From NCBI RefSeq assembly GCF_000340565.2, contig NZ_CP007203.1, forward strand, positions 3,335,929 to 3,399,928: a stretch of DNA of 64,000 nucleotides, read 5' to 3'. Origin of the DNA: Nodularia spumigena CCY9414. GTDB lineage: Bacteria > Cyanobacteriota > Cyanobacteriia > Cyanobacteriales > Nostocaceae. A model generated the notes under the pieces. The model ran no database searches, was not told where the DNA came from, and saw only the letters and a program-made list of their open reading frames with translations. Positions 1 to 64,000 of the stretch are shown here, in pieces; the stretch's first letter is position 1; each line of letters starts with the position of its first letter. The translations under genes and the position numbers were made by a program.

Positions 1-2
1 TC

Positions 3-926
3 GAACGTCTGACTTACCTTTTTGGTAAAATTGGTATTAATCTTCGCCAATCGAAAATATTACATCTGGAGATGGATAACTTATCTGATAGTAATGTTCT
101 CAAAGACCAACGAGTTGTCATCGCTGTAGATGGTGGAAGAACTAAAATTAGGTTTAATAAAAAAGGTAGACCCAGTAGCAAAACAAACCGTCATGGCTTT
201 GTCGGTGAATGGATGGAGCCAAAGTTACTAACAATTTATGTCGTAAATGAACAAGGTAAAAAAATTAGAACATCAGCAATACCTATTACTAATGATGGCA
301 CATATTCCGGTTATAAAGAGTTTCTGAAAATTTTAGAAATGTACTTAGTAAATTTGGGGATAAGCCAAGCTAAACAGGTGTTATTGATTGCCGATGGTGC
401 AGAGTGGATATGGATACACATTCCCCCGTTATTAAAAAAGCTAAAATGTCCATCCGAAACTTATCAATTATTAGATTTGTATCACGCTGTATCACATTTA
501 AAAGATTTTGCTGATGCTGCTTTTAGTACAGATAATGAAAGTCAATTATGGTTTAAAAAAGCTCGAAAAGCTTTAAAGAAAGGGCAAACGCTAGATTTAA
601 TGAGAAACATGGGTGAATTTATCTCTGGCGCGACTGGAGAACGCTGTAAAATTTTAGTGCGAGAGCGAAATTATATTTTAAAAGCCTATAGAAGGAGGCT
701 GTTAAAATATAACGAGGTGGCATCTCAAAAGCTTCCTCTTGGTAGTGGCGCAGTTGAAAGTTTAATTCGTCAAGTTGTTAATTTACGCATGAAAGGAAAC
801 AGTAAGTTTTGGTTACAAAATAATGCAGAAATTATGTTACATCTGCGTTGTCAATGGATAGCTAAAACTTGGGATAATTTTTGTGATTCTATTTTTAATT
901 CTTTGATCAAATCCCCAACTGGGTAA
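3..926 (+). mobile_element. ISKra4-like transposase, 5' end cut by window edge
   Basis: The reading frame is open from base 3, so the gene begins left of the window; the ATG at 72 is only an internal methionine. The visible part has a DDE-type start (VIAVDGGRTKIR), a second acidic motif (LLIADGAEWIW, then LLDLYHAVSHL) and a C-terminal GSGAVESLIRQVVNLRMKGN block followed by a leucine/arginine-rich helix, a pattern I associate with ISKra4-family transposases. It ends at TAA 924-926 in AT-rich DNA. The inverted repeats cannot be paired because the left end is outside. Family assignment is from motif memory, not a search. Confidence 0.75.
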
Positions 927-1124
927 TAAATTTTATACTTTAATTCTTCCTTTAATTTATTTTCTGCTGTAATTGATACCAAACATTCAAGAGATATTAC
1001 AGAAAATTTTGGAAATAATCGTCAAATGATTTACTAGCAATCTTTTTGAGATATCTCATCAAGATAATTTATCGTGTAAATACGTTTATATATTGTAAAT
1101 AAAATTACTTTGTACTGAAAAAAG

Positions 1125-1466
1125 ATGATTAGCGATCGCTACTTTTTGACCCAACTTCACAAAATCGCGTTGCTCCCAAAGCAAGGACGCTTCGGCTTTT
1201 CTGCTCAGAAGAAAAAATATCTGGAAGTGGGAGGAACACGCACTTACCGCAATGGGACTTGGGAGAAGTATTGCAAATTAGTTGGGTGGTACACAAAGGG
1301 ATACTTTGGCAATTATATTGGTGAAGGTGATTTAATTTACGACATCTCCGCACCTGAAGGGCATTTGCCTTGGGTCTGGCTATACCGCAATCTGTGGTAC
1401 TGCAATGAGCAAACTAGAGTTACTTATCCAGCGTTAATCTTGAGAGAAGATTTAATAATAAGGTAA
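1125..1466 (+). CDS. Hypothetical protein, doubtful
   Basis: A 113-codon frame that I do not recognise. Residues about 1-33 are encoded by a HIP1 site and a dispersed-repeat-like stretch (cgcgttgctcccaaagcaag), so only the Trp/Tyr/Gly-rich part from about residue 37 (GTRTYRNGTWEKYCKLVGWY) looks like real protein. Its stop lies in the first copy of the 38-bp direct repeat. It may be a remnant left between the insertion sequence and cas6. No clear ribosome-binding site is visible. Confidence 0.3.
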   Translation: MISDRYFLTQLHKIALLPKQGRFGFSAQKKKYLEVGGTRTYRNGTWEKYCKLVGWYTKGYFGNYIGEGDLIYDISAPEGHLPWVWLYRNLWYCNEQTRVTYPALILREDLIIR

Positions 1467-1521
1467 AAACAATGGTGAGCTAAAGAGAAGATTTAATAAT
1501 AAGGTAAAAACAATGGTGAGC
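1443..1521 (+). repeat. Two-copy 38-bp direct repeat (41-bp period)
   Basis: Positions 1443-1480 and 1484-1521 are identical over 38 bases and separated by the trinucleotide taa. The second copy ends in aatggtgagc, which pairs with gctcaccatt at 1527-1536 to give a perfect 10-bp stem with a 5-base loop. This suggests a terminator or leader hairpin immediately before the CRISPR-like repeat. Confidence 0.85.
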
Positions 1522-1536
1522 ATTTAGCTCACCATT
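1512..1536 (+). terminator. 10-bp perfect hairpin upstream of cas6
   Basis: Stem aatggtgagc / gctcaccatt with loop attta, followed by ttcc rather than a T run. It could be a weak terminator, a transcript-processing hairpin or part of a decayed CRISPR leader. The hairpin is direct observation; its function is inferred. Confidence 0.4.
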
Positions 1537-1543
1537 TCCTTAG

Positions 1544-1580
1544 CTTTCCGCTTATATACTCCCCGCAAGGGGACGGAAAC
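1544..1580 (+). CRISPR. Single CRISPR-repeat-like unit in the cas6 leader
   Basis: A 37-base unit starts with CTTTCC, contains the stem-loop TCCCC-GCAA-GGGGA and ends in ACGGAAAC. Length, central C/G hairpin and the 8-base GAAAC-ending tail match the form of cyanobacterial type I-D/III repeats. It lies 39 bases before the cas6 ATG and in the orientation in which the tail would form the 5' handle. No second copy with spacer-like spacing is present nearby, so this is a solo repeat or array relic, not an array. Confidence 0.6.
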
Positions 1581-1619
1581 AGAGTAAAATACTCAACAAC
1601 ACTTGCATAGAACTCGGTA

Positions 1620-2765
1620 ATGGTCAGAACAGCTAAACCTACCAATCGTCAACAAAAGCCCAAATCATCACCTACCGCAACACTTCCCACATGGGCAGAT
1701 AACACCGAATTGGTGGGATTAGAATTTGACCTCGAAGCACTTACCACCAGTTCCCTCTACTCCCAATACACCATCGCCCTCCATGCTTGGTTTCTTGACC
1801 AAGTGCGACAACTTGACCCAGACCTTTCGGCCTATCTCCATGATGGTGAGTCAGAAAAACCCTTCAATATCTCAGCTTTAGAAAGTCAACTACTTCCCAC
1901 GGGTAAACAATTACAACTAGAAGCAAACCAAATTTTACACTGGCAAGTCAACGCTTTATCTGCAAAGGTGGCTGAGTTTCTCCAACTATGGTTAACCCAA
2001 TTGCCACAAACCCTCAATTTAAGAGGTGCTACTCTACAGATAAAACAGGTGAGAATCGCTCATCCACCCACCACCTACGCCCAACTATTACAACCACCAG
2101 CAAAATACTCTCAGGTCAATCTCAGCTTTATCTCACCTACCAGCTTTCGCCGCAAAGGTCATCATTTCCCCCTCCCTGTACCTGTGAATCTCTTTCATAG
2201 CTACCTGCGGCGCTGGAATGATTTTTCCCAAATCCCCATATCACAAGCTGATTTTCTCGATTGGATTGACGAAAATGTGATTATTCATCAACACCGCTTG
2301 GAATCTGTGAAGGTGGCTGCTGGTAAACGGGGATCAGTGACCGGTTTTACTGGGGCGATTTCCTGCGGGTTAAGTAAAGCTGCTTTGGCTAATACTGAGT
2401 TTACCCAGTTGTTTTATGCTTTGGTTAAACTCGCTCCCTATTGTGGAACCGGACATAAAACGACTTTTGGTTTAGGACAAACTTCTCTAAGTTGGGTGGA
2501 ACCAGAAGCCAGCAGTCCGACGCAGTTACTTACAAATCTCCTGGGAGAACGCATTGAGGAGTTAACTGCTATTTTTACGGCTCAACGCAAACGCTCTGGG
2601 GGCGATCGCACTGATAAAATAGCGGCAACCTGGGCTACAATTTTGGCACGGCGCGAAATGGGCGAGTCTTTGAAGCTGATAGCTGAGGATTTGGAAATGC
2701 CTGTGGATACTGTTAAAACTTACACTAAATTGGCTAGGCGATCGCTTAAGGATGCAGATTTGTAA
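1620..2765 (+). CDS. cas6: CRISPR-associated endoribonuclease Cas6 with C-terminal HTH
   Basis: Cas6 cleaves pre-crRNA inside the repeat. Residues about 30-290 form the RAMP-type body: a candidate catalytic His74 with Lys80 six residues on (LHDGESEKPF), the spacing known from archaeal Cas6, and a C-terminal glycine-rich loop (YCGTGHKTTFGLGQ, about 274-287). After a linker, residues about 300-381 form an extra helical region ending in a helix-turn-helix-like segment (IAEDLEMPVDTVKTYTKLAR). No cas1, cas2, cas3, cas10 or effector genes lie in the window, so this is an orphan copy here. A CRISPR-type repeat lies in its 5' leader. Confidence 0.88.
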   Translation: MVRTAKPTNRQQKPKSSPTATLPTWADNTELVGLEFDLEALTTSSLYSQYTIALHAWFLDQVRQLDPDLSAYLHDGESEKPFNISALESQLLPTGKQLQLEANQILHWQVNALSAKVAEFLQLWLTQLPQTLNLRGATLQIKQVRIAHPPTTYAQLLQPPAKYSQVNLSFISPTSFRRKGHHFPLPVPVNLFHSYLRRWNDFSQIPISQADFLDWIDENVIIHQHRLESVKVAAGKRGSVTGFTGAISCGLSKAALANTEFTQLFYALVKLAPYCGTGHKTTFGLGQTSLSWVEPEASSPTQLLTNLLGERIEELTAIFTAQRKRSGGDRTDKIAATWATILARREMGESLKLIAEDLEMPVDTVKTYTKLARRSLKDADL

Positions 2766-2855
2766 GAAATTAGTGTCACGCAGAGGCGCAGAGGCGCAGA
2801 GAGGAAGAGAGTTAAAAAAATTTAAATTCAGCAATGGGTTTTTTTTGCGCTATCA

Positions 2856-2870
2856 TGATAACGATTCTCA
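2856..2870. promoter_or_regulatory. Zur/Fur-like operator before the COG0523 gene
   Basis: TGATAAC-G-ATTCTCA is an imperfect 7-1-7 inverted repeat (half sites TGATAAC and TGAGAAT) in an AT-rich stretch 46 bases before the ATG. This resembles Zur and Fur boxes of cyanobacteria. Placement before a COG0523-folE pair favours Zur. Assignment is by eye only. Confidence 0.5.
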
Positions 2871-2915
2871 TTATTTTATGGCTATGGTTAGTTCTGTTAT
2901 CCAATCAGAAGTAAT

Positions 2916-3950
2916 ATGACTACTCTCACACCATCCGCAACCAACGTCACACCGGAGATTCCTAAACGGGGAATGCCGGTGACTCTAATTACTGGGTTTT
3001 TAGGAAGTGGTAAAACTACTCTTCTCAATCAAATACTCAAAAATAAAGAAAATTTAAAGGTTGCTGTCTTAGTCAATGAGTTTGGCGATATTAACATTGA
3101 TAGCCAATTGCTGGTTTCGGTAGATCAAGACATGATGGAACTCAGCAATGGTTGTATTTGTTGTACTATCAATGATGGCTTAGTTGATGCTGTTTATCGC
3201 ATACTAGAAAGAGAAGAACGCATTGATTATCTGGTAATTGAAACTACTGGTGTAGCTGACCCTCTACCGATTATTCTTACCTTTTTAGGCACGGAACTCA
3301 GAGATTTAACTAATCTCGATTCTATTATTACTTTGGTAGATGTAGACGCTTTTGATGCTGAACATTTTCAGAGTGAATCGGCTTTAAAACAAATCACTTA
3401 TGGCGATATTATTCTTCTGAATAAAGTTGATCTTGCTACTCCAGAAAAAGTTAAAGAAGTCGAAAGTTACATCCATGAGGTGAAAGCGGGGGCGAAGATT
3501 CTGCCTACCCAATATGGGGAAGTGCCTTTAGCATTGATTTTGGATACACAGCTAACACCCCAATCACAGTATATATCTATTGCGGAACAAGATGCTCACC
3601 AAGAGCATCATCATGAACATGATCACCATGATCACGAACATCATCACCATCACTCTGATCACTTAGATAATGATGGCTTTATCTCTATTTCCTTCCAAAG
3701 CGATCGCCCTTTTGATGTTCACAAGTTTGAAGCTTTCCTCACAGAACAAATGCCAGCCGGAGTATTTCGAGCTAAAGGCATACTTTGGTTTAATGACAGT
3801 GATCTGCGTCATATCTTCCAACTTAGTGGACAGCGTTATAATTTACACGCCGATGACTGGTATTCTCAACCAAAAAATCAGCTAGTTTTTATTGGCAGAA
3901 ACTTGAAAACCAATGAAATTCACTCTCATTTGCATAAATGTTTGGTATGA
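2916..3950 (+). CDS. COG0523-family GTPase, probable zinc metallochaperone
   Basis: A G3E-family P-loop GTPase. It has Walker A (GFLGSGKTTLLN), the CxCC metal motif (NGCICC), a Walker B/switch region (DYLVIETTGVADP) and LNKVDL for guanine recognition. A histidine-rich loop (about residues 229-248, roughly fifteen His) sits before the CobW C-terminal domain, which begins near GFISISFQSDRPFD. It is followed 57 bases later by folE, and a Zur/Fur-like box lies upstream. That pairing matches zinc-starvation COG0523 proteins (ZagA/YciC type) that supply the zinc enzyme FolE. CobW for cobalamin is an alternative but no cobalamin genes are nearby. Confidence 0.85.
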   Translation: MTTLTPSATNVTPEIPKRGMPVTLITGFLGSGKTTLLNQILKNKENLKVAVLVNEFGDINIDSQLLVSVDQDMMELSNGCICCTINDGLVDAVYRILEREERIDYLVIETTGVADPLPIILTFLGTELRDLTNLDSIITLVDVDAFDAEHFQSESALKQITYGDIILLNKVDLATPEKVKEVESYIHEVKAGAKILPTQYGEVPLALILDTQLTPQSQYISIAEQDAHQEHHHEHDHHDHEHHHHHSDHLDNDGFISISFQSDRPFDVHKFEAFLTEQMPAGVFRAKGILWFNDSDLRHIFQLSGQRYNLHADDWYSQPKNQLVFIGRNLKTNEIHSHLHKCLV

Positions 3951-4007
3951 TGAGAGCGTGTAAAGTTATGTTACACTCATTCATTAGTCAGGGGTAGTCA
4001 ATGGTCA

Positions 4008-4718
4008 ATGCCCACCGAAATCTCACAACTGACTAATTCAGCAAAACATTCCTACAAAACTCAAAAAATGACTTTATCGATTCGTCCCGATCTAACTTCT
4101 GCCGATCAGGTAATATCGTCTTTAACTGCTCAAAAGCAGCCAAAAGTAACAGAAGCAGAAATGATGCAGGCTGTGCGGACTTTGTTGATTGGATTAGGAG
4201 AAGATCCAGACCGCGAAGGACTCAAAGACACTCCCAAAAGGGTGATGAAAGCCTTGCAGTTTCTCACAAAGGGATACACTGATTCTTTGGATGAACTGTT
4301 AAACGGAGCAGTTTTTACAGAAGATGCCAATGAAATGGTGTTGGTTCGGGACATCGATATTTTCAGTTCCTGTGAGCATCATATCCTGCCCATTATTGGC
4401 CGCGCTCATGTCGCCTACATTCCCAACGGCAAAGTCATCGGTTTATCTAAAATCGCCCGCATTTGTGAAATGTATGGACGACGTTTACAAGTACAAGAAC
4501 GTCTCACCACCCAAATTGCTGACGCATTGCAAGGTTTACTCAAACCCCAAGGTGTAGCAGTCGTTGTGGAAGCTACCCATATGTGTATGGTCATGCGCGG
4601 TGTGCAAAAACCAGGTTCTTGGACTGTTAGTAGTGCTATGCGTGGAGTTTTTGCAGAAGATTCCAGAACGCGCGAAGAATTTATGAATTTGATCCGCCAC
4701 AATGCTAACTTTCATTAA
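4008..4718 (+). CDS. folE: GTP cyclohydrolase I
   Basis: Converts GTP to 7,8-dihydroneopterin triphosphate, the first step of folate and pterin synthesis. The canonical type I core is present: [20 protein letters not shown] (zinc Cys and His), [20 protein letters not shown], and [12 protein letters not shown] carrying the third zinc ligand. At 236 residues it is slightly long. The first ~20 codons derive from a tcattagtca-like repeat region, so the internal ATG at 4068 ([10 protein letters not shown]) is an equally good start. It probably shares the zinc-responsive control of the upstream COG0523 gene. Confidence 0.92.
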
Positions 4719-4905
4719 ATAGTTGTCATAGAGCTAAATCTATGTAGCTTGTGCTGTAGATGTAGAGATGGGAAAATTCTTGTCTCTACATTCAGGAATA
4801 AATGAGAAATTAAAATTAAATATATTGTTCGGAAATATACCAATAAATATTCTGGACTATGAGTCTTAAGTAAATTAATCCCAAGCTCTCAGCAGTGACA
4901 AAAAC

Positions 4906-5018
4906 GGGCGTTGCTGAAACCAAATATGAATTTAAATGTAGGGACGTTCCATGGAACGTCTCTACAGGGGTTTTGACATCATCACAAATCCTGTTCATAC
5001 TTCAAATCAGCAACGCCC
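4906..5018. mobile_element. 113-bp MITE-like element
   Basis: Terminal inverted repeats GGGCGTTGCTGA (4906-4917) and TCAGCAACGCCC (5007-5018) are perfect over 12 bp. The element is flanked on both sides by AAAAAC (4900-4905 and 5019-5024), consistent with a target duplication. Inside, 4937-4966 is a 30-bp near-perfect palindrome around ttccatggaa, a motif common in Nostoc intergenic DNA. It has no coding capacity and lies just before the cysS relic. Confidence 0.6.
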
Positions 5019-5025
5019 AAAAACG

Positions 5026-5133
5026 GGTAAAGCTGAGAATTTCGCCGCAAGCGATCGCATTCGTGATCAATTGCAGGAACTAGGCACTACTTTAATCGAT
5101 CAATCAGATGGTACAACTCGCTGGCATTCCTGA
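5026..5133 (+). pseudogene. cysS: Relic of the cysteinyl-tRNA synthetase C-terminus
   Basis: The frame ending at TGA 5133 encodes about 35 residues that match the end of CysS: a charged helix (DRIRDQLQELGTTLIDQ) followed by GTTRWHS and stop. In CysS this segment follows hundreds of residues of catalytic domain, which are absent; the frame runs leftwards into the MITE. No other CysS motif is visible in the preceding intergenic DNA. It is best read as a decayed or rearranged cysS end. Confidence 0.65.
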
Positions 5134-5205
5134 TCGACATTTGCTTGAATCGAAAGATTTGATCAGATAATCTAAGCAGTCAGGATTGTTTAAAAAGGAA
5201 ACCTC

Positions 5206-5562
5206 ATGAACAAAAAAACTATACTCAGTTTGCTTTCGACTCCCATGTTAGTTAGTTCTATTCTTTCTATGGGAGCAATGGCTAACCAAGCACAGGCGGC
5301 TAACCCAGAAACAGAAAACACAGATAAACTAACCTGTGTACAGAATTACCATATATTGCGTCCCGTGTGTGCTAGAGCTTCCGTATTAGCCCAAATCCCT
5401 GAATATGAACCTGCAAACGAGCTTGCTGGTGAAAATCAAGATAGCTTGCTAGCGTTTAATATCGAAGAAAGTGATATGGCCGTTGACTTATTTAACTGTG
5501 ACTGTCCACAGTGTATAAATTCTTTGCGCCAGATGCGCGGCATAGCACCTTTAGTTTATTAG
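5206..5562 (+). CDS. Small secreted cysteine-containing protein
   Basis: A 118-residue protein, preceded by a good Shine-Dalgarno (aaaaaggaaacctc). A signal peptide occupies residues 1-31 (lysines, hydrophobic run, AQA-A cleavage site). The mature part has two Cys near its start (LTCVQ, RPVCAR) and a C-terminal CDCPQC cluster, which suggests disulfides or metal binding. I recognise no family. Its position downstream of the COG0523-folE pair could imply a zinc link, but the MITE and cysS relic intervene, so co-transcription is uncertain. Confidence 0.7.
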   Translation: MNKKTILSLLSTPMLVSSILSMGAMANQAQAANPETENTDKLTCVQNYHILRPVCARASVLAQIPEYEPANELAGENQDSLLAFNIEESDMAVDLFNCDCPQCINSLRQMRGIAPLVY

Positions 5563-5589
5563 AATTTCTAGCATTGCAAATCTGGTTTT

Positions 5590-5735
5590 TTATCTCGCCC
5601 CTTCTGGAACTTATCTGAAATTCTCCCCTCTCCTTCTCCCAAAGGGAGACGCTACGCGAAAGCAAGGAAAGGGGTTGGGGTTTCTGAAATTCTCCCCTCT
5701 CCTTAGCAACCAGAGGGGTTGGGGGTGAGGTTCTT
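5590..5735. repeat. Dispersed GC-rich repeats
   Basis: Two tandem copies of the cyanobacterial 'ctcccctctcc...aggggttgggg' repeat, broken by a short acgctacgcgaaagc motif. Related units occur at 8511-8548, 14697-14735, 19195-19231, 31695-31725 and 51435-51473. Confidence 0.7.
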
Positions 5736-5752
5736 CGATAAATTCCGCACTG

Positions 5753-6310
5753 CTAAGAATAGGAATAACTACCAGCCCAAGTTACCCATTTATGAGATAT
5801 TCCTATATGCAATATTTCTTCAGCTTTCTCTAACTCATTGATGATTGCTCCTGTTAAGTCTGCACCATCGAGTTCTGCTTCATTAATATTGCAACCAATT
5901 AAATTAGCCCTCCTAAGATTAGCGTTTCTTAAATTCGCCCCACTCATTTCCGCTTCACTGAGGTTTGCACCTAGCAGGTTGGCAATTTCTAAATTTGCAC
6001 TCCGCAAATCTGCACGACTTAAGTTAGACTCCTGTAGGTTGACTCTAATTAGTTCAGCGCCAATTAAGTTGACTTCACTCAAGTTTGCACCGTTTAAATT
6101 TGCTCCACTCAAATCAGCATCAGTCAGATTTGCTCGACTCAAGTTACATTCACTCAAATTCGCTTGAGTCAGGTTAGCACCACTCAAGTCAGCTTCAGTA
6201 AAATTAACACCACTCAAGTTAGCAGCACAAAGATTTATTTGATGTAAATTGGCTCGATTAAATGTGCGTTCTCCTGCTGCATAAAGATTCAGGATTTTGT
6301 TAGCATCCAT
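5753..6310 (-). CDS. Pentapeptide-repeat protein
   Basis: About 25 tandem A(D/N)LSX pentapeptides from residue 17 to about 160 predict a right-handed quadrilateral beta-helix. There is no signal peptide or membrane segment, so it is probably cytoplasmic. The start is set at ATG 6310, preceded by aggtga six bases upstream; a longer TTG start at 6325 lacks such support. The C-terminal ~25 residues (KAEEILHIGISHKWVTWAG) leave the repeat. Function is unknown, as for most cyanobacterial pentapeptide proteins. Confidence 0.85.
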   Translation of the reverse strand: MDANKILNLYAAGERTFNRANLHQINLCAANLSGVNFTEADLSGANLTQANLSECNLSRANLTDADLSGANLNGANLSEVNLIGAELIRVNLQESNLSRADLRSANLEIANLLGANLSEAEMSGANLRNANLRRANLIGCNINEAELDGADLTGAIINELEKAEEILHIGISHKWVTWAGSYSYS

Positions 6311-6494
6311 GTTGTCACCTCGCAATGTCTACAGGTCAGCAAGTTGAGATATCAGTTTTGCACTCTACCCAAACCACACCAAAGACAATTTTTTGAGTTG
6401 CCAGCAACCGGGATTTTAAGGAAAACTTGTTACTCCATTGTGCTATAATTGCAAGCTATTTTAAAAAATTCTTAATAGAAATATACTCAAATAA

Positions 6495-7079
6495 ATGGCT
6501 GATTTCACATCCACCTTATCTCAAGCAGTGGCTGCATATCGCGGACAAGGGGGCGCACGTCCCACTGCTCAAACAGTTGTTAATGCCTTATTACAAGCCG
6601 AAACAGCTGCTAAACAAGAACGGCTAACTTATCCCTTTGCATCGCTGCTGGGTAAATGGCAACTTTGCTTTGCTACTGGGACTAAAAAAGCTCGCAAACG
6701 AGGTGGAATTATTTTAGGGAAGGGTTTGTATGTCCCGAAATTTGTCGCCGTCCAGATTTCTTTTAGTTCACAGCCAGATTCAACCAAGGGGGAAATTGGT
6801 AATCAGGTACAATTAGGACCGTTGTTATTGCATCTGACTGGACCAGCCAAATATTTAGGTAAGAAAAATTTATTGGCGTTTGACTTTAATTATTTGGTTT
6901 TTAGCCTGTTCGGTCGTATGGTCTACAACAAGCAGATTCGCTCTGGTCAAGCTCAATCTGAGGATTTTTATGAGCAGTCTATCGCTAAATTACCTTTTTT
7001 TGCTTTCTTTTTAGTGACACCAGATTTTATTGCAGCTCGTGGTCGTGGGGGTGGGTTGGCTCTCTGGATTCGTCATTAG
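6495..7079 (+). CDS. Fibrillin (PAP)-like conserved protein
   Basis: A 194-residue protein. An N-terminal helix is followed by LLGKWQLCFATGTKK, a beta-rich core (LGPLLLHLTGPAKYL, LAFDFNYLVFSLFGR) and a C-terminal GRGGGLALWIR. The 'LLG.WQL.Fxt' opening and 'arG..GGlalWvR' close resemble plastid-lipid-associated/fibrillin-type proteins of thylakoids and plastoglobules. No catalytic residues are recognisable. It would be soluble or peripheral on membranes. The family link is moderate. Confidence 0.6.
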   Translation: MADFTSTLSQAVAAYRGQGGARPTAQTVVNALLQAETAAKQERLTYPFASLLGKWQLCFATGTKKARKRGGIILGKGLYVPKFVAVQISFSSQPDSTKGEIGNQVQLGPLLLHLTGPAKYLGKKNLLAFDFNYLVFSLFGRMVYNKQIRSGQAQSEDFYEQSIAKLPFFAFFLVTPDFIAARGRGGGLALWIRH

Positions 7080-7154
7080 TCATTAGTCATTAGTCATTGG
7101 TCATTGGTCATTGGTCATTAGTCATTGGTCATTAGTCATTAGTCATTAGTCATT
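7071..7154. repeat. Heptanucleotide tandem repeat (TCATTAG/TCATTGG)
   Basis: About twelve consecutive 7-base units alternate TCATTAG and TCATTGG, beginning in the last codons of the preceding gene. This is a short tandemly repeated repetitive sequence of the kind common in heterocystous cyanobacteria. The rest of 7155-7377 is low-complexity (ctgctccctgc) and holds no gene that I can support. Confidence 0.9.
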
Positions 7155-7377
7155 GGGAAGTTACCGTCTTCTCCCCCCTGCTCCCTGCTCCCTGCACCCC
7201 TGCCTCTTCTGCCCATTCCCCAGTCAACTATCTATAGATATATTTTTTTATGGAAAATCTATTTACTTTTTATCTCTCACGGTAGAATATAACAATTAAC
7301 TCAAAGTTGGGAATCCTCCAAAGGGTACATTCCCTAAGATCACTTGCCAATTCATCGCAGAGTGTAACCGGGGTCAG

Positions 7378-8400
7378 ATGACGCAAGCTTTTAATCAAGT
7401 CCAAGAGTGGGAACAACGCCGTAACGAAGCTAGCCGCTACTACAAACAGGGTCAGTTTCAAGAATATCTCAATTTTGCCAGTGAGAATTTACAGTTAGCC
7501 AGATCAATTCCAGACCGAGCCAGAGAAGGCCATACATTAAATGATATTGGTTTAGCTCACCTGAGTTGTTGCCAACCTCTACAAGCATTGGAGTGTTTTC
7601 AGCAAGCACGTTTGGTAGCTACGGAACTGGGTAACAGACGAGCTGAGGCGATCGCATTAAGCAATCTCGGTTCTACTTACAGCCGTTTGGGACGTTTGTC
7701 GCGATCGCTGGAGTATTTTGCTCAAGCATTAGGAATCTTTCGAGATTTGCAAGATATTCCCGGCGAAGTTTCTACTCTCAATGATGTAGCACTAATTTAC
7801 ACCAAATTGGGGCAACCAAAGCGATCGCTGTTGATACAATACCAAGTTTTGTCCATGCGTCGAACACTAGGAGATTTTTCTGGTGAAGCCACTACCCTCA
7901 ATGGTATTGGTTATGCTTACAGCACTTTAGGACAGTATGAGCGAGCTTTAGAATTTCTGCAAGCAGCGCTCCCCATTCAACGCGCTGTTAAGAATGTGAT
8001 GGGCGAAGCTAGTACCTTAAATAATATTGCTTCTGTCTATGGTGATTTGGGAGAACCTAAAAAAGCTCTGTTACTTTACTATCAAGTTTTGTTGACCCGT
8101 CGGGCGATCAAGGATCGCGCAGGTGAAGGGACAACCCTACAGAACATTGGTTTTACCTACGGTATCTTAGCGAATAACCGTCAGGCTATGAAATATTATG
8201 AGCAAGCGATCGCTATTTATCAAGAAATTGGTGATTGTCTGGGGGAAATTTCCACGCTCCTGAATATGGGTAACTTTTACGCTAAGACTAAACGCAAAAA
8301 GTTAGCGCTGTCTTACTACCACAATGCTCACGATTTAGCCAAAGCCATTGAATCTCAGCCACAATTGCAAAAAATTAAGCAGTGTATTGATGCGCTGTAA
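7378..8400 (+). CDS. TPR protein (40-residue repeats)
   Basis: Seven to eight tetratricopeptide units with a 40-residue period, each of the form GE..TLN.IG..Y..LG....AL.Y..QAL, like the kinesin-light-chain/TPR_12 class. There is no signal peptide, transmembrane segment or effector domain, so it is probably a cytoplasmic protein-interaction scaffold. Similar proteins in cyanobacteria often work with signalling or CHAT-type proteins, but none is adjacent. The ATG at 7378 is used. Confidence 0.85.
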   Translation: MTQAFNQVQEWEQRRNEASRYYKQGQFQEYLNFASENLQLARSIPDRAREGHTLNDIGLAHLSCCQPLQALECFQQARLVATELGNRRAEAIALSNLGSTYSRLGRLSRSLEYFAQALGIFRDLQDIPGEVSTLNDVALIYTKLGQPKRSLLIQYQVLSMRRTLGDFSGEATTLNGIGYAYSTLGQYERALEFLQAALPIQRAVKNVMGEASTLNNIASVYGDLGEPKKALLLYYQVLLTRRAIKDRAGEGTTLQNIGFTYGILANNRQAMKYYEQAIAIYQEIGDCLGEISTLLNMGNFYAKTKRKKLALSYYHNAHDLAKAIESQPQLQKIKQCIDAL

Positions 8401-8495
8401 CAGTTATCAGTTATCAGTTATCAGTCAAGAGACATAATAGGGTCGAAATCCCTGACTAAATCGGCGTGTTCACTGTTCACTGTTCACTGTTGACT
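8401..8495. repeat. Heptamer tandem repeats
   Basis: Units of cagttat (8401-8424) and gttcact (about 8468-8490) follow the TPR gene, with unrelated sequence between them. Confidence 0.7.
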
Positions 8496-8510
8496 GATTT
8501 ATTAAAGTCT

Positions 8511-8548
8511 CCCCTCTCCTTACTAAGGAGAGGGGTTGGGGGTGAGGT
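8511..8548. repeat. Palindromic dispersed repeat that supplies a gene end
   Basis: 8511-8535 is a perfect inverted repeat (12-bp arms around a single C) followed by ttgggggtgaggt. It is nearly identical to 51435-51473. On the minus strand it encodes the last residues and stop of the SGNH hydrolase gene and could form that gene's terminator. Confidence 0.75.
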
Positions 8549-9482
8549 GCTGTAAAAGCGATCGCTCTATAATTTGACTGATAAACTGATTACCTTGCAA
8601 ATTGAAGTGGATATGATCTTGATACAAGGCTTTTGCATCTGGATATGCGTTAAGTAATGGTAACAAATCTATATACGTAATTTGCTGCCCTTGCGTAAAG
8701 TCAATCACTCTTTGACGGGTGGTAATTTCGTAGTCACGGGGGCCGGGTTCACCAATTTCTCGTAATAAGGGAGTCATCAGCAGCAAAAATTGGCTCTTGT
8801 TTTCACGAGTGAATGCTTGAATTTGGCGAATGGCTTCTAAATTAATCCCCACTATATCCCCCGTTTCCTTCTGCACATCTGGCATTTCCGGGATAGGCTT
8901 GGGTTTAATAATATACCGTTGCCATACTTCCACCAATGCGAGGGGAGGTTTCTTGTCTGGGTAATTGCGATCGCGTCCCACAGGTAAAGAAGTCGGTGCA
9001 GTCCCAAATAAATCATCAGTATTAATTAATAACACGACAATTTGCGCGTTAAAGTTGCCAAATCGTTGTAAATATGCTAATTCATTCCTGGGACTCCAAG
9101 AATTAGCCGAAGCATTTAATACTTCCACATCCTGGAAATTACTAATATTTTTTTCTTGTAAAGAACGAGTAATCAGGCTAGATATTGTATTATCCTGGTC
9201 TGTCCACCAACCACCATTAGCAATAGAATCGCCAATAATTAGCACCCGGAGAGTAGAAAGTGCGGGTATCTTTTCCATAGGTGGGCTTCGCATAGAATAC
9301 TGATTAACTTCAATGCGATTACCAAAACGGCGAGTGCGTTGATTTGGGGCTAACAAATAACCAATATGCGGATCAGCAAGATAAATCAGAGGATGACCAA
9401 AACCAAAAAGCGATCGCAAACCCACCTCAACCAGCACAAATAACCCCACAACCGCTAAAATCAAGATTATTGCTAACTTCAC
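8523..9482 (-). CDS. Membrane-anchored SGNH/GDSL hydrolase
   Basis: Residues 1-22 form a signal anchor. Block I is IGDSIANGG (nucleophile Ser), an oxyanion-type Asn occurs in NASANSWSPRN, and block V is DHIHFNLQG (Asp-x-x-His). The fold is the SGNH esterase family; the substrate, perhaps acylated sugars or lipids, is unknown. The start is GTG at 9482 because a stop precedes it in frame. The C-terminus HLTPNPSP is encoded by the dispersed repeat at 8511-8548, so the natural end has probably been replaced. Confidence 0.82.
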   Translation of the reverse strand: MKLAIILILAVVGLFVLVEVGLRSLFGFGHPLIYLADPHIGYLLAPNQRTRRFGNRIEVNQYSMRSPPMEKIPALSTLRVLIIGDSIANGGWWTDQDNTISSLITRSLQEKNISNFQDVEVLNASANSWSPRNELAYLQRFGNFNAQIVVLLINTDDLFGTAPTSLPVGRDRNYPDKKPPLALVEVWQRYIIKPKPIPEMPDVQKETGDIVGINLEAIRQIQAFTRENKSQFLLLMTPLLREIGEPGPRDYEITTRQRVIDFTQGQQITYIDLLPLLNAYPDAKALYQDHIHFNLQGNQFISQIIERSLLQHLTPNPSP

Positions 9483-9677
9483 CTATAAACCCCCTCCCCT
9501 CAAACTGTAAAAAACCTCTGCGAACCTCCGCGTGAACCTCCGCGTAACTTTGCGTTAAAAAATATGACGTTGCAAAGCTTAAACAAAATATTATCTGTAA
9601 TTTAGCTTGATCAGCAAATAGAAAGACTACAATCAAAACGGACAAATTAGCACTGTAACAAAGGAGGTTTACAAGCT

Positions 9678-9818
9678 ATGTCCGATTTAAATCGCGGAAT
9701 TATGAAATTTAAGGGTGCAGATTCCCCCAAAGTTGTTACCATCTCTACTGTGCTGCTATTGGGATCGATTGCTGCCTTGATTCTTTGGGCGTTGCAAGCT
9801 GCCTATGCCCTAAACTAA
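9678..9818 (+). CDS. 46-residue single-span membrane protein
   Basis: A short gene with a strong Shine-Dalgarno (aaggagg, about ten bases before ATG). The sequence has a polar start (MSDLNRGIMKFKGADSPK), one transmembrane helix (TISTVLLLGSIAALILWAL) and a short tail. Size and layout resemble small thylakoid subunits of photosystem II assembly complexes (Psb34/Psb35 type), but I cannot confirm which. Codon use and the ribosome site argue that it is real. Confidence 0.65.
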   Translation: MSDLNRGIMKFKGADSPKVVTISTVLLLGSIAALILWALQAAYALN

Positions 9819-9963
9819 GTAATTAGCAACAGTCAGGGACACTTGCAACAACGGTTCCTACCGCAGCCAAGTGTCCATCAACCACCATCCAAAAATTTGA
9901 GAACTTGAGAATGTGAGATTTCAGGTTTTAGAGGGAAAATAAATCTAAAATCTAAAATTCACA

Positions 9964-12855
9964 ATGATTGAACTTTGGGGAGCCTTAATTATTTTAATAG
10001 CCTGTCCCGTCTTGGGGGCGTTACCAATTATTGGTTGGATTACCTACGCCCTCAAAGGCAGGCAATTATCACAAATTGGCACAAAAAACATCAGTGTTTC
10101 AGCCGCTTTTTATCATGGCGGCACATGGGTAGGTATTCTGGCGGTTTTGTCAGAAGCGATTAAAGGAATTGCGGCAGTATTGTTGTCGCGTGTGTTTTTT
10201 CCCGAAGGATCGGTTTGGGAATTAATCGCCCTGATTGCCTTAGTATTAGGTAGATATGGTGTAGGCAGAGGGGCTGGTACAACTAACGTGGTTTGGGGAT
10301 TTATCGTCCATGACCCCCTTGTGGCAATATTCACAAGTTTATTGGCAATTATCAGTTTTACACTTCTGCAATCTAAGCTACTGGTAAAATTCGGAGTTTT
10401 ATTCGTGTTTCCCTTGTTTGTGATCCTCCTAAATGTTGACAATTTGCCCAAAATCATGGCAGCTATTGTCTTAGCTGGAGTTTTGGGGTGGATTTACACA
10501 AAAATTCCCGATGATTTGAATTTACCCCCAGAAGAAGCTGATACAGACTCACAAGCAGCTTTTACTTATTTACGCGGTAATCGCCGGATTCTGACTTTAG
10601 ATGACGAGTTAGATGCTACGGTGTTTGGAGAAAAAGCAGCTACATTATCTCAAATTAAGCGCTGGGGCTATCCAGTGCCGAAAGGATGGGTAATGTCCCC
10701 GGAGGATGATCCTCAAGGCTTAATTGCTATGCTTGAGCCTTCGGATTTATCTCCTTTAGTGGTGCGTTCCTCGGCTATTGGGGAAGACTCCGAACAAGCT
10801 TCGGCGGCTGGACAGTACACAACAGTTTTAAATGTTACCAGCAAACAGGAATTACAAGGGGCGATCGCTCAAGTTCAAGCTTCTTACAATCATCCTTCGG
10901 CTGTCCAATATCGTCGCGATCGCGGTTTACCAGATACTGCAATGGCTGTGCTGGTACAACAACAAATACAGAGCGTTTATTCTGGCGTAGCTTTCAGTCG
11001 TGATCCCATTACCCAACAAGGGGATGCCATTGTCATTGAAGCATTACCAGGTAGCGCTAATCAAGTTGTTTCCGGCAAAGTTACGCCAGAACAATATCGG
11101 GCTTTTGTGGTAGAAACAGAGAATATTTCCTCTGTGCAAGTAGAAGGAAGCGGGCAAGTACCACAAGCATTAATTAAACAAGTAGTATACTTAGTCCGGC
11201 GACTAGAAAAACAGTATCACGGTCTACCCCAAGATATTGAGTGGACTTATGACAGTCAAAATCTCTGGGTTTTGCAATCTCGACCCATTACAACTTTATT
11301 ACCCATCTGGACAAGGAAAATCGCCGCCGAAGTCATACCTGGCGTGATTCAACCCTTAACCTGGTCGATTAATCGCCCCTTGACTTGTGGCGTGTGGGGA
11401 GATTTCTTTACTTTGGTTTTAGGCGATCGCGCCTTGGGTTTAGATTTTAGCGAAACTGCCACACTGCATTATTCTAGAGCTTATTTTAATGCATCCCTCT
11501 TAGGACAGATTTTTCTGCGGATGGGTTTACCACCGGAAAGTCTGGAATTTTTAACCAGAGGCGCGAAGATGAGCAAACCGCAGTTAAAGACCACTTTGGC
11601 GAATTTACCAGGATTAATGCGGCTGCTGAAGCAAGAACTCAGCTTAGAAAAGGATTTTAAACGGGACTATAGTCGAAAGTTTATTCCCGGAATGTCACAA
11701 TTAGCACATGAATCTATAGAAGAACTGCGCGCACCCCAGTTATTAGAAAGAATAGATTTTATTCTGGAATTGCTCCGCAGTGGCACTTATTACAGCATTT
11801 TAGCACCCTTGAGTGCAGCCTTGAGACAGGCAGTTTTTCGCGTCAAAGATGGGGAAATTGATAACAGTATAGCTCCAGAAGTAGCAGCATTGCGATCGCT
11901 CACTGCTTTAGCCGCAGATGCGAAAAAAATATTACCTGAGTGTGAACCGGATCTAGTATTTGAGCAATTAGCACAAACCCCAGAGGGTGAGCAAATTCTC
12001 GATGAATTTAGCGAACTGCTGGAAGATTACGGTTATTTAAGTGATGTGGGGACAAATATTGCTGTTCCTACCTGGAAGGAAAACCCCCAACCCATCAAGC
12101 AGTTATTTGTCCAGTTATTGCAAAATCCACCAGAGACAGATGGTGGAGATTCCATTAATCGGGTTTTATCAGCCAAGCGCAAACGAGGAGTAGTACAGCG
12201 ACGAGTAGATATTAAAGGACGAGTTACCGAATTGTATTCTCGGCTATTGGCTGAATTGCGCTGGAGATTTGTCGCTTTAGAGAAAATTTGGTTAAAATCC
12301 GGCTTAATTCAGCAAACTGGGGATATCTTTTTTCTAGAATTAGATGAAGTGCGGCGTTTAGTCGCTGGGGATGATTTAGAACTGAGAAAAGATTTATCTG
12401 AGATAGTAGAATTGAGGCGATCGCAATTCCATCAAGATAGTCAGTTCAATCAAATCCCCCTTTTAGTTTACGGTCATACACCACCCCATCCCCTACCCCC
12501 CTCCTCTCTTTACTCAGACCAAGTATTACAGGGTATTCCCGCCAGTCACGGTCAAGCCGAAGGACGAATCAAGATAGTAAGAAATTTACAAGATTTACCA
12601 GAAATCAACCGGGAGACAATTTTGGTAGTACCTTACACAGATTCCGGCTGGGCCCCTTTATTAGTCAGGGCTGGGGGCTTAATTGCTGAGGCTGGGGGAC
12701 GACTTTCTCACGGTGCAATCGTCGCTCGTGAGTACGGAATTCCCGCTATCATGGATGTTCACAATGCTACTTGGATATTACAAGATGGACAACGTGTACG
12801 AATGGACGGATCTAGAGGAATTATCGAATTATCTCACGACTTGAGACCCGATTGA
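9964..12855 (+). CDS. Fusion of PlsY-like acyltransferase domain and PEP-synthase-like enzyme
   Basis: Residues about 1-175 are a multi-pass membrane domain with degenerate PlsY (glycerol-3-phosphate acyltransferase) motifs (GTKNISVSAAF, VGRGAGTTNVVWG). Residues about 205-450 are a PEP synthase/PPDK ATP-binding domain (FGEKAATLSQIK, LVVRSSAIGEDS, DIEWTYD, LQSRPI). A long middle region follows, then the swivelling phosphohistidine domain near the end (GGRLSHGAIVAREYGIPA, catalytic His). The PEP/pyruvate TIM barrel is missing, so the soluble part resembles rifampin phosphotransferase more than true PEP synthase. The substrate is unknown. Confidence 0.85.
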   Translation: MIELWGALIILIACPVLGALPIIGWITYALKGRQLSQIGTKNISVSAAFYHGGTWVGILAVLSEAIKGIAAVLLSRVFFPEGSVWELIALIALVLGRYGVGRGAGTTNVVWGFIVHDPLVAIFTSLLAIISFTLLQSKLLVKFGVLFVFPLFVILLNVDNLPKIMAAIVLAGVLGWIYTKIPDDLNLPPEEADTDSQAAFTYLRGNRRILTLDDELDATVFGEKAATLSQIKRWGYPVPKGWVMSPEDDPQGLIAMLEPSDLSPLVVRSSAIGEDSEQASAAGQYTTVLNVTSKQELQGAIAQVQASYNHPSAVQYRRDRGLPDTAMAVLVQQQIQSVYSGVAFSRDPITQQGDAIVIEALPGSANQVVSGKVTPEQYRAFVVETENISSVQVEGSGQVPQALIKQVVYLVRRLEKQYHGLPQDIEWTYDSQNLWVLQSRPITTLLPIWTRKIAAEVIPGVIQPLTWSINRPLTCGVWGDFFTLVLGDRALGLDFSETATLHYSRAYFNASLLGQIFLRMGLPPESLEFLTRGAKMSKPQLKTTLANLPGLMRLLKQELSLEKDFKRDYSRKFIPGMSQLAHESIEELRAPQLLERIDFILELLRSGTYYSILAPLSAALRQAVFRVKDGEIDNSIAPEVAALRSLTALAADAKKILPECEPDLVFEQLAQTPEGEQILDEFSELLEDYGYLSDVGTNIAVPTWKENPQPIKQLFVQLLQNPPETDGGDSINRVLSAKRKRGVVQRRVDIKGRVTELYSRLLAELRWRFVALEKIWLKSGLIQQTGDIFFLELDEVRRLVAGDDLELRKDLSEIVELRRSQFHQDSQFNQIPLLVYGHTPPHPLPPSSLYSDQVLQGIPASHGQAEGRIKIVRNLQDLPEINRETILVVPYTDSGWAPLLVRAGGLIAEAGGRLSHGAIVAREYGIPAIMDVHNATWILQDGQRVRMDGSRGIIELSHDLRPD

Positions 12856-12898
12856 GTCTAAAAAAGCAAGGGAGAAAAGGAAGGTTGTTAACTCCCCC

Positions 12899-12942
12899 TG
12901 CTCCGGTGCTCCCCTGCTCCGGTGCTCCGGTGCTCCCCTGCT
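12899..12942. repeat. Short tandem repeat tgctccgg/tgctcccc
   Basis: Alternating ctccggtg and ctcccctg units between two convergent genes. There is no coding potential. Confidence 0.7.
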
Positions 12943-12947
12943 TCTTC

Positions 12948-13520
12948 TCACTCCTCTGGTTTCCAATGAGGATTGACTAAACTTGTGAGAATATGATCTT
13001 CCCATTTACCATTAATTAATAAATAATCCCTAGCGTATCCTTCCACCACAAAACCGAGCCTTTTTAAAACATTACCACTGCGCCGATTATGCGGCATATA
13101 ATTAGCCATGATCCGATGAAAATTTAATTCTTCAAATACATATTCAGTCGCCACTTTTAAGGCTTCTGTCATATAGCCTTTACCTTGCTCAGATTCCGCC
13201 AGACTATATCCCACATAGCAAAAATGCGCTGCGCCTCGGATAAAGTTACTAAAATTTATCGTTCCAATCACTTTTGTGGATTTTTTTTGCGGAAAAATGA
13301 ACAGCTTTAATGATTGGTCATGGATGAACTCCAAGACATTATTTTCAATTTGATATTGCCAATACTCTTCTGTAAACAAATGATCAAATAAAATTGGATA
13401 AAATGGGGTAAAATAATCTCTATTGTCCTGGAAATATTTAATTAGTTGTGGTATATCCTTTTTAATCGCAATTCTTAAGGTCAGGCGATCGCTCGTGATT
13501 AATGGTAGTTCTGATTTCAT
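12948..13520 (-). CDS. GNAT acetyltransferase, RimJ/RimL type
   Basis: A 190-residue GNAT fold: TDRLTLR opening, VIGTINFSNF strand, then the acetyl-CoA loop (ESEQGKGYMTEAL) and NRRSGNVLKRLGF, both typical of RimJ-like N-acetyltransferases acting on protein N-termini or small amines. The start is set at ATG 13520 (MKSELPLI); an upstream TTG at 13544 would add eight residues. It is convergent with the PlsY-fusion gene. Confidence 0.85.
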   Translation of the reverse strand: MKSELPLITSDRLTLRIAIKKDIPQLIKYFQDNRDYFTPFYPILFDHLFTEEYWQYQIENNVLEFIHDQSLKLFIFPQKKSTKVIGTINFSNFIRGAAHFCYVGYSLAESEQGKGYMTEALKVATEYVFEELNFHRIMANYMPHNRRSGNVLKRLGFVVEGYARDYLLINGKWEDHILTSLVNPHWKPEE

Positions 13521-13646
13521 AAAAGTAATAATTTTTACAATCAATCTGCCAGATCACCAAAATCTTGGTAAGCTGATTTCTAATATCTACAGCAATAAAA
13601 TTGAGATTCTTTAATCCCAACGCTGTATTTTAAAGGAGCCAAGAAA

Positions 13647-13673
13647 ATGGCTCTTGATCAATCCAGTTTATAA
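13647..13673 (+). CDS. 8-codon leader ORF before bioB
   Basis: ATG at 13647 encodes MALDQSSL and a stop. It has its own Shine-Dalgarno (aaggag, nine bases upstream), and the inverted pair GAGCC / GGCTC brackets its start. Its TAA overlaps the Shine-Dalgarno region of bioB. It could be a translational leader; no attenuation structure was proved. Confidence 0.35.
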
Positions 13674-13684
13674 GAAGGATAGTG

Positions 13685-14695
13685 ATGTCGGTGGGAATAC
13701 GCTACAATTGGCAAAAGGCAGAGATTCAAGCGATATACAACACGCCATTCCTAGAGCTGATTTATCAAGCTGCTAGCGTGCATCGCCAATATCATGATTC
13801 AACGAAAATACAAGTTTGTAAGCTAATCTCCATTAAAACAGGTGCTTGTCCTGAAGATTGTGGCTACTGCGCCCAGTCTTCCCGTTATCAAACTGAAGTC
13901 AAGCCCCAAGCACTGTTAGAGAAGGAAACAGTCCTGAATATTGCCCAAAAAGCCAAAGCAACAGGTGTTAGTCGCGTTTGCATGGGTGCAGCTTGGCGGG
14001 AAGTGCGGGATAATTCGCAATTTGAGACAGTCCTGGAAATGGTCAAAGAAGTCACCGATATGGGTTTAGAAGTCTGCTGTACTCTGGGAATGCTGACCAC
14101 AAATCAGGCAAAACGCTTAGAAGCGGCTGGACTATATGCTTATAATCATAATTTGGATACTTCTGAGGAATATTATAATACGATTATTACCACGAGAACT
14201 TATGGCGATCGCCTGAATACAATTGATAATGTCCGACAGACAAATGTCACCGTATGTTCTGGCGGTATTCTCGGTTTAGGTGAAAGTGTCGAAGATCGTG
14301 TGGGGATGTTAGAAACTCTATCAAATTTACAACCTCATCCAGAGTCAGTCCCCATCAATATTCTTTCTCAAGTCCCCGGTACACCTTTAGAAAATCAACC
14401 AGATGTACCCATTTGGGATGTAGTACGCATGATCGCCACAGCCAGAATAATCATGCCAAATTCTGACGTGCGTCTGAGTGCTGGTAGGGCGAGATTGTCT
14501 CAAGTGGAACAAGCCTTGTGCTTTATGGCTGGAGCTAATTCCATCTTTTCGAGCGATGATAATCAAATGCTCACAGTCACCACTCCCTGTCCTGATTATG
14601 ACGCTGACAAAGAAATGCTGAATTTACTGGGCTTAGAAATGCGTCCTCCCCACCAAAGACCGGAAAAAGTCACAACTCCCGCCGTTGTCGCATAA
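13685..14695 (+). CDS. bioB: Biotin synthase
   Basis: A radical SAM enzyme that inserts sulfur into dethiobiotin. The 4Fe-4S motif [12 protein letters not shown] is near residue 55; YNHNLDTS and the conserved Arg of SAGRARLS, which binds the second cluster, follow. The length (336 residues) is normal. The start is ATG 13685 with aagaagga upstream; the GTG one codon earlier is less likely. It is the only biotin gene in the window. Confidence 0.96.
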
Positions 14696-14696
14696 C

Positions 14697-14735
14697 CCCA
14701 CCCCCAGCCCCTCCGGTGCAAGCGAGGAGGGGAGA
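14697..14735. repeat. Dispersed GC-rich repeat after bioB
   Basis: ccccacccccagcccctccggtgc... belongs to the same family of gene-end repeats as 19195-19231. Confidence 0.5.
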
Positions 14736-14823
14736 AAGATGATTTTTTCTCAGATACCTACTTGCTTGAATGCAATGGTATATTTAGCATGACAACAGTA
14801 ATAGGGGTATCCTCTAGGTAGTC

Positions 14824-16302
14824 ATGAGCTACTGCATTAATCCTCAGTGTCCACAGCCGCAAAACACAAGACAACCTCTATTTTGCCAATCTTGTGGCTC
14901 TGAGTTGCTTTTAGAAGGGTGTTATCGAGTCATTCGCACACTGGGTGGGGGTGGTTTTGCTAACACCTATGAGGTAGATGATTCGGGGACAGCAAAAGTC
15001 CTGAAAGTTCTGTTTAATACCCATCCCAAAGCTGTAGAACTGTTTCAAAAAGAAGCAGAAGTTTTGAGTATATTACAGCATCCTGGTATTCCTAAAGTTG
15101 ATTCAGACGGCGGTTACTTTACTTATTTATCGAGAAATCAAGAACCCCTTCACTGTCTGGTGATGGAAAAAATTGAGGGGATGAATTTAGAAGAATATCT
15201 CACCCAGCGTCACTATCAACCCATCAGTGAACGTGCAGCAGTGCGATGGTTGAAACAGTTAGCAGAAATTTTGCACAAAGTTCATCAACAACAGTATTTC
15301 CATCGTGATATTAAACCGCCTAATATCATGATACGCCCAAATGGGCAGTTGGTATTAATTGATTTTGGCACAGCGCGGGAAGTAACGCAAACCTTCATTA
15401 ATAAAGTAGCAGGACAGCAAGTTACAGGAATTATTTCCGCAGGTTATACGCCACGAGAACAAATGAATGGGAAAGCTGTACCGCAATCTGATTTTTTTGC
15501 TTTGGGACGAACTTTTGTTTATTTACTAACAGGTAAATCTCCTGATAGTTTTTCTGAAGACTCCCGCAATGGGGAGTTAATTTGGCGAGATCATGCGGCT
15601 GGTATTTCCGACAAATTAGTTGAGTTTATTGATTATCTCATGGCTCCCTTTCCAGGGAATCGACCTCAAGACACTCAGGAAATATTGCAGGAATTAGCAG
15701 GATTTGAGACTGGTTTACCGAAGGAGAAGCAAAATACTGGAAATAATCAATCTGCCAATTATTATAACCAAATTAGTCAAACAATAGCATCGGAATCTCC
15801 AGCAGTTAATCAAGGAGGAAATTCCTCTCCTTATGCAGTATTTAAAAGGCGAACATTAGCACATTTTATTGATATATTAATTACTGTTTTGATTGGTATT
15901 ATTCCGTTCATAATAGGAGCAGCATTAAATAACATATGGGTATTGTTCATTGGATGGATCATCCCTACTTGGCTCTACTTCGCTTTATTGGAGAGTTCTG
16001 TCAAACAAGCCACTTTGGGGAAAATGGTTGGCCAAATAGTTGTGACTGATTTAAAAGGAAAGAGAATTTCCTTTTGGCAAGCTACTTCGAGGTTTTCACT
16101 TAAAGCATTCTTCATGGTGTTGATCTTCTTGAGTTTTGATGTGTTATATTTTATGTTCTCTATTTTTCTTAGTGATGACTTCAGAGTAATGTTGTTTTTC
16201 TCTGGCTTAATTGATGTGATATTTCTTCTATCTAAAAAATATAACCGTTCTCTACACGATATCTTAGCTGGCACGTTAGTGAGCAAAAAACCATCTCCAT
16301 AA
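14824..16302 (+). CDS. Ser/Thr protein kinase with zinc ribbon and RDD membrane domain
   Basis: The N-terminal four-Cys zinc ribbon (CINPQCPQP, FCQSCGSE) leads into a Hanks-type kinase. It has the glycine loop LGGGGFANTY, Lys in KVLKVLF, HRDIKPPNIM, IDFGTAREV and an APE-like TPREQ. Residues about 340-490 form an RDD-family domain (RRTLAHFIDILI, three hydrophobic spans) that would anchor the kinase in the membrane. The protein probably senses membrane state or transports a solute under kinase control. A strong hairpin lies downstream at 16368-16403. Confidence 0.9.
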   Translation: MSYCINPQCPQPQNTRQPLFCQSCGSELLLEGCYRVIRTLGGGGFANTYEVDDSGTAKVLKVLFNTHPKAVELFQKEAEVLSILQHPGIPKVDSDGGYFTYLSRNQEPLHCLVMEKIEGMNLEEYLTQRHYQPISERAAVRWLKQLAEILHKVHQQQYFHRDIKPPNIMIRPNGQLVLIDFGTAREVTQTFINKVAGQQVTGIISAGYTPREQMNGKAVPQSDFFALGRTFVYLLTGKSPDSFSEDSRNGELIWRDHAAGISDKLVEFIDYLMAPFPGNRPQDTQEILQELAGFETGLPKEKQNTGNNQSANYYNQISQTIASESPAVNQGGNSSPYAVFKRRTLAHFIDILITVLIGIIPFIIGAALNNIWVLFIGWIIPTWLYFALLESSVKQATLGKMVGQIVVTDLKGKRISFWQATSRFSLKAFFMVLIFLSFDVLYFMFSIFLSDDFRVMLFFSGLIDVIFLLSKKYNRSLHDILAGTLVSKKPSP

Positions 16303-16367
16303 CCCTAGATATACGAACAAAAACTCATTTTACTCTCTGCGCCTCTGCGCCTCTGCGTGAAATAAAA

Positions 16368-16403
16368 AAAATGGGGTAATTCTCGCTAGAACTACCCCAT
16401 TTT
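16368..16403. terminator. Bidirectional hairpin terminator
   Basis: A 16-bp stem (aaaatggggtaattct / agaactaccccatttt, one G-T pair) around a cgct loop with A/T-rich flanks lies between the converging kinase and ftsH genes. It should stop transcription in both directions. Confidence 0.8.
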
Positions 16404-16426
16404 AGTTAAACTGCAACCAAAGTTAA

Positions 16427-18265
16427 TTAAGCAAAAGCAGCAGTTTTCACATCGTTATTGGTCAAAATTTCTTGCAGTTCATCGGAATCTACAGTTTCTT
16501 TTTCAACCAGCATTTTCGCAATCAAATCAAGAATGTGACGGTTGTTAACTAATACTTCTTTAGCTCGTATATAAGCTACATCCACCAGTTTACGCACTTC
16601 TTCATCAATAGCAGCAGCAGTTTCTTCGGAGAAATCACGCTCTGACATGATATCTCTGCCTAAGAACATATTACCTTGCTGACGACCCAGAGCGACTGGT
16701 CCCAAGCGATCGCTCATTCCAAAACGAGTAATCATCTGACGCGCCACACGGGCTACTTGTTGCAAGTCATTAGAAGCACCAGTGGTAACTTCTTCATCAC
16801 CAAAGATTAATTCTTCAGCTAAACGACCGCCTAAAGCTACAGCCATTTGATTTTCCAGATAAGCACGGCTATACAAACCTGTATCCATCCGGTCTTCACT
16901 GGGAGTAAACCAAGTTAAACCACCAGCACGACCGCGAGGAATAATGCTGATTTTTTGTACTGGGTCATAGTCAGGCATCAAAGCACCAACTAAGGCGTGA
17001 CCAGCTTCGTGATATGCTACTAGGGTTTTGCGCTTCTCGCTCATTACCCGGTCTTTCTTCTCAGGGCCAGCTAACACCCGATCAATGGCATCATTGATTT
17101 CATCCATTGAAATTTCGGTCAAGTTGCGTCGTGCTGCCAAAATTGCCGCTTCGTTGAGCAAGTTGGATAAATCTGCACCGGTAAACCCAGGAGTCCGACG
17201 CGCGATTTTATCCAAGTCCACATCCTTGGCTAAGGTCTTACCACGAGCGTGAACTTTGAGAATTTCGCTACGTCCAGCATAGTCGGGACGGTCTACAACT
17301 ACCTGACGGTCAAAACGACCAGGACGCAACAAAGCTGCATCTAAGACATCAGGACGGTTGGTAGCAGCAATAATAATAATGCCTGTATTACCTTCAAAAC
17401 CATCCATTTCGGTTAGTAACTGGTTGAGGGTTTGTTCCCGTTCATCGTTACCACCGCCTAAACCAGCACCCCGTTGACGACCTACAGCGTCAATTTCATC
17501 GATAAATACGATACAAGGAGCGTTGGTTTTCGCTTGTTCAAACAAATCGCGGACACGGGAAGCACCCACACCGACGAACATTTCTACAAACTCAGAACCA
17601 GAGATGGAAAAGAAGGGTACACCCGCTTCACCAGCTACAGCACGAGCCAGGAGGGTTTTACCTGTACCAGGAGGTCCAACTAATAATACACCTTTAGGAA
17701 TTTTGGCTCCAACTGCGGTAAAGCGGTCGGCGTTTTTCAGAAAGTCTACTACTTCGTTTAATTCCAGCTTGGCTTGGTCAATACCAGCGACATCGCCAAA
17801 GGTTACCTGTGTTTGTGGCTCCATTTGCACTCTGGCTTTGGATTTTCCAAAGTTCATTGCTTGGTTACCAGGACCACTTTGAGCGCGACGTAGTAAGAAG
17901 AATAAGCCCACCAGAAGCAATACAGGGAAAAATAAACTGCTCAGTGCTTTAAACCAAAATCCTTCGTCAGTTTGGGGGACTACAGAAATATCAACGCCCT
18001 TGTCAGACAAATTATTGATTAATTCAGGGTCGTTGACTAAATTAACTACCTTTTTGTCACCATCTCTGGAGGTAACATAGGCTATGGAGCGATCTGCACT
18101 CAGATTGACTCTATCTACTCTGCCTTGGTCAACTTCTTGAATAAATTGACTGTATCGCCATGTTTCTCTAGTGGGAGGTTTTTTGTCAAAGAATGCTGTT
18201 CCTAGAGCAATGACAACTATAAAAAGCAGTGCATACAGCCCCGCATTTCTCCATCTTTTATTCAC
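16427..18265 (-). CDS. ftsH: ATP-dependent zinc metalloprotease FtsH
   Basis: A membrane AAA+ protease. It has an N-terminal span ([15 protein letters not shown]), a lumenal/periplasmic domain and a second span ([15 protein letters not shown]). The ATPase module carries [17 protein letters not shown] and the SRH arginines; the protease site is HEAGH. In cyanobacteria FtsH hexamers turn over damaged D1. The length (612) is normal. The start is GTG 18265, preceded by ggagg. Confidence 0.96.
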
Positions 18266-18382
18266 TGAGGTGTATCCTCCGGTATTTTTTGTGAGTTAGC
18301 GTAGCTTCTCTGATATGAGAGGGCATTATTAAGAATTATGTTAACTTATCTTAAGGTATAACATAACGGTACGGCTGTCATG

Positions 18383-19156
18383 TTAGAAAAGCCTCCTTAT
18401 TTGTGAAAAACTAGAATGGTAAGGATTATATTGTAGCGACCCTGTGGGCTGCCCAACGGTATGAATGGGGATAATTTCTACCACACTATTAGTGTAGGCG
18501 ATCGCTTCAAATCCCTGCACTAACTCGGCATTCCAAGGTGACTCACGCACCATTGGCAGATTTTTCATCAGGTGCTTTCGCACAATTCCCGGCAAAATTC
18601 CCCCTGTTAATGGTGGTGTCCACCAACTACCATTCTGCCATCCCCAAAGGTTCCCTGTGGTAGTTTCTAGCCAATTGCCTGCACCATCTATTAAAATTGC
18701 TTCCTGAGAATTTAACTGTTGGGCGTGAGTCTTCGCCAACCAAGCACTCAGATAATTGCCAGTTTTATGAGAAGGAAGACTACGATAAAAGTTTGATAAT
18801 GCCACAGATGTGGTAATGCCGTGTTGTTGTTTTTCTCTTAAATCCTGTGGTAATAACCTCCCAGTTATCCATTCTCGGCCATCAGCAAACAGAGTAATTC
18901 TCAGAATCGGGAAACTTTCCGCCAGAATTTCTGCACCTTGACGCACCAGATTCCAGTTTGGTTCTAGCCAACCAAAAGATTGTAGTGAAAAAAGTAGGCG
19001 ATCGCAGTGTGCCACCCAGTGAGTTAAACTACTATCGAGGCAATTACCATAAATCCGCACCGTTGTAAATACCGTAGCCCCATAAAGTAACCCCGGATCA
19101 TTAATATCTAATTCTAGGGTTGGGGATTCTATGAGTTTGCCGTTATACCAATAAAT
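18383..19156 (-). CDS. Class IV aminotransferase / aminodeoxychorismate lyase-like, apparent ATT start
   Basis: A PLP fold-type IV protein. Lys in HKTGNYLSAWLA is the likely cofactor lysine, followed by WLETTTGNLWG and the GGILPGIVR phosphate-binding turn. The conserved N-terminal strand-helix of the family (DPGLLYGATVFTTVRIYG, preceded by IYWYNGKLIE) is encoded in frame upstream of the first usable start, the GTG at 19060. No ATG, GTG or TTG precedes that segment before the stop at 19169-19171; the best boundary is ATT at 19156 with aggt upstream. The gene may use a rare start or have lost it. A PabC-like role in folate is possible. Confidence 0.72.
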   Translation of the reverse strand: MYWYNGKLIESPTLELDINDPGLLYGATVFTTVRIYGNCLDSSLTHWVAHCDRLLFSLQSFGWLEPNWNLVRQGAEILAESFPILRITLFADGREWITGRLLPQDLREKQQHGITTSVALSNFYRSLPSHKTGNYLSAWLAKTHAQQLNSQEAILIDGAGNWLETTTGNLWGWQNGSWWTPPLTGGILPGIVRKHLMKNLPMVRESPWNAELVQGFEAIAYTNSVVEIIPIHTVGQPTGSLQYNPYHSSFSQIRRLF

Positions 19157-19194
19157 AAGATTAACCTGCTATCTAAATATATAAAACTCTTGAC

Positions 19195-19231
19195 TCCCCT
19201 CCTCGCTGGCGGGGAGGGGCTGGGGGTGGGG
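19195..19231. repeat. Dispersed GC-rich palindromic repeat
   Basis: cccctcctcgctggcggggagggg is a hairpin of the gene-end repeat family, placed just after the stop of the minus-strand gene 19233-20021. Confidence 0.7.
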
Positions 19232-19232
19232 T

Positions 19233-20021
19233 TCATTCATCTGAGGGAGGGAATGAAATCATGTTACCTTCTGGGGTACTAGTGACCTTTCCGCCCAAAG
19301 CCTCAATTTCACGAATTGCTCTTTGAGTCGTCTTCTCGTCAAATTGATTATTTAATACCATTGTCCAAGCAGATATTTGAGCGTTTTTACTGTTGGGGTT
19401 TTGACTTAAAAATATAGAAGTTTGCCGAGACATCGCAGCGACAGATTGACTTTCTCGGTCTGAAAAATTGCTAGCCCATTTTGCCGCCGTAGCAAAAGAT
19501 TTCTCAGCAGATTGCGTATCGCCTAAAAATAATAACTCATCAATTCCCTTATAACGCCACACATAATAAGACCTTTGAGGAACCCAGGGAGACAAAGACT
19601 GTAAACCCTTATCCATGATTGCTATAGAGCGTTCTGGCATTCCAGCGTAAATAGAAGCACCAGTAGAAAGACTCAAATAAGCTGCTAAAAAACGTGGATC
19701 ACGTTCTAAAACAATTTCAAAATATTCTGGACTCAGGCCATAACCTGTCTTTTCACGAGCCTCATCATCACCAAAGTATTGCAAATAACTCAGATAAACC
19801 CCATTGGCGATCAGATTATCATAACCAAAACTGGGCATACTTTTGAGAAAATTCAGCCGAATCCTTTGGGTATTAATTTCTCTTTCTAGAACATCTAAAG
19901 AGATATCTTGTTTGCTTCTTAACAAACTTTGTAATTGAGGAAATTGAATCCAGCCAACTCCCAAAAGACACAAACAACCTACCAAAGGTGTGATTACAGC
20001 TTGACGAGATAAAAATAACAT
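19233..20021 (-). CDS. Membrane-anchored TPR-like conserved protein
   Basis: A 262-residue protein. An uncleaved N-terminal span (ITPLVGCLCLLGVGW) is followed by helical repeats resembling degenerate TPRs (YFEIVLERDPRFLAAYLSL, GDTQSAEKSFATAAKWAS). The C-terminal region (REIEALGGKVTST) is not repeat-like. It is probably tethered to the cytoplasmic or thylakoid membrane. I know similar unnamed proteins across cyanobacteria but no function. Confidence 0.7.
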   Translation of the reverse strand: MLFLSRQAVITPLVGCLCLLGVGWIQFPQLQSLLRSKQDISLDVLEREINTQRIRLNFLKSMPSFGYDNLIANGVYLSYLQYFGDDEAREKTGYGLSPEYFEIVLERDPRFLAAYLSLSTGASIYAGMPERSIAIMDKGLQSLSPWVPQRSYYVWRYKGIDELLFLGDTQSAEKSFATAAKWASNFSDRESQSVAAMSRQTSIFLSQNPNSKNAQISAWTMVLNNQFDEKTTQRAIREIEALGGKVTSTPEGNMISFPPSDE

Positions 20022-20108
20022 ATTTAGCTTGTCTTGTGAGATGCAGTCACTCTATTGTATATAATATAACTTATATTTACCTGAAAAAGCGGGAAAATTG
20101 ATTAAAAA

Positions 20109-20125
20109 CAGCGCCTGGGGCGCTG
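20109..20125 (-). terminator. Hairpin terminator, minus strand
   Basis: CAGCGCC-tgg-GGCGCTG is a perfect 7-bp stem. Read on the minus strand it is followed by a T-rich run (tttttaatcaatttt), the form of an intrinsic terminator for leftward transcripts. Confidence 0.6.
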
Positions 20126-20144
20126 CTAATCTCAACATATTTTA

Positions 20145-20215
20145 GTGACATACTCCACACACTCCCCTTCTCTGCGAGACGCTACGGGAACGGGTGAGTG
20201 TGGGCTTCTCGGCGA
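20145..20215 (-). mobile_element. Possible IS200/IS605-type right-end remnant
   Basis: Read on the minus strand the segment runs gagaagcccacactcaccc ... ggggagtgtgtggagtatg, a long imperfect hairpin that resembles the right ends of IS1341-like elements in cyanobacteria. No tnpB is present, so this would be a solo end. The remaining bases 20216-20550 hold only low-quality open frames. Recognition is from memory. Confidence 0.4.
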
Positions 20216-20551
20216 CTCTTCTATGAAGACATTGACCGAGCTTTAAAGCCCTATGCCCTAGGGACTTTTGGAGATAATTTTCACTTTTTTAATAGGCTGC
20301 TTTTCAGCATTTAATTGGACTACACCTATTTGGGAAAATTATATCTATTTGGTAAAAAAACCAAGAAGTGTTCATTCCTCAATGCCTACGGCACGAAGCC
20401 CGCGAAGGACCAACATTGCTGATTTCGCTCTAGCTCAATTTTGCTCGTTGGTCAATGCGTCACTCACTCGTATTCATCTCATCGCCTCCCTATCGGGTAA
20501 GCGAAAGGCTTCTACTGTTAAAGCTAATTAGCGCTCAGGATGTTGCACTCT

Positions 20552-20851
20552 TTAGGCGCTACCAGTGAAGGCAACTTCAGGGAACTTCAATTGAGCCTCT
20601 GCCATCGGTCGTCTTCTGCCTTCCTCTTGCCAGTAGTTAATCACTTCTGTGGCTTTATTCAGCAATTCGACACGATCTAGGTCAGTAATCCAGTGTTTGG
20701 ACTCTAATTCCTTTTTTAACTCTTCCCAGGCATCATTGCGAGGCCAGAAAAAATACTTAGTCAAAGGACTTGTGCCTTTGCCTACAACTTGATCCACTGC
20801 TAGGGCAACGTTTTCGTCTAACCAAAGGATTTTGAGAATAAATTGGGTCAA
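20552..20851 (-). CDS. Ribosomal protein PSRP-3 (Ycf65)
   Basis: A 99-residue protein of the 30S subunit found in cyanobacteria and plastids. The signature [31 protein letters not shown] and [10 protein letters not shown] are all present. The start is TTG at 20851: a strong Shine-Dalgarno (ggaggtg) lies five bases upstream and an in-frame stop lies directly before it, so no other start is possible. Confidence 0.93.
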
Positions 20852-21041
20852 TCACACCTCCGGGGAATATCTGGGGATTATTACTAAGTCGCTAATCGCA
20901 CGGGTGGAAATGATGCCCACTTTTATGTGCTGTGCGATCGCTTATTCTAACTCAATACCTCACCTGATGACCAAATAGTCATCGCAAATTGTTCAACCAT
21001 CACCGATTAAAATTTAAAAGTTCCTTTAATCTCCCAATTTC

Positions 21042-21854
21042 ATGACAGAAAAATCTTCACTCAAACCGATTGTCATCTTCGATATTGACGGCGTTGTGCG
21101 CGATGTCGGCAATTCCTATCGTCGAGCGCTGGCGGACACTGTAGAGCATTTTACCAACACAGCCTATCGTCCCACGCCAGTAGACATTGACCAGCTAAAA
21201 TCCGAAGGACTCTGGAATAATGATTGGGAAGCCTCCCAAGAATTTATTTACCGCCACTTTGAAACCCTTGGACAAACTCGCCAGCAATTGCAACTAGATT
21301 ACAACGCCATAGTTGCCTTTTTTCAATCTCGTTATCGAGGAACCGACCCAGAAAATTGGAATGGGTATATCTGTGATGAACCTTTATTATTACAGCCCAG
21401 TTATTTAGAACAACTCACAGAAGCAGGAATTTACTGGGGATTTTTCAGTGGTGCTACCCGTGGTTCTGCTACCTATGTTTTACACAAACGTCTGGGTTTA
21501 CAGTCGCCAGTATTAATTGCAATGGAAGATGCACCAGGTAAACCAGACCCCACAGGACTTTTTGCCACTATTGGCTTGTTAGAGACAGAAATAAACAAGA
21601 TGTCAGCAATTATCTACGTGGGAGATACCGTAGCTGATATGTATACCGTCAGGAAAGCGCGAGAGATGCATCCTCACCGGATTTGGATTGGTGTAGGCAT
21701 TTTACCGCCGCACGTACAAGAAACAGCCGCCCATAGTGATGCTTATAGTCAAACACTACTAGCAGCAGGTGCAGCCATAGTTTTAAGTAACGTTGAACAA
21801 CTAAATCCGGTCAAGGTACAGGAATTATTACAAGGAATGGGGATAAGGGGATAG
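21042..21854 (+). CDS. HAD-superfamily hydrolase (TIGR01548-like)
   Basis: Motif I is VIFDIDGVVRDVGNSYRRA with both Asp; motif II/III region is SGATRG ... GKPDPTG; motif IV is VGDTVADMYT. A helical cap (about residues 25-115) places it in subfamily IA. Cyanobacterial members of this type are annotated TIGR01548. The substrate, presumably a small phosphate ester, is unknown. It stands alone, with AT-rich DNA on both sides. Confidence 0.85.
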   Translation: MTEKSSLKPIVIFDIDGVVRDVGNSYRRALADTVEHFTNTAYRPTPVDIDQLKSEGLWNNDWEASQEFIYRHFETLGQTRQQLQLDYNAIVAFFQSRYRGTDPENWNGYICDEPLLLQPSYLEQLTEAGIYWGFFSGATRGSATYVLHKRLGLQSPVLIAMEDAPGKPDPTGLFATIGLLETEINKMSAIIYVGDTVADMYTVRKAREMHPHRIWIGVGILPPHVQETAAHSDAYSQTLLAAGAAIVLSNVEQLNPVKVQELLQGMGIRG

Positions 21855-22054
21855 GGAACGGGACGAAGGAAAATCAGAGCCAAAATTTTTCCTTTTTCCC
21901 CTATTAGCCTACCTACTTATCTATTATTTCAAGTTGCTATTGAAACATAAAGAAAATTGGGTGATGTTTAGATGTGTGAAAAAAATCACATATGCTAGCA
22001 CCAGAGATGTTGTAAAAACTCTGTAAACTCAAAACTTCATAAGTAGGCGATCGC

Positions 22055-23512
22055 ATGAGCAACGGCGTAATGATGCAGTACTTCCATTGGTACAATCCCA
22101 ATGATGGTAATCTCTGGAACCAGCTAGATAAAACAGCTCATGAGCTAGTTAATGCAGGTTTTACTGCCTTATGGTTGCCGCCACCTTACAAAGGCAGTGG
22201 TGGCAGTTATGATGTCGGCTATGGTGTGTATGACTTGTTTGATTTGGGTGAGTTCGATCAAAAAGGCAGTGTTCGGACAAAATACGGTACACGTGAACAA
22301 TACCTAGAAGCCATTAAAACCGCTCAAAGTTCTGGTTTGCACATCTATGGTGATGTAGTTCTCAATCATAAAGATGGTGGAGACGAAACAGAACGCATCT
22401 GGGCGCAGGAAATGGATTGGAATGACCGTAACCGCCCAGTCAGCGATTGGTATGAAATTGATGCTTATACGAAGTTTCACTTTTCCGGTCGCGGAGATAA
22501 ATACTCCAGCATGAAGTGGTATTGGTGGTGTTTTGATTCATTGTCTTACAATGCAGGCACTCAAAAGGCTGATAAGCTTTACCGCATTAAGAACAGAGAG
22601 TTTGAGACAGAAGTCAGCCCGGAACATGGCAACTATGACTATTTGTTAGCAAATGACTTAGATATGGGTGAGGAACCCGTGCGCGGCGAGTTGATGTATT
22701 GGGGGCGTTGGTTTGTTGATACCACAAACGTAAATGGTTTTCGGATTGATGCTGTTAAACATATCCGTTCCTCATTTTTCCGCGATTGGCTCAATCATCT
22801 GCGAGTTCATTTTAGTCAGCGACAACTGTTTAGCTGTGGAGAGTATTGGTCTCAAAATATCGATGAACTGCACGGTTATCTTGCAGCTACTACAGGGGTA
22901 ATGTCGTTGTTTGATGTACCACTACATTTCAAGTTTCACCAAGCTAGTCGTCAAGGTAGTGGTTTCGATATGCGGACAATATTTAACCGCACCCTAGCGA
23001 AGGAACAACCAGCTTTAGCTGTTACCTTTGTGGAAAACCATGATACACAACCCTGTCAATCCCTAGAGTCCCCCGTTGAACCTTGGTTTAAGCCCCTAGC
23101 TTATGCACTCATATTGCTGCGCCGTGAAGGCTATCCTTGCGTTTTTTATGCAGACTATTACGGAGCGCAATATCACGACAAAGGACGTGATGCTACTCTT
23201 TACTCTCACCGCTTCTTAATTGATAAGTTTCTCGGCGCACGTAGAGACTACGGTTTTGGCGACCAACACGATTACTTTGATCATCCTCATACTATTGGTT
23301 GGACGCGCTTGGGTAACAGTGAACATCCAGGAGCAATGGCTGTGGTGATGACCAACAGTGAAGCCGGCAATAAGTGGATGAATATGTTTCGACCGAATGA
23401 AGCGTTTTACGATGCTACCGGACATATTCAGGAAATAGTCTATACCAACAATGATGGATGGGGAAATTTCTTCTGTCCAGGTGGTTCAGTCTCTGTCTGG
23501 TTACAAAAGTAG
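22055..23512 (+). CDS. Cytoplasmic alpha-amylase (GH13)
   Basis: Hydrolyses internal alpha-1,4 glucosidic bonds of glycogen or starch. The GH13 barrel shows GDVVLNHK, GFRIDAVKHI (nucleophile Asp), FSCGEYW (acid Glu) and FVENHDTQP (third Asp). The MMQYFHWYNPNDGNLWNQL opening and length of 485 match the AmyA/AmyS intracellular group (GH13_5). There is no signal peptide. The ATG follows directly on a HIP1 octamer. Confidence 0.93.
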   Translation: MSNGVMMQYFHWYNPNDGNLWNQLDKTAHELVNAGFTALWLPPPYKGSGGSYDVGYGVYDLFDLGEFDQKGSVRTKYGTREQYLEAIKTAQSSGLHIYGDVVLNHKDGGDETERIWAQEMDWNDRNRPVSDWYEIDAYTKFHFSGRGDKYSSMKWYWWCFDSLSYNAGTQKADKLYRIKNREFETEVSPEHGNYDYLLANDLDMGEEPVRGELMYWGRWFVDTTNVNGFRIDAVKHIRSSFFRDWLNHLRVHFSQRQLFSCGEYWSQNIDELHGYLAATTGVMSLFDVPLHFKFHQASRQGSGFDMRTIFNRTLAKEQPALAVTFVENHDTQPCQSLESPVEPWFKPLAYALILLRREGYPCVFYADYYGAQYHDKGRDATLYSHRFLIDKFLGARRDYGFGDQHDYFDHPHTIGWTRLGNSEHPGAMAVVMTNSEAGNKWMNMFRPNEAFYDATGHIQEIVYTNNDGWGNFFCPGGSVSVWLQK

Positions 23513-23546
23513 TACTGATAGGTAGTCAGGAAAAAGGTAAAAACCT

Positions 23547-23572
23547 CTTTCCTGAATTACGAATTACGAATT
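23547..23572. repeat. gaattac heptamer repeat
   Basis: About three copies of gaattac lie between the amylase and P450 genes; the same unit recurs at 32681-32714. Confidence 0.6.
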
Positions 23573-23657
23573 AGCTAAAATTAATCAAGCAATGGGTGCA
23601 TGAATTAGTGGCGAATAAATACTATTCTTGCTTCAAATCATTGGAAAAATAATTAAA

Positions 23658-25019
23658 ATGCCTGCACTTCAACTACCTGATGGTCCCAAAAATCACCCTT
23701 GGCTACAGACATATCGATGGCTGACTAGCCCTTTGGAATACATGGAAGACTGTGCTAAAAACTATGGTGATATTTTCACCATCCGCGTCGGACCACTTTC
23801 TACTCCTCAAGTATTCGTCAGCAACCCTCAAGCTATTCAGCAGATTTTTAGCACCGACCCCAAATATTTAGACTCAGGTGCAGCAGCTGGGTTTAAATCG
23901 CCTTTATTGGGAAATCAATCACTACTATCCCTAGATGGTAAGCCTCACCAGCGACAACGCAAGCTATTAACACCGCCTTTTCATGGTGAACGAATGCTGG
24001 CTTATGGTGAGTTAATTCGTGATATTAGCCAGCAAGTAACTAATAAATGGCAGGTTGGTGAAACAGTTTCTGTGCTGTCATCAATGCAAGCCATTTCCTT
24101 TCAAGTAATTTTAAAGGCTGTATTTGGTCTAGCTGAAGGGCCACGTTACGAAAAAATCAAGGAAGCTTTAATTGCTATCCTCAATCCCAAAAAACCTCTT
24201 TTACGGTCAATGCTGCTGATGTTCCCGTCACTGCGCCGGGATTTAGGGGCGTGGAGTCCTTGGGGAGAGTTTCTGCGTTTACGGCAGCAAATTGATGAAC
24301 TCGTTTATGCTGAGATTCAAGAACGCAAAGCACAGCTTGATTCATCCCGGACTGATATTTTATCTTTGATGATGGCAACTCGTGATGAGGCGGGTGAGCC
24401 AATGACGGATTTGGAGTTACGTGATGAGTTGATGACTTTGTTAGTCGCAGGTCACGAAACTACTGCTACAGCACTGAGTTGGGCTTTGTATTGGATTCAC
24501 CATCAGCCGCAGGTGCGTGAGAAATTATTGCAAGAGTTAGACACTTTGGGAGAAAAACCCGACCCTAATGCGATTTTTCGCTTACCTTATTTGAATGCAG
24601 TTTGTTCGGAAACACTGCGTCTTTACCCAGTGGCGATGTTGCTTTTGAGTCGATTAGTCAAATCACCGCTACAAATTGGGGAATATCAGTTTGAGCCTGG
24701 GACGTTATTAATCCCCTGTGTTTATTTAACTCATCATCGGGAAGATTTATATCCTGATTCCCAGACATTTAAGCCAGAGCGTTTTTTAGAAAGGCAGTTT
24801 TCCAATTCAGAATTTATACCTTTTGGTGGTGGTAATCGTCGCTGTATTGGTATGGCGTTTGCCCTATTTGAGATGAAACTGGTGTTAGCCACAGTGCTGT
24901 CTAATTGGCAAATGGAATTGGCGAATACTCAACCAGTGCTACCAGTGCGTAAGGGCTTACTGTTTGGGCCTAAAGGAGGTGTGCAGATGGTTGTGAAGGG
25001 CAGGCGTGAGCTATCCTAA
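23658..25019 (+). CDS. Cytochrome P450, CYP110-type; C-terminus altered by IS insertion
   Basis: A heme-thiolate monooxygenase. I-helix AGHETTATALSW, ExxR ETLRL, PERF motif, and heme loop FGGGNRRCIG with the axial Cys. There is no membrane anchor; the MPALQLPDGP opening is usual for CYP110, a cyanobacterial family acting on fatty acids, alkanes or terpenes. The start is ATG 23658 (an upstream TTG at 23628 is less likely). The stop TAA and last Ser come from the adjoining IS607-type element: joining its flanks would give RRELVPETTSV-stop instead of RRELS-stop. Confidence 0.92.
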   Translation: MPALQLPDGPKNHPWLQTYRWLTSPLEYMEDCAKNYGDIFTIRVGPLSTPQVFVSNPQAIQQIFSTDPKYLDSGAAAGFKSPLLGNQSLLSLDGKPHQRQRKLLTPPFHGERMLAYGELIRDISQQVTNKWQVGETVSVLSSMQAISFQVILKAVFGLAEGPRYEKIKEALIAILNPKKPLLRSMLLMFPSLRRDLGAWSPWGEFLRLRQQIDELVYAEIQERKAQLDSSRTDILSLMMATRDEAGEPMTDLELRDELMTLLVAGHETTATALSWALYWIHHQPQVREKLLQELDTLGEKPDPNAIFRLPYLNAVCSETLRLYPVAMLLLSRLVKSPLQIGEYQFEPGTLLIPCVYLTHHREDLYPDSQTFKPERFLERQFSNSEFIPFGGGNRRCIGMAFALFEMKLVLATVLSNWQMELANTQPVLPVRKGLLFGPKGGVQMVVKGRRELS

Positions 25020-25075
25020 GTTGACAATTAAATAGACATACTTATACACTTATAGACAAATATCTAAGTGTATTT

Positions 25076-25726
25076 ATGTTTAAACCACATGAATTTGCCG
25101 AGAAAATTGGAGTTTCTGTTAAAACACTACAAAGATGGGACAATTCTGGAAAATTACCAGCAAAAAGAACACCATCGGGGCATCGGTTTTATACAGAGAA
25201 CGACTTATTGATTATTCAGGGATTAAAACCCACAGAGCAACATCGTAAAAATATCGTTTATTGTCGCGTTTCTTCTAATGGACAGAAACCGGAATTGAGG
25301 AATCAAATCACCGCTATGGAAACATTTTGTTTAAATAGGGGTTTAGCTGTTGACGAATGGGTATCGGAAATTGGCGGAGGCTTGAACTTTAAAAGAAAGA
25401 AGTTCTTATCAATTATGATGTCTATGCTTCAAGGCGAAATCGCAATTATTGTCATAGCTCATAAGGATAGAATGTGTCGTTTTGCTTTTGAATTTATACA
25501 GGAGTTATCCAACTCTGTTAATTGCGAAATAATTGTAGCTAATCAAGAATCATTATCTCCTCAACAGGAATTAGTAGAGGATTTAATGGCTATCATTCAT
25601 TGCTTTTATTGTAGATTGTACGGGCTAAGAAATTACTCTAAAGAGATTAAAACCAATCTCAAGAATGCCATTGACAAACCAGTACATGACATGGCAGAGT
25701 TGGACAAACAAGAAATACAGTGTTGA
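25076..25726 (+). CDS. tnpA: IS607 TnpA serine recombinase
   Basis: Residues 1-45 are a MerR-like helix-turn-helix with the IS607 hallmark (SVKTLQRWDNSGKLPAKRTPSGHRFY). The catalytic domain starts NIVYCRVSS (nucleophile Ser66), continues with the RNQI helix and HKDRMCRF arginines. The length (216) is full and no frameshift is seen, so it may be active. TnpB starts 11 bases after its stop. Confidence 0.92.
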   Translation: MFKPHEFAEKIGVSVKTLQRWDNSGKLPAKRTPSGHRFYTENDLLIIQGLKPTEQHRKNIVYCRVSSNGQKPELRNQITAMETFCLNRGLAVDEWVSEIGGGLNFKRKKFLSIMMSMLQGEIAIIVIAHKDRMCRFAFEFIQELSNSVNCEIIVANQESLSPQQELVEDLMAIIHCFYCRLYGLRNYSKEIKTNLKNAIDKPVHDMAELDKQEIQC

Positions 25727-25736
25727 AGGTCGAACA

Positions 25737-26813
25737 ATGCTTTTGTCCATCAAAACAAAGTTGAAATTAACCAAGGCTCAAGAGATAATCATGAGTAAAC
25801 ACGCAGGAATAGCGAGGTTTACTTATAACTGGGGTCTTGCTACTTGGAGACAACTTTACAAAGATGGATTTAAGCCCAATAAATATATACTAAAAAAGTT
25901 CTTTAATAACCATGTAAAAACAGAATTTGATTGGATTAAAGAAAAAGGTATTTGTCAGAAAATAACTCAATATGCTTTTGATAATTTAGGGGATGCTTTC
26001 TCTAGATTCTTCAGTGCTAAGAGTGATTACCCTAACTTTAAGAAGAAAGGACGCAATGATTCTTTCACTATTGATGCAGGTGGAAAGCCTATACCTGTAG
26101 GTGGCAAGTCGATAAAATTGGCTACAATTGGATGGATAAAGACCTACGAAGGTTTACCGCATACCACTTGTAAATCAATCACTATATCTCGTACTGCTGA
26201 CAGTTGGTTTATCGCCTTTGCTTATGAACAAGAGCATGAACCAACCCTTAAAAAGTATGAAGTTGTAGGTGTGGATATTGGGGTAAAAGAATTAGCTACT
26301 CTTTCTACAGGTGTAGTATTTCCTAACCCCAAACACTACAAAACTAACCTGAGAAAACTTAAAAGACTTTCTAGGAAACTCGCCAGAAAGATCAAGGGTT
26401 CCAACAATAGGTATAAAGCTAAAATTACATTAGCTAGACACCATGCCAAGATAGCTAACTTGAGAAAGAATACCCTTCACCAAATCACTACTTACTTATG
26501 CAAAAACCACGCAAAGATAGTCGTAGAGAATTTGAATGTTTCAGGGATGCTATCTAATCATAAATTAGCTCAAGTAATTGCTGATTGCGGATTTTATGAA
26601 TTCAAGCGTCAGCTAGAATACAAAGCTAAGAAGTTTGGTTGTGAAATAATCATTGCTGACCGTTGGTTTCCATCGACCAAAACCTGTTCCAATTGTGGAC
26701 ATATTCAAGATATGCCACTTTCAGAAAGAGTTTACAATTGCCAAAATTGTGGGCATTCAATGGACAGAGATTTAAACGCAGCAATAGTTTTATCGAGGTT
26801 GGCTAAACCTTGA
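25737..26813 (+). CDS. tnpB: TnpB RNA-guided nuclease of the IS607 element
   Basis: A 358-residue ancestor-type Cas12 nuclease. RuvC residues: Asp180 in GVDIGVKELAT, Glu264 in VVENLNVSGM and DRDLNAA near the end; a zinc finger CSNCG/CQNCG lies at 317-338. An N-terminal HTH-like region precedes the wedge domain. Start ATG 25737 gives MLLSIKTKLKL, the usual opening. All motifs are intact. Its omega RNA would come from the element's right end, 26814-26905. Confidence 0.92.
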   Translation: MLLSIKTKLKLTKAQEIIMSKHAGIARFTYNWGLATWRQLYKDGFKPNKYILKKFFNNHVKTEFDWIKEKGICQKITQYAFDNLGDAFSRFFSAKSDYPNFKKKGRNDSFTIDAGGKPIPVGGKSIKLATIGWIKTYEGLPHTTCKSITISRTADSWFIAFAYEQEHEPTLKKYEVVGVDIGVKELATLSTGVVFPNPKHYKTNLRKLKRLSRKLARKIKGSNNRYKAKITLARHHAKIANLRKNTLHQITTYLCKNHAKIVVENLNVSGMLSNHKLAQVIADCGFYEFKRQLEYKAKKFGCEIIIADRWFPSTKTCSNCGHIQDMPLSERVYNCQNCGHSMDRDLNAAIVLSRLAKP

Positions 26814-26905
26814 ACGCTTACCGAGGGATAACCGCTCCCATGCTCCCTTTGACGTAAGAAGTAAATGTCTAGCTTTGTCTAGTATTTATCTAGCAGCAAA
26901 ATCAG
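26814..26905 (+). ncRNA. Candidate omega RNA (reRNA) region of the IS607 element
   Basis: The non-coding right end after tnpB is conserved with 31459-31550 (shared blocks gagggataac, gctcccatgctccc, gtctag.tttgtctag). In TnpB systems this region is the guide-RNA scaffold and the guide is the host DNA after the right end. Conservation in a coding-free element supports RNA or end function; transcription is inferred. Confidence 0.45.
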
Positions 26906-27007
26906 CTAGTCCCTGAGACTACTTCAGTTTAAAACGATGGGGGTGTGGTGCGATCGCTCCATGCCCACTAATACAACACATTTCATCTGAGTGAGGTACA
27001 CAAGGGC

Positions 27008-27021
27008 GGGCATCTTTGCCC
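27008..27021. repeat. Small hairpin in a dispersed repeat
   Basis: GGGCA-tctt-TGCCC within gtacacaagggcgggcatc, a common Nostocales intergenic motif. The rest of 26909-27082 holds no gene that I can see. Confidence 0.5.
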
Positions 27022-27082
27022 TACCCCACAATATTTATAATATTAATTATGTGTACTTTCTTGACTTGCAAAGTGCTGTAAG

Positions 27083-27889
27083 TTACTGAAGATGCAAAAA
27101 TTTATCTAAAGCTGCCACCATACTGGGAGGCCAACGGCGGATATTTGTTACCCAGTTCATATCTTTGTAACGGTTATCCAGCCCATAAGCTGCTACCCAG
27201 TTACTTTCAGCTTCGCCTTGGTTACCGTTTACCCAGTAAGCGGCTGTGAGGGCGGCACGCATATCGGCAAATTGGGGATATTTGCGGACTATGTTCTTCA
27301 TTTCGTGGATGGCTGCGTCAATTTGACCAGTTTCATAAAGGGCGAGGGCGTAGTTAGCCCGCGCAAAGGCAAAATTTGGGGCAATTTCCATTGACTTTTG
27401 ATAGTCCGCGATCGCATCTTGCCATTGTCCTAATCCTGATTTGGCATTACCCCGATTGTTGTATGCCATCGGATCATTAGGATCAAGTTCTAAGACATGA
27501 TTATAGTCCGCGATCGCCTCTTGCCATTTTCCCAATCCTTCTAAAGCTGTACCCCGATTTAAATAAGGATCAGTGGCATTAGGGGCTAATTCTATCGCTT
27601 GGTTATAATCTGTCAATGCTGCTTGCAACTTATTCTGACTCACCCGCGAATTTCCCCGGTTACTCCATGCGCCTGCATTAGTGGGAAACTGCTCAATAAT
27701 CTGTGTCCAGTAAGTTTCAGCCGTGGCAAAATCACCCTTATTCGTCGCTTTTAAAGCCTTTTTCGCTATTTCATTGCCTTCTTCTAACTGTTCTTGAGTA
27801 ATACTAGGCACTTCGGATACTGCCAGAACTGGTGTACTCCAGCCCAACACCAGCAACAAACTCAAAACAATCCCAATTAACTTGATCAT
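27083..27889 (-). CDS. Exported TPR protein
   Basis: A signal peptide (MIKLIGIVLSLLLVLGWSTPVLA) is followed by five to six 34-residue TPR units (AWSNRGNSRVSQNKLQAAL, AYNNRGNAKSGLGQWQDAI). The C-terminal part has a Trp-rich end (NWVTNIRRWPPSMVAALDKF). The start is set at ATG 27889, because a longer frame to 27976 would bury the signal peptide behind repeat-derived residues (GRGRGAGCRGEE). It is probably lumenal or periplasmic; similar proteins occur in chloroplast lumen. It lies 95 bp downstream of ruvB. Confidence 0.82.
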   Translation of the reverse strand: MIKLIGIVLSLLLVLGWSTPVLAVSEVPSITQEQLEEGNEIAKKALKATNKGDFATAETYWTQIIEQFPTNAGAWSNRGNSRVSQNKLQAALTDYNQAIELAPNATDPYLNRGTALEGLGKWQEAIADYNHVLELDPNDPMAYNNRGNAKSGLGQWQDAIADYQKSMEIAPNFAFARANYALALYETGQIDAAIHEMKNIVRKYPQFADMRAALTAAYWVNGNQGEAESNWVAAYGLDNRYKDMNWVTNIRRWPPSMVAALDKFLHLQ

Positions 27890-27984
27890 CGATATATTTA
27901 CCTTTAAAACTGTTGAAAAGCGATTAATAACCTCTGACTCTTCCCCCCTGCACCCTGCCCCCCTGCCTCTTCCCATTTCCTTAA

Positions 27985-29088
27985 CTACAATAAGGATAAC
28001 TGTTCATTAGGCGGCTTAAAACCTAAATGCTTATAGGCTGAGGTGGTGGCGATTCGTCCACGGGGAGTCCGGCTTAAATAGCCAATTTGCATCAAGTAAG
28101 GTTCATAAACTTCTTCAATGGTTTGGGTATCTTCACCTGTAGCGGCAGCAACTGTTTCTAAGCCTACGGGACCACCATTGAATTGTTCAATTATCACACT
28201 CAGCATTCGGCGGTCTGTCCAATCTAAACCGCAGGGATCGACTTGAAATAGTTGCAATGCTTCCGATGCGACTATTTCGGTAATTTCACCTGATAATTTA
28301 ACTTCCGCGTAATCACGCACCCGCTTCAGTAATCTATTTGCTATTCTGGGCGTACCTCTGGCACGACGAGCAATTTCTGTCGCCCCATCTTCAGCAATAG
28401 GAGTTTTGAGGAAGTCGGCACTTCTTAACACAATTTTGGTGAGTTCGTCAACCTCGTAAAAGCGCAACTTCTGAACTAAGCCAAAGCGATCGCGCAAAGG
28501 TGAACTCAGCGCCCCGACACGGGTTGTCGCCCCCACCAGCGTAAATTTGTTCAGTGGTATACTTCTAATGCGAGCGCCAGCACCCTTCCCCACGGTAATA
28601 TCTAAACGATAATCTTCCATCGCTGGATAGAGAATTTCTTCTGTCATCCGGGAAAGACGATGAATTTCATCAACAAACAGGACATCTCCGGGTTTGAGGT
28701 TCACTAGTAGCCCTACAATGTCTCTGGGACGTTCTAGCGCGGGCGCACTGGTAATTTTGTAGTCAACTCCCATCTCTGATGCTAAAATCATTGCCATTGT
28801 TGTTTTACCCAATCCCGGAGGTCCATATAGCAGCAAGTGATCCAGCACCTCACCCCTTGACTTAGCTGCTTTGATGGCAATATCTAGCACATCCTTTAAG
28901 TCTTTCTGTCCAATGTAATCAGCAAATTGCTGAGGTCTGATACTCTCTTCTTGCTTCCCTTGTTCGTCAGTAGCAGCTTCCGGTTGCAAAATGTTCTCCT
29001 TTGCAGGTGCGGGGGTGGACTCCCGACGGGGCTTCTTTGGTTGTCCGTTGGGTTCTTGAGGCTGTTTTTTCGAGGAGATTATCGCCAT
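27985..29088 (-). CDS. ruvB: Holliday junction branch-migration ATPase RuvB
   Basis: The AAA+ motor of RuvABC. Walker A ([14 protein letters not shown]), Walker B ([10 protein letters not shown]), sensor 1 (LVGATTR) and the winged-helix end ([20 protein letters not shown]) are intact. About 50 residues of Pro/Lys/Glu-rich N-terminal extension precede the core, as in other cyanobacteria. Confidence 0.96.
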
Positions 29089-29248
29089 AATTCAGCTATC
29101 AACTTTGACTTGAGGACTGTTTGAGGGCTATCTACGCCGCAATGGCTGCGAGTAAATAAGAGATCAGGGGCAAAAATTTTCGGCGAGAACTACACGCGTC
29201 CAATTAGAATTAAATTCCAGTCGATTACCCAGGAGTGAAAAAGTTATT

Positions 29249-30022
29249 ATGTTATCTAAAAGAATCTTACCGTGCTTAGATGTGAAGGCGGGACGGGTTG
29301 TAAAAGGAGTTAACTTTGTAGACCTTAAGGATGCAGGTGATCCGGTGGAACTAGCAAAGGTTTACAACGAAGCCGGTGCTGATGAGTTAGTGTTTCTGGA
29401 TATTACGGCGACTCATGAAGACCGGGATACGATTATTGATGTGGTGTACCGCACTGCTGAACAGGTTTTCATTCCCTTAACTGTGGGTGGTGGAATTCAA
29501 ACCTTAGAAAATGTTAAAGCTTTGTTACGAGCCGGCGCTGACAAGGTTAGTATTAATTCTGCGGCGGTACGTGACCCAGACTTAATAAATCGGGCAAGCG
29601 ATCGCTTTGGTAATCAGTGCATAGTGGTTGCAATTGATGCCAGACGCAGGATTGATCCTCACAATCCAGGCTGGGATGTTTATGTGCGAGGTGGTAGAGA
29701 AAATACTGGTTTAGATGCCTTACGTTGGGCGCAGGAAGTGGAAAGACGAGGTGCAGGGGAATTACTGGTGACAAGTATGGATGCTGATGGTACTCAAGCT
29801 GGCTACGACTTAGGGCTGACAAGAGCGATCGCTGAATCTGTGCAAGTTCCCGTGGTTGCTTCTGGCGGCGCTGGTAATTGTGAACACATTTATACAGCAT
29901 TAACTGAGGGTAAAGCCGAAGCTGCATTACTAGCATCACTATTGCATTACGGACAATTAAGCGTTGCAGAAATAAAGAACTATTTGCACGCTCATTCAGT
30001 ACCAGTACGGTTGTGTGCTTGA
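29249..30022 (+). CDS. hisF: Imidazole glycerol phosphate synthase subunit HisF
   Basis: The cyclase half of HisFH in histidine synthesis. It is a TIM barrel with catalytic Asp11 ([15 protein letters not shown]) and a second Asp in [13 protein letters not shown], plus the phosphate sites VGGGIQT and ASGGAG. The length (257) is standard. No other his gene is adjacent, as usual in cyanobacteria. Confidence 0.96.
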
Positions 30023-30130
30023 TTTGAAAAACTGCATCAAAATTTAACCACATCCATCATCAGTTAGATACAGTTCTCTAAAATAGTGTTAAAATTGGTT
30101 TACAAGTATGAATAAATATTAAGAAATATT

Positions 30131-30322
30131 ATGTTGATTGTTATTTTACTATTTGACGTGGCGCTGGTAGCATGGTCGCTGCACCTCATGGAAAAAGCCG
30201 TAGAGCATAAAGAGTTCTCTCTAATGCTGGCTGGGACATTGGTAGCCCTTGCAGCTGCTGCTATGTTGGTAGTTTATTTCCTCATGGGACACTGTATGAC
30301 CTATTTGTTACAAGTCTCTTAA
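30131..30322 (+). CDS. Small two-span membrane protein
   Basis: A 63-residue protein with two hydrophobic helices (LIVILLFDVALVAWSLHLM and MLAGTLVALAAAAMLVVYFLM) joined by a charged loop (EKAVEHKEFS). I recognise no family. The composition is coding-like and the gene fits neatly between hisF and the tRNA. Confidence 0.7.
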   Translation: MLIVILLFDVALVAWSLHLMEKAVEHKEFSLMLAGTLVALAAAAMLVVYFLMGHCMTYLLQVS

Positions 30323-30369
30323 CAAATCCTGTGTAACAGAAGATATACTTTACATTTAATAAATCAGGC

Positions 30370-30398
30370 TTGACAAAGTTAAAATATTAAGAGAATAT
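30370..30398 (+). promoter_or_regulatory. Sigma-70-type promoter of tRNA-Ala
   Basis: TTGACA at 30370-30375 and GAATAT at 30393-30398 are 17 bases apart, ending 14 bases before the tRNA. Confidence 0.55.
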
Positions 30399-30412
30399 AG
30401 ATAAGAATCCGA

Positions 30413-30485
30413 GGGGCTATAGCACAGTTGGTAGCGCGTCTCAATGGCATTGAGAAGGTCAGCGGTTCGAATCCGCTTAGCTCCA
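30413..30485 (+). tRNA. tRNA-Ala (GGC)
   Basis: A full cloverleaf of 73 bases. The acceptor GGGGCTA pairs with TAGCTCC (one G-T), the anticodon stem TCTCA/TGAGA carries loop ATGGCAT with anticodon GGC, and the T arm has GGTTCGAATCC. The discriminator is A and CCA is not encoded. Its last nine bases overlap the 3' end of the minus-strand NTPase relic. Confidence 0.96.
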
Positions 30486-31251
30486 TATTTGAATAATCCA
30501 GTCACGAAAGCTGGAATGGTAAAGTTGGTACTGGGTTTGATATCCGGTTCTTCGGCGTTGCAGGAACTCCAGCCAATTTTCTAGTATTTCCTCAACTGTA
30601 AATTCATCGATATCGAGAATGTCAGCGAACTGACAAGTCAGCGCTTGCGCTATCGCCTCTGCTGATATTGGTTGCTGTTGTGTTGCTAATATATTCAGAA
30701 TGGCGTGGCTTAATTCCTGCTGTTGTGCAGGTGGAAGCATCATTTGTAAATGTTGCTGATAATATGCTGCTAAAGCCGGGGGAAGTTGATTGTATTCAAA
30801 GGGTTCTGAGTAAAGATTATCAGTAATTGCACCCATAATTTGAGTTAGGTACATAAAATTATTTTCGCTGGAAGTGGTGAGGCGATCGCAAAATTCCCGC
30901 TCAGTGATATGGTGATTACTCAGCCAAGATTTCAGATTTGACCCCTCCCCCAACTCCTCCCCAGCAACGAGAGGGGAGTAATTTTCTTGTCCCCCCATTC
31001 CCTCGAAAGGAAAGACACAACGCGGATCATTCTCATCATCTTTTCCCCCCCTTCCCTCGTAGGGAAGGGGGGTTAGGGGGGTTAGGTTCCCTTGAATATA
31101 AGCTTGAACATCCCGCCCATTCTCCTCTGGATGATCTGCCAAATCCAGACATTGTGAAGGCGCTTCAATTAATAAACCCGACCTTTCCCGTAAAAAAGGA
31201 CGACGAGACAGCAGAAAATAGACCCCATCCGGGAGATAGCGGGGGAGCAAG
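30477..31251 (-). pseudogene. C-terminal half of a split STAND-type NTPase
   Basis: The frame continues the NTPase of 31551-32047 beyond the mini-IS607: LLPRYLPDGVYFLLSRRPFL, GLLIEAPSQCLDLAD, EREFCDRLTTSSENNFMYL, PPALAAYYQQH and a final LYHSSFRDWI match the NACHT-like module that precedes WD40 repeats in many Nostoc proteins. No WD40 follows; the stop lies in the tRNA-Ala gene. About 50 residues (roughly LTPLTPLPYEGRGG to GEELGEGSN) are translated from dispersed repeats inserted in frame. Confidence 0.75.
30935..31095. repeat. Dispersed repeats embedded in coding sequence
   Basis: Two GC-rich palindrome-type units (ctcctccccagcaacgagag and ccttccctcgtagggaaggg) with a short spacer lie inside the NTPase frame and keep it open. 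Confidence 0.7.
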
Positions 31252-31550
31252 TCCTAAGTTGACAATTTCATAGACAAAACTATACTTATATTGACAAAAA
31301 TCAATATATATTTTAGGAAAAAATCAACTACTTGATATATAATACGGTGATATCAAGTATTGAATTGAGACTATTGCCGACGCGAAAACCAAGCAATGAT
31401 GGTGGTAGTCTTTTTCAGAAACTTAATTGGAACACAATCGCGTCTGGCTAAGGCGTGAAAGTCTACTGAGGGATAACTGCTCCCATGCTCCCGTTGAAGT
31501 AGAAAGTAAAGTCTAGTTTTGTCTAGGTTTTATATAGCAGATAAAACAGA
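31252..31550 (+). mobile_element. Non-autonomous mini-IS607 element
   Basis: The left end tcctaagttgacaatt and right end tagcagataaaacag match the complete element at 25014-26908; interior ends such as gagggataactgctcccatg are also shared, at roughly 80 percent by eye, so it derives from a related rather than the same copy. There is no open reading frame for TnpA or TnpB. Removing 31252-31550 rejoins the NTPase frame as QPPGTN-LLPRYLP. It keeps the putative omega RNA segment (31459-31550). Confidence 0.75.
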
Positions 31551-32047
31551 TTTGTCCCAGGGGGTTGACTATTACGGTTGATACAATTCAACCCATCAAT
31601 AGCAATAATCAGTTTTTGATTAGCGTCCAACTGCTCACTAATTTCCTGGAGAACACCAGACAAACTCAAAAACTCAACTTCTTGCTCCCTCCTCCCTTGC
31701 GGGGAGGGCTGGGGTGGGGTTCTTAAACTATGCAACCAGTGGCTTAATTGCTGACAAACAACCCTGAGAAATTCATCAACAGAATTTTTCCCCTCAACTT
31801 CAGCATTGTAATAGACAGCGTGAGGATGATCTATTGCATATTTAGCGAGGATGGCACTTTTACCGCTACCCGGTGCGCCAATAATGGTGAAATAACCCCG
31901 GTTGTAACGGTGAATAAACTCATCAATAGCCGTAAACACAAAATCACGACCGACAAAATTGTGGCTTTTTTCGTGAATGATTTGCTCAAACTCCCTTGGC
32001 TGTCCTCTGGGATGATTAGAAGTAGGTGATTTGGGTTGTGAGTTCAT
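31551..32047 (-). pseudogene. N-terminal half of the split STAND-type NTPase
   Basis: It begins ATG 32047. Residues about 30-70 contain NFVGRDFVFTAIDEF and Walker A GAPGSGKSAI; the Walker B-like strand is KLIIAIDGLN. The segment SLRTPPQPSPQGRREQE is translated from a dispersed repeat (31680-31726). After QPPGTN the natural sequence stops at the mini-IS607 and the frame runs into the element (NLFYLLYKT). The intact parent would be a NACHT/AAA-type signalling ATPase, perhaps defence-related. Confidence 0.75.
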
Positions 32048-32092
32048 AATTTAGATCATAATTATAAGGGTCAGGCAACAGTGGAGGTAATC

Positions 32093-32659
32093 ATGTCTGT
32101 ACAATTGCTAAGACGGAAATTCACAGTCCAGCAGTATCATCAGATGCTTGAGTCGGGAATTCTCAGAGAAGATGACCGAGTGGAACTAATACGGGGAGAA
32201 ATCATTGAAATGTCACCCATAGGGACAAAACACGCAGCTTGCGTGAAGTGTTTAAATAAACTTTTGTATAGTAAGTTAGGGGATAGAGTTCTCATTGCTA
32301 TTCAAGATCCGATAATTTTGACCAATAAATCAGAACCGCAGCCAGATGTAGCATTACTCAAACCCCGTGATGATTTTTATGAAACTGCACACCCCCAACC
32401 CCAGGATATTTTTTTATTAATCGAAGTAGCTGATTCCACTGTGATGTATGACCGGGAAGAGAAAATTCCTTTATATGCAGAAGCCAAAATCATGGAAGTT
32501 TGGTTAATAGATATTAACGCCCAAATTGTCGAAGTTTATCAACAACCAACAGCCGCAGGTTATCAAGTAATGCAAAAATTCACTTGCGGTCAAAGTTTAT
32601 CAATTACAGCCTTTCCCGATGTAAACATTACCATCAATGAAATTATCGCTCATTCATAA
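32093..32659 (+). CDS. Uma2-family (DUF820) endonuclease-like protein
   Basis: A 188-residue PD-(D/E)XK-type protein. FTVQQYHQMLESGIL, DRVELIRGEIIEMSPIG, PQPDVALLK (acidic residue) and FLLIEVADSTVMYDREEKIPLYAEA are the usual Uma2 motifs; the family is greatly expanded in cyanobacteria and its role is unproven. The start is ATG 32093 with ggaggt eight bases before; a GTG at 32081 overlaps that site. It is divergent from the NTPase relic. Confidence 0.85.
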   Translation: MSVQLLRRKFTVQQYHQMLESGILREDDRVELIRGEIIEMSPIGTKHAACVKCLNKLLYSKLGDRVLIAIQDPIILTNKSEPQPDVALLKPRDDFYETAHPQPQDIFLLIEVADSTVMYDREEKIPLYAEAKIMEVWLIDINAQIVEVYQQPTAAGYQVMQKFTCGQSLSITAFPDVNITINEIIAHS

Positions 32660-32680
32660 TCTTATGTAGTTTCTTCATTA

Positions 32681-32714
32681 CGAATTACGAATTACGAACT
32701 ACGAACTACGAATT
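32681..32714. repeat. gaattac/gaactac heptamer repeat
   Basis: Five consecutive 7-base units after the Uma2 gene; the last overlaps the stop of the WD40 relic on the minus strand. Confidence 0.75.
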
Positions 32715-32866
32715 ACACCTCTCTAACCGCAAAAAATGCACCCTACCGGAACTATCCCCCGCGACAATTGTCACGCCATCTGATGCAACGGCACAGCAAT
32801 AGATGGGATATTCCCTCAAATCATTACAACCTAACGATTTAGTATCCTTCTTAAAACAGGTTCTGT
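32706..32866 (-). pseudogene. Relic of a WD40-repeat protein C-terminus
   Basis: The minus-strand frame ending at TAG 32706-32708 encodes SLGCNDLREYPIYCCAVASD and then GVTIVAGDSSGRVHFLRLE, the final blade typical of Nostoc NACHT-WD40 proteins. It has no start and is preceded by a repeat element. About 50 residues survive. Confidence 0.65.
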
Positions 32867-32872
32867 AAGTAC

Positions 32873-33003
32873 CTAGCCCCGGCGATTGAAATCGCGGCTA
32901 TACAAACAAAGTCCGCCTGCGCGGACTAAGAAAAAATCAAGTATTTTTAACCCGCGTAGGCGGGTTTTGTCTGTGTAGCTGCGACTTCCAGTCGCCTGGT
33001 TCC
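32873..33003. mobile_element. Palindromic MITE-like repeat
   Basis: The left arm (ggcgattgaaatcgcggcta, then gtccgcctgcgcggac) is roughly the inverse of the right arm (aacccgcgtaggcgggtt, then tgtagctgcgacttccagtc). It forms a long hairpin of a type frequent between cyanobacterial genes. It has no coding capacity. Confidence 0.6.
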
Positions 33004-33019
33004 GTATTCAACCGAATTT

Positions 33020-33514
33020 TTATCTACATTCCAAAGACTCGCGAGTATCCGCACCAGTCTGAGAATTCACCCCACTAGCCTGAGTGCAGAGTTTTTTAAT
33101 CTGCGTTCCATCTAAAATTGCATTGGTAAAATCAGCCCCAGTGATGTCAACATCATCAAACACCGAACGTAACATCATGGCGTTGGTAAATACCGCATCA
33201 GTTAAATCAGCACCCTTAAACTGTGTTAAATAGGCAATACCATCACTAAAATCTACACCATGCAGATTTACTCCCTCCAACCGAGAACCGTTAAACACAC
33301 CGCCACGGAAATCAGCATTGCTAAAATTAGTATTCTCTAAAATCACATTGGTAAACTCAGATCCTACCAAGTTTTGACCAGAGTAATCTTTAACCTCACC
33401 TTCCTCACTCATATAACTGTTAACGCTAGAAGAACTAGCAGCTTGCGCCGAGAGGGGAAACAAAAACAGAACCATAGCTAAAACACAGCTAGCCAGTAGT
33501 TGCCTATACTTCAT
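33020..33514 (-). CDS. Exported pentapeptide-repeat protein, probably lumenal
   Basis: A signal peptide (residues 1-25, LSAQA-A) is followed by a short linker and about 18 pentapeptides (NFSNADFRGGVFNGSRLEGV). A C-terminal cap has two Cys (KKLCTQASG, SLECR), probably a disulfide. Size and layout resemble thylakoid-lumen pentapeptide proteins (TL15/TL17 type) of plants. Function is unknown. Confidence 0.85.
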   Translation of the reverse strand: MKYRQLLASCVLAMVLFLFPLSAQAASSSSVNSYMSEEGEVKDYSGQNLVGSEFTNVILENTNFSNADFRGGVFNGSRLEGVNLHGVDFSDGIAYLTQFKGADLTDAVFTNAMMLRSVFDDVDITGADFTNAILDGTQIKKLCTQASGVNSQTGADTRESLECR

Positions 33515-33640
33515 AATCTTTTATTAACAAAACTCAACAATTGCACTATTCAATAGTGAACGTCTAAATATACCAGCCTGTCAAACTATCAACCATCTCT
33601 TAGGATATATAGATATTGACGTGCGATCGCAAAAATACCT

Positions 33641-34777
33641 GTGGCTAATCAACAAGATATCACCCAAGCCCTAGCGCGAACCCCCCTATATCAAAGGAGT
33701 GCAGAACTCAAAGCCCGCTTTACCAGCTTTGGTGGTTGGGAAATGCCTGTACAATTTACTGGTATTAGCAAAGAACACGAAGCCGTGAGAAACGCTGCTG
33801 GAATGTTCGATATTTCCCACATGGGCAAATTTACCCTCCAAGGGAAACACCTCATTGACCAACTTCAGCGTTTAGTACCTTCAGACTTGAATCGATTGCA
33901 ACCAGGTCAAGCGCAATACACCGTATTGTTAAATCCCCAAGGGGGAATCATTGACGACATCATTGTTTATTATCAGGGTGAAAATACCACTGGTTTACAA
34001 CAGGCTGTAATTGTTGTCAATGCCTCAACCACAGCTAAAGATAAAGCATGGTTATTGCAACAGCTTGATTTAAATCAGGTGGAATTTCAAGACCTGTCAC
34101 CAGAAAAAGTGTTAATTGCTGTGCAAGGGACAAAGGCAGTTAAATATCTCCAGCCCTTAGTTAAAGAAGATTTAGAACCAATCAAAGCCTTTGGACACCT
34201 CCAAGCGTCAATACTGGGTAAACCTGCCTTTATCGCTCGCACAGGTTACACCGGCGAAGATGGTTTTGAACTCATGCTAGATCCAGATGTGGGAGTAGAA
34301 TTGTGGGAAAAACTCCATCAAGCTGGCGTTACCCCCTGCGGACTAGGTGCTAGAGATACCCTGCGACTCGAAGCAGCAATGGCGCTTTATGGACAAGATA
34401 TCGACGATACCACCACCCCCTTAGAAGCAGGTTTGAGTTGGGTAGTTCACCTCGATACCAAAGGTGATTTTATCGGGCGAGAAGTTTTAGCACAGCAAAA
34501 AGCCGATGGAGTGCAGAAGCGATTAATCGGTTTACAAATGTCAGGGCGTAATATCGCCCGTCATGGCTACCCAATTTTATCAGCCGATGAAGTCGTGGGA
34601 GAAATTACCAGTGGTACATTATCGCCTACATTGGGTTATCCCATAGCCTTAGCCTACGTTCCCACGACCCTTGCAAAGGTGGGTGAACAGCTATCTGTAG
34701 AAATTCGTGGCAAAGTTTACCCAGGTGTTGTAGTAAAACGTCCCTTTTATCGCTCCAAAAATCGTGTCACTAGCTGA
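33641..34777 (+). CDS. gcvT: Aminomethyltransferase (glycine cleavage T protein)
   Basis: Transfers the aminomethyl group from lipoyl-H protein to tetrahydrofolate, releasing ammonia. FTSFGGWEMPVQF, GMFDISHMGK, RTGYTGEDGFEL and the catalytic-Asp region GARDTLRLEAAMALYG are present. Start is GTG 33641, preceded by an in-frame AT-rich leader; 378 residues is typical. It begins the gcvT-gcvH-gcvP cluster; no glycine riboswitch fold was recognised upstream. Confidence 0.95.
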   Translation: MANQQDITQALARTPLYQRSAELKARFTSFGGWEMPVQFTGISKEHEAVRNAAGMFDISHMGKFTLQGKHLIDQLQRLVPSDLNRLQPGQAQYTVLLNPQGGIIDDIIVYYQGENTTGLQQAVIVVNASTTAKDKAWLLQQLDLNQVEFQDLSPEKVLIAVQGTKAVKYLQPLVKEDLEPIKAFGHLQASILGKPAFIARTGYTGEDGFELMLDPDVGVELWEKLHQAGVTPCGLGARDTLRLEAAMALYGQDIDDTTTPLEAGLSWVVHLDTKGDFIGREVLAQQKADGVQKRLIGLQMSGRNIARHGYPILSADEVVGEITSGTLSPTLGYPIALAYVPTTLAKVGEQLSVEIRGKVYPGVVVKRPFYRSKNRVTS

Positions 34778-34832
34778 TAATGTGTTTTGAGTTACTCAAT
34801 CTCAATTATTTTGATACCGAAGGAAAACAAAT

Positions 34833-35222
34833 ATGTCTTTTGAATATCCGCAGGATTTTAGATACCTGGATACTCATGAATACGTGCGGCTAGATGGTGA
34901 AATTGGCACTATTGGCATTACTGAATTTGCCGTAGACCAAATGGGGGATGTCGTATTTTTAGAATTACCTGACATTGGGGAACTTGTTACCAAGGGAGAA
35001 ACTTTTGGCACTATTGAATCTGTGAAAGCTGTGGAAGACCTAAATTCACCAGTGACCGGCACAGTCATAGAACGCAATGAAGCTTTAATTGAATCTCCCG
35101 AAGAAGTAGCAGAGGACCCCTATGGGGAAGCTTGGTTCTTAAAAGTACGTGTCAATGATGCAGATGAAGTGCTGGATGCTTTGACAGCCGATGAGTATCG
35201 CGCCCTAGTAGAAGGCGAGTAG
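34833..35222 (+). CDS. gcvH: Glycine cleavage H protein
   Basis: The lipoyl carrier of the glycine cleavage complex. The lipoylated Lys lies in [19 protein letters not shown]; the length is 129. A gaaggaaaac ribosome site precedes ATG, 56 bases after gcvT, so the two are likely co-transcribed. Confidence 0.96.
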
Positions 35223-35696
35223 AAGAGTCAGGGGGAAGAATTCTTGAATTTACTCCCCCTACGTCCTCACTTTCCCCCACTTCACAATAGACATCTGCTG
35301 TCAAAGAATTAAGACTTACGCGAAAACTCTGGTGAAACTCTCATGACTCCGTGTTCTCTGTGTCCTCTGTGGTATGCGCTACGCGCACGCTACGCGTTAA
35401 GCGGAAGCTATGCCGAAGGCTATACGTTTTTCCTTAATTATCCCTAATTCCTGAGAAAATATGGTTCAGTTATAATTCAAACACTTTGTCAAAATCAATT
35501 TTTTTTAAACGAACCGCCTTGGCGCTAGCCTCTCCCTTTGGGAGAAGTACGCCAAGTGCGCCAAGTGAAGAAAGAGAAGGAATTAATCACGGACTCCCAC
35601 TTGTTACGAATATTTGTTGCAAAATATGAAATAGTTCCGTTTGGAGTTCAACTTGTGGTACATTACCCGCCTGTTCCTAAATCAAGCCATTTACCA
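35223..35696. other. 474-bp gap before gcvP
   Basis: It holds dispersed short repeats (gctacgcgcacgctacgcgt, gcggaagctatgccgaaggc), a ctctgtgtcctctgtgg low-complexity stretch and ttgggagaagtacgccaagt. An open frame joins gcvP from TTG 35538, but its first ~53 residues are repeat-like. I see no gene of its own. Confidence 0.6.
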
Positions 35697-38555
35697 ATGG
35701 TTAATCAAGGGAGTCCAAAGTCAAGTAATTTCGCCCAAAGACACATTGGCCCTAACACTGATGACATCCAGCGAATGCTTGAGGTTTTGGGTTTACAAAA
35801 TTTGGACTCACTGATTGAGAAAACAGTACCGCAAGGTATTCGGTTGCAAAAAACTCTGAAGTTACCAGCAGCCCAAAGTGAGTATGCAGCACTAGCAAAA
35901 TTAAAACAAATTGCTGCTAAAAATCAAGTGTGCCGTTCATATATCGGTACGGGATATTACGACTGTATCACCCCTCCGGTAATTCAACGCAATATTCTGG
36001 AAAATCCAGGTTGGTATACAGCTTACACTCCCTATCAGCCAGAAATTGCCCAAGGAAGACTGGAAGCGCTGCTGAATTTCCAGACGATGATTATTGACCT
36101 CACAGGGTTGGAAATTGCCAATGCTTCTTTACTTGATGAAGCGACAGCAGCAGCCGAAGCTATGAGTCTCAGTTATGGTGTGTGCAAAAATCATGCCAAT
36201 GCTTATTTTGTCTCTGAGAATTGCCATCCTCAAACTATCGATGTCTTAAAAACTAGGGCTAAACCCTTGGGGATTAAGATCATTATCGGTGATCATCAGA
36301 CTTATGATTTTGCTGAACCGATTTTTGGGGCTGTTCTGCAATATCCCGCCAGTGATGGCACGATTTACGACTACCGCGCTTTTATTGAAAAAGCCCATGC
36401 TGAGGGTGCATTGGTGACGGTAGCCGCCGATCCTTTAAGTTTAGCTTTACTGACACCACCAGGAGAATTTGGGGCTGATATTGCTGTGGGAAGTACCCAG
36501 CGCTTCGGTATTCCCTTGGGGTTTGGGGGACCTCATGCGGCTTACTTCGCTACGAAAGAACAGTATAAACGGCAAGTTCCAGGGCGAATTGTGGGAGTAT
36601 CAAAAGATGCTCAGGGTAAGCCCGCTTTACGTCTGGCTTTGCAAACCCGTGAACAGCACATCCGCAGGGAAAAAGCCACGAGTAATATCTGTACTGCTCA
36701 GGTGTTATTGGCAGTGATGGCGAGTATGTACGCTGTATATCATGGTGCTGATGGTATCAGAAATATTGCCGAAAATGTTCACCAGTTAACTGTGACTTTG
36801 GCAGCAGGATTGAAGCGACTGGGTTACAGCATTAGTTCTGAATATTTCTTTGATACGCTGCGAGTGGATTTAGGTACACAATCGGTCAAAGCTATTCTGG
36901 AAGCTTGTCAAGGGCGAAATATTAATCTGCGGATTTTCGATGCTACATCTGTGGGTATTTCTTTAGATGAAACTACTACACCAGAAGATTTAATTGACCT
37001 CTGGCAGATTTTCGCAGGTACAGACAATCTCCCGTTTAGCATAGAAGAATTATCCCCATCTTCTCATCTTCCCTTACCCCGTACTAGTACATATCTGACT
37101 CATCCTGTATTCAACCGCTATCACTCAGAAACTGAGTTGTTACGTTATCTGCATCAGCTAGAAACTAAGGATTTATCTTTAACGACATCGATGATTCCTT
37201 TGGGTTCATGCACTATGAAGTTGAATGCAACGGCTGAGATGATTCCGGTTTCTTGGGAGGAATTTGGTAAGATTCATCCTTTTGCGCCACCATCCCAAAC
37301 ACGGGGTTATCAAATTCTGTTCCAGCAACTTGAGGCTTGGTTGGCGGAAATTACGGGATTTGCAGGAGTTTCTCTCCAACCGAATGCAGGTTCTCAAGGG
37401 GAGTATACAGGACTTTTAGTAATTCGTCAATATCACGAAACTCGTGGGGAAGGACACCGCAATATTTGTTTGATTCCCTCCTCAGCACATGGAACAAACC
37501 CTGCTAGTGCGGTGATGTGTGGGATGAAGGTGGTTGCAGTTGCTTGTGATACATCTGGTAATATTGACCTGAATGATTTAAAGGCAAAAGCAGAAAAGCA
37601 CAGTCAGCAATTGGCGGCTTTAATGGTGACTTATCCTTCAACTCACGGTGTGTTTGAGGAAGGAATTCAGGAAATCTGCGCTGTTGTGCATGGTCACGGT
37701 GGACAAGTATATATGGATGGGGCTAATATGAATGCCCAAGTGGGTATTTGTCGTCCTGGTGATATTGGCGCTGATGTCTGTCATTTAAATCTGCACAAGA
37801 CTTTTTGTATTCCTCATGGTGGTGGTGGCCCTGGTATGGGACCCATTGGTGTGGCGGCACATCTTGTACCTTTCCTTCCTGGACACCCTGTTGTACCTAC
37901 AAATCAGCATTCTCAGATTGGGGCTGTGGCAGCTGCGCCTTGGGGTAGTGCTAGTATTTTAGTGATTTCCTGGATGTATATTGCCATGATGGGGGCTGAG
38001 GGTTTGACTCATGCAACTAAGGTGGCAATTCTCAATGCTAATTATATCGCCCACAGACTCAGTGATTACTATCCGGTGCTGTATAAGGGGAAAAATGATT
38101 TAGTTGCCCATGAGTGTATTTTAGATTTAAGGTTGCTCAAAAAATCTGCGAGTATCGAAATCGATGATATTGCCAAGCGGTTGATAGATTATGGTTTCCA
38201 TGCGCCCACTGTCTCTTGGCCTGTGGCGGGGACTATCATGGTGGAACCAACCGAAAGCGAATCGAAGGAAGAGTTAGACCGTTTCTGTGAGGCGTTGATT
38301 GCTATTCGTGGGGAAATTTCGGCCATTGAATCTGGGAAGATGGATATTCAAGATAATCTCTTGAAGAATGCACCCCATACTGCCGAAAGTTTGATTGCGG
38401 GAGAATGGAATCATGGCTATTCTCGTGAACAAGCTGCTTACCCTGCGCCTTGGACGCGTGAACATAAGTTCTGGCCGAATGTGGGCAGAATTGATGCGGC
38501 TTTTGGCGATCGCAATTTTGTTTGTTCTTGTCTGCCAATGGAGGCTGATCAGTGA
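35697..38555 (+). CDS. gcvP: Glycine dehydrogenase (decarboxylating), P protein
   Basis: A PLP enzyme that decarboxylates glycine. FAQRHIGP at the N-terminus, the glycine-rich loop region GTGYYDC, and the C-terminal half with the PLP lysine in [18 protein letters not shown] are intact. The ATG 35697 gives 952 residues, the family norm; a TTG at 35538 would add a repeat-derived extension. It is the third gene of the gcv cluster, after a 474-bp gap. Confidence 0.95.
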
Positions 38556-38670
38556 ACAGTGAACAGTTATCAGTTAAGATTGATAATTGGTTTTAACCCC
38601 CCTACTATGTCGGCGTTAACTACCACTGAAAACTCATAACCCAAAGCCGATAAGTGGTAAGCGTTGGTGG

Positions 38671-38690
38671 GGGATTTAAACCCCCCATCA
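38671..38690 (+). terminator. Possible hairpin after gcvP
   Basis: GGGGG-atttaa-ACCCCC lies about 120 bases past the gcvP stop, preceded by heptamer repeats. There is no strong T tract; a weak candidate. Confidence 0.3.
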
Positions 38691-38852
38691 TAAATTTTGA
38701 TAAATTGATAAATCATAATTTTTCACTGATTGAAGCAAAATGGCTCATAGACTCTGTGAAAATTTCGAGAAAGAGCATCCTAAATGTGCAAAAATTAAGA
38801 AAGGAACATTATTTTTGATGGACAATTGCAAATGATATGAAGACTCAATATT

Positions 38853-41800
38853 GTGCTTCTTCCTCTGAAGATGACAGGTGAAAAAGATTACTTGAATCTC
38901 AATATTCATGACCCAAATGGCCGTGTTCTCTCAGTTGACTTGAATTGGGATAACCTGGGGGCAAAAATCGCTCTCAAGATCCGTCAATCCTTAGACCTGG
39001 CAACGATTTTACAAACCACTGCTGACGAAGTGCATCAGCTTGTTAAGTGCGATCGCGTGCTACTCTACCAATTTGACCCAGATGGGAGCGGTCAAGTGGT
39101 GGTAGAAGCCATTTCTGACCCCCAGTGGTCATTGCTGGATCGGGTGGTGCATGATGAGTGCTTTGAGTCCTCCTGGCTGGAACCCTATCAAGAAAAGCAA
39201 ATCCGAGCGATCGCCGATGTTGCTACTGCCAACCTCACACCTTGCCATGCCGAATTTTTGGCAGGGTTTCAGGTGAAAGCCAACCTGGTGGTTCCAGTGC
39301 TGTGTACATTCGGGCTTTGGGGCTTGCTGATTGTCCATAACTGTACGGGTCCCCGCCCGTGGTTAGCTGAAGAAATGGACGGGTTGCAGCAAATTGCCGT
39401 CCATGTGGGGATAGCCATTTATCAAGCAGACTTGGTAGTACAGTTGCAAGCCGCAAAGGCAGATTTGCAAGCCCAGGTAGCAAGTCGCACGCAGGAATTA
39501 GAGCAGGCTAATCAGGAACTTTTAGCCAAAGTGGAGGAGTGCAACGAGGTCGCCACAGCACTGCACCAACGGGAAATTTTTTCACACCAGGTTCTCGATA
39601 GTTTGTTAACCTTTGTGGGGGTATTAACCTTGGATGGGGTGTTGATTGAGGCCAACCAAGCTCCCCTGGATGTCGCTGGACTCACCCGTGAGGATGTAAT
39701 TGGTAAGTTCTTTGCTGATGCCTACTGGTGGAGCTACTCAACGGATGCACAGGCACAAATTCGTGAGGCGATCGCCCAAGCTAGCCAAGGAAAATCCGTG
39801 GGGTTTGATATTCCGGTGCAGGTGCAAGGAGGCGATCGCATCATGATCGACTTTTCCCTCAAACCCCTGCGTGATGCCACCGGGCAGATCACTCATCTGA
39901 TTCCCTCCGGCGTTGATATCACCCAACGCAAACAAGCAGAAATCGCCTTGCGCCAAAGCCGAGACGAACAATTTCAACTGGCGGCGATTGTGGAATCGTC
40001 CCAGGATGCGATTATTAGCAAAACCCTTGATGGCAAGATCACCAGTTGGAATCAGGCAGCAGAACAATTACTTGGCTATACGGCCTTTGAAGCCATCGGT
40101 CAGCAAATCACAATGTTGATCCCAGTAGAGCGCCAGTCTGAAGCCGCATTGATTTTACAGCGCATCCACCGAGGGGAGCGAGTTGATAGCTATGAAACCC
40201 AACGGCAACACAAGGATGGCAGCTTAGTAGATGTAGCGTTAACGATTTCCCCGATTCGGGATGAAAACGGTGTGGTAATTGGCGCATCGAAAATTGCCAG
40301 GGATATTCGCGATCGCAAACGCCTGGAAGCTGAACGAAACCAAGCCGAACTTCAGCAGCGCCAGAGCAACGCCCAACTGGAAGATTTCTTTGACAATGCC
40401 AGCGACCTGATCCAGAGCGTCTCGTTGCAGGATGGGCGGTTTCTCTATGTTAACCGCGCCTGGCTCACCACTCTAGGCTACCAGCGCGATGAACTTGCCG
40501 CCTTGACTATCTTTAACCTGATTGCCCCTGACTGTCTCCGGGATTGTCAAGGGATCTTCCAGGAATTGCAATCGGGAGCAGTTGACTATGTTGAGCGATG
40601 GGAAATTGCCTTTGTTAGTAAAACAGGGCAGAAGATTCTCCTCGAAGGTAGTATCAATGTCCGCTATCAAGCAGGGATACCCATTGCCACCCGCGCCATC
40701 TTGCGGGATGTGACAGCCCAACGCCGGGTGGAAAAAACTCTCCAAGAGCAAGCAACGATTCTCCGCATTTTCTATGAGTCGTCCCCCCTAATTCTGGGAG
40801 TGGTGGAATTGTCAGACAATGACATTCTCCATACACACCATAACCCGGCCAATCTCCAGTTTTTTGGGGTTTCTCCCGCAGCCCTCGACCACAAATGGGC
40901 TAGTGAAATTGGAGTTCCATCAGAACATATACAGCGTTGGTTGTTTCACTACCACCAAAGCCAGGAAATGCAACAGCCGGTTCAATTTGAATATGAACAT
41001 AAAACCGAGGTTCGCACTTACTATTTGTCAGCTGTAGTTCAATTTATCGGCATTGCCAACAGTGGGCGATCGCAATTTTCTTATACGGTGCAAGATATTA
41101 GTGAACGCAAACAACTGGAAATTGAACATCAGCGTGTAGAAGCAATGGAGCGCCAGGCTGAACAAGTCAGCCATGAACTCAAATTCCTGGAGAATATTTT
41201 AGATATCGTTTTGGCAGGCTATTGGGATTGGAATATTCGGGACAATCAAGCATACTTCAGCCCCGGCTTTAAACGAATGTTTGGCTACGATGATCACGAA
41301 CTCCCAAATTTACCAGACACTTGGCAAAAACTGATCTTTCCAGAGGATTTAACCAGGGCATTAGTCGGTGTTGAGGAACATATTCAAAGTCGTGGGGAGA
41401 TTCCCTACTACAACGAAGTCAGATATCGTCACAAGGATGGCTCAACGGTTTGGGTGATGTGTTCGGGACAGGTGATTGAGTGGGATTACCGTCGTTATCC
41501 CATTCGGATGATTGGTTGTCATATTGACATTACCGATCGCAAACAAGCAGAAAATAACATCCGCCACATTAACCTGGTATTGGAAAACGTTGTGGAAGGC
41601 ATTGCCCGTTTAGATGTTACCGGGCGATACATCAGCGTTAACCCCGCCTATGCGGCGATTTGCGGCTACGAACCCGATCAATTAATCGGTCAGATATGGA
41701 CGCTGACAGTTTATGCAGAGGATTTACAGGCTCTGGAATCGGCCTATGAAACCATGCTGCAAACGGGCAAGGTAGATGTTGAAGCCAGAGGGGTGCGTCA

Positions 41801-43712
41801 GGATGGCTCTCTGTTTTACAAGCAGGTGATCATGATTACAAACCACGATGAGCAGGGCGCATTCATCGGGCATTATTGTTTTCTCAAAGATATCAGCGAT
41901 CGCAAATACAGTGAACAGCAACTAGCCGCCAGCGAAGCCCGCTATCGCAACATCATTGAAACGACTATGGAAGGGGTGTGGATGCTGGATGCAGAGGGCA
42001 AAACCACCTTTGTAAACCAGAGGATGGCAGATATGATGGGCTACACTGCGGCCCAGATGGCAGGTACTACGCTGATGGATTTGATTGCTCTGGCTGACCG
42101 CCCCCAAGCCCAAATCTATCTAGAAAAGCGAGAGCAGGGCATTCAGGAACAGCATCCCTTCAAGTTTCAGCGTCAGGATGGAACTCCTCTGTGGGCGATT
42201 GTCTCAGCTACACCGATGTTAGATGACCAAAGCAACTTCATGGGGATAACTGGCTTACTCACCGACATTACCGAACTTGTCACTGTTCAAGAGGCACTCA
42301 AATCTTCCCAGATCCAACTGACGAGTGTTTTAAATAGTTCTTTGGATGGGATTATGGCGTTTCGGGCGGTACGTGATGACCAGGGGATAATTATTGATTT
42401 TGAATGGTTGTTAAGTAATCCCGCCGCCTGTCAAATGGTGGGGCGGTCATCGGAGCAACTGATTGGTAAACGGTTACTGGTGGAAATGCCTGGAAACCGA
42501 AAGGAAGGACTATTTGATGAGTATGTCAATGTGGTGGAATCAGAGAAACCTTATAAAAGGGAATTCTACTACAACCACGATGGCATTGAGTCTTGGTTTG
42601 AAAATATTGCGGTCAAACTAGAAGATGGTTTTGCTGTCACCTTCCGGGATATAACGGCAATCAGACAATCGGAACAGGCGATTCAGCAAGTGAATCAACA
42701 ACTGCAAGAACGGGTTGCCGACCTTGACCAACGCCATGCAGAAATGTTGATCTTGAGCGAAATCAGCGATTTTCTCCAAGCTAGCCTGACGGTGGCAGAA
42801 GCCTGTAATGCTCTGTGCAGTTTGTTACAACCCTTGTTTCCTGACTGTTCCGGGGCAGTGTTTATTACCAATTCGTCTCGTAACCGCGTGGAGATGGTGT
42901 CCTCTTGGGGCGATTCCCTACAATCTGCACCGGACTTTCACCCCCAGGATTGCTGGGCTTTGCGGCGGGGCAGGTTACATACTTGTAACCACCATCAATC
43001 AGGGCTGCGCTGTCAGCATATCCCGGCAGATGAGGCGATCGCCACCACTCTGTGCATCCCGATGATTGCCCAGGGTGAGACTTTGGGTTTGTTTTATCTG
43101 AGTACCAATAACTCTACGGCCCTACCCGATGCTAAACTACAAATTGCTCGCACTGTTGCCGAACAGGTGGCTCTGGCGATCGCCAATCTCAATCTGCGCG
43201 AAACCTTACAATATCAAAGCATCCGCGATCCCCTCACGGGTTTATATAATCGACGCTATCTCGAAGAAGTTTTGACTCAAGAAATTGCCCGTGGCCAACG
43301 TCGCCAACACCCCATCAGTGTGGTGATGATTGATGTGGATTACTTTAAGCGGTTCAATGATACCTACGGTCATGATGTGGGGGACTATGTGCTGCAAACC
43401 ATTGGCGCAATGCTCAAAGAGACTGTGCGTGGGTCAGATATTGCCTGTCGCTATGGGGGAGAAGAAATGACTCTGATTCTGCCCGAATCTTCTCTAGAGG
43501 AAACCACCATTAAGGCAGAAGAGATTCGGGAGGCGATCGCTCAACTGACTCTTGCTTACAACGGACAGCATTTGGGTAAACTCACTATATCACTGGGTAT
43601 CGCAGGCTTCCCGAAGCACGGCACAACAGGCATAGCCCTGATACAAGCTGCTGATGCTGCCCTCTACCGTGCCAAAGCCGCCGGACGCAATCAAGTTGTA
43701 GTTGCACCGTGA
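38853..43712 (+). CDS. Candidate DXCF cyanobacteriochrome with eight PAS, GAF and GGDEF domains
   Basis: Predicted light-responsive diguanylate cyclase of 1619 residues. GAF1 (about 42-195) has the DXCF motif (D101-E-C103-F104) and a canonical Cys131-His132 (LTPCHAEFL), 28 residues apart as in TePixJ. A coiled coil (195-245), eight PAS domains (about 244-361, 372-489, 509-626, 636-754, 779-897, 906-1019, 1029-1146, 1156-1276), a second GAF (1296-1447) and GGDEF (1456-1619) follow. The active loop is GGEEM and an RGSD inhibitory site lies five residues before it. There is no EAL domain. Start is GTG; ATG 38871 is an alternative. It looks more GC-rich than its neighbours. Confidence 0.88.
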   Translation: MLLPLKMTGEKDYLNLNIHDPNGRVLSVDLNWDNLGAKIALKIRQSLDLATILQTTADEVHQLVKCDRVLLYQFDPDGSGQVVVEAISDPQWSLLDRVVHDECFESSWLEPYQEKQIRAIADVATANLTPCHAEFLAGFQVKANLVVPVLCTFGLWGLLIVHNCTGPRPWLAEEMDGLQQIAVHVGIAIYQADLVVQLQAAKADLQAQVASRTQELEQANQELLAKVEECNEVATALHQREIFSHQVLDSLLTFVGVLTLDGVLIEANQAPLDVAGLTREDVIGKFFADAYWWSYSTDAQAQIREAIAQASQGKSVGFDIPVQVQGGDRIMIDFSLKPLRDATGQITHLIPSGVDITQRKQAEIALRQSRDEQFQLAAIVESSQDAIISKTLDGKITSWNQAAEQLLGYTAFEAIGQQITMLIPVERQSEAALILQRIHRGERVDSYETQRQHKDGSLVDVALTISPIRDENGVVIGASKIARDIRDRKRLEAERNQAELQQRQSNAQLEDFFDNASDLIQSVSLQDGRFLYVNRAWLTTLGYQRDELAALTIFNLIAPDCLRDCQGIFQELQSGAVDYVERWEIAFVSKTGQKILLEGSINVRYQAGIPIATRAILRDVTAQRRVEKTLQEQATILRIFYESSPLILGVVELSDNDILHTHHNPANLQFFGVSPAALDHKWASEIGVPSEHIQRWLFHYHQSQEMQQPVQFEYEHKTEVRTYYLSAVVQFIGIANSGRSQFSYTVQDISERKQLEIEHQRVEAMERQAEQVSHELKFLENILDIVLAGYWDWNIRDNQAYFSPGFKRMFGYDDHELPNLPDTWQKLIFPEDLTRALVGVEEHIQSRGEIPYYNEVRYRHKDGSTVWVMCSGQVIEWDYRRYPIRMIGCHIDITDRKQAENNIRHINLVLENVVEGIARLDVTGRYISVNPAYAAICGYEPDQLIGQIWTLTVYAEDLQALESAYETMLQTGKVDVEARGVRQDGSLFYKQVIMITNHDEQGAFIGHYCFLKDISDRKYSEQQLAASEARYRNIIETTMEGVWMLDAEGKTTFVNQRMADMMGYTAAQMAGTTLMDLIALADRPQAQIYLEKREQGIQEQHPFKFQRQDGTPLWAIVSATPMLDDQSNFMGITGLLTDITELVTVQEALKSSQIQLTSVLNSSLDGIMAFRAVRDDQGIIIDFEWLLSNPAACQMVGRSSEQLIGKRLLVEMPGNRKEGLFDEYVNVVESEKPYKREFYYNHDGIESWFENIAVKLEDGFAVTFRDITAIRQSEQAIQQVNQQLQERVADLDQRHAEMLILSEISDFLQASLTVAEACNALCSLLQPLFPDCSGAVFITNSSRNRVEMVSSWGDSLQSAPDFHPQDCWALRRGRLHTCNHHQSGLRCQHIPADEAIATTLCIPMIAQGETLGLFYLSTNNSTALPDAKLQIARTVAEQVALAIANLNLRETLQYQSIRDPLTGLYNRRYLEEVLTQEIARGQRRQHPISVVMIDVDYFKRFNDTYGHDVGDYVLQTIGAMLKETVRGSDIACRYGGEEMTLILPESSLEETTIKAEEIREAIAQLTLAYNGQHLGKLTISLGIAGFPKHGTTGIALIQAADAALYRAKAAGRNQVVVAP

Positions 43713-43858
43713 AACTTCGCCCAATATAGCTGGGGAGTGGTCCGTGGTCTGTGGTCCGTAGGGTAAAAACCTTTCGTTGTCTAACTTTTATGATCAGTTT
43801 ATGTCCTAACGTCCTTGGCGGTTGCTATATATGCAGTGCATACTTGCTATGGCAAACA

Positions 43859-44611
43859 TTATTGAATGATTGTTTGAAACTGCTGATGATGACGCACTTT
43901 ATCAAAGTCTGGGTCAGTTTTTGCTAATTTTTCATACTTCCCAGGAATCAGTTCTATGGCTTTTTGCAGGTTCTCAATTGCTAAGTTAATATTTTCTTGT
44001 AAGGCATAGGCACAAGCTTTATTGTAATAGGCTTGATGCTTGTTGGGCTGTATCGCGATCGCCTGATTATAAGATTCTAATGCTTCTGGGTATTTTTCCA
44101 TTTTTGTCAAGACAATTCCTCGGTTAATCCAGGCTTCATGTTTGGTTGGCTGAAGGGCGATCGCTTGATCGTATGATGCTAACGCTTCTGGGTATTTTTG
44201 CAATGATGTTAAGGCATTACCCCGGTTATACCAAGCTTCATCTTTATTGGGTTGAAGGGCGATCGCTTGCTCGTAAGATGCTAATGCTTCTGAGTATTGC
44301 TGCAATGATGTTAAGGCATTACCACGATTTATCCAAGTGTCAGGATTCTTTGGTTGCACAGCTATGGCTTTGTCATATACTTGAACAGCATCTTGGTAGT
44401 CTTGCGTGTCTAGTAAACCATTAGCTTGATCAAATAATTTTTGCGCTTTTTGACTAGCCTCAGCTTCTGTTAGTAGTTGGGCAACATTAATTTCTTGTAC
44501 TACTTGAGTAGCATATTTTGTTGATGTTCCTGTCCCATCACCACAGCCAACCATGAATAAACTCATCACACTAGAGGCAATTAAGCAACGCCAGAAAACC
44601 ATGCTATACAT
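43859..44611 (-). CDS. TPR lipoprotein
   Basis: A lipobox at LFMVGC after a hydrophobic signal marks lipidation. Residues about 60-230 contain five TPRs, three nearly identical (NRGNALTSLQQYSEALASY, NRGNALTSLQKYPEALASY). The start is ATG 44611 or ATG 44602; the TTG at 44629 is less likely. The near-identity of the central repeats at DNA level suggests recent duplication. It is probably anchored in the plasma or outer membrane; function unknown. Confidence 0.82.
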   Translation of the reverse strand: MYSMVFWRCLIASSVMSLFMVGCGDGTGTSTKYATQVVQEINVAQLLTEAEASQKAQKLFDQANGLLDTQDYQDAVQVYDKAIAVQPKNPDTWINRGNALTSLQQYSEALASYEQAIALQPNKDEAWYNRGNALTSLQKYPEALASYDQAIALQPTKHEAWINRGIVLTKMEKYPEALESYNQAIAIQPNKHQAYYNKACAYALQENINLAIENLQKAIELIPGKYEKLAKTDPDFDKVRHHQQFQTIIQ

Positions 44612-44879
44612 ACACAATTCATACAACAATGTTCAAATGTCTTGAAGTTTTATCATACTATCAAAAAATATTTGATTTTTTAATTAAGTTTTCCTTACAT
44701 GGTAAATTGTGTTACTAAATAACTAAAACATCATAATTAGGGAAACAAAATATATTCATTTATTTTAAGTTCAATTTAAATAACTTCCCAGAGAAACTTG
44801 ACAACAAGGCTTGATGTCAATCTGATCTTAATTTCCCAAACAACAAATCTCAACCTGTTGGGTCAAAATAGTAAGCATA
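44612..44879. other. Divergent intergenic region
   Basis: AT-rich DNA between the TPR lipoprotein and the pentapeptide membrane protein; it must hold both promoters. I see no repeat or conserved operator. Confidence 0.4.
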
Positions 44880-46214
44880 ATGACTGAATCTAACTCCCCC
44901 CATCCACCAAATCCAGAACCTTTACCCGCAGAGGATTTTGATAGTGGTACAGATGAAAATCACTTAACCCCAGAAACACTAGCCGCCCAAGAATATTTAA
45001 CCACAATCGCGTCTTTGCAATCTCCGCAAAATCGAGATGCCTTACAACAGGCTCATTCTCAAATCAAGAAATACACTATTAGTAAATTCACAGTCAAGCC
45101 GAGGGCATTACTATTTACTTTAGTGGCGATCGCCATCACTTTTTTCGGGCTGGTAATCAATAACTGGCTGCTGGGCATTTTGGGAACAGTGATCACTTTA
45201 ATATTATCTCTGACAATGTTATTACCTTGGTGGCAATATGTGCTGCAAAAGTGGTTTTTGTCCCAAGATAGAACCCTGTTTGTCGCCTTTGTGGGGCTAG
45301 TAGTCGGGATAATCGGCTTATTGAAGTTTACTGGTTTAGGCGATCGCTTGCAGATGTGGATCAAGCAAATTGGCTGGGAAGCTTCTGGTACTTTAGCAGA
45401 ATGGTTTGGAGCTTTGGGGCAAATTTCCATTGCGATTGTTGCTGTTTATGTCGCATGGCGACAATATGTAATTTCCAAAGACTTGACAATTCAGCAAAAC
45501 CTGCTCACAGTGCAGCAAAATATTATTACCCAGCAGCAAACCATAGATTCCTATTTCCAAGGTGTCTCAGATTTGGTATTAGATGAAGAAGGATTATTAG
45601 AAGATTGGCCGCAAGAACGGGCGATCGCAGAAGGACGTACCGCCGCGATATTTAGTAGTGTAGATGGCAGTGGTAAAGCCAAAATTATCCGTTTTCTCTC
45701 CCGTTCTAAATTGCTCACTCCCCTCAAACGCGATCGCCGTTTAGGAAGAGCCATTCTCGACGGTATGGGGGGTTACGAAGAAGACCGGCTAGAAGGCTTA
45801 CGCGTCATCGATTTAGGCGTGATGTTAGCCGCAGCAGACCTTTCTAGTAACGATTTACGTTGGACTGACCTGAGTGAAGCTAATCTTGTTCGCGCTAATC
45901 TCAGCAATTGTGACTTAGTAAAAGCCAACCTCGCCCGCACCATCTTATATAGTGCTAATCTGGGTGGGGCTGATTTAAATGGGACTCGTTTCTTCTATGG
46001 TTTAGTCGCAACAGCATCACCCCGCAGTCGCAACGAGCCACCAAATTACGAAACAGGCGAATACACTGGCGCTGTAGTGGAAAATGCCGATTTCACCAAT
46101 GTCCAGCGTCTACCTGAAATCACTCGTCAGTACTGCTGTACTTGGGGTGGGGAAAACACTAGAGCCACTATTCCCGGCGGTTGCGAAGGTATTCCCAATA
46201 AGTTAGGACGGTGA
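44880..46214 (+). CDS. Membrane pentapeptide-repeat protein
   Basis: Residues about 75-120 and 135-155 form three hydrophobic spans (ALLFTLVAIAITFFGLVI, LLGILGTVITLILSLTML, TLFVAFVGLVVGIIGLL) and a fourth lies near 180. A glutamine-rich coiled coil (QQNLLTVQQNIITQQQ) follows, then pentapeptides (about 320-375, LSEANLVRANLSNCDLVKAN) and a Cys-containing end (QYCCTWGG). Similar multi-domain proteins occur in Nostocales; no function is known to me. Confidence 0.82.
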   Translation: MTESNSPHPPNPEPLPAEDFDSGTDENHLTPETLAAQEYLTTIASLQSPQNRDALQQAHSQIKKYTISKFTVKPRALLFTLVAIAITFFGLVINNWLLGILGTVITLILSLTMLLPWWQYVLQKWFLSQDRTLFVAFVGLVVGIIGLLKFTGLGDRLQMWIKQIGWEASGTLAEWFGALGQISIAIVAVYVAWRQYVISKDLTIQQNLLTVQQNIITQQQTIDSYFQGVSDLVLDEEGLLEDWPQERAIAEGRTAAIFSSVDGSGKAKIIRFLSRSKLLTPLKRDRRLGRAILDGMGGYEEDRLEGLRVIDLGVMLAAADLSSNDLRWTDLSEANLVRANLSNCDLVKANLARTILYSANLGGADLNGTRFFYGLVATASPRSRNEPPNYETGEYTGAVVENADFTNVQRLPEITRQYCCTWGGENTRATIPGGCEGIPNKLGR

Positions 46215-46374
46215 AAAGAGGCAGGGGAGCAGGGTACAGGGGGCAGGGGGGAAGAGGCAGGGGGGCAGGGTGCAGGGGGCAGGGGGGAGCTTGTACCCCG
46301 CCCCAGTTGTTTGGAATGTTTCTACATTCTTTGTTAGCCGATGATAACTGATAACTGATAACTGATAACTGAAC
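46215..46374. repeat. G-rich tandem repeats and gataact heptamers
   Basis: 46220-46290 is a run of gcagggg/gcagggt units; 46343-46371 is four copies of gataact. It lies between convergent genes. Confidence 0.75.
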
Positions 46375-47136
46375 TTAAGCGAGGGTGAGAATTTCTACGC
46401 CTGTTTCGGTGACAGCTAAAGTATGCTCGCATTGTGCCGACAATTGGCGATCGCGAGTTACAGCAGTCCAACCATCAGCTAGAACCTCAACTTCCCAAGT
46501 CCCGACGTTAATCATCGGCTCGATAGTAAACACCATTCCTGGTCTGAGACGTTTGCCTTTGCCCCGTGTACCATAATGGGGAATATCGGGCGCAGTGTGG
46601 AAAATATTGCTGATCCCGTGTCCTACAAAGTCGCGCACCACAGAAAAGCCCTGTGCTTCAGCATATTCTTGAATCGCTGCGCCAATATCGCCAATTTTTG
46701 CCCCAGGCTTAACTTCCGCAATCCCCAAGCGGCGACATTCTTCGGTTACTTCTACCAGCTTCTGGGCTTTGGGGGAAGGAGTACCAACTAAAAATGTCTT
46801 GGATGTATCGCCGTGGTAGCCATCAACAATCAATGTGACATCGATATTAATGATGTCCCCATCCTTAAGAATCTGCTTGGCGTTCGGAATACCATGACAG
46901 ACTACCTCATTGACACTGGTACAAATTGATTTGGGATAACCTTTGTAACCCAGAGGTGCGCTTTTAGCTCCGTGCGCTTGCGTCCAACGTTCAGCTTCAT
47001 CATTGAGTTGGAGTGTTGTCACTCCCGGCTTTACCATTGGTTCCAGGTGTTGTAAAAGTTGCCCCGCCAAGCGTCCGGCTTGACGCATTTTGTCGAGTTC
47101 TCGTGTAGATAAAATTACAATTGGTTCGATTTTCAT
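46375..47136 (-). CDS. map: Methionine aminopeptidase, type I
   Basis: Removes N-terminal methionine. Metal ligands: DGDIINIDVTLIVDGYHGD (two Asp), GHGI (His), FTIEPM (Glu) and CEHTLAVTE (Glu). The length is 253, without the N-terminal zinc finger. Its ATG overlaps the stop of the upstream bvdR by four bases (ATGA), so the two are translationally coupled. Confidence 0.94.
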   Translation of the reverse strand: MKIEPIVILSTRELDKMRQAGRLAGQLLQHLEPMVKPGVTTLQLNDEAERWTQAHGAKSAPLGYKGYPKSICTSVNEVVCHGIPNAKQILKDGDIINIDVTLIVDGYHGDTSKTFLVGTPSPKAQKLVEVTEECRRLGIAEVKPGAKIGDIGAAIQEYAEAQGFSVVRDFVGHGISNIFHTAPDIPHYGTRGKGKRLRPGMVFTIEPMINVGTWEVEVLADGWTAVTRDRQLSAQCEHTLAVTETGVEILTLA

Positions 47137-48179
47137 AAACTTTCGGCGGCAGAATCGCTCATAAATATAGTTAAACCTGTCTGTGCAGCTCTTTGGATAG
47201 CATCAGCAACCTGGAGGGTATATAAACTTGCCTCTGGGGTGACGTACAAAGGAGTGCCATGAAAAAGATGATCTAACACCATAGTTGTATCTTTAGCAAA
47301 TAAACCCCGACGAGTACCAACCTCTATTGGTGTTGTTTCCCCAGATTGAATCAAAGATCCTGTATTGCCATCAAAAATTAAACCACCCTTTTCGCCGTGA
47401 ACTTCAAATTTGCGTTCTGGTTGCCACAGGGTTTCGCCTTTGCCATAAACTACTTGTGCTAACAGTCCATTTTCAAAGCACAGTTGACTGATGCAGAAAC
47501 AAGTTTGATAGTAATCCTGTTCTGTTTCCCAATATCGCTGATGACAGTTAACTGCAAAGACTTTACCAAATAAATCGGTGAGCCGATGTAATCGCGACAG
47601 CGCCCCAATTAAAGGAAAACCAAACAGTTCATGGTTATAAGTCCACTTCCGGGGGGCGGGATGCTGAGGATTGATGGTGCTGTAACGAACATAAAAAATA
47701 TTGCCAATTTGAGCTAAGTTTTGCTGCAAGGCTTGATGTAAGCCACCCAAGAGTTCGATGTGTTCAACGTGTAAGAGTTTATTTTGGGACTTAGCTAGGG
47801 CGATTAATTCCTCAGCTTCTGTGACATCTACAGACAAGGGATATTCGACAATTACGTGTTTACCTTGTAAAAGTGCTGCACGAGCGATCGCCCCATGATC
47901 GCGGTTAATTGTGGAAATTACCACCAAATCAATATCTTCGCGTTCTACTAATTGTTCCCAGGAAGTTAACGCGAATGTCTGGTATTCTTGGGCAAAGGCT
48001 GCTGTGTTTTCTGGCTGATGACCGGCGATCGCTACAAGATGCGATCGCTCATCACCCACCAATGCCTCAGCCCGTAATTTTGCCGCATATCCAGTACCCA
48101 CCAAGCCTACACGCACTTTTGCTGTTTCCAAAGCTGCCTCTGAATTATACATGATCCTCACCAGTTCTGTTTTTAACAT
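47133..48179 (-). CDS. bvdR: Biliverdin reductase
   Basis: A Gfo/Idh/MocA-fold NAD(P)H oxidoreductase. The Rossmann motif VGLVGTGYAAKLRAE, KHVIVEYPL and the LLHVEHIELLGGLHQAL-type block closely follow the known Synechocystis BvdR. It reduces biliverdin to bilirubin, which is reported to support phycobilisome production. The start is ATG 48179 or the internal ATG 48152 (MYNSEAAL), with ggtgagg just before the latter. It precedes map with a 4-bp overlap. Confidence 0.87.
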   Translation of the reverse strand: MLKTELVRIMYNSEAALETAKVRVGLVGTGYAAKLRAEALVGDERSHLVAIAGHQPENTAAFAQEYQTFALTSWEQLVEREDIDLVVISTINRDHGAIARAALLQGKHVIVEYPLSVDVTEAEELIALAKSQNKLLHVEHIELLGGLHQALQQNLAQIGNIFYVRYSTINPQHPAPRKWTYNHELFGFPLIGALSRLHRLTDLFGKVFAVNCHQRYWETEQDYYQTCFCISQLCFENGLLAQVVYGKGETLWQPERKFEVHGEKGGLIFDGNTGSLIQSGETTPIEVGTRRGLFAKDTTMVLDHLFHGTPLYVTPEASLYTLQVADAIQRAAQTGLTIFMSDSAAESL

Positions 48180-48407
48180 TCCACGCTTAGAATATGCGAA
48201 ATTCTGGGTTTATACCCAAGGCCTTTAATACATAAAATAAACTTATATTTATCAACTAACTCAACTTCATTACTAATCGGGGTTGATTTTCAGTTAAAAG
48301 CTGTAATTTTTCTCGTAGTATCAGAAGTGAAGCAATTAAAAAGTACCTGCTAACCTGATGAGGAAAGCCCTATGCTTTGCTTCAGAATAACTTATACTGC
48401 CGTTTGA

Positions 48408-48725
<318 letters not shown>

Positions 48726-48819
48726 GAGTTCACTGTCTGAATTAAAAATCTCTTTCTGGCAAGAGTTAATACTAATCTAGCGGGGGGGGTAAGCCCTTGC
48801 ACCCCTGCTTGAGTGATAA

Positions 48820-48883
48820 AAACCGGGTTTTTGTACCTGGGAAGACTAAGTTTCCCTCGTGTCAATTTGCCAAAACCCGGTTT
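48820..48883. repeat. 12-bp inverted repeat between petF and the SpoIID gene
   Basis: AAACCGGGTTTT (48820-48831) and AAAACCCGGTTT (48872-48883) are exact inverse complements about 40 bases apart, between converging genes; a possible long-loop terminator or small mobile remnant. Confidence 0.5.
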
Positions 48884-48901
48884 CTGAGATTTGATCCAAT
48901 T

Positions 48902-50500
48902 CTAAAACTTGATCTGGTTGCCCAGACTTTGAAGTTGTGTGCCAGGATAATAAAATTGCAGGATTTGGGAATTGGACCAACCGAGTTTAGCTAAATTTTG
49001 CGCCCCAGTTTGACTTAAGCCAACTCCATGTCCCAATCCACCACCAATAAAAGCATATCCCCACAAATCTGGTGTGCCTTTGTTGAGGGGTTCTATATAA
49101 AACAGCGTACTTCTAGGAGCTGCAAAGGCGCTGCGAATTTCGTCTTTCTCTAGAGTGAAAATACCAATATCTGTCTTCACCGCCAGTTTAAGAATCCGTC
49201 CACTTTTGCTCCGTTTGACTACAGACATGGCCTCAACAGTGTTAAATTTAGCGTAGGGGCTATTTTTGATTTCCAGGAATCTTTTTAAGAGTTGGTTAAT
49301 ATCATCAATGGGAGTTTCCCGGTTCCAACGAAAGGTATTCCAGGCGCTTTCGTTAAATCCTTCCCGCCGATTAATGAATTTCCGAAAGTTGGTTTCATCT
49401 GCTAAACTCAGATCAGATAAATTCCAAAAGTTAGTAGCAGCGTCTACGACTGGGCGTAAATAAGGACGATCTTCACCATTCCAAACATCACTAAAATAAG
49501 CTGTCACGCCGCCTGTGGTGGAAGAATACAAAGCATCGACTAGCTGATTATTATAAGTTAAAACCATACCTCTAGTTGCAGCGATCGCCTGGTCGGTACG
49601 GGGAACTGTGCCACTCCAACCATAATAAACTTGACAGTGAGTATCAGCACACAACTGATAGTTATCAGTTACAAATCTCCGCAAATTCCTTAAAGCATAA
49701 GTCCGGGCGAGAATTGCTTGGGCTTCCACGGCTGCGGTGGGCGCACTTGTGCCAATTTCATGAGGTACAACTCCCCGCAAATAGCTTTCTAAAGGTACTT
49801 CATTGACTAAAGTATATGTACCATAGGCATTGGGCTGTAAAGTCAACCGTCCTGGATACAAACGATTATTTTCGAGTTTTTCGCCTTTTTTGACTCGAAT
49901 TAAGTTTTTACTTGTACTAATTTCTAAATTATTGGGGCTATAACGCTTACCATTCACTTCCCAACTGACTCGTGGCACTTCTGACAAAATTTTGGTATCG
50001 ATATACGCCATGTCCTTTCCAGACGCTTGTACGCCCTCAAATAGCAAGCGCCGCAGCAAGGGAGTATTATAAACATCCCGTTTCGCCCAAACTTGCCAGC
50101 GTTCTGGTTGGGCTATTTCTACCTCGATTCCCTGAGAACGCCAATTTTTGGCGCTGTCTTCCGCCGTTTCAAAGGTGCGGTATGTACCTAAAACCACTAC
50201 CTCCTCTACCTCCAGTTTGGGTAAAGGTTCCATGACTGTTTCTAGCTTGACGGGGTTTTGGGTGACTAAGGTTTTTTGCTGATTATCTGCTGTAAATTTT
50301 AACTGTAAGCGATCGCCTGCTGTGGGTTCAAGTTGCAACTTGACTTGGGGATTTTCGCCAAATCGTTGCACAATCCCAATTCTCAGTTCTACATCCTGAT
50401 TTTTGCCATCAACAGATGAAGCACCTGTCAACCCCAACAAGCAAAATGTTGTCAGTACAGTGGAGGAAAAACGCCAGAACGTAGATTGCATAGTGGTCAT
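48902..50500 (-). CDS. Exported SpoIID/LytB-domain protein
   Basis: A signal peptide (residues 1-30) is followed by an N-terminal region with an SPOR-like stretch (TYRTFETAEDSAKNWRSQGI) and a SpoIID/LytB domain from about 190 (VPLESYLRGVVPHEIGTSAP, AVEAQAILARTYAL, the conserved Glu in VPHE, and GHGVGLSQTGAQNLA near the end). SpoIID proteins act on denuded peptidoglycan or stimulate amidases. Likely periplasmic, cell-wall function. Confidence 0.9.
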   Translation of the reverse strand: MTTMQSTFWRFSSTVLTTFCLLGLTGASSVDGKNQDVELRIGIVQRFGENPQVKLQLEPTAGDRLQLKFTADNQQKTLVTQNPVKLETVMEPLPKLEVEEVVVLGTYRTFETAEDSAKNWRSQGIEVEIAQPERWQVWAKRDVYNTPLLRRLLFEGVQASGKDMAYIDTKILSEVPRVSWEVNGKRYSPNNLEISTSKNLIRVKKGEKLENNRLYPGRLTLQPNAYGTYTLVNEVPLESYLRGVVPHEIGTSAPTAAVEAQAILARTYALRNLRRFVTDNYQLCADTHCQVYYGWSGTVPRTDQAIAATRGMVLTYNNQLVDALYSSTTGGVTAYFSDVWNGEDRPYLRPVVDAATNFWNLSDLSLADETNFRKFINRREGFNESAWNTFRWNRETPIDDINQLLKRFLEIKNSPYAKFNTVEAMSVVKRSKSGRILKLAVKTDIGIFTLEKDEIRSAFAAPRSTLFYIEPLNKGTPDLWGYAFIGGGLGHGVGLSQTGAQNLAKLGWSNSQILQFYYPGTQLQSLGNQIKF

Positions 50501-50728
50501 CTGATTCTTATCAACTCAAAAATGCTAACAATTGCTGAGATTTAATTCTGTTTTCACCTAGAAGTATCAGCACTATCTATTTCACTAATTAACAGACGCT
50601 TTCATTCACACAAAAGTGTAAACAAAGCAAATATTCACCCTGGGAATGGGTGAGAATGTCAAAAGCATACCTTTAGCGTCAAAATAATCAAGGTATTCGT
50701 CCCACTGTTTGAACTGGCTGAAATCTTT

Positions 50729-51301
50729 ATGACTCCTCACGAAAGTGATGCAAAACCAGCTGCTACCTCATCTAAAGGATGGAGTAGTTGGCAAGAAAAT
50801 CTAACTTTGATTGCGATCGCCTTATGTTTAGCAATCCTAATTAGAACATTTATCGCCGAACCCCGGTATATCCCATCAGACTCCATGCTACCGACTTTAC
50901 ACACAGGCGATCGCTTGGTAGTAGAAAAAGTTTCCTATCGTTTTCACCCCCCCGCAGCTGGAGATATTATTGTTTTTCAGCCTCCCGCAGAACTGCAACG
51001 CCGGGGATATCCAGTAGACCAAGCCTTTATTAAACGCGTCATTGGTCTCCCAGGTAAAATCCTCAACGTGACTAACGGTAAAGTTTACCTGAACGGAGAA
51101 GCCTTAGAAGAAAACTACATAGCCGAACCGCCAAATCAACCATTTCCCGCCGTCCAAATCCCAGAAGAGCAGTTTTTTGTCATGGGAGATAACCGCAACG
51201 ACAGTAACGATTCTCGCTACTGGGGATTTTTACCGAGACAAAATATCATTGGTCGGGCAGCATTTCGCTTTTGGCCTCCTGATCGCATAGGCTTTATTTA
51301 G
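50729..51301 (+). CDS. lepB: Signal peptidase I
   Basis: Cleaves signal peptides of exported proteins. One N-terminal span (LTLIAIALCLAILIRTFI) precedes box B PSDSMLPTL (catalytic Ser), box D FIKRVIGLPG (catalytic Lys) and box E GDNRNDSNDSRYWG. The length (190) is usual for a single-span cyanobacterial LepB. Confidence 0.95.
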   Translation: MTPHESDAKPAATSSKGWSSWQENLTLIAIALCLAILIRTFIAEPRYIPSDSMLPTLHTGDRLVVEKVSYRFHPPAAGDIIVFQPPAELQRRGYPVDQAFIKRVIGLPGKILNVTNGKVYLNGEALEENYIAEPPNQPFPAVQIPEEQFFVMGDNRNDSNDSRYWGFLPRQNIIGRAAFRFWPPDRIGFI

Positions 51302-51434
51302 GATTGACAAATAAAACAAAATAAACCTCTCTCTTCCTGATTTCTCTGTGTTCTCTGCGCCTCTGTGGTTCGTTTATTTGTTTATTTGCTAAAATTCCAG
51401 TAAATCCCTGAGATTCCGAAAAATGTCCAATTCT

Positions 51435-51473
51435 CCCCTCTCCTTAGTAAGGAGAGGGGTCGGGGGTGAGGTT
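51435..51473. repeat. Palindromic dispersed repeat
   Basis: A perfect 12-bp-arm palindrome around a single G, then tcgggggtgaggt; nearly the same as 8511-8548. It lies just past the 3' end of a minus-strand gene in both cases. Confidence 0.75.
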
Positions 51474-51484
51474 GGTGTATTGTA

Positions 51485-52030
51485 TCAAAAGCGTAAAAAA
51501 TACATCAGCTGGGCGATCGCCTCCCCAGGAAGATCCAACCGTCGCCCGAAATCAGCCAAATTACGGTAACTCCCAGCTGATAGCCGATTTTGTACCACAG
51601 CTTCCGCCAGAGACACATCCATAAAAGGAATTTGCACTAATTGCTCAACCGTAGCCGTATTCGGGTTAACTAACTGACTAGGATAATCGAGAGATTCGTT
51701 GTCATAGTAAATAAAATTGAGCAGAGGCTGTAATGGTGCTAATCGCTGAGTCGGTAGAGCTAAAGCCGCCGCCACATCTTCAATACAGTAAAATTTAACA
51801 CCAGAGCGAGAAAGTTCCACAAGCGATCGCGCTTGGTGAATTGACAAACCAGGTAGCCGTAACCAATCATCCACAGTCGCCTGATTAGCATCAATCCGCA
51901 TCCCCAACTTTACCGCCAATTGAATTTCCTCCCCAGACTGTAAGCGATAATAAGGGTCATTGAGGAGTTTAGCGCGGAGTTTTTGCAACTTGGGGTTTAA
52001 AGGTAACCAATTCATATTTTTTGCTGACAT
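51485..52030 (-). CDS. Helix-hairpin-helix (ComEA-like) protein
   Basis: Two HhH modules: one near residues 50-80 (ANQATVDDWLRLPGLSIHQA) and one near 120-165 (NPNTATVEQLVQIPFMDVSL). Such modules bind DNA without sequence specificity in ComEA, but this protein lacks a signal peptide. ATG 52030 shares one base with the stop of the upstream TM2 gene (TGATG), so translation is probably coupled. Confidence 0.8.
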   Translation of the reverse strand: MSAKNMNWLPLNPKLQKLRAKLLNDPYYRLQSGEEIQLAVKLGMRIDANQATVDDWLRLPGLSIHQARSLVELSRSGVKFYCIEDVAAALALPTQRLAPLQPLLNFIYYDNESLDYPSQLVNPNTATVEQLVQIPFMDVSLAEAVVQNRLSAGSYRNLADFGRRLDLPGEAIAQLMYFLRF

Positions 52031-52413
52031 CAAGAAATTTGGTCTAGCAGCTGGCGGCGCTTTTGCTCAAATTCGTACTCAGAAATCAATCCATCTTGAC
52101 GCAGAGTATCCAACTCACGCACAGCCTTAGCGATCGCCTCCACCTGATGACTCGTTTGGGGTGAGTGCTTAACTGCGGACTTACCCAAATTAAAATGACG
52201 ATCAAAAGCCGCTTCATCTTGCGCTAGATACCAAACTCCCTCAATAGCACTGGCTACCTTGGGGATAGGAGTCCAAGACAGCAGAACATATAACACACCC
52301 CACAAAGGTTGTCCCAAATAAAACTTATGTAACCCGGAAATAGTCACCGTCCCGGATAAAGCTAAAATTGCTGCAATACTGCGACTTTTGCGTTTAGTTA
52401 ACATATTCCCCAT
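52030..52413 (-). CDS. TM2-domain protein with SHOCT-like tail
   Basis: A TM2/NINE domain (SIAAILALSGTVTISGLHKFYLG, then LWGVLYVLLSWTPIP) with two spans, followed by a C-terminal short amphipathic motif (ELDTLRQDGLISEYEFEQKRR) resembling SHOCT. The start is set at ATG 52413; the frame is open to 52503 but the additional residues look non-conserved. It forms a tight pair with the HhH gene. Confidence 0.8.
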   Translation of the reverse strand: MGNMLTKRKSRSIAAILALSGTVTISGLHKFYLGQPLWGVLYVLLSWTPIPKVASAIEGVWYLAQDEAAFDRHFNLGKSAVKHSPQTSHQVEAIAKAVRELDTLRQDGLISEYEFEQKRRQLLDQIS

Positions 52414-52559
52414 CAACCTAGCTCTACCACAATTTCTAGAATAAAACAGCCACTGCCGCAAAACACCAGGTGTTGGTATTGATTCCCTTACATTGGCGGA
52501 CAAATTGGGACGAGTGGTTGTAAAAGTTCAGTATCTTTTGATTCAAATATTGATTAACT

Positions 52560-53000
52560 TCACTCTGTTTTTTCTAAACCTTCTTTTGGTCGTGTTTTTT
52601 TCAGTAACAGTACAACTCCTATTAATGATGTAACTATTGCAACTACACGCCCTACCCTTGAAACCACCAATATATTGGAGCTTATGAACAGTTTAAAGGC
52701 AGCCTCTGCTAAAAACGAATTCACCAAGCCTTCGATTGCTAAGAAAATATATAAACCATAGATGGCAATCGCTAACCATTTTGCCCATAGCTTCTGCCGA
52801 GCTATTCCTAATACTGCAAGGATTCCAGCTAATATAACCGTAACTAAACGTAATACTTCGACAACAGAGACATCTGTATATATCCCTAATGCGGTACATA
52901 TCAAAACAATGATCGAACTTACAGTAATGAGTGATACGTAGATTAAATTGTACCATTTGGTAACTTTGGTATATGCCCTTACCCGCACATTCTTGACCAT
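52560..53000 (-). CDS. Four-span membrane protein
   Basis: A 146-residue protein with about four hydrophobic helices (IYVSLITVSSIIVLICTALG, VLRLVTVILAGILAVLG, WLAIAIYGLYIFLAIEG, VVAIVTSLIGVVLLL) and a charged tail. I recognise no family. It lies downstream of the kinase-FGE gene with a 77-bp gap, possibly in one transcript. Confidence 0.65.
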   Translation of the reverse strand: MVKNVRVRAYTKVTKWYNLIYVSLITVSSIIVLICTALGIYTDVSVVEVLRLVTVILAGILAVLGIARQKLWAKWLAIAIYGLYIFLAIEGLVNSFLAEAAFKLFISSNILVVSRVGRVVAIVTSLIGVVLLLKKTRPKEGLEKTE

Positions 53001-53077
53001 GATTCTCTTCTCAAAAAATATACTCTGACAAACAAAATAGGTATTGTTTATGTTTAACTTTTAACTTCACTCCGGTA

Positions 53078-54925
53078 CTAAGAAGCTGCGGAAAATACCA
53101 CCCGAAAACCGCATATTCTCAAACCACCATCAGACTCATTCCAACTACGGCTAGCACTACGACAAAGCTCTGCACTAAAACTCCAAGAACCGCCACGTAA
53201 TAACCGCCGATAAAAATCACCCCCGACTTCCCAAGCGCTTCCATCGCAAGGTGCGCCATGATAATTATTATGCCAAGTATCAGCACACCATTCCCACACC
53301 AGCCCGTGCATATCATATAATCCGAAGGCATTAGCTACCTGAAAACTGCCGACATCGGTTGTTTCTTTGCGGTATTTGCTTTTGACATCCATTCCATAAG
53401 TATCACTACTACAATTAACTAAATTAGTAGTAATCATTTCGCCAAAGTGGAAAGATGTCGTAGTTCCGGCGCGACAAGCATATTCCCATTCCGACTCGCT
53501 GGGTAAACGATATTCACGTCCGGTTTTTTCCCAGAGTCTGGCGCAAAATTCTACAGCTTCGTACCAAGATACATTTTCTACAGGACGATTATGTCCTTTA
53601 AATTTTGAGGGATAAGGATTTAAAGGTTGTTTAACTTGAGGTAAAGCGGCTACGGCTTTCCATTGAGCTTGAGTTATGGGATATTTACCCATAAAAAATG
53701 GTTTGAGAATCACTTCGTGTTGAGGACGTTCGTCAGCATCTCCTTCAAACTCTGGCGAACCCATCATAAAACTACCGCCGGGAATTGATACCATTTTTAG
53801 TGTTACGGTTTGGCTCAATTTTTCGGCAAAAAACTTGGCTGTAGGGAAATCACGGTTAACTTCTCTACCTGCTGTGTCTACTGTAACTACTTCAAATTCA
53901 AAGGTTTCTAAGGGGGGTAATGGAGGTGTGACTTTCTTTGGTGGTGGTAATTTGATTAATTTAGGTACAGAAATATCGACAATTTTTGGTTCAAATACCG
54001 ATTTTTTCAGAGAATTTAAATCGTTAATTACTTCTGTTGCTGTTTGATATCTTTCACTCGCTAAATGTTTTAATAATTTATTTAAAATTCGGCTTAATTC
54101 TTCGCTGATAGTAATCCCCTTTTTCTGTAATTCTTCTTGCCATAACCAATTACCATTCATGGCATCATAAAGAGGATCATTAATTTCTCCATAAGTATTT
54201 TGTACTGGTAAACATTGCGTTAACAGACGCACGCAAGTTACACCCAATGCATATAAATCACTTCCATGACAAGGAAATCCCGCCATTTGTTCAGATGGCG
54301 CATAACCAATCGTATAAATAACTGTAGCTTGTCTGGCTAAAGTTGTTTGTGTTACTTGTTTTGCACCCCCGAAGTCAATTAATACTGGTTTACCGTCACT
54401 GTCACGGCGAATAATGTTTTCTGGTTTGATATCCCGATGAATAACTTTAGCAGCATGAACAAATTGGAGAACTGGTAATAAATCAGTTAAAAGTTGATAA
54501 ATTTGCTCTTCAGTAAAGGGTTTTTGTCGAACTTCTTGTAAAAGGGTTCTTCCTTCAATAAATTCTTGGACAAGATACAAGCTGGAACCTTGTTCAAAAT
54601 AAGCTAATAATCTGGGAATTTGAGTATGATTTTCTCCTAGTTCATACAACCGAAATGCTTCTTCTCGGAAAAATTCGGCGGCTTTATTTCGTTGAATTGT
54701 TCCTTGAACTTGAGGAAAAAATTGTTTGATGACGCAAGGAGCATTCAGTCTATCTACATCTTCAGTTGCATAAGTTCTGCTAAATCCGCCTTCACCTAAA
54801 AGCCTCAATACGCGATAGCGATTTCTCAGGAATTTGCCAAAGTTGCTTTGTCCGCAACTCATGCAAAATATATTCCCTTCAGGGTTGAATGGATTCGAGC
54901 AATTGGGATTTTGGCAAATTTGCAT
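53078..54925 (-). CDS. Ser/Thr kinase fused to a formylglycine-generating-enzyme-like domain
   Basis: A zinc ribbon (CQNPNCSNP, FCMSCGQ) leads into a Hanks kinase: LGEGGFSRTY, Lys in CVIKQFF, HRDIKPENII, IDFGGAKQV. A Pro-rich linker follows, then an FGE/SUMF1 domain (about 375-612; IPGGSFMMGSPEFEGD, RPVENVSWYEAVEFC, LPSESEWEYACRAG, LLRGGSW). The paired catalytic cysteines of true FGE (SxxxSYCxR) are not evident; the domain ends ELCRSASRSW, so it may bind rather than oxidise. This fusion recurs in filamentous cyanobacteria. Confidence 0.9.
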   Translation of the reverse strand: MQICQNPNCSNPFNPEGNIFCMSCGQSNFGKFLRNRYRVLRLLGEGGFSRTYATEDVDRLNAPCVIKQFFPQVQGTIQRNKAAEFFREEAFRLYELGENHTQIPRLLAYFEQGSSLYLVQEFIEGRTLLQEVRQKPFTEEQIYQLLTDLLPVLQFVHAAKVIHRDIKPENIIRRDSDGKPVLIDFGGAKQVTQTTLARQATVIYTIGYAPSEQMAGFPCHGSDLYALGVTCVRLLTQCLPVQNTYGEINDPLYDAMNGNWLWQEELQKKGITISEELSRILNKLLKHLASERYQTATEVINDLNSLKKSVFEPKIVDISVPKLIKLPPPKKVTPPLPPLETFEFEVVTVDTAGREVNRDFPTAKFFAEKLSQTVTLKMVSIPGGSFMMGSPEFEGDADERPQHEVILKPFFMGKYPITQAQWKAVAALPQVKQPLNPYPSKFKGHNRPVENVSWYEAVEFCARLWEKTGREYRLPSESEWEYACRAGTTTSFHFGEMITTNLVNCSSDTYGMDVKSKYRKETTDVGSFQVANAFGLYDMHGLVWEWCADTWHNNYHGAPCDGSAWEVGGDFYRRLLRGGSWSFSAELCRSASRSWNESDGGLRICGFRVVFSAAS

Positions 54926-55201
54926 AATGAGGAGGAAATAGCATCTTATCCAAAGTTAGCCCCAATAATATCAAATTCAGAATACATATCTAGACAAATA
55001 AACCTGAACAAGGCTAAATCTGCATATATACTTATAGGGGAAAAGATTAATGCAGACATTTTATTGATTTTTCTGTTCTAGGTACTATTTAAATAGGAGT
55101 ACTTCTGAGATTATATATTTTGATCACAAGAGAAATAATATTGTGAAACTCTGGAATTTGTCAAGGGTTTTTTATCCTGTTAATTGTGTACATTATCCAG
55201 A
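54926..55201. other. Intergenic region without recognised genes
   Basis: 276 bp of AT-rich DNA between the kinase start and the end of potC. Short open frames here have no recognisable content. Confidence 0.4.
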
Positions 55202-56002
55202 TTATTTATTGTTATCAAAAGCACGAATAAATTCCGCGATAAAGGCGACAATTGCAGAGACTGTAATTAGGATAATACTCAGGGCATTAACATCAGGCTG
55301 GACTCCTGTTCTAATGCGACTAAAAATTTCTATTGGTAGGGTGTTAGAACCGCTACCTGATGTGAAACTGGCAATGAGAAAGTCATCTAAACTCAATACA
55401 AAGGCTAGTAGGCAGCCGGCTATAATAGCAGGCGTTAACTGCGGTAGTAATACTTGAATAAATGCCTGTATTGGTGTAGCGCCTAAATCTAGTGCTGCTT
55501 CTTCTAAGTTGGGGTCTAAATTTGTCAGTCGGGAAGAAACCACAACTCCAATATAAGCTAGGCAAAATACTATATGAGCAGCAATAATTGTCCACAAACT
55601 CAAAGGGATGGCAAAGGCTGCTAGAAATACTAAAGTAGCAACTGCGATCGCAATATCTGGAATAATTAACGGTAGGTAAGAAATACCGCGATACAAATTC
55701 TTCCCCAAAAACTGATAACGTGCCAATCCTACCGCCATTAAGGTTCCCAACACAGCCGAAATACCCACCGCACAAAAAGCCACTATCAAACTATTTTTCA
55801 AAGCTGATAAAATTCGCTCATCGCTGAATAATTTGTAGTACCAATCGAGGGTGAATCCTTGCCAGGTTGCACTGTAGGGCGACTGGTTAAAGCTATAAAA
55901 GCCAAGCACCAGTATAGGCAAATACATAAATATAGATAAAATTACTGTGAAAACCGCCTGCCAGGAGACACGCGGTTTTGTTTTAGATGGAGAAATATGC
56001 AC
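55202..56002 (-). CDS. potC: Polyamine ABC transporter permease PotC
   Basis: A 266-residue inner-membrane permease with six spans and the EAA loop (EEAALDLGATPIQAFIQVLLP) that docks the ATPase. The opening FTVILSIFMYLPILVLGFYSFN and NSLIVAFCAVGISAVLGT are typical of PotC for spermidine/putrescine. The start is GTG 56002. No potA, potB or potD lies in the window, so partners must be elsewhere. Confidence 0.88.
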   Translation of the reverse strand: MHISPSKTKPRVSWQAVFTVILSIFMYLPILVLGFYSFNQSPYSATWQGFTLDWYYKLFSDERILSALKNSLIVAFCAVGISAVLGTLMAVGLARYQFLGKNLYRGISYLPLIIPDIAIAVATLVFLAAFAIPLSLWTIIAAHIVFCLAYIGVVVSSRLTNLDPNLEEAALDLGATPIQAFIQVLLPQLTPAIIAGCLLAFVLSLDDFLIASFTSGSGSNTLPIEIFSRIRTGVQPDVNALSIILITVSAIVAFIAEFIRAFDNNK

Positions 56003-56264
56003 GTTTATGATGTTTGTGATTTTTTATAACTGATGAACGTGTTCTGTATAACTTAAAATTTTAATATTGTCAAGAGTGGGAATTGGGGATTTACTTCTTG
56101 AGAGGAATATCTTTATATGGGAGATACGTAATAAAATTTAAAGGAAAGTGTTTATGAAATTGGTATTGTTTTTGATTTCAAAGTGCTAATTAAATCCTTC
56201 ACAGGCACTTAGTGAAACAGCAGACATATATCTCGTTTTCAGCTTATTTTGCAGGAGTTTTGTA

Positions 56265-57353
56265 ATGCGAATTGCTCAGATTGCCCCATTACTTGAGAGA
56301 GTACCGCCTCCAGCATATGGGGGCATTGAGTTAGTTGTAGGATTACTAACTGATGAATTAGTTCGACGGGGACATGAAGTCACGCTATTTGCTTCAGGAG
56401 ATTCTATTAGTTTGGCAAAGCTTGTATCCGTTCATCCCCGTGCTTTACGTCTCGATCCAGATGTCAAGGAACATAACATATATGAAATGCTACAACTAGG
56501 CTTTGTCTATGAACGGGCGGAGGAATTTGATATTATTCATTCCCATGTGTGCTGTCCGGCTTTACCCTACGCGAATCTGACTAAAACACCGACGGTTCAC
56601 ACCTTACACGGTGTTTTTACCCCTGATAACGAAAAGATATTTCAATATGCTAAACATCAACCTTTTGTGAGTATTTCCAACGCCCAGAGAGAACTCAGAT
56701 TAGGGTTAAACTATGTAGCAACGGTTTACAATGGCATTGATGTTGACAGTTATAAATTTCATCCCCAACCTGATAATCCTCCATACTTGGCGTTTTTAGG
56801 GCGGATATCTCCAGAGAAAGGTACACATTTAGCGATCGCCATTGCTAAACAAACAGGTTATCATTTAAAAATTGCCGGGAAAGTAGATGTGGTTGACACA
56901 GAATACTTTGAGCAACAAGTCAAGCCCCAAATTGATGGTCAGCAAATTGAGTATTTAGGTGAAGCGAATCATGTCCAAAAAAATGCCCTGATGGGAGGTG
57001 CTATCGCCACTCTTTTCCCCATCACTTGGCGTGAGCCTTTTGGGTTAGTTATGGTAGAATCAATGGCAGCAGGTACACCCGTGATTGCCATGAAACTAGG
57101 GTCTACTGTGGAAGTGATTAAACACGGAAAAACGGGTTTTCTTTGCAATAATGTGGCAGATTTTGTGACTGCTATTGATCAGGTAAGCCAGTTAGACCGT
57201 GATGTTTGCCGAGAGTATGTCAAAAATCACTTTAGTCTGCAACATATGACTGATGGTTATGAGGCGGTTTATCAGCAAATTCTCACAGCACAATCTGCTA
57301 AAAATGCTTATATCCAAGATGTGGTTAGTCTAGGAATGAGTAGTAATTCCTGA
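56265..57353 (+). CDS. Glycosyltransferase family 4
   Basis: GT-B fold. The N-terminal half opens MRIAQIAPLLERVPPPAYGG with IHSHVCCPALPYA; the C-terminal half has FLGRISPEKGTHLAI (nucleotide-sugar site) and the EPFGLVMVESMAAGTPVIA motif with its catalytic-region Glu. It transfers a sugar from a nucleotide donor to an unknown acceptor. It is related to sugar transferases of exopolysaccharide or glycolipid synthesis. A ribosome site (caggag) precedes ATG. Confidence 0.9.
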   Translation: MRIAQIAPLLERVPPPAYGGIELVVGLLTDELVRRGHEVTLFASGDSISLAKLVSVHPRALRLDPDVKEHNIYEMLQLGFVYERAEEFDIIHSHVCCPALPYANLTKTPTVHTLHGVFTPDNEKIFQYAKHQPFVSISNAQRELRLGLNYVATVYNGIDVDSYKFHPQPDNPPYLAFLGRISPEKGTHLAIAIAKQTGYHLKIAGKVDVVDTEYFEQQVKPQIDGQQIEYLGEANHVQKNALMGGAIATLFPITWREPFGLVMVESMAAGTPVIAMKLGSTVEVIKHGKTGFLCNNVADFVTAIDQVSQLDRDVCREYVKNHFSLQHMTDGYEAVYQQILTAQSAKNAYIQDVVSLGMSSNS

Positions 57354-57442
57354 GATGCTTGATTTTAAGTAATATTTATAGGTAATTGAGAATGGGGAAC
57401 TGATAGAACTCATTACCAATTACCTAGCAATGGACAAGCAAA

Positions 57443-57856
57443 TTATTTGAATTTGGCGCGAATTGTTTCTATTCTTTGACGATTAACACCCAAATCGCTT
57501 TGACCTAAGCGTGAGGCTGAACGCACTTGGATGACATTAGCCTGACGGTCTAGATAAAATTCTACATCATCGACAAATCCCATTAAAGCACTTTTAAATT
57601 CGGCATATAAATAATCTTCTGTTTCGGTGATTATTTTGGTTCTGGGTAAGGATTGTATGATTGCTTTGAGATTGGCGATGGGCAAAGCCCCGCCTCCGGC
57701 GATCGCTTCTTGGGGATTAGATGTAAAAGTCAGTGGTGAAATGATATGCTCTGGATCTGTATCTTGACTAGAAACACAGTTGGGTGAATTAGGACAAGAT
57801 GCTAATTTACCGTTATTAACACCTAAATTCTGCGGACGTTTCCCTGCAAAAACCAT
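57443..57856 (-). CDS. DUF1499 protein
   Basis: A 137-residue protein with the DUF1499 signature: CPNSPNCVSSQDTDPEH, then EDYLYAEFKSALMGFVDDVEF and VIQVRSASRLGQSDLGVNRQRI. Members are widespread in cyanobacteria and plastids, of unknown function. It begins a minus-strand group with the DUF3143 and J-domain genes upstream. Confidence 0.88.
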   Translation of the reverse strand: MVFAGKRPQNLGVNNGKLASCPNSPNCVSSQDTDPEHIISPLTFTSNPQEAIAGGGALPIANLKAIIQSLPRTKIITETEDYLYAEFKSALMGFVDDVEFYLDRQANVIQVRSASRLGQSDLGVNRQRIETIRAKFK

Positions 57857-57905
57857 AACGTACTAACTTTTATTCAATAGTAATACACATTTTTAATACT
57901 CAATT

Positions 57906-58172
57906 TTATGGTCCAGAAAATACAGCTTGTTCTATATCTTCCCGGCTGAGAGAATACTTAAACGAGCGTTGAATTTCTTGGTCATTTTCCCCAGATTTGA
58001 TATATCTGACTGTAATTTGCTCAACATCAAGCCACAGTTGAGCTTCCCAATTAGGGCGCTGTACACGCCAACAATGTAGCTCATTTTCATCTTGTTGACA
58101 GCCTTGCTCTTTTAACCACTTTTCAATTTGTGGTAAGGGATGACTATATAAAGGTGTGTCGGGAGTAAGCAT
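57906..58172 (-). CDS. DUF3143 protein
   Basis: An 88-residue cyanobacterial protein (TPLYSHPLPQIEKWLKEQGC, LHCWRVQRPNWEAQLWLDVE, SLSREDIEQAVFSGP). It lies 20 bp after the J-domain gene on the same strand and is probably co-transcribed with it; a chaperone-linked role is guessed from position only. Confidence 0.8.
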   Translation of the reverse strand: MLTPDTPLYSHPLPQIEKWLKEQGCQQDENELHCWRVQRPNWEAQLWLDVEQITVRYIKSGENDQEIQRSFKYSLSREDIEQAVFSGP

Positions 58173-58192
58173 AGAAAATTACAAAAAACAAC

Positions 58193-58729
58193 TCAAAATT
58201 CAATAATCTTCACTTGTCCAGGGGTGGAGACTTGAGAAATATGGCTAATTTGTGGTTGGGTAACTTGGGTTGGGATATTGCTTTCACCACGAATCACAGC
58301 AACAGCGATCGCAACTAATACACAACCTGCCAGAGTTAAGCCTAACACAAATAATACAAAGATTTCGCCGGCAGATAAGGGGCGATCGCTCGCATCCAGA
58401 TACATTGATTTGGAGTAATCGTAGGGTTGACGCACCGGATGGTTTAAATCCGTTGGTGCTTGAATTACCCCAAACCGAGAATAGCCAATTTTGGTATCAT
58501 AACTTAAACGCCGTTCTGGACTGCTGAGAGTGGCGTAAGCTTCATTAATTTGCTGAAATTTGCTAGTCGCAACCGTAGCAGGTAATTCTGTAGTATCTGG
58601 ATGATACTGTTTACTCAGTTCCCAATAAGCGCGACGAATATCAATCACCGATGCTGAGGGATGCAGTCCTAGCAGTCCGTAATATGTTGTATTCTTGCTG
58701 ATTTGTCGCTTTGTTCCGTTTTCAGTCAC
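58193..58729 (-). CDS. Membrane-anchored J-domain protein
   Basis: An N-terminal J domain (YYGLLGLHPSASVIDIRRAY, with the HPD motif in QYHPDTTELP) would stimulate a DnaK partner. After a linker, one transmembrane helix (IFVLFVLGLTLAGCVLVAIAVAVI) near residue 120-145 anchors it, followed by a ~30-residue tail. The start is GTG 58729. DUF3143 follows closely. Confidence 0.88.
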   Translation of the reverse strand: MTENGTKRQISKNTTYYGLLGLHPSASVIDIRRAYWELSKQYHPDTTELPATVATSKFQQINEAYATLSSPERRLSYDTKIGYSRFGVIQAPTDLNHPVRQPYDYSKSMYLDASDRPLSAGEIFVLFVLGLTLAGCVLVAIAVAVIRGESNIPTQVTQPQISHISQVSTPGQVKIIEF

Positions 58730-58870
58730 GGTTTTGATTCACTTTGCTCAAATTCAGTTTTTTATATTTTAATAGTTTTATGAATGGACGCGCCGCAAAA
58801 CTTCATAATTTCAACCCCCAGCTTCATCGGGGGAATAGAATCTAGTTGATATTTCTGCCATTTTTGGCAA

Positions 58871-59087
58871 TTACTGAGCAGATAAATTAGCAATTTGACG
58901 GCGCAGTTCCCGGCGATCGCTATCGAAAGTAAAAGCCTGCTCAACCACAAACCAGTTACCACGATCCACAACTTGGGGATATAGCATCACCGCCACCGTT
59001 ACCTTATCCCTGGAAAATTTTATCTCCTTGAGAATCTCAGTAGCTTGGGCTGCTGTAAAGTAGTTGTGAGGAACCGCACTCCCAAAT
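58871..59087 (-). pseudogene. 5'-truncated DUF4476-type gene relic
   Basis: The minus-strand frame from a stop at 59088-59090 to TAA at 58871 encodes about 71 residues without a plausible start. The text reads NYFTAAQATEILKEIKFSRD ... MLYPQVVDRGNWFVVEQAFTF then DSDRRELRRQIANL, which matches the final part of DUF4476 domains. The remainder of the gene, including any signal peptide, is absent. It lies directly before the DUF262 gene, on the opposite strand. Confidence 0.65.
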
Positions 59088-59158
59088 TATTACATATTAA
59101 ACGTATAATTTTAACTTTAACCCTAGGATGATTTCAGATTATCGGGTAGCTGTCACAA

Positions 59159-61150
59159 ATGCAAGCATCAGAAACTAAATTACAACAAATTATTGAAGGC
59201 ACAAAGCAGTACATTGTACCCTTGTTTCAGCGAGCTTATAGCTGGAAAAAACCTGAGTGGGAAGTGTTGTGGAATGATATTCGCGAACTCTGCACAATAG
59301 ATCATCCTCGTCCTCACTTTATGGGTTCCGTTGTCACCATGCCAACTGCATCAATGCCTGAAGGAGTTAGCAAATACTTACTAATTGACGGTCAACAACG
59401 CTTAACAACAATTTTTATCCTTCTCTCTGCTTTGCGAGATAAAGCAGAACAGTCTGGAAACCCAAAACTTGCAGCAAAAATTGATAATACCATTCTAGTT
59501 AATCCCTATGAAAAAGGTTTAGATTATTTCAAACTACAGCCCACACAATTAGATCGTGAGCCATTTCATCATATTATTAATAAAAAAACACCTATTGATG
59601 ATAATAATATTTCTGAATGTTATCAATTTTTTGAAAGAAAAATTCGACAAAGCCAGTTAGAATTTGCCAAAATTCAAAAGGTTATATGTAGCAATCTCTC
59701 AATTGTCAGTGTTGTACTCAGCAATGAAGATGATCCCTATTTAGTATTTGAAAATTTAAATGCTAAGGGAAGACCTCTGACTCAAGCCGACCTGATACGT
59801 AACTATTTCTTTATGCGAATTGATGTGGAGAGCCAGCAATCTGTTTATGAAAAATATTGGCAACCCATGCAACGTATTTTAGGAGAGAGTCTAACAGACT
59901 TTATTCGTCACTACTTGACTAAAAGCGGTGTAGATGTCAAGAACAATGAAATTTACTTTGAAATCAAGGAGCGCATTAGCAAAGGCGACCCGCTTTCATA
60001 CCTTCAAGATTTATGGGTTTTTTCGGAATACTATGCAAGACTTTTGCATCCGGAGCGCGAAGTCAATGAAACTGTTCGTAAATATCTCAATCGTCTGAAT
60101 CGTTTAGAAGTTTCTACTGTCTATCCTTTCTTATTGAACTGTTATGATGATTGGGTGAAATATAGAATTACCCAAGAAGAATTTATTGCGATTCTGCAAA
60201 TTATTGAAAATTTTATTATTCGCAGATTTGTTTGTAATATTCAAACCAGAGGACTAAATAGAATTTTCGCATTACTTTACTCACAAGTTAGTAAAGATAC
60301 TAATTTAGTTTCTGACAGTTTTGTAGAAAGATTAAAGTTAGCGCTCCAGATTCGTGATTATCCCAAGGATGTTGACTTTAAAACGAGATTAATGGATGTA
60401 AAGCTTTATGGGGGAAGTAATCGTTCTGAGAAGGCAAAACTCATTTTAGAGTCTATTGAAGAATCCTTTCAGCATAAGGAACAGGTATCTTTTGATAAAC
60501 TTTCAATTGAACATATTATGCCACAAACCCTAAATAAATGGTGGAAAGAACATTTAGGAGAAAGTGGGGAAATAACACATGAATTATTAGTTCATTCTTT
60601 AGGCAATCTTACACTGACGGCTTACAATTCTGACCTTTCTAATCATGACTTTTTAGCTAAAAAAACACAGTTTAAAAACAGTCATCTGGAATTAAATAAG
60701 TATTTTGATCATAAGATTTATTGGCGCAAAGAGGATATTGAAGAACGGGCGGTATATCTTGCAGAAATTGCCTTGCAAATTTGGAGCTATTTTGGTAATG
60801 AATCAGTAAAAATCTCTAAAAGCAGTAGGTCGGGTAATATTCCCAAAGGACTCCGCATATTTGGAAAAGAACATTCTGTAAAAAGTTGGCGAGATGTTTT
60901 AGAAATTACATTAAACGAAATCGCCGATTTAGAGCCTGAGCGATTTCAAGACATTACGCAAAATTTCCCGCGCTTTGTGGGATGGGATGAAAAAGACTTT
61001 CGGAGTACTCGTCACCTGAAAAATGGAGCTTTTATTGAGGTGAATTTATCATCAAAAGACATTTATACTTTTTGTTTAAGAGCTATAGAAACAGCAGAAC
61101 TTTCGACGGAAGAGTGGGATATAGATTACTCAGAAAAAGCAAATATTTAG
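59159..61150 (+). CDS. GmrSD-like DUF262/DUF1524 nuclease, candidate defence protein
   Basis: Residues about 1-230 form a DUF262 domain (IVPLFQRAYSWKKPEWEVLW; LLIDGQQRLTTIFIL, the nucleotide-site DGQQR; NAKGRPLTQADLIRNYFF). Residues about 455-530 form a DUF1524/HNH nuclease (SIEHIMPQTLNKWW, HSLGNLTLTAYNSDLSN). A C-terminal ~100-residue extension (KSWRDVLEITLNEIADLEPE ... FIEVNLSSKDIY) is an additional domain. GmrSD and BrxU proteins of this layout degrade modified phage DNA. It is AT-richer than neighbours and stands alone. Confidence 0.88.
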   Translation: MQASETKLQQIIEGTKQYIVPLFQRAYSWKKPEWEVLWNDIRELCTIDHPRPHFMGSVVTMPTASMPEGVSKYLLIDGQQRLTTIFILLSALRDKAEQSGNPKLAAKIDNTILVNPYEKGLDYFKLQPTQLDREPFHHIINKKTPIDDNNISECYQFFERKIRQSQLEFAKIQKVICSNLSIVSVVLSNEDDPYLVFENLNAKGRPLTQADLIRNYFFMRIDVESQQSVYEKYWQPMQRILGESLTDFIRHYLTKSGVDVKNNEIYFEIKERISKGDPLSYLQDLWVFSEYYARLLHPEREVNETVRKYLNRLNRLEVSTVYPFLLNCYDDWVKYRITQEEFIAILQIIENFIIRRFVCNIQTRGLNRIFALLYSQVSKDTNLVSDSFVERLKLALQIRDYPKDVDFKTRLMDVKLYGGSNRSEKAKLILESIEESFQHKEQVSFDKLSIEHIMPQTLNKWWKEHLGESGEITHELLVHSLGNLTLTAYNSDLSNHDFLAKKTQFKNSHLELNKYFDHKIYWRKEDIEERAVYLAEIALQIWSYFGNESVKISKSSRSGNIPKGLRIFGKEHSVKSWRDVLEITLNEIADLEPERFQDITQNFPRFVGWDEKDFRSTRHLKNGAFIEVNLSSKDIYTFCLRAIETAELSTEEWDIDYSEKANI

Positions 61151-61226
61151 TTAGGTAGATAGTAAAATCCCCTCTCTAATGAGACGCTGAAGCAAACAGC
61201 TTGAGGCAGGGGAGTGTTAACTTCAC

Positions 61227-62222
61227 TTAAGTTAATAAATCAGCGCGGGGTTTAAAGGTTTCTATTTCCCGCAATTTTTCGTAAAGTTCGCGTTCTTCAG
61301 ATGTGATATTTTTGGGCGTAACAATTTGAATTTCTACTAATTGATCGCCACGTTTACCGTTTTCGTTGGGGTAGCCTTTATTAGCTAAACGCAATCTTTG
61401 ACCAGTCCTGACCCCTGGGGGGATGGTCATTTTTACTGGGCCATCGAGAGTAGGTGCTTCTACTTGTCCTCCTAAAACTGCTTCACAGGGAGTCACGGGG
61501 ACTTGGCAAAATATATTGAACCCATCTAGTTTAAATTGGGTATGGGGTTCTACGGTAATTTTTAAGTAAAGATCGCCACCATTAATACCTTGGTTTCGTA
61601 AGCGGATACTTTGACCTGTTACCATAGCTGGGGGCATATTTACTTCGAGCGATCGCCCATCCTCTAGTCTAATCCGTTCTTTACCACCTTGATAAGCCTT
61701 TTCTAGGGGTAAAGTTAATCTCGCTTCAATATCTCGGCGGGGTGTGCGTGGTGGGCTTTTGGGAACTGTATACTCCACCCGGCTATTAGGAGAACGGAAG
61801 GGATCGGTTTTGGTGCTACTACCCCCATTTCTGCTGTCTCTACGACCCCCTACACCGACAACTTGATTAATAAAGCTTTCAAAATCATTAAATTGTCCGG
61901 GATCGACATCTTTAGCGCTACTGCGACCATTTGAGGAACCAGCCCAGCTTTTAGGTTTGGGTGCTTTGTTGCTCACAAAGCCTTTTTGCTTCCAGTAGCG
62001 GCTAAACTGGTCATATTGCGATCGCCTAGCAGCATCAGAAAGGACTTCATAAGCCTCACCGATATCTTTAAACTTTTCCTCTGCTTCTTTATTTCCCGGA
62101 TTCAGATCCGGGTGATATTGTCTTGCTAACCGCCGATATACCTTTTTAATTTCTTCGCCGGATGCATCCTTAGTTACTCCTAAAATTTCGTAGTAATCGC
62201 GGAAATTCTGCAAATTTTGCAT
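61227..62222 (-). CDS. DnaJ-type co-chaperone (CbpA-like)
   Basis: A J domain ([23 protein letters not shown] in QYHPDLNPG) is followed by a Ser/Gly/Arg-rich linker and two C-terminal beta-sandwich domains ([36 protein letters not shown]). There is no zinc-finger domain, so it is class B/CbpA-like. It follows dnaK on the same strand with a 120-bp gap holding a 17-bp hairpin. Confidence 0.9.
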
Positions 62223-62280
62223 AGCTCAATTATTTTACTTTTAATTTTAGTAATAGGGACTGGGGACTAAAGAATTTTGG

Positions 62281-62328
62281 ATTTTAGATTTTGGATTTTA
62301 GATTGCAGTTTAATCCAAAATCTAAAAT
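62281..62328. repeat. 17-bp inverted repeat between dnaK and dnaJ
   Basis: ATTTTAGATTTTGGATT (62281-62297) and its exact inverse complement (62312-62328) with a 14-base loop. It may modulate dnaJ expression or be a partial terminator of dnaK. Confidence 0.6.
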
Positions 62329-62342
62329 TTAAAATTGATTAA

Positions 62343-64000
62343 CTACAACCAATCATCATCATCATCATCCCAGTTATCTTGGTAGGTTGGTCGCGTGGGT
62401 TTGCGAGCAGAACGCCTGTCGTCGTAGACTGGGGAACGGCTATCTCTGCCGTAGTTCCTATCGTAGTCTCTGTTGTAGTCCCTGCCATAAGAATCACGGG
62501 AATCACGTTCTCGATATGGATCACGGGAAAAATCGCGATCGCGATCGCGTTCCTTGTCGCCTCCTGTAAAAATGTCACGAATCGTCCCTAACAAGTCCTC
62601 GTCTTCGTCATCAGCATAATACTCACGGACTTCTCGGTTCAGTTCATACAAAGCATCTTGTAAGTCAGCATAGGCTTGATCAATGCCCCGGTCTTCATTT
62701 TCCTGGAGACTTTCCCGCAGTTCTCGACAAATACCATCAATGCGCTGGCGACGGTTGCGAGCAAACTGCATTCCAAATTCTAATGCCACTTCTCTGAGTT
62801 GGCGTTCAGCTTGTAAAATTAAAGCCTCAGAACGAGTCCGCTTTTCTACCCTTTCTTTACGTTCTCGGTCAACATCGGCATATTTTTGAGCATCCTGAAT
62901 CATCCGATTTACTTCTGATTCACTCAAAGTCGAAGCACCTTGAATCGTGATGCTTTGTTCTCTTCCGGTAGTTCTATCTACAGCTGTTGCCTGTAAAATA
63001 CCATTAGCGTCAATATCAAAAGATACCTGAACCTGGGGAATACCTCTGGGCGCTGGCGGGATACCATAGAGCTTAAAACGTCCCAGTGACTTGTTATTTG
63101 CTGCCATTTCCCTCTCACCCTGGACTACATGAATTTCCACAGTGTTTTGGTTATTTTCTGACGTAGAAAAAATGTCAGAACGGCGAACTGGGATAGTAGT
63201 ATTGCGGGGAATCAGTTTTTTCATCACGCCACCAATGGTTTCTAATCCCAAAGATAATGGCGTAACATCCAAAAGCAGCACATCTTTGACTTCACCCGCC
63301 AAAATACCTGCCTGAATGGCAGCGCCGATGGCTACAACCTCATCAGGATTGACATTTTCATTGGGTTCTATACCAATTAAGTCTCGCACTAACTGCTTGA
63401 CTATGGGTATTCGTGTCGAACCACCAACTAGCACCACTTCCTCAATATCTACAGGAGAGAGTCCAGAATCTTTGAGGGCGCGTTTGACTGGTGTCCGGAT
63501 ACGACTAATTAAGTCAATACACAAACCTTCAAATTGAGAACGAGTCAGGCGAGTTTCGAGATGTTTTGGTCCATCAGCTGTGGCGGTGATAAAAGGTAAG
63601 TTAATCTCAGTGACGCTGACCGCCGAAAGTTCAATTTTCGCCTTTTCCGCAGCTTCCATGAGACGTTGTAGAGATTGTCTCTCCCGGCGTAAGTCTACCC
63701 CTTCAGCTTCTTGAAATTGGTCTGCTAACCAATCGACTATTTGTTTGTCAAAGTCATTACCACCTAGTTGAGTATCTCCACTGGTAGCTTTAACTTCAAA
63801 AATGCCATCGCCGACTTCCAAAATTGACACGTCAAAAGTACCACCGCCCAAGTCAAAAACGAGGATAGTTTCAGTCGTACCTCTATCTAATCCATAAGCC
63901 AAAGAAGCGGCTGTAGGTTCATTAAGAATCCGCAACACTTCTAAGCCGGCAATTCTGCCAGCATCACGGGTAGCTTGTCGTTGAGAATCATTAAAATAAG
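62343..64000 (-). CDS. dnaK: Hsp70 chaperone DnaK with Arg/Asp-rich tail, 5' end outside window
   Basis: The frame is open to base 64000, so the N-terminal ATPase part lies beyond the edge. Visible are the second phosphate loop ([16 protein letters not shown]), adenosine motif ([18 protein letters not shown]), linker ([13 protein letters not shown]) and substrate domain. The last ~90 residues form an unusual extension rich in Arg, Asp and Tyr ([20 protein letters not shown]) that ends DDDDDWL, in place of the common EEVD-like end. Tail-bearing DnaK paralogues occur in cyanobacteria. Partner dnaJ follows. Confidence 0.93.

Follow-up and report, generated by a model that had tools for sequence, protein, structure and literature searches.

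In Nodularia spumigena CCY9414 we found a gene whose assignment as a DXCF cyanobacteriochrome-diguanylate cyclase is well supported by sequence comparison, and which quite probably encodes a light-regulated diguanylate cyclase, with a sensor of blue and most likely green light acting through an array of PAS domains. The gene lies in a stretch of 64,000 nucleotides (the window, meaning the whole stretch analysed) and is an intact open reading frame (ORF) of 1619 codons, counted from a GTG, with no internal stop (Table 1). An in-frame ATG at 38871 could equally well serve as the start and may be the true one, because the N terminus is conserved only from about residue 30 on. On the upstream side the gcvP ORF ends at 38555, leaving 297 bases before the gene; the downstream ORF, for a TPR protein, lies on the opposite strand, so that the gene looks monocistronic.

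Domain layout of the protein

Pfam places GAF1 at residues 48-189, GAF2 at 1312-1444 and GGDEF at 1457-1614. The initial annotation had read eight PAS domains and a second GAF between GAF1 and GGDEF, and this layout was recovered: besides GAF2, the sensory_box model of NCBIfam (TIGR00229) counts eight PAS stretches, seven of which exceed the cut-off in a segment-by-segment Pfam search, PAS4 falling below it (17.3 bits against 27). Neither Pfam nor NCBIfam finds an EAL domain. Among the best 25 of 47 NCBIfam families no equivalog exceeds its cut-off, the domain models sensory_box and GGDEF being the only ones to do so. LOV-type light PAS domains were considered and rejected, the string NCR[FVI]L occurring in neither the window protein nor any of the 18 relatives described below.

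Table 1. Features of the gene and of the encoded protein, in window coordinates.
Feature	Position	Strand	Evidence or remark
Whole ORF, 1619 aa	38853..43712	+	GTG start; in-frame ATG 38871 possible
GAF1, DXCF cyanobacteriochrome GAF (putative), residues ~36-195	38958..39437	+	Pfam, PDB match, tree, fold
DECF motif, second cysteine C103	39153..39164	+	Aligned with TePixJ DPCF; C in 19/19
Canonical chromophore cysteine C131 + H132	39243..39248	+	C in 19/19
GAF1-PAS1 linker, apparently helical	39438..39587	+	Sequence
PAS1	39597..39935	+	PAS_4 E 1.2e-13
PAS2	39978..40307	+	PAS E 6.4e-20
PAS3	40374..40718	+	PAS_9 E 1.5e-10
PAS4, below Pfam cut-off	40836..41105	+	PAS_9 E 0.006; TIGR00229 counts 8
PAS5	41250..41519	+	PAS_3 E 5.9e-22
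PAS6	41565..41894	+	PAS_9 E 2.6e-12
PAS7	41940..42269	+	PAS E 2.4e-17
PAS8	42396..42662	+	PAS_4 E 3.2e-8
GAF2, probably not a bilin GAF; CWALRRGRLH...C.H motif	42786..43184	+	Pfam, PDB null, alignment
GGDEF, predicted diguanylate cyclase domain	43221..43694	+	Pfam E 5.2e-52; PleD E 7.8e-37
RGSD, inhibitory (I) site, residues 1526-1529	43428..43439	+	Aligned with PleD RAID
GGEEM, active-site loop, residues 1535-1539	43455..43469	+	Aligned with PleD GGEEF

GAF1 as a DXCF cyanobacteriochrome domain

Motif, similarity and fold together give good support to the assignment of GAF1 as a cyanobacteriochrome-type GAF of the DXCF class. GAF1 carries D101-E-C103-F together with C131-H132, the cysteines lying 28 residues apart. 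Both motifs had been read in this form before, and both cysteines align without gaps with those of TePixJ (PDB 3VV4, 4GLQ), which has the DXCF motif, the Cys-His pair and the same spacing. TePixJ differs in being annotated as a chemotaxis receptor and in being only 36% identical to GAF1.

The top match of GAF1 in the PDB is the cyanobacteriochrome 6OAP (E 4.3e-43), with TePixJ at E 6.3e-30, and natural phytochrome GAFs match more weakly (best 8W26, E 4.5e-25; Cph2, E 1.6e-12). At E ≤ 0.001 there are 101 matching PDB sequences, the best 60 of which are nearly all, judged by name, cyanobacteriochromes, phytochromes or engineered derivatives. The AlphaFold model of GAF1, built from four sequences, has a mean pLDDT of 69.1, and drops below 50 at model residues 81-104 (protein residues 105-128), between the cysteines; it is therefore no test of the pocket and was used for the fold match only. 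Foldseek with this model puts the 6OAP-series chains and one engineered cyanobacteriochrome in the lead, the phytochrome GAF 8W26 at rank 8, and TePixJ chains in the list at TM 0.65-0.71 over the query. The initial annotation had named a position outside the cyanobacteriochromes as one result that would overturn it; by similarity the best PDB match and the best fold match are both cyanobacteriochromes. Among solved structures the 6OAP GAF of a dual-sensor histidine kinase is nearest to GAF1 in both sequence (46% identity over 162 columns) and fold; it differs from GAF1 in lacking the second cysteine (DQYF) and in its kinase output.

Comparison of GAF1 with its 18 relatives, which were picked by similarity to it and are hence not an unbiased sample for motif conservation, shows 22 of 198 positions to be invariant, among them D101, C103, D122 and C131. 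F104 is Phe in 18 of the 19 domains and Leu in one (DSCL). On the strength of this conservation a chance cysteine motif was rejected, with the reservation that the relatives had been chosen by similarity. The residue following the canonical cysteine is His in 12 domains and Tyr in the other seven (L043, L051, L052, L079, L081, L082 and L083), a replacement that may point to a shift of colour inside a single family. W108, retained in 16 of the 19, aligns with TePixJ W499, which holds the B-ring propionate (PMC6955287). At the other contacts, H498 of TePixJ is replaced by S107 and R507 by Q116, although the R507 contact in the TePixJ crystal was supplied solely by an adjacent molecule (PMC6955287). 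By analogy with this class, we infer that GAF1 binds a bilin.

Phylogeny of GAF1

The tree of GAF1 comprises 63 rows, including six PDB references, and was built by a quick IQ-TREE run with SH-aLRT as the only support measure and no phytochrome outgroup. Omitted from it were duplicates (L001, L013, L014), a truncated sequence (L010), domain matches scoring less than 40 bits (L011 among them), and further PDB chains. GAF1 and its relatives fall inside a 36-row set with a support of 95, which also holds RcaE, while three red/green (XRG) references lie across a branch of support 75 from GAF1. TePixJ, on a long branch, and 6OAP fall outside the 36-row set without a resolved position, and the immediate group of GAF1 holds none of the six PDB references. 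Ten orthologue-like rows share one side of a branch with a support of 20. The D-x-C-F motif and the canonical cysteine occur together in 47 of the 63 rows, a figure inflated by the choice of rows by similarity.

The tree thus agrees with the DXCF assignment without proving it, and carries no colour information. The likeness to TePixJ that had been proposed stands for the motif and the cysteine spacing; it does not extend to kinship, since the two domains share 36% identity over 146 columns and are not grouped. Sisterhood of GAF1 and TePixJ, considered as a candidate, was not recovered among the 63 rows.

Relatives and architecture across cyanobacteria

Scanning genome contigs with GAF1 gave five loci, three of them close: Anabaena sp. 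UHCC 0204 (74%), Leptolyngbya sp. DLM2.Bin15 (68%, truncated where the DNA ends) and a pond MAG (66%). The remaining two were excluded from all counts (33% identity for one, 53% over residues 171-207 only for the other). At E ≤ 1e-55, related domains occur in at least 17 places in at least 16 of 388 genomes of the order, the genome studied here included, a lower bound as up to seven candidates were scored per genome. Leaving out the gene itself and one duplicate (G397/L050) and adding the three close loci yields the 18 relatives, all of which were counted.

GGEEM with an RxxD starting nine residues before it is present in 10 of the 19 proteins, the window protein included, which argues that sensor and cyclase travel together. 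Among the other nine, one (L051) is cut off, one (L079) lacks the motif, a kinase box is loosely matched in four, and three show neither. Since four of the 18 relatives carry GAF1 beside such a kinase-box match, the domain is not confined to cyclases; it lies further inside, from residue 307 on, in six relatives whose output is another. L079 (L079:915-3407) encodes 831 aa with DSCL instead of DXCF and similarity to GAF2 and GGDEF (70%), and has no match to GG[DE]E[FML].

Five GGDEF-ended relatives are 1594-1644 aa long (L042, L050, L076, L077 and L078), with identities of 59-85% in GAF1, 68-96% in PAS8 and 70-91% in GGDEF. In L078 no match to PAS2 was found, and those to PAS6 and PAS7 are weak and positioned elsewhere. 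Four others are shorter, at 1191-1344 aa (L043, L052, L081 and L083). The per-domain matches therefore indicate that the GAF1 front and the PAS8-GAF2-GGDEF rear are kept and that the middle PAS set changes. Judged by these matches, the long predicted form GAF1-PAS array-GAF2-GGDEF recurs in several cyanobacteria. The orthologue in Anabaena sp. UHCC 0204 (L050) matches in GAF1, PAS1-8, GAF2 and GGDEF at 75-96% per domain and in the linker at 55%; it differs in having a DTCF motif and none of five tested window neighbour genes in its flanks.

One copy in the same genus has gcvH and gcvP upstream and a TPR gene downstream, matching the window order. As this copy follows the same gcvH-gcvP genes, we conclude that the gene is inherited and not a stray fusion. 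At seven other loci compared, some with little flank (L051, L052 and L076-L078), the window neighbour genes were absent except for a weak TPR match in L043.

Predicted colour of the photocycle

If GAF1 is photoactive, analogy with its class makes a green photoproduct the better expectation, and an orange or other one a lesser prospect, though a considerable one. Aligned with NpR6012g4, which served as guide to the beta2 and helix-4 teal positions, GAF1 has Val82 at beta2 and Phe139 at helix 4. Across the 19 domains beta2 is Val in 16 and Ile in 3, and helix 4 is Phe in 16 and Leu in 3. Teal DXCF domains are described as having Phe at both positions (PMC5240096); a teal reading is less likely here, only Phe139 fitting the rule. 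More generally, the second cysteine of DXCF domains is reported to join in isomerisation to phycoviolobilin and to add to C10, giving a typical blue/green cycle (PMC11284453), with teal, yellow or orange photoproducts in other members (PMC5240096, PMC5578081).

One of the two alternatives that survive best is a DXCF cyanobacteriochrome-cyclase that is not blue/green, phycocyanobilin being kept or otherwise tuned to give a blue/orange, blue/yellow or similar cycle. We consider it possible but not favoured: such variety among DXCF members (PMC5578081, PMC5240096), the absence of PDB references from the immediate group of GAF1 and the Tyr of seven domains in 19 all fit it, but the window GAF1 has the Cys-His of TePixJ, typical DXCF domains isomerise to phycoviolobilin (PMC11284453), and Val82, with Phe139 alone, disfavours the teal variant. 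The blue/green assignment, for a domain neither close to TePixJ in identity nor grouped with it, is likely but weaker than the DXCF-cyclase assignment.

Cyclase output, GAF2 and a proposed mechanism

The GGDEF domain aligns with PleD across the metal and GTP residues. Its active loop, GGEEM, has Met where GGEEF of PleD has Phe, and RGSD, beginning nine residues ahead of this loop, stands in place of RAID. The initial annotation had described a C-terminal GGDEF with GGEEM and RxxD and without EAL, all of which was found (Pfam, PleD alignment). These alignments support a predicted diguanylate cyclase with active and inhibitory sites.

GAF2 has no PDB sequence match at E 0.1 and is therefore probably not a second bilin GAF. 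It bears the signature C-W-[AGS]-L-R-R-G-[RK], followed further on by C-x-H; the two cysteines and the His of C-x-H are present in all ten aligned proteins, that of the window included. GAF2 looks like a distinct type of GAF preceding GGDEF.

We propose, from what is described for the DXCF family, that C131 would carry phycocyanobilin at ring A and that in the dark C103 would add to C10, yielding a blue-absorbing state; C103 probably also helps the isomerisation of phycocyanobilin to phycoviolobilin. Blue light would flip the 15,16 bond and release C103, producing a longer-wave, most likely green-absorbing state. This change could pass via the C-terminal helix of GAF1 into the PAS array, which may contribute further inputs, and would alter the pairing of GGDEF in a dimer, with feedback by c-di-GMP via RGSD. 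If SesA is a guide, blue light would raise c-di-GMP synthesis. Light would thereby control the cyclase from GAF1 across about 1,260 residues.

This distance, with nine sensor domains in between, is also what gives room to the second of the two alternatives, namely that GAF1 binds bilin and switches, yet the PAS domains and GAF2 mainly set the cyclase and the effect of light is small. Such control would suit the variation of the middle PAS set among the GGDEF-ended relatives and the retention of PAS8-GAF2-GGDEF, as if these were the working core. On the other hand, each of the nine GGDEF-ended relatives has GAF1 near its N terminus with the two cysteines present, which counts against an idle sensor, as such a sensor would be expected to decay. 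We find this alternative rather doubtful, and prefer a cyclase under the control of GAF1. Finally, that GAF1 is a non-photoactive GAF, its cysteines kept for redox or as a relic, is very improbable: S107 in place of the propionate contact H498 fits it, but D101, C103 and C131 are invariant in all 19 domains, Trp108 is kept in 16, and the genome has genes for making phycocyanobilin.

Bilin supply and c-di-GMP genes in the genome

The genome (5.46 Mb, one contig) encodes one PcyA (375 bits against an equivalog cut-off of 206) and one heme oxygenase. Our census of c-di-GMP genes, which covered GGDEF, EAL and ComFB, counted five GGDEF matches, three of them complete: the window gene, a REC-GGDEF gene and an FHA-GAF-GGDEF-EAL gene, which holds the only EAL of the genome. 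The window gene is hence one of two complete GGDEF genes without EAL. There is one gene of the ComFB family, which we take to hold cyanobacterial c-di-GMP receptors. Four genomes of the same genus have five to eight GGDEF matches each, so that the count here is low but not far off. The two GGDEF remnants lie in short frames (L091:1421-1885, minus strand; L092:1511-1732, plus strand), one in which the latter part of a GGDEF follows a weakly matching fragment of a receiver domain, the other a 74-codon frame with 49 GGDEF residues. By described build only, the REC-GGDEF and FHA-GAF-GGDEF-EAL genes resemble CdgS and CdgSH of Anabaena 7120, a strain reported to have 16 c-di-GMP metabolism genes, with CdgS as REC-GGDEF and CdgSH as FHA-PAS-GAF-GGDEF-EAL (PMC8682488); unlike CdgSH, the gene here has no PAS reported by Pfam.

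GAF1 matches number 12 in this genome versus 26-38 in four congeners, which suggests that it has fewer photosensors than they do. One frame of 929 aa (C1:3246455-3248092; L006, L007, L009) has three GAFs, one of which pairs with AnPixJg2 at 98, so that we read it as a PixJ-like red/green receptor.

The host is presumably a nitrogen fixer of Nostocaceae type, with nifH above cut-off and a HetR-family gene, its assigned family also containing Anabaena sp. UHCC 0204. Beside a complete nifH (C1:3510260-3511081) there is a split one (L097:456-6450; C1:4102855-4108849). Its two pieces share a strand and are separated by about 5.2 kb; one covers profile positions 1-141, its match containing one TAA, and the other 137-274. 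Within the insert are an ORF of 475 aa that resembles an integrase, on the opposite strand, and one of 882 aa that resembles a methyltransferase (judged by eye). The insert has the look of a heterocyst excision element; the best 20 of 36 repeat families included no junction repeat. The plasmid search gave 25 records, all below 60% identity.

Relation to known systems and significance

SesA of Thermosynechococcus, which we take to be Tlr0924, resembles the window protein in joining a cyanobacteriochrome GAF and a GGDEF on one chain. To our knowledge it is without the array of eight PAS domains and GAF2, a comparison made by description. The gene kind is therefore already known from SesA, and the window gene is a longer, recurrent architecture of that kind. 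SesA is described as a blue-light-responsive cyanobacteriochrome cyclase (PMC9090330), and Tlr0924 as having a DXCF blue/green domain (PMC5578081). Our search of titles and abstract openings, with most subscription papers outside its coverage, found no DXCF cyclase with an eight-PAS array.

Light-gated c-di-GMP synthesis is reported to control aggregation and phototaxis in the unicellular Thermosynechococcus (PMC9090330). In the filamentous Anabaena 7120, c-di-GMP is reported to be essential (PMC13075795) and to affect cell size and heterocysts (PMC13075795, PMC8682488), and the available text of these two papers names no photoreceptor for it. Since complete GGDEF genes number three in the genome studied here and EAL genes one, the window gene may be a major light-set source of c-di-GMP in a nitrogen fixer. 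More speculatively, and we regard it as unlikely, blue/green light quality could be one of the main determinants of the c-di-GMP pool in this small network and, by way of the pool, of cell size or the maintenance of heterocysts, the eight PAS domains serving as a coincidence gate on light. With one of only three complete GGDEF genes bearing a DXCF sensor, the link from light to c-di-GMP is testable by a single deletion, and the gene is a natural test of a photosensor driving its output across nine other sensor domains.
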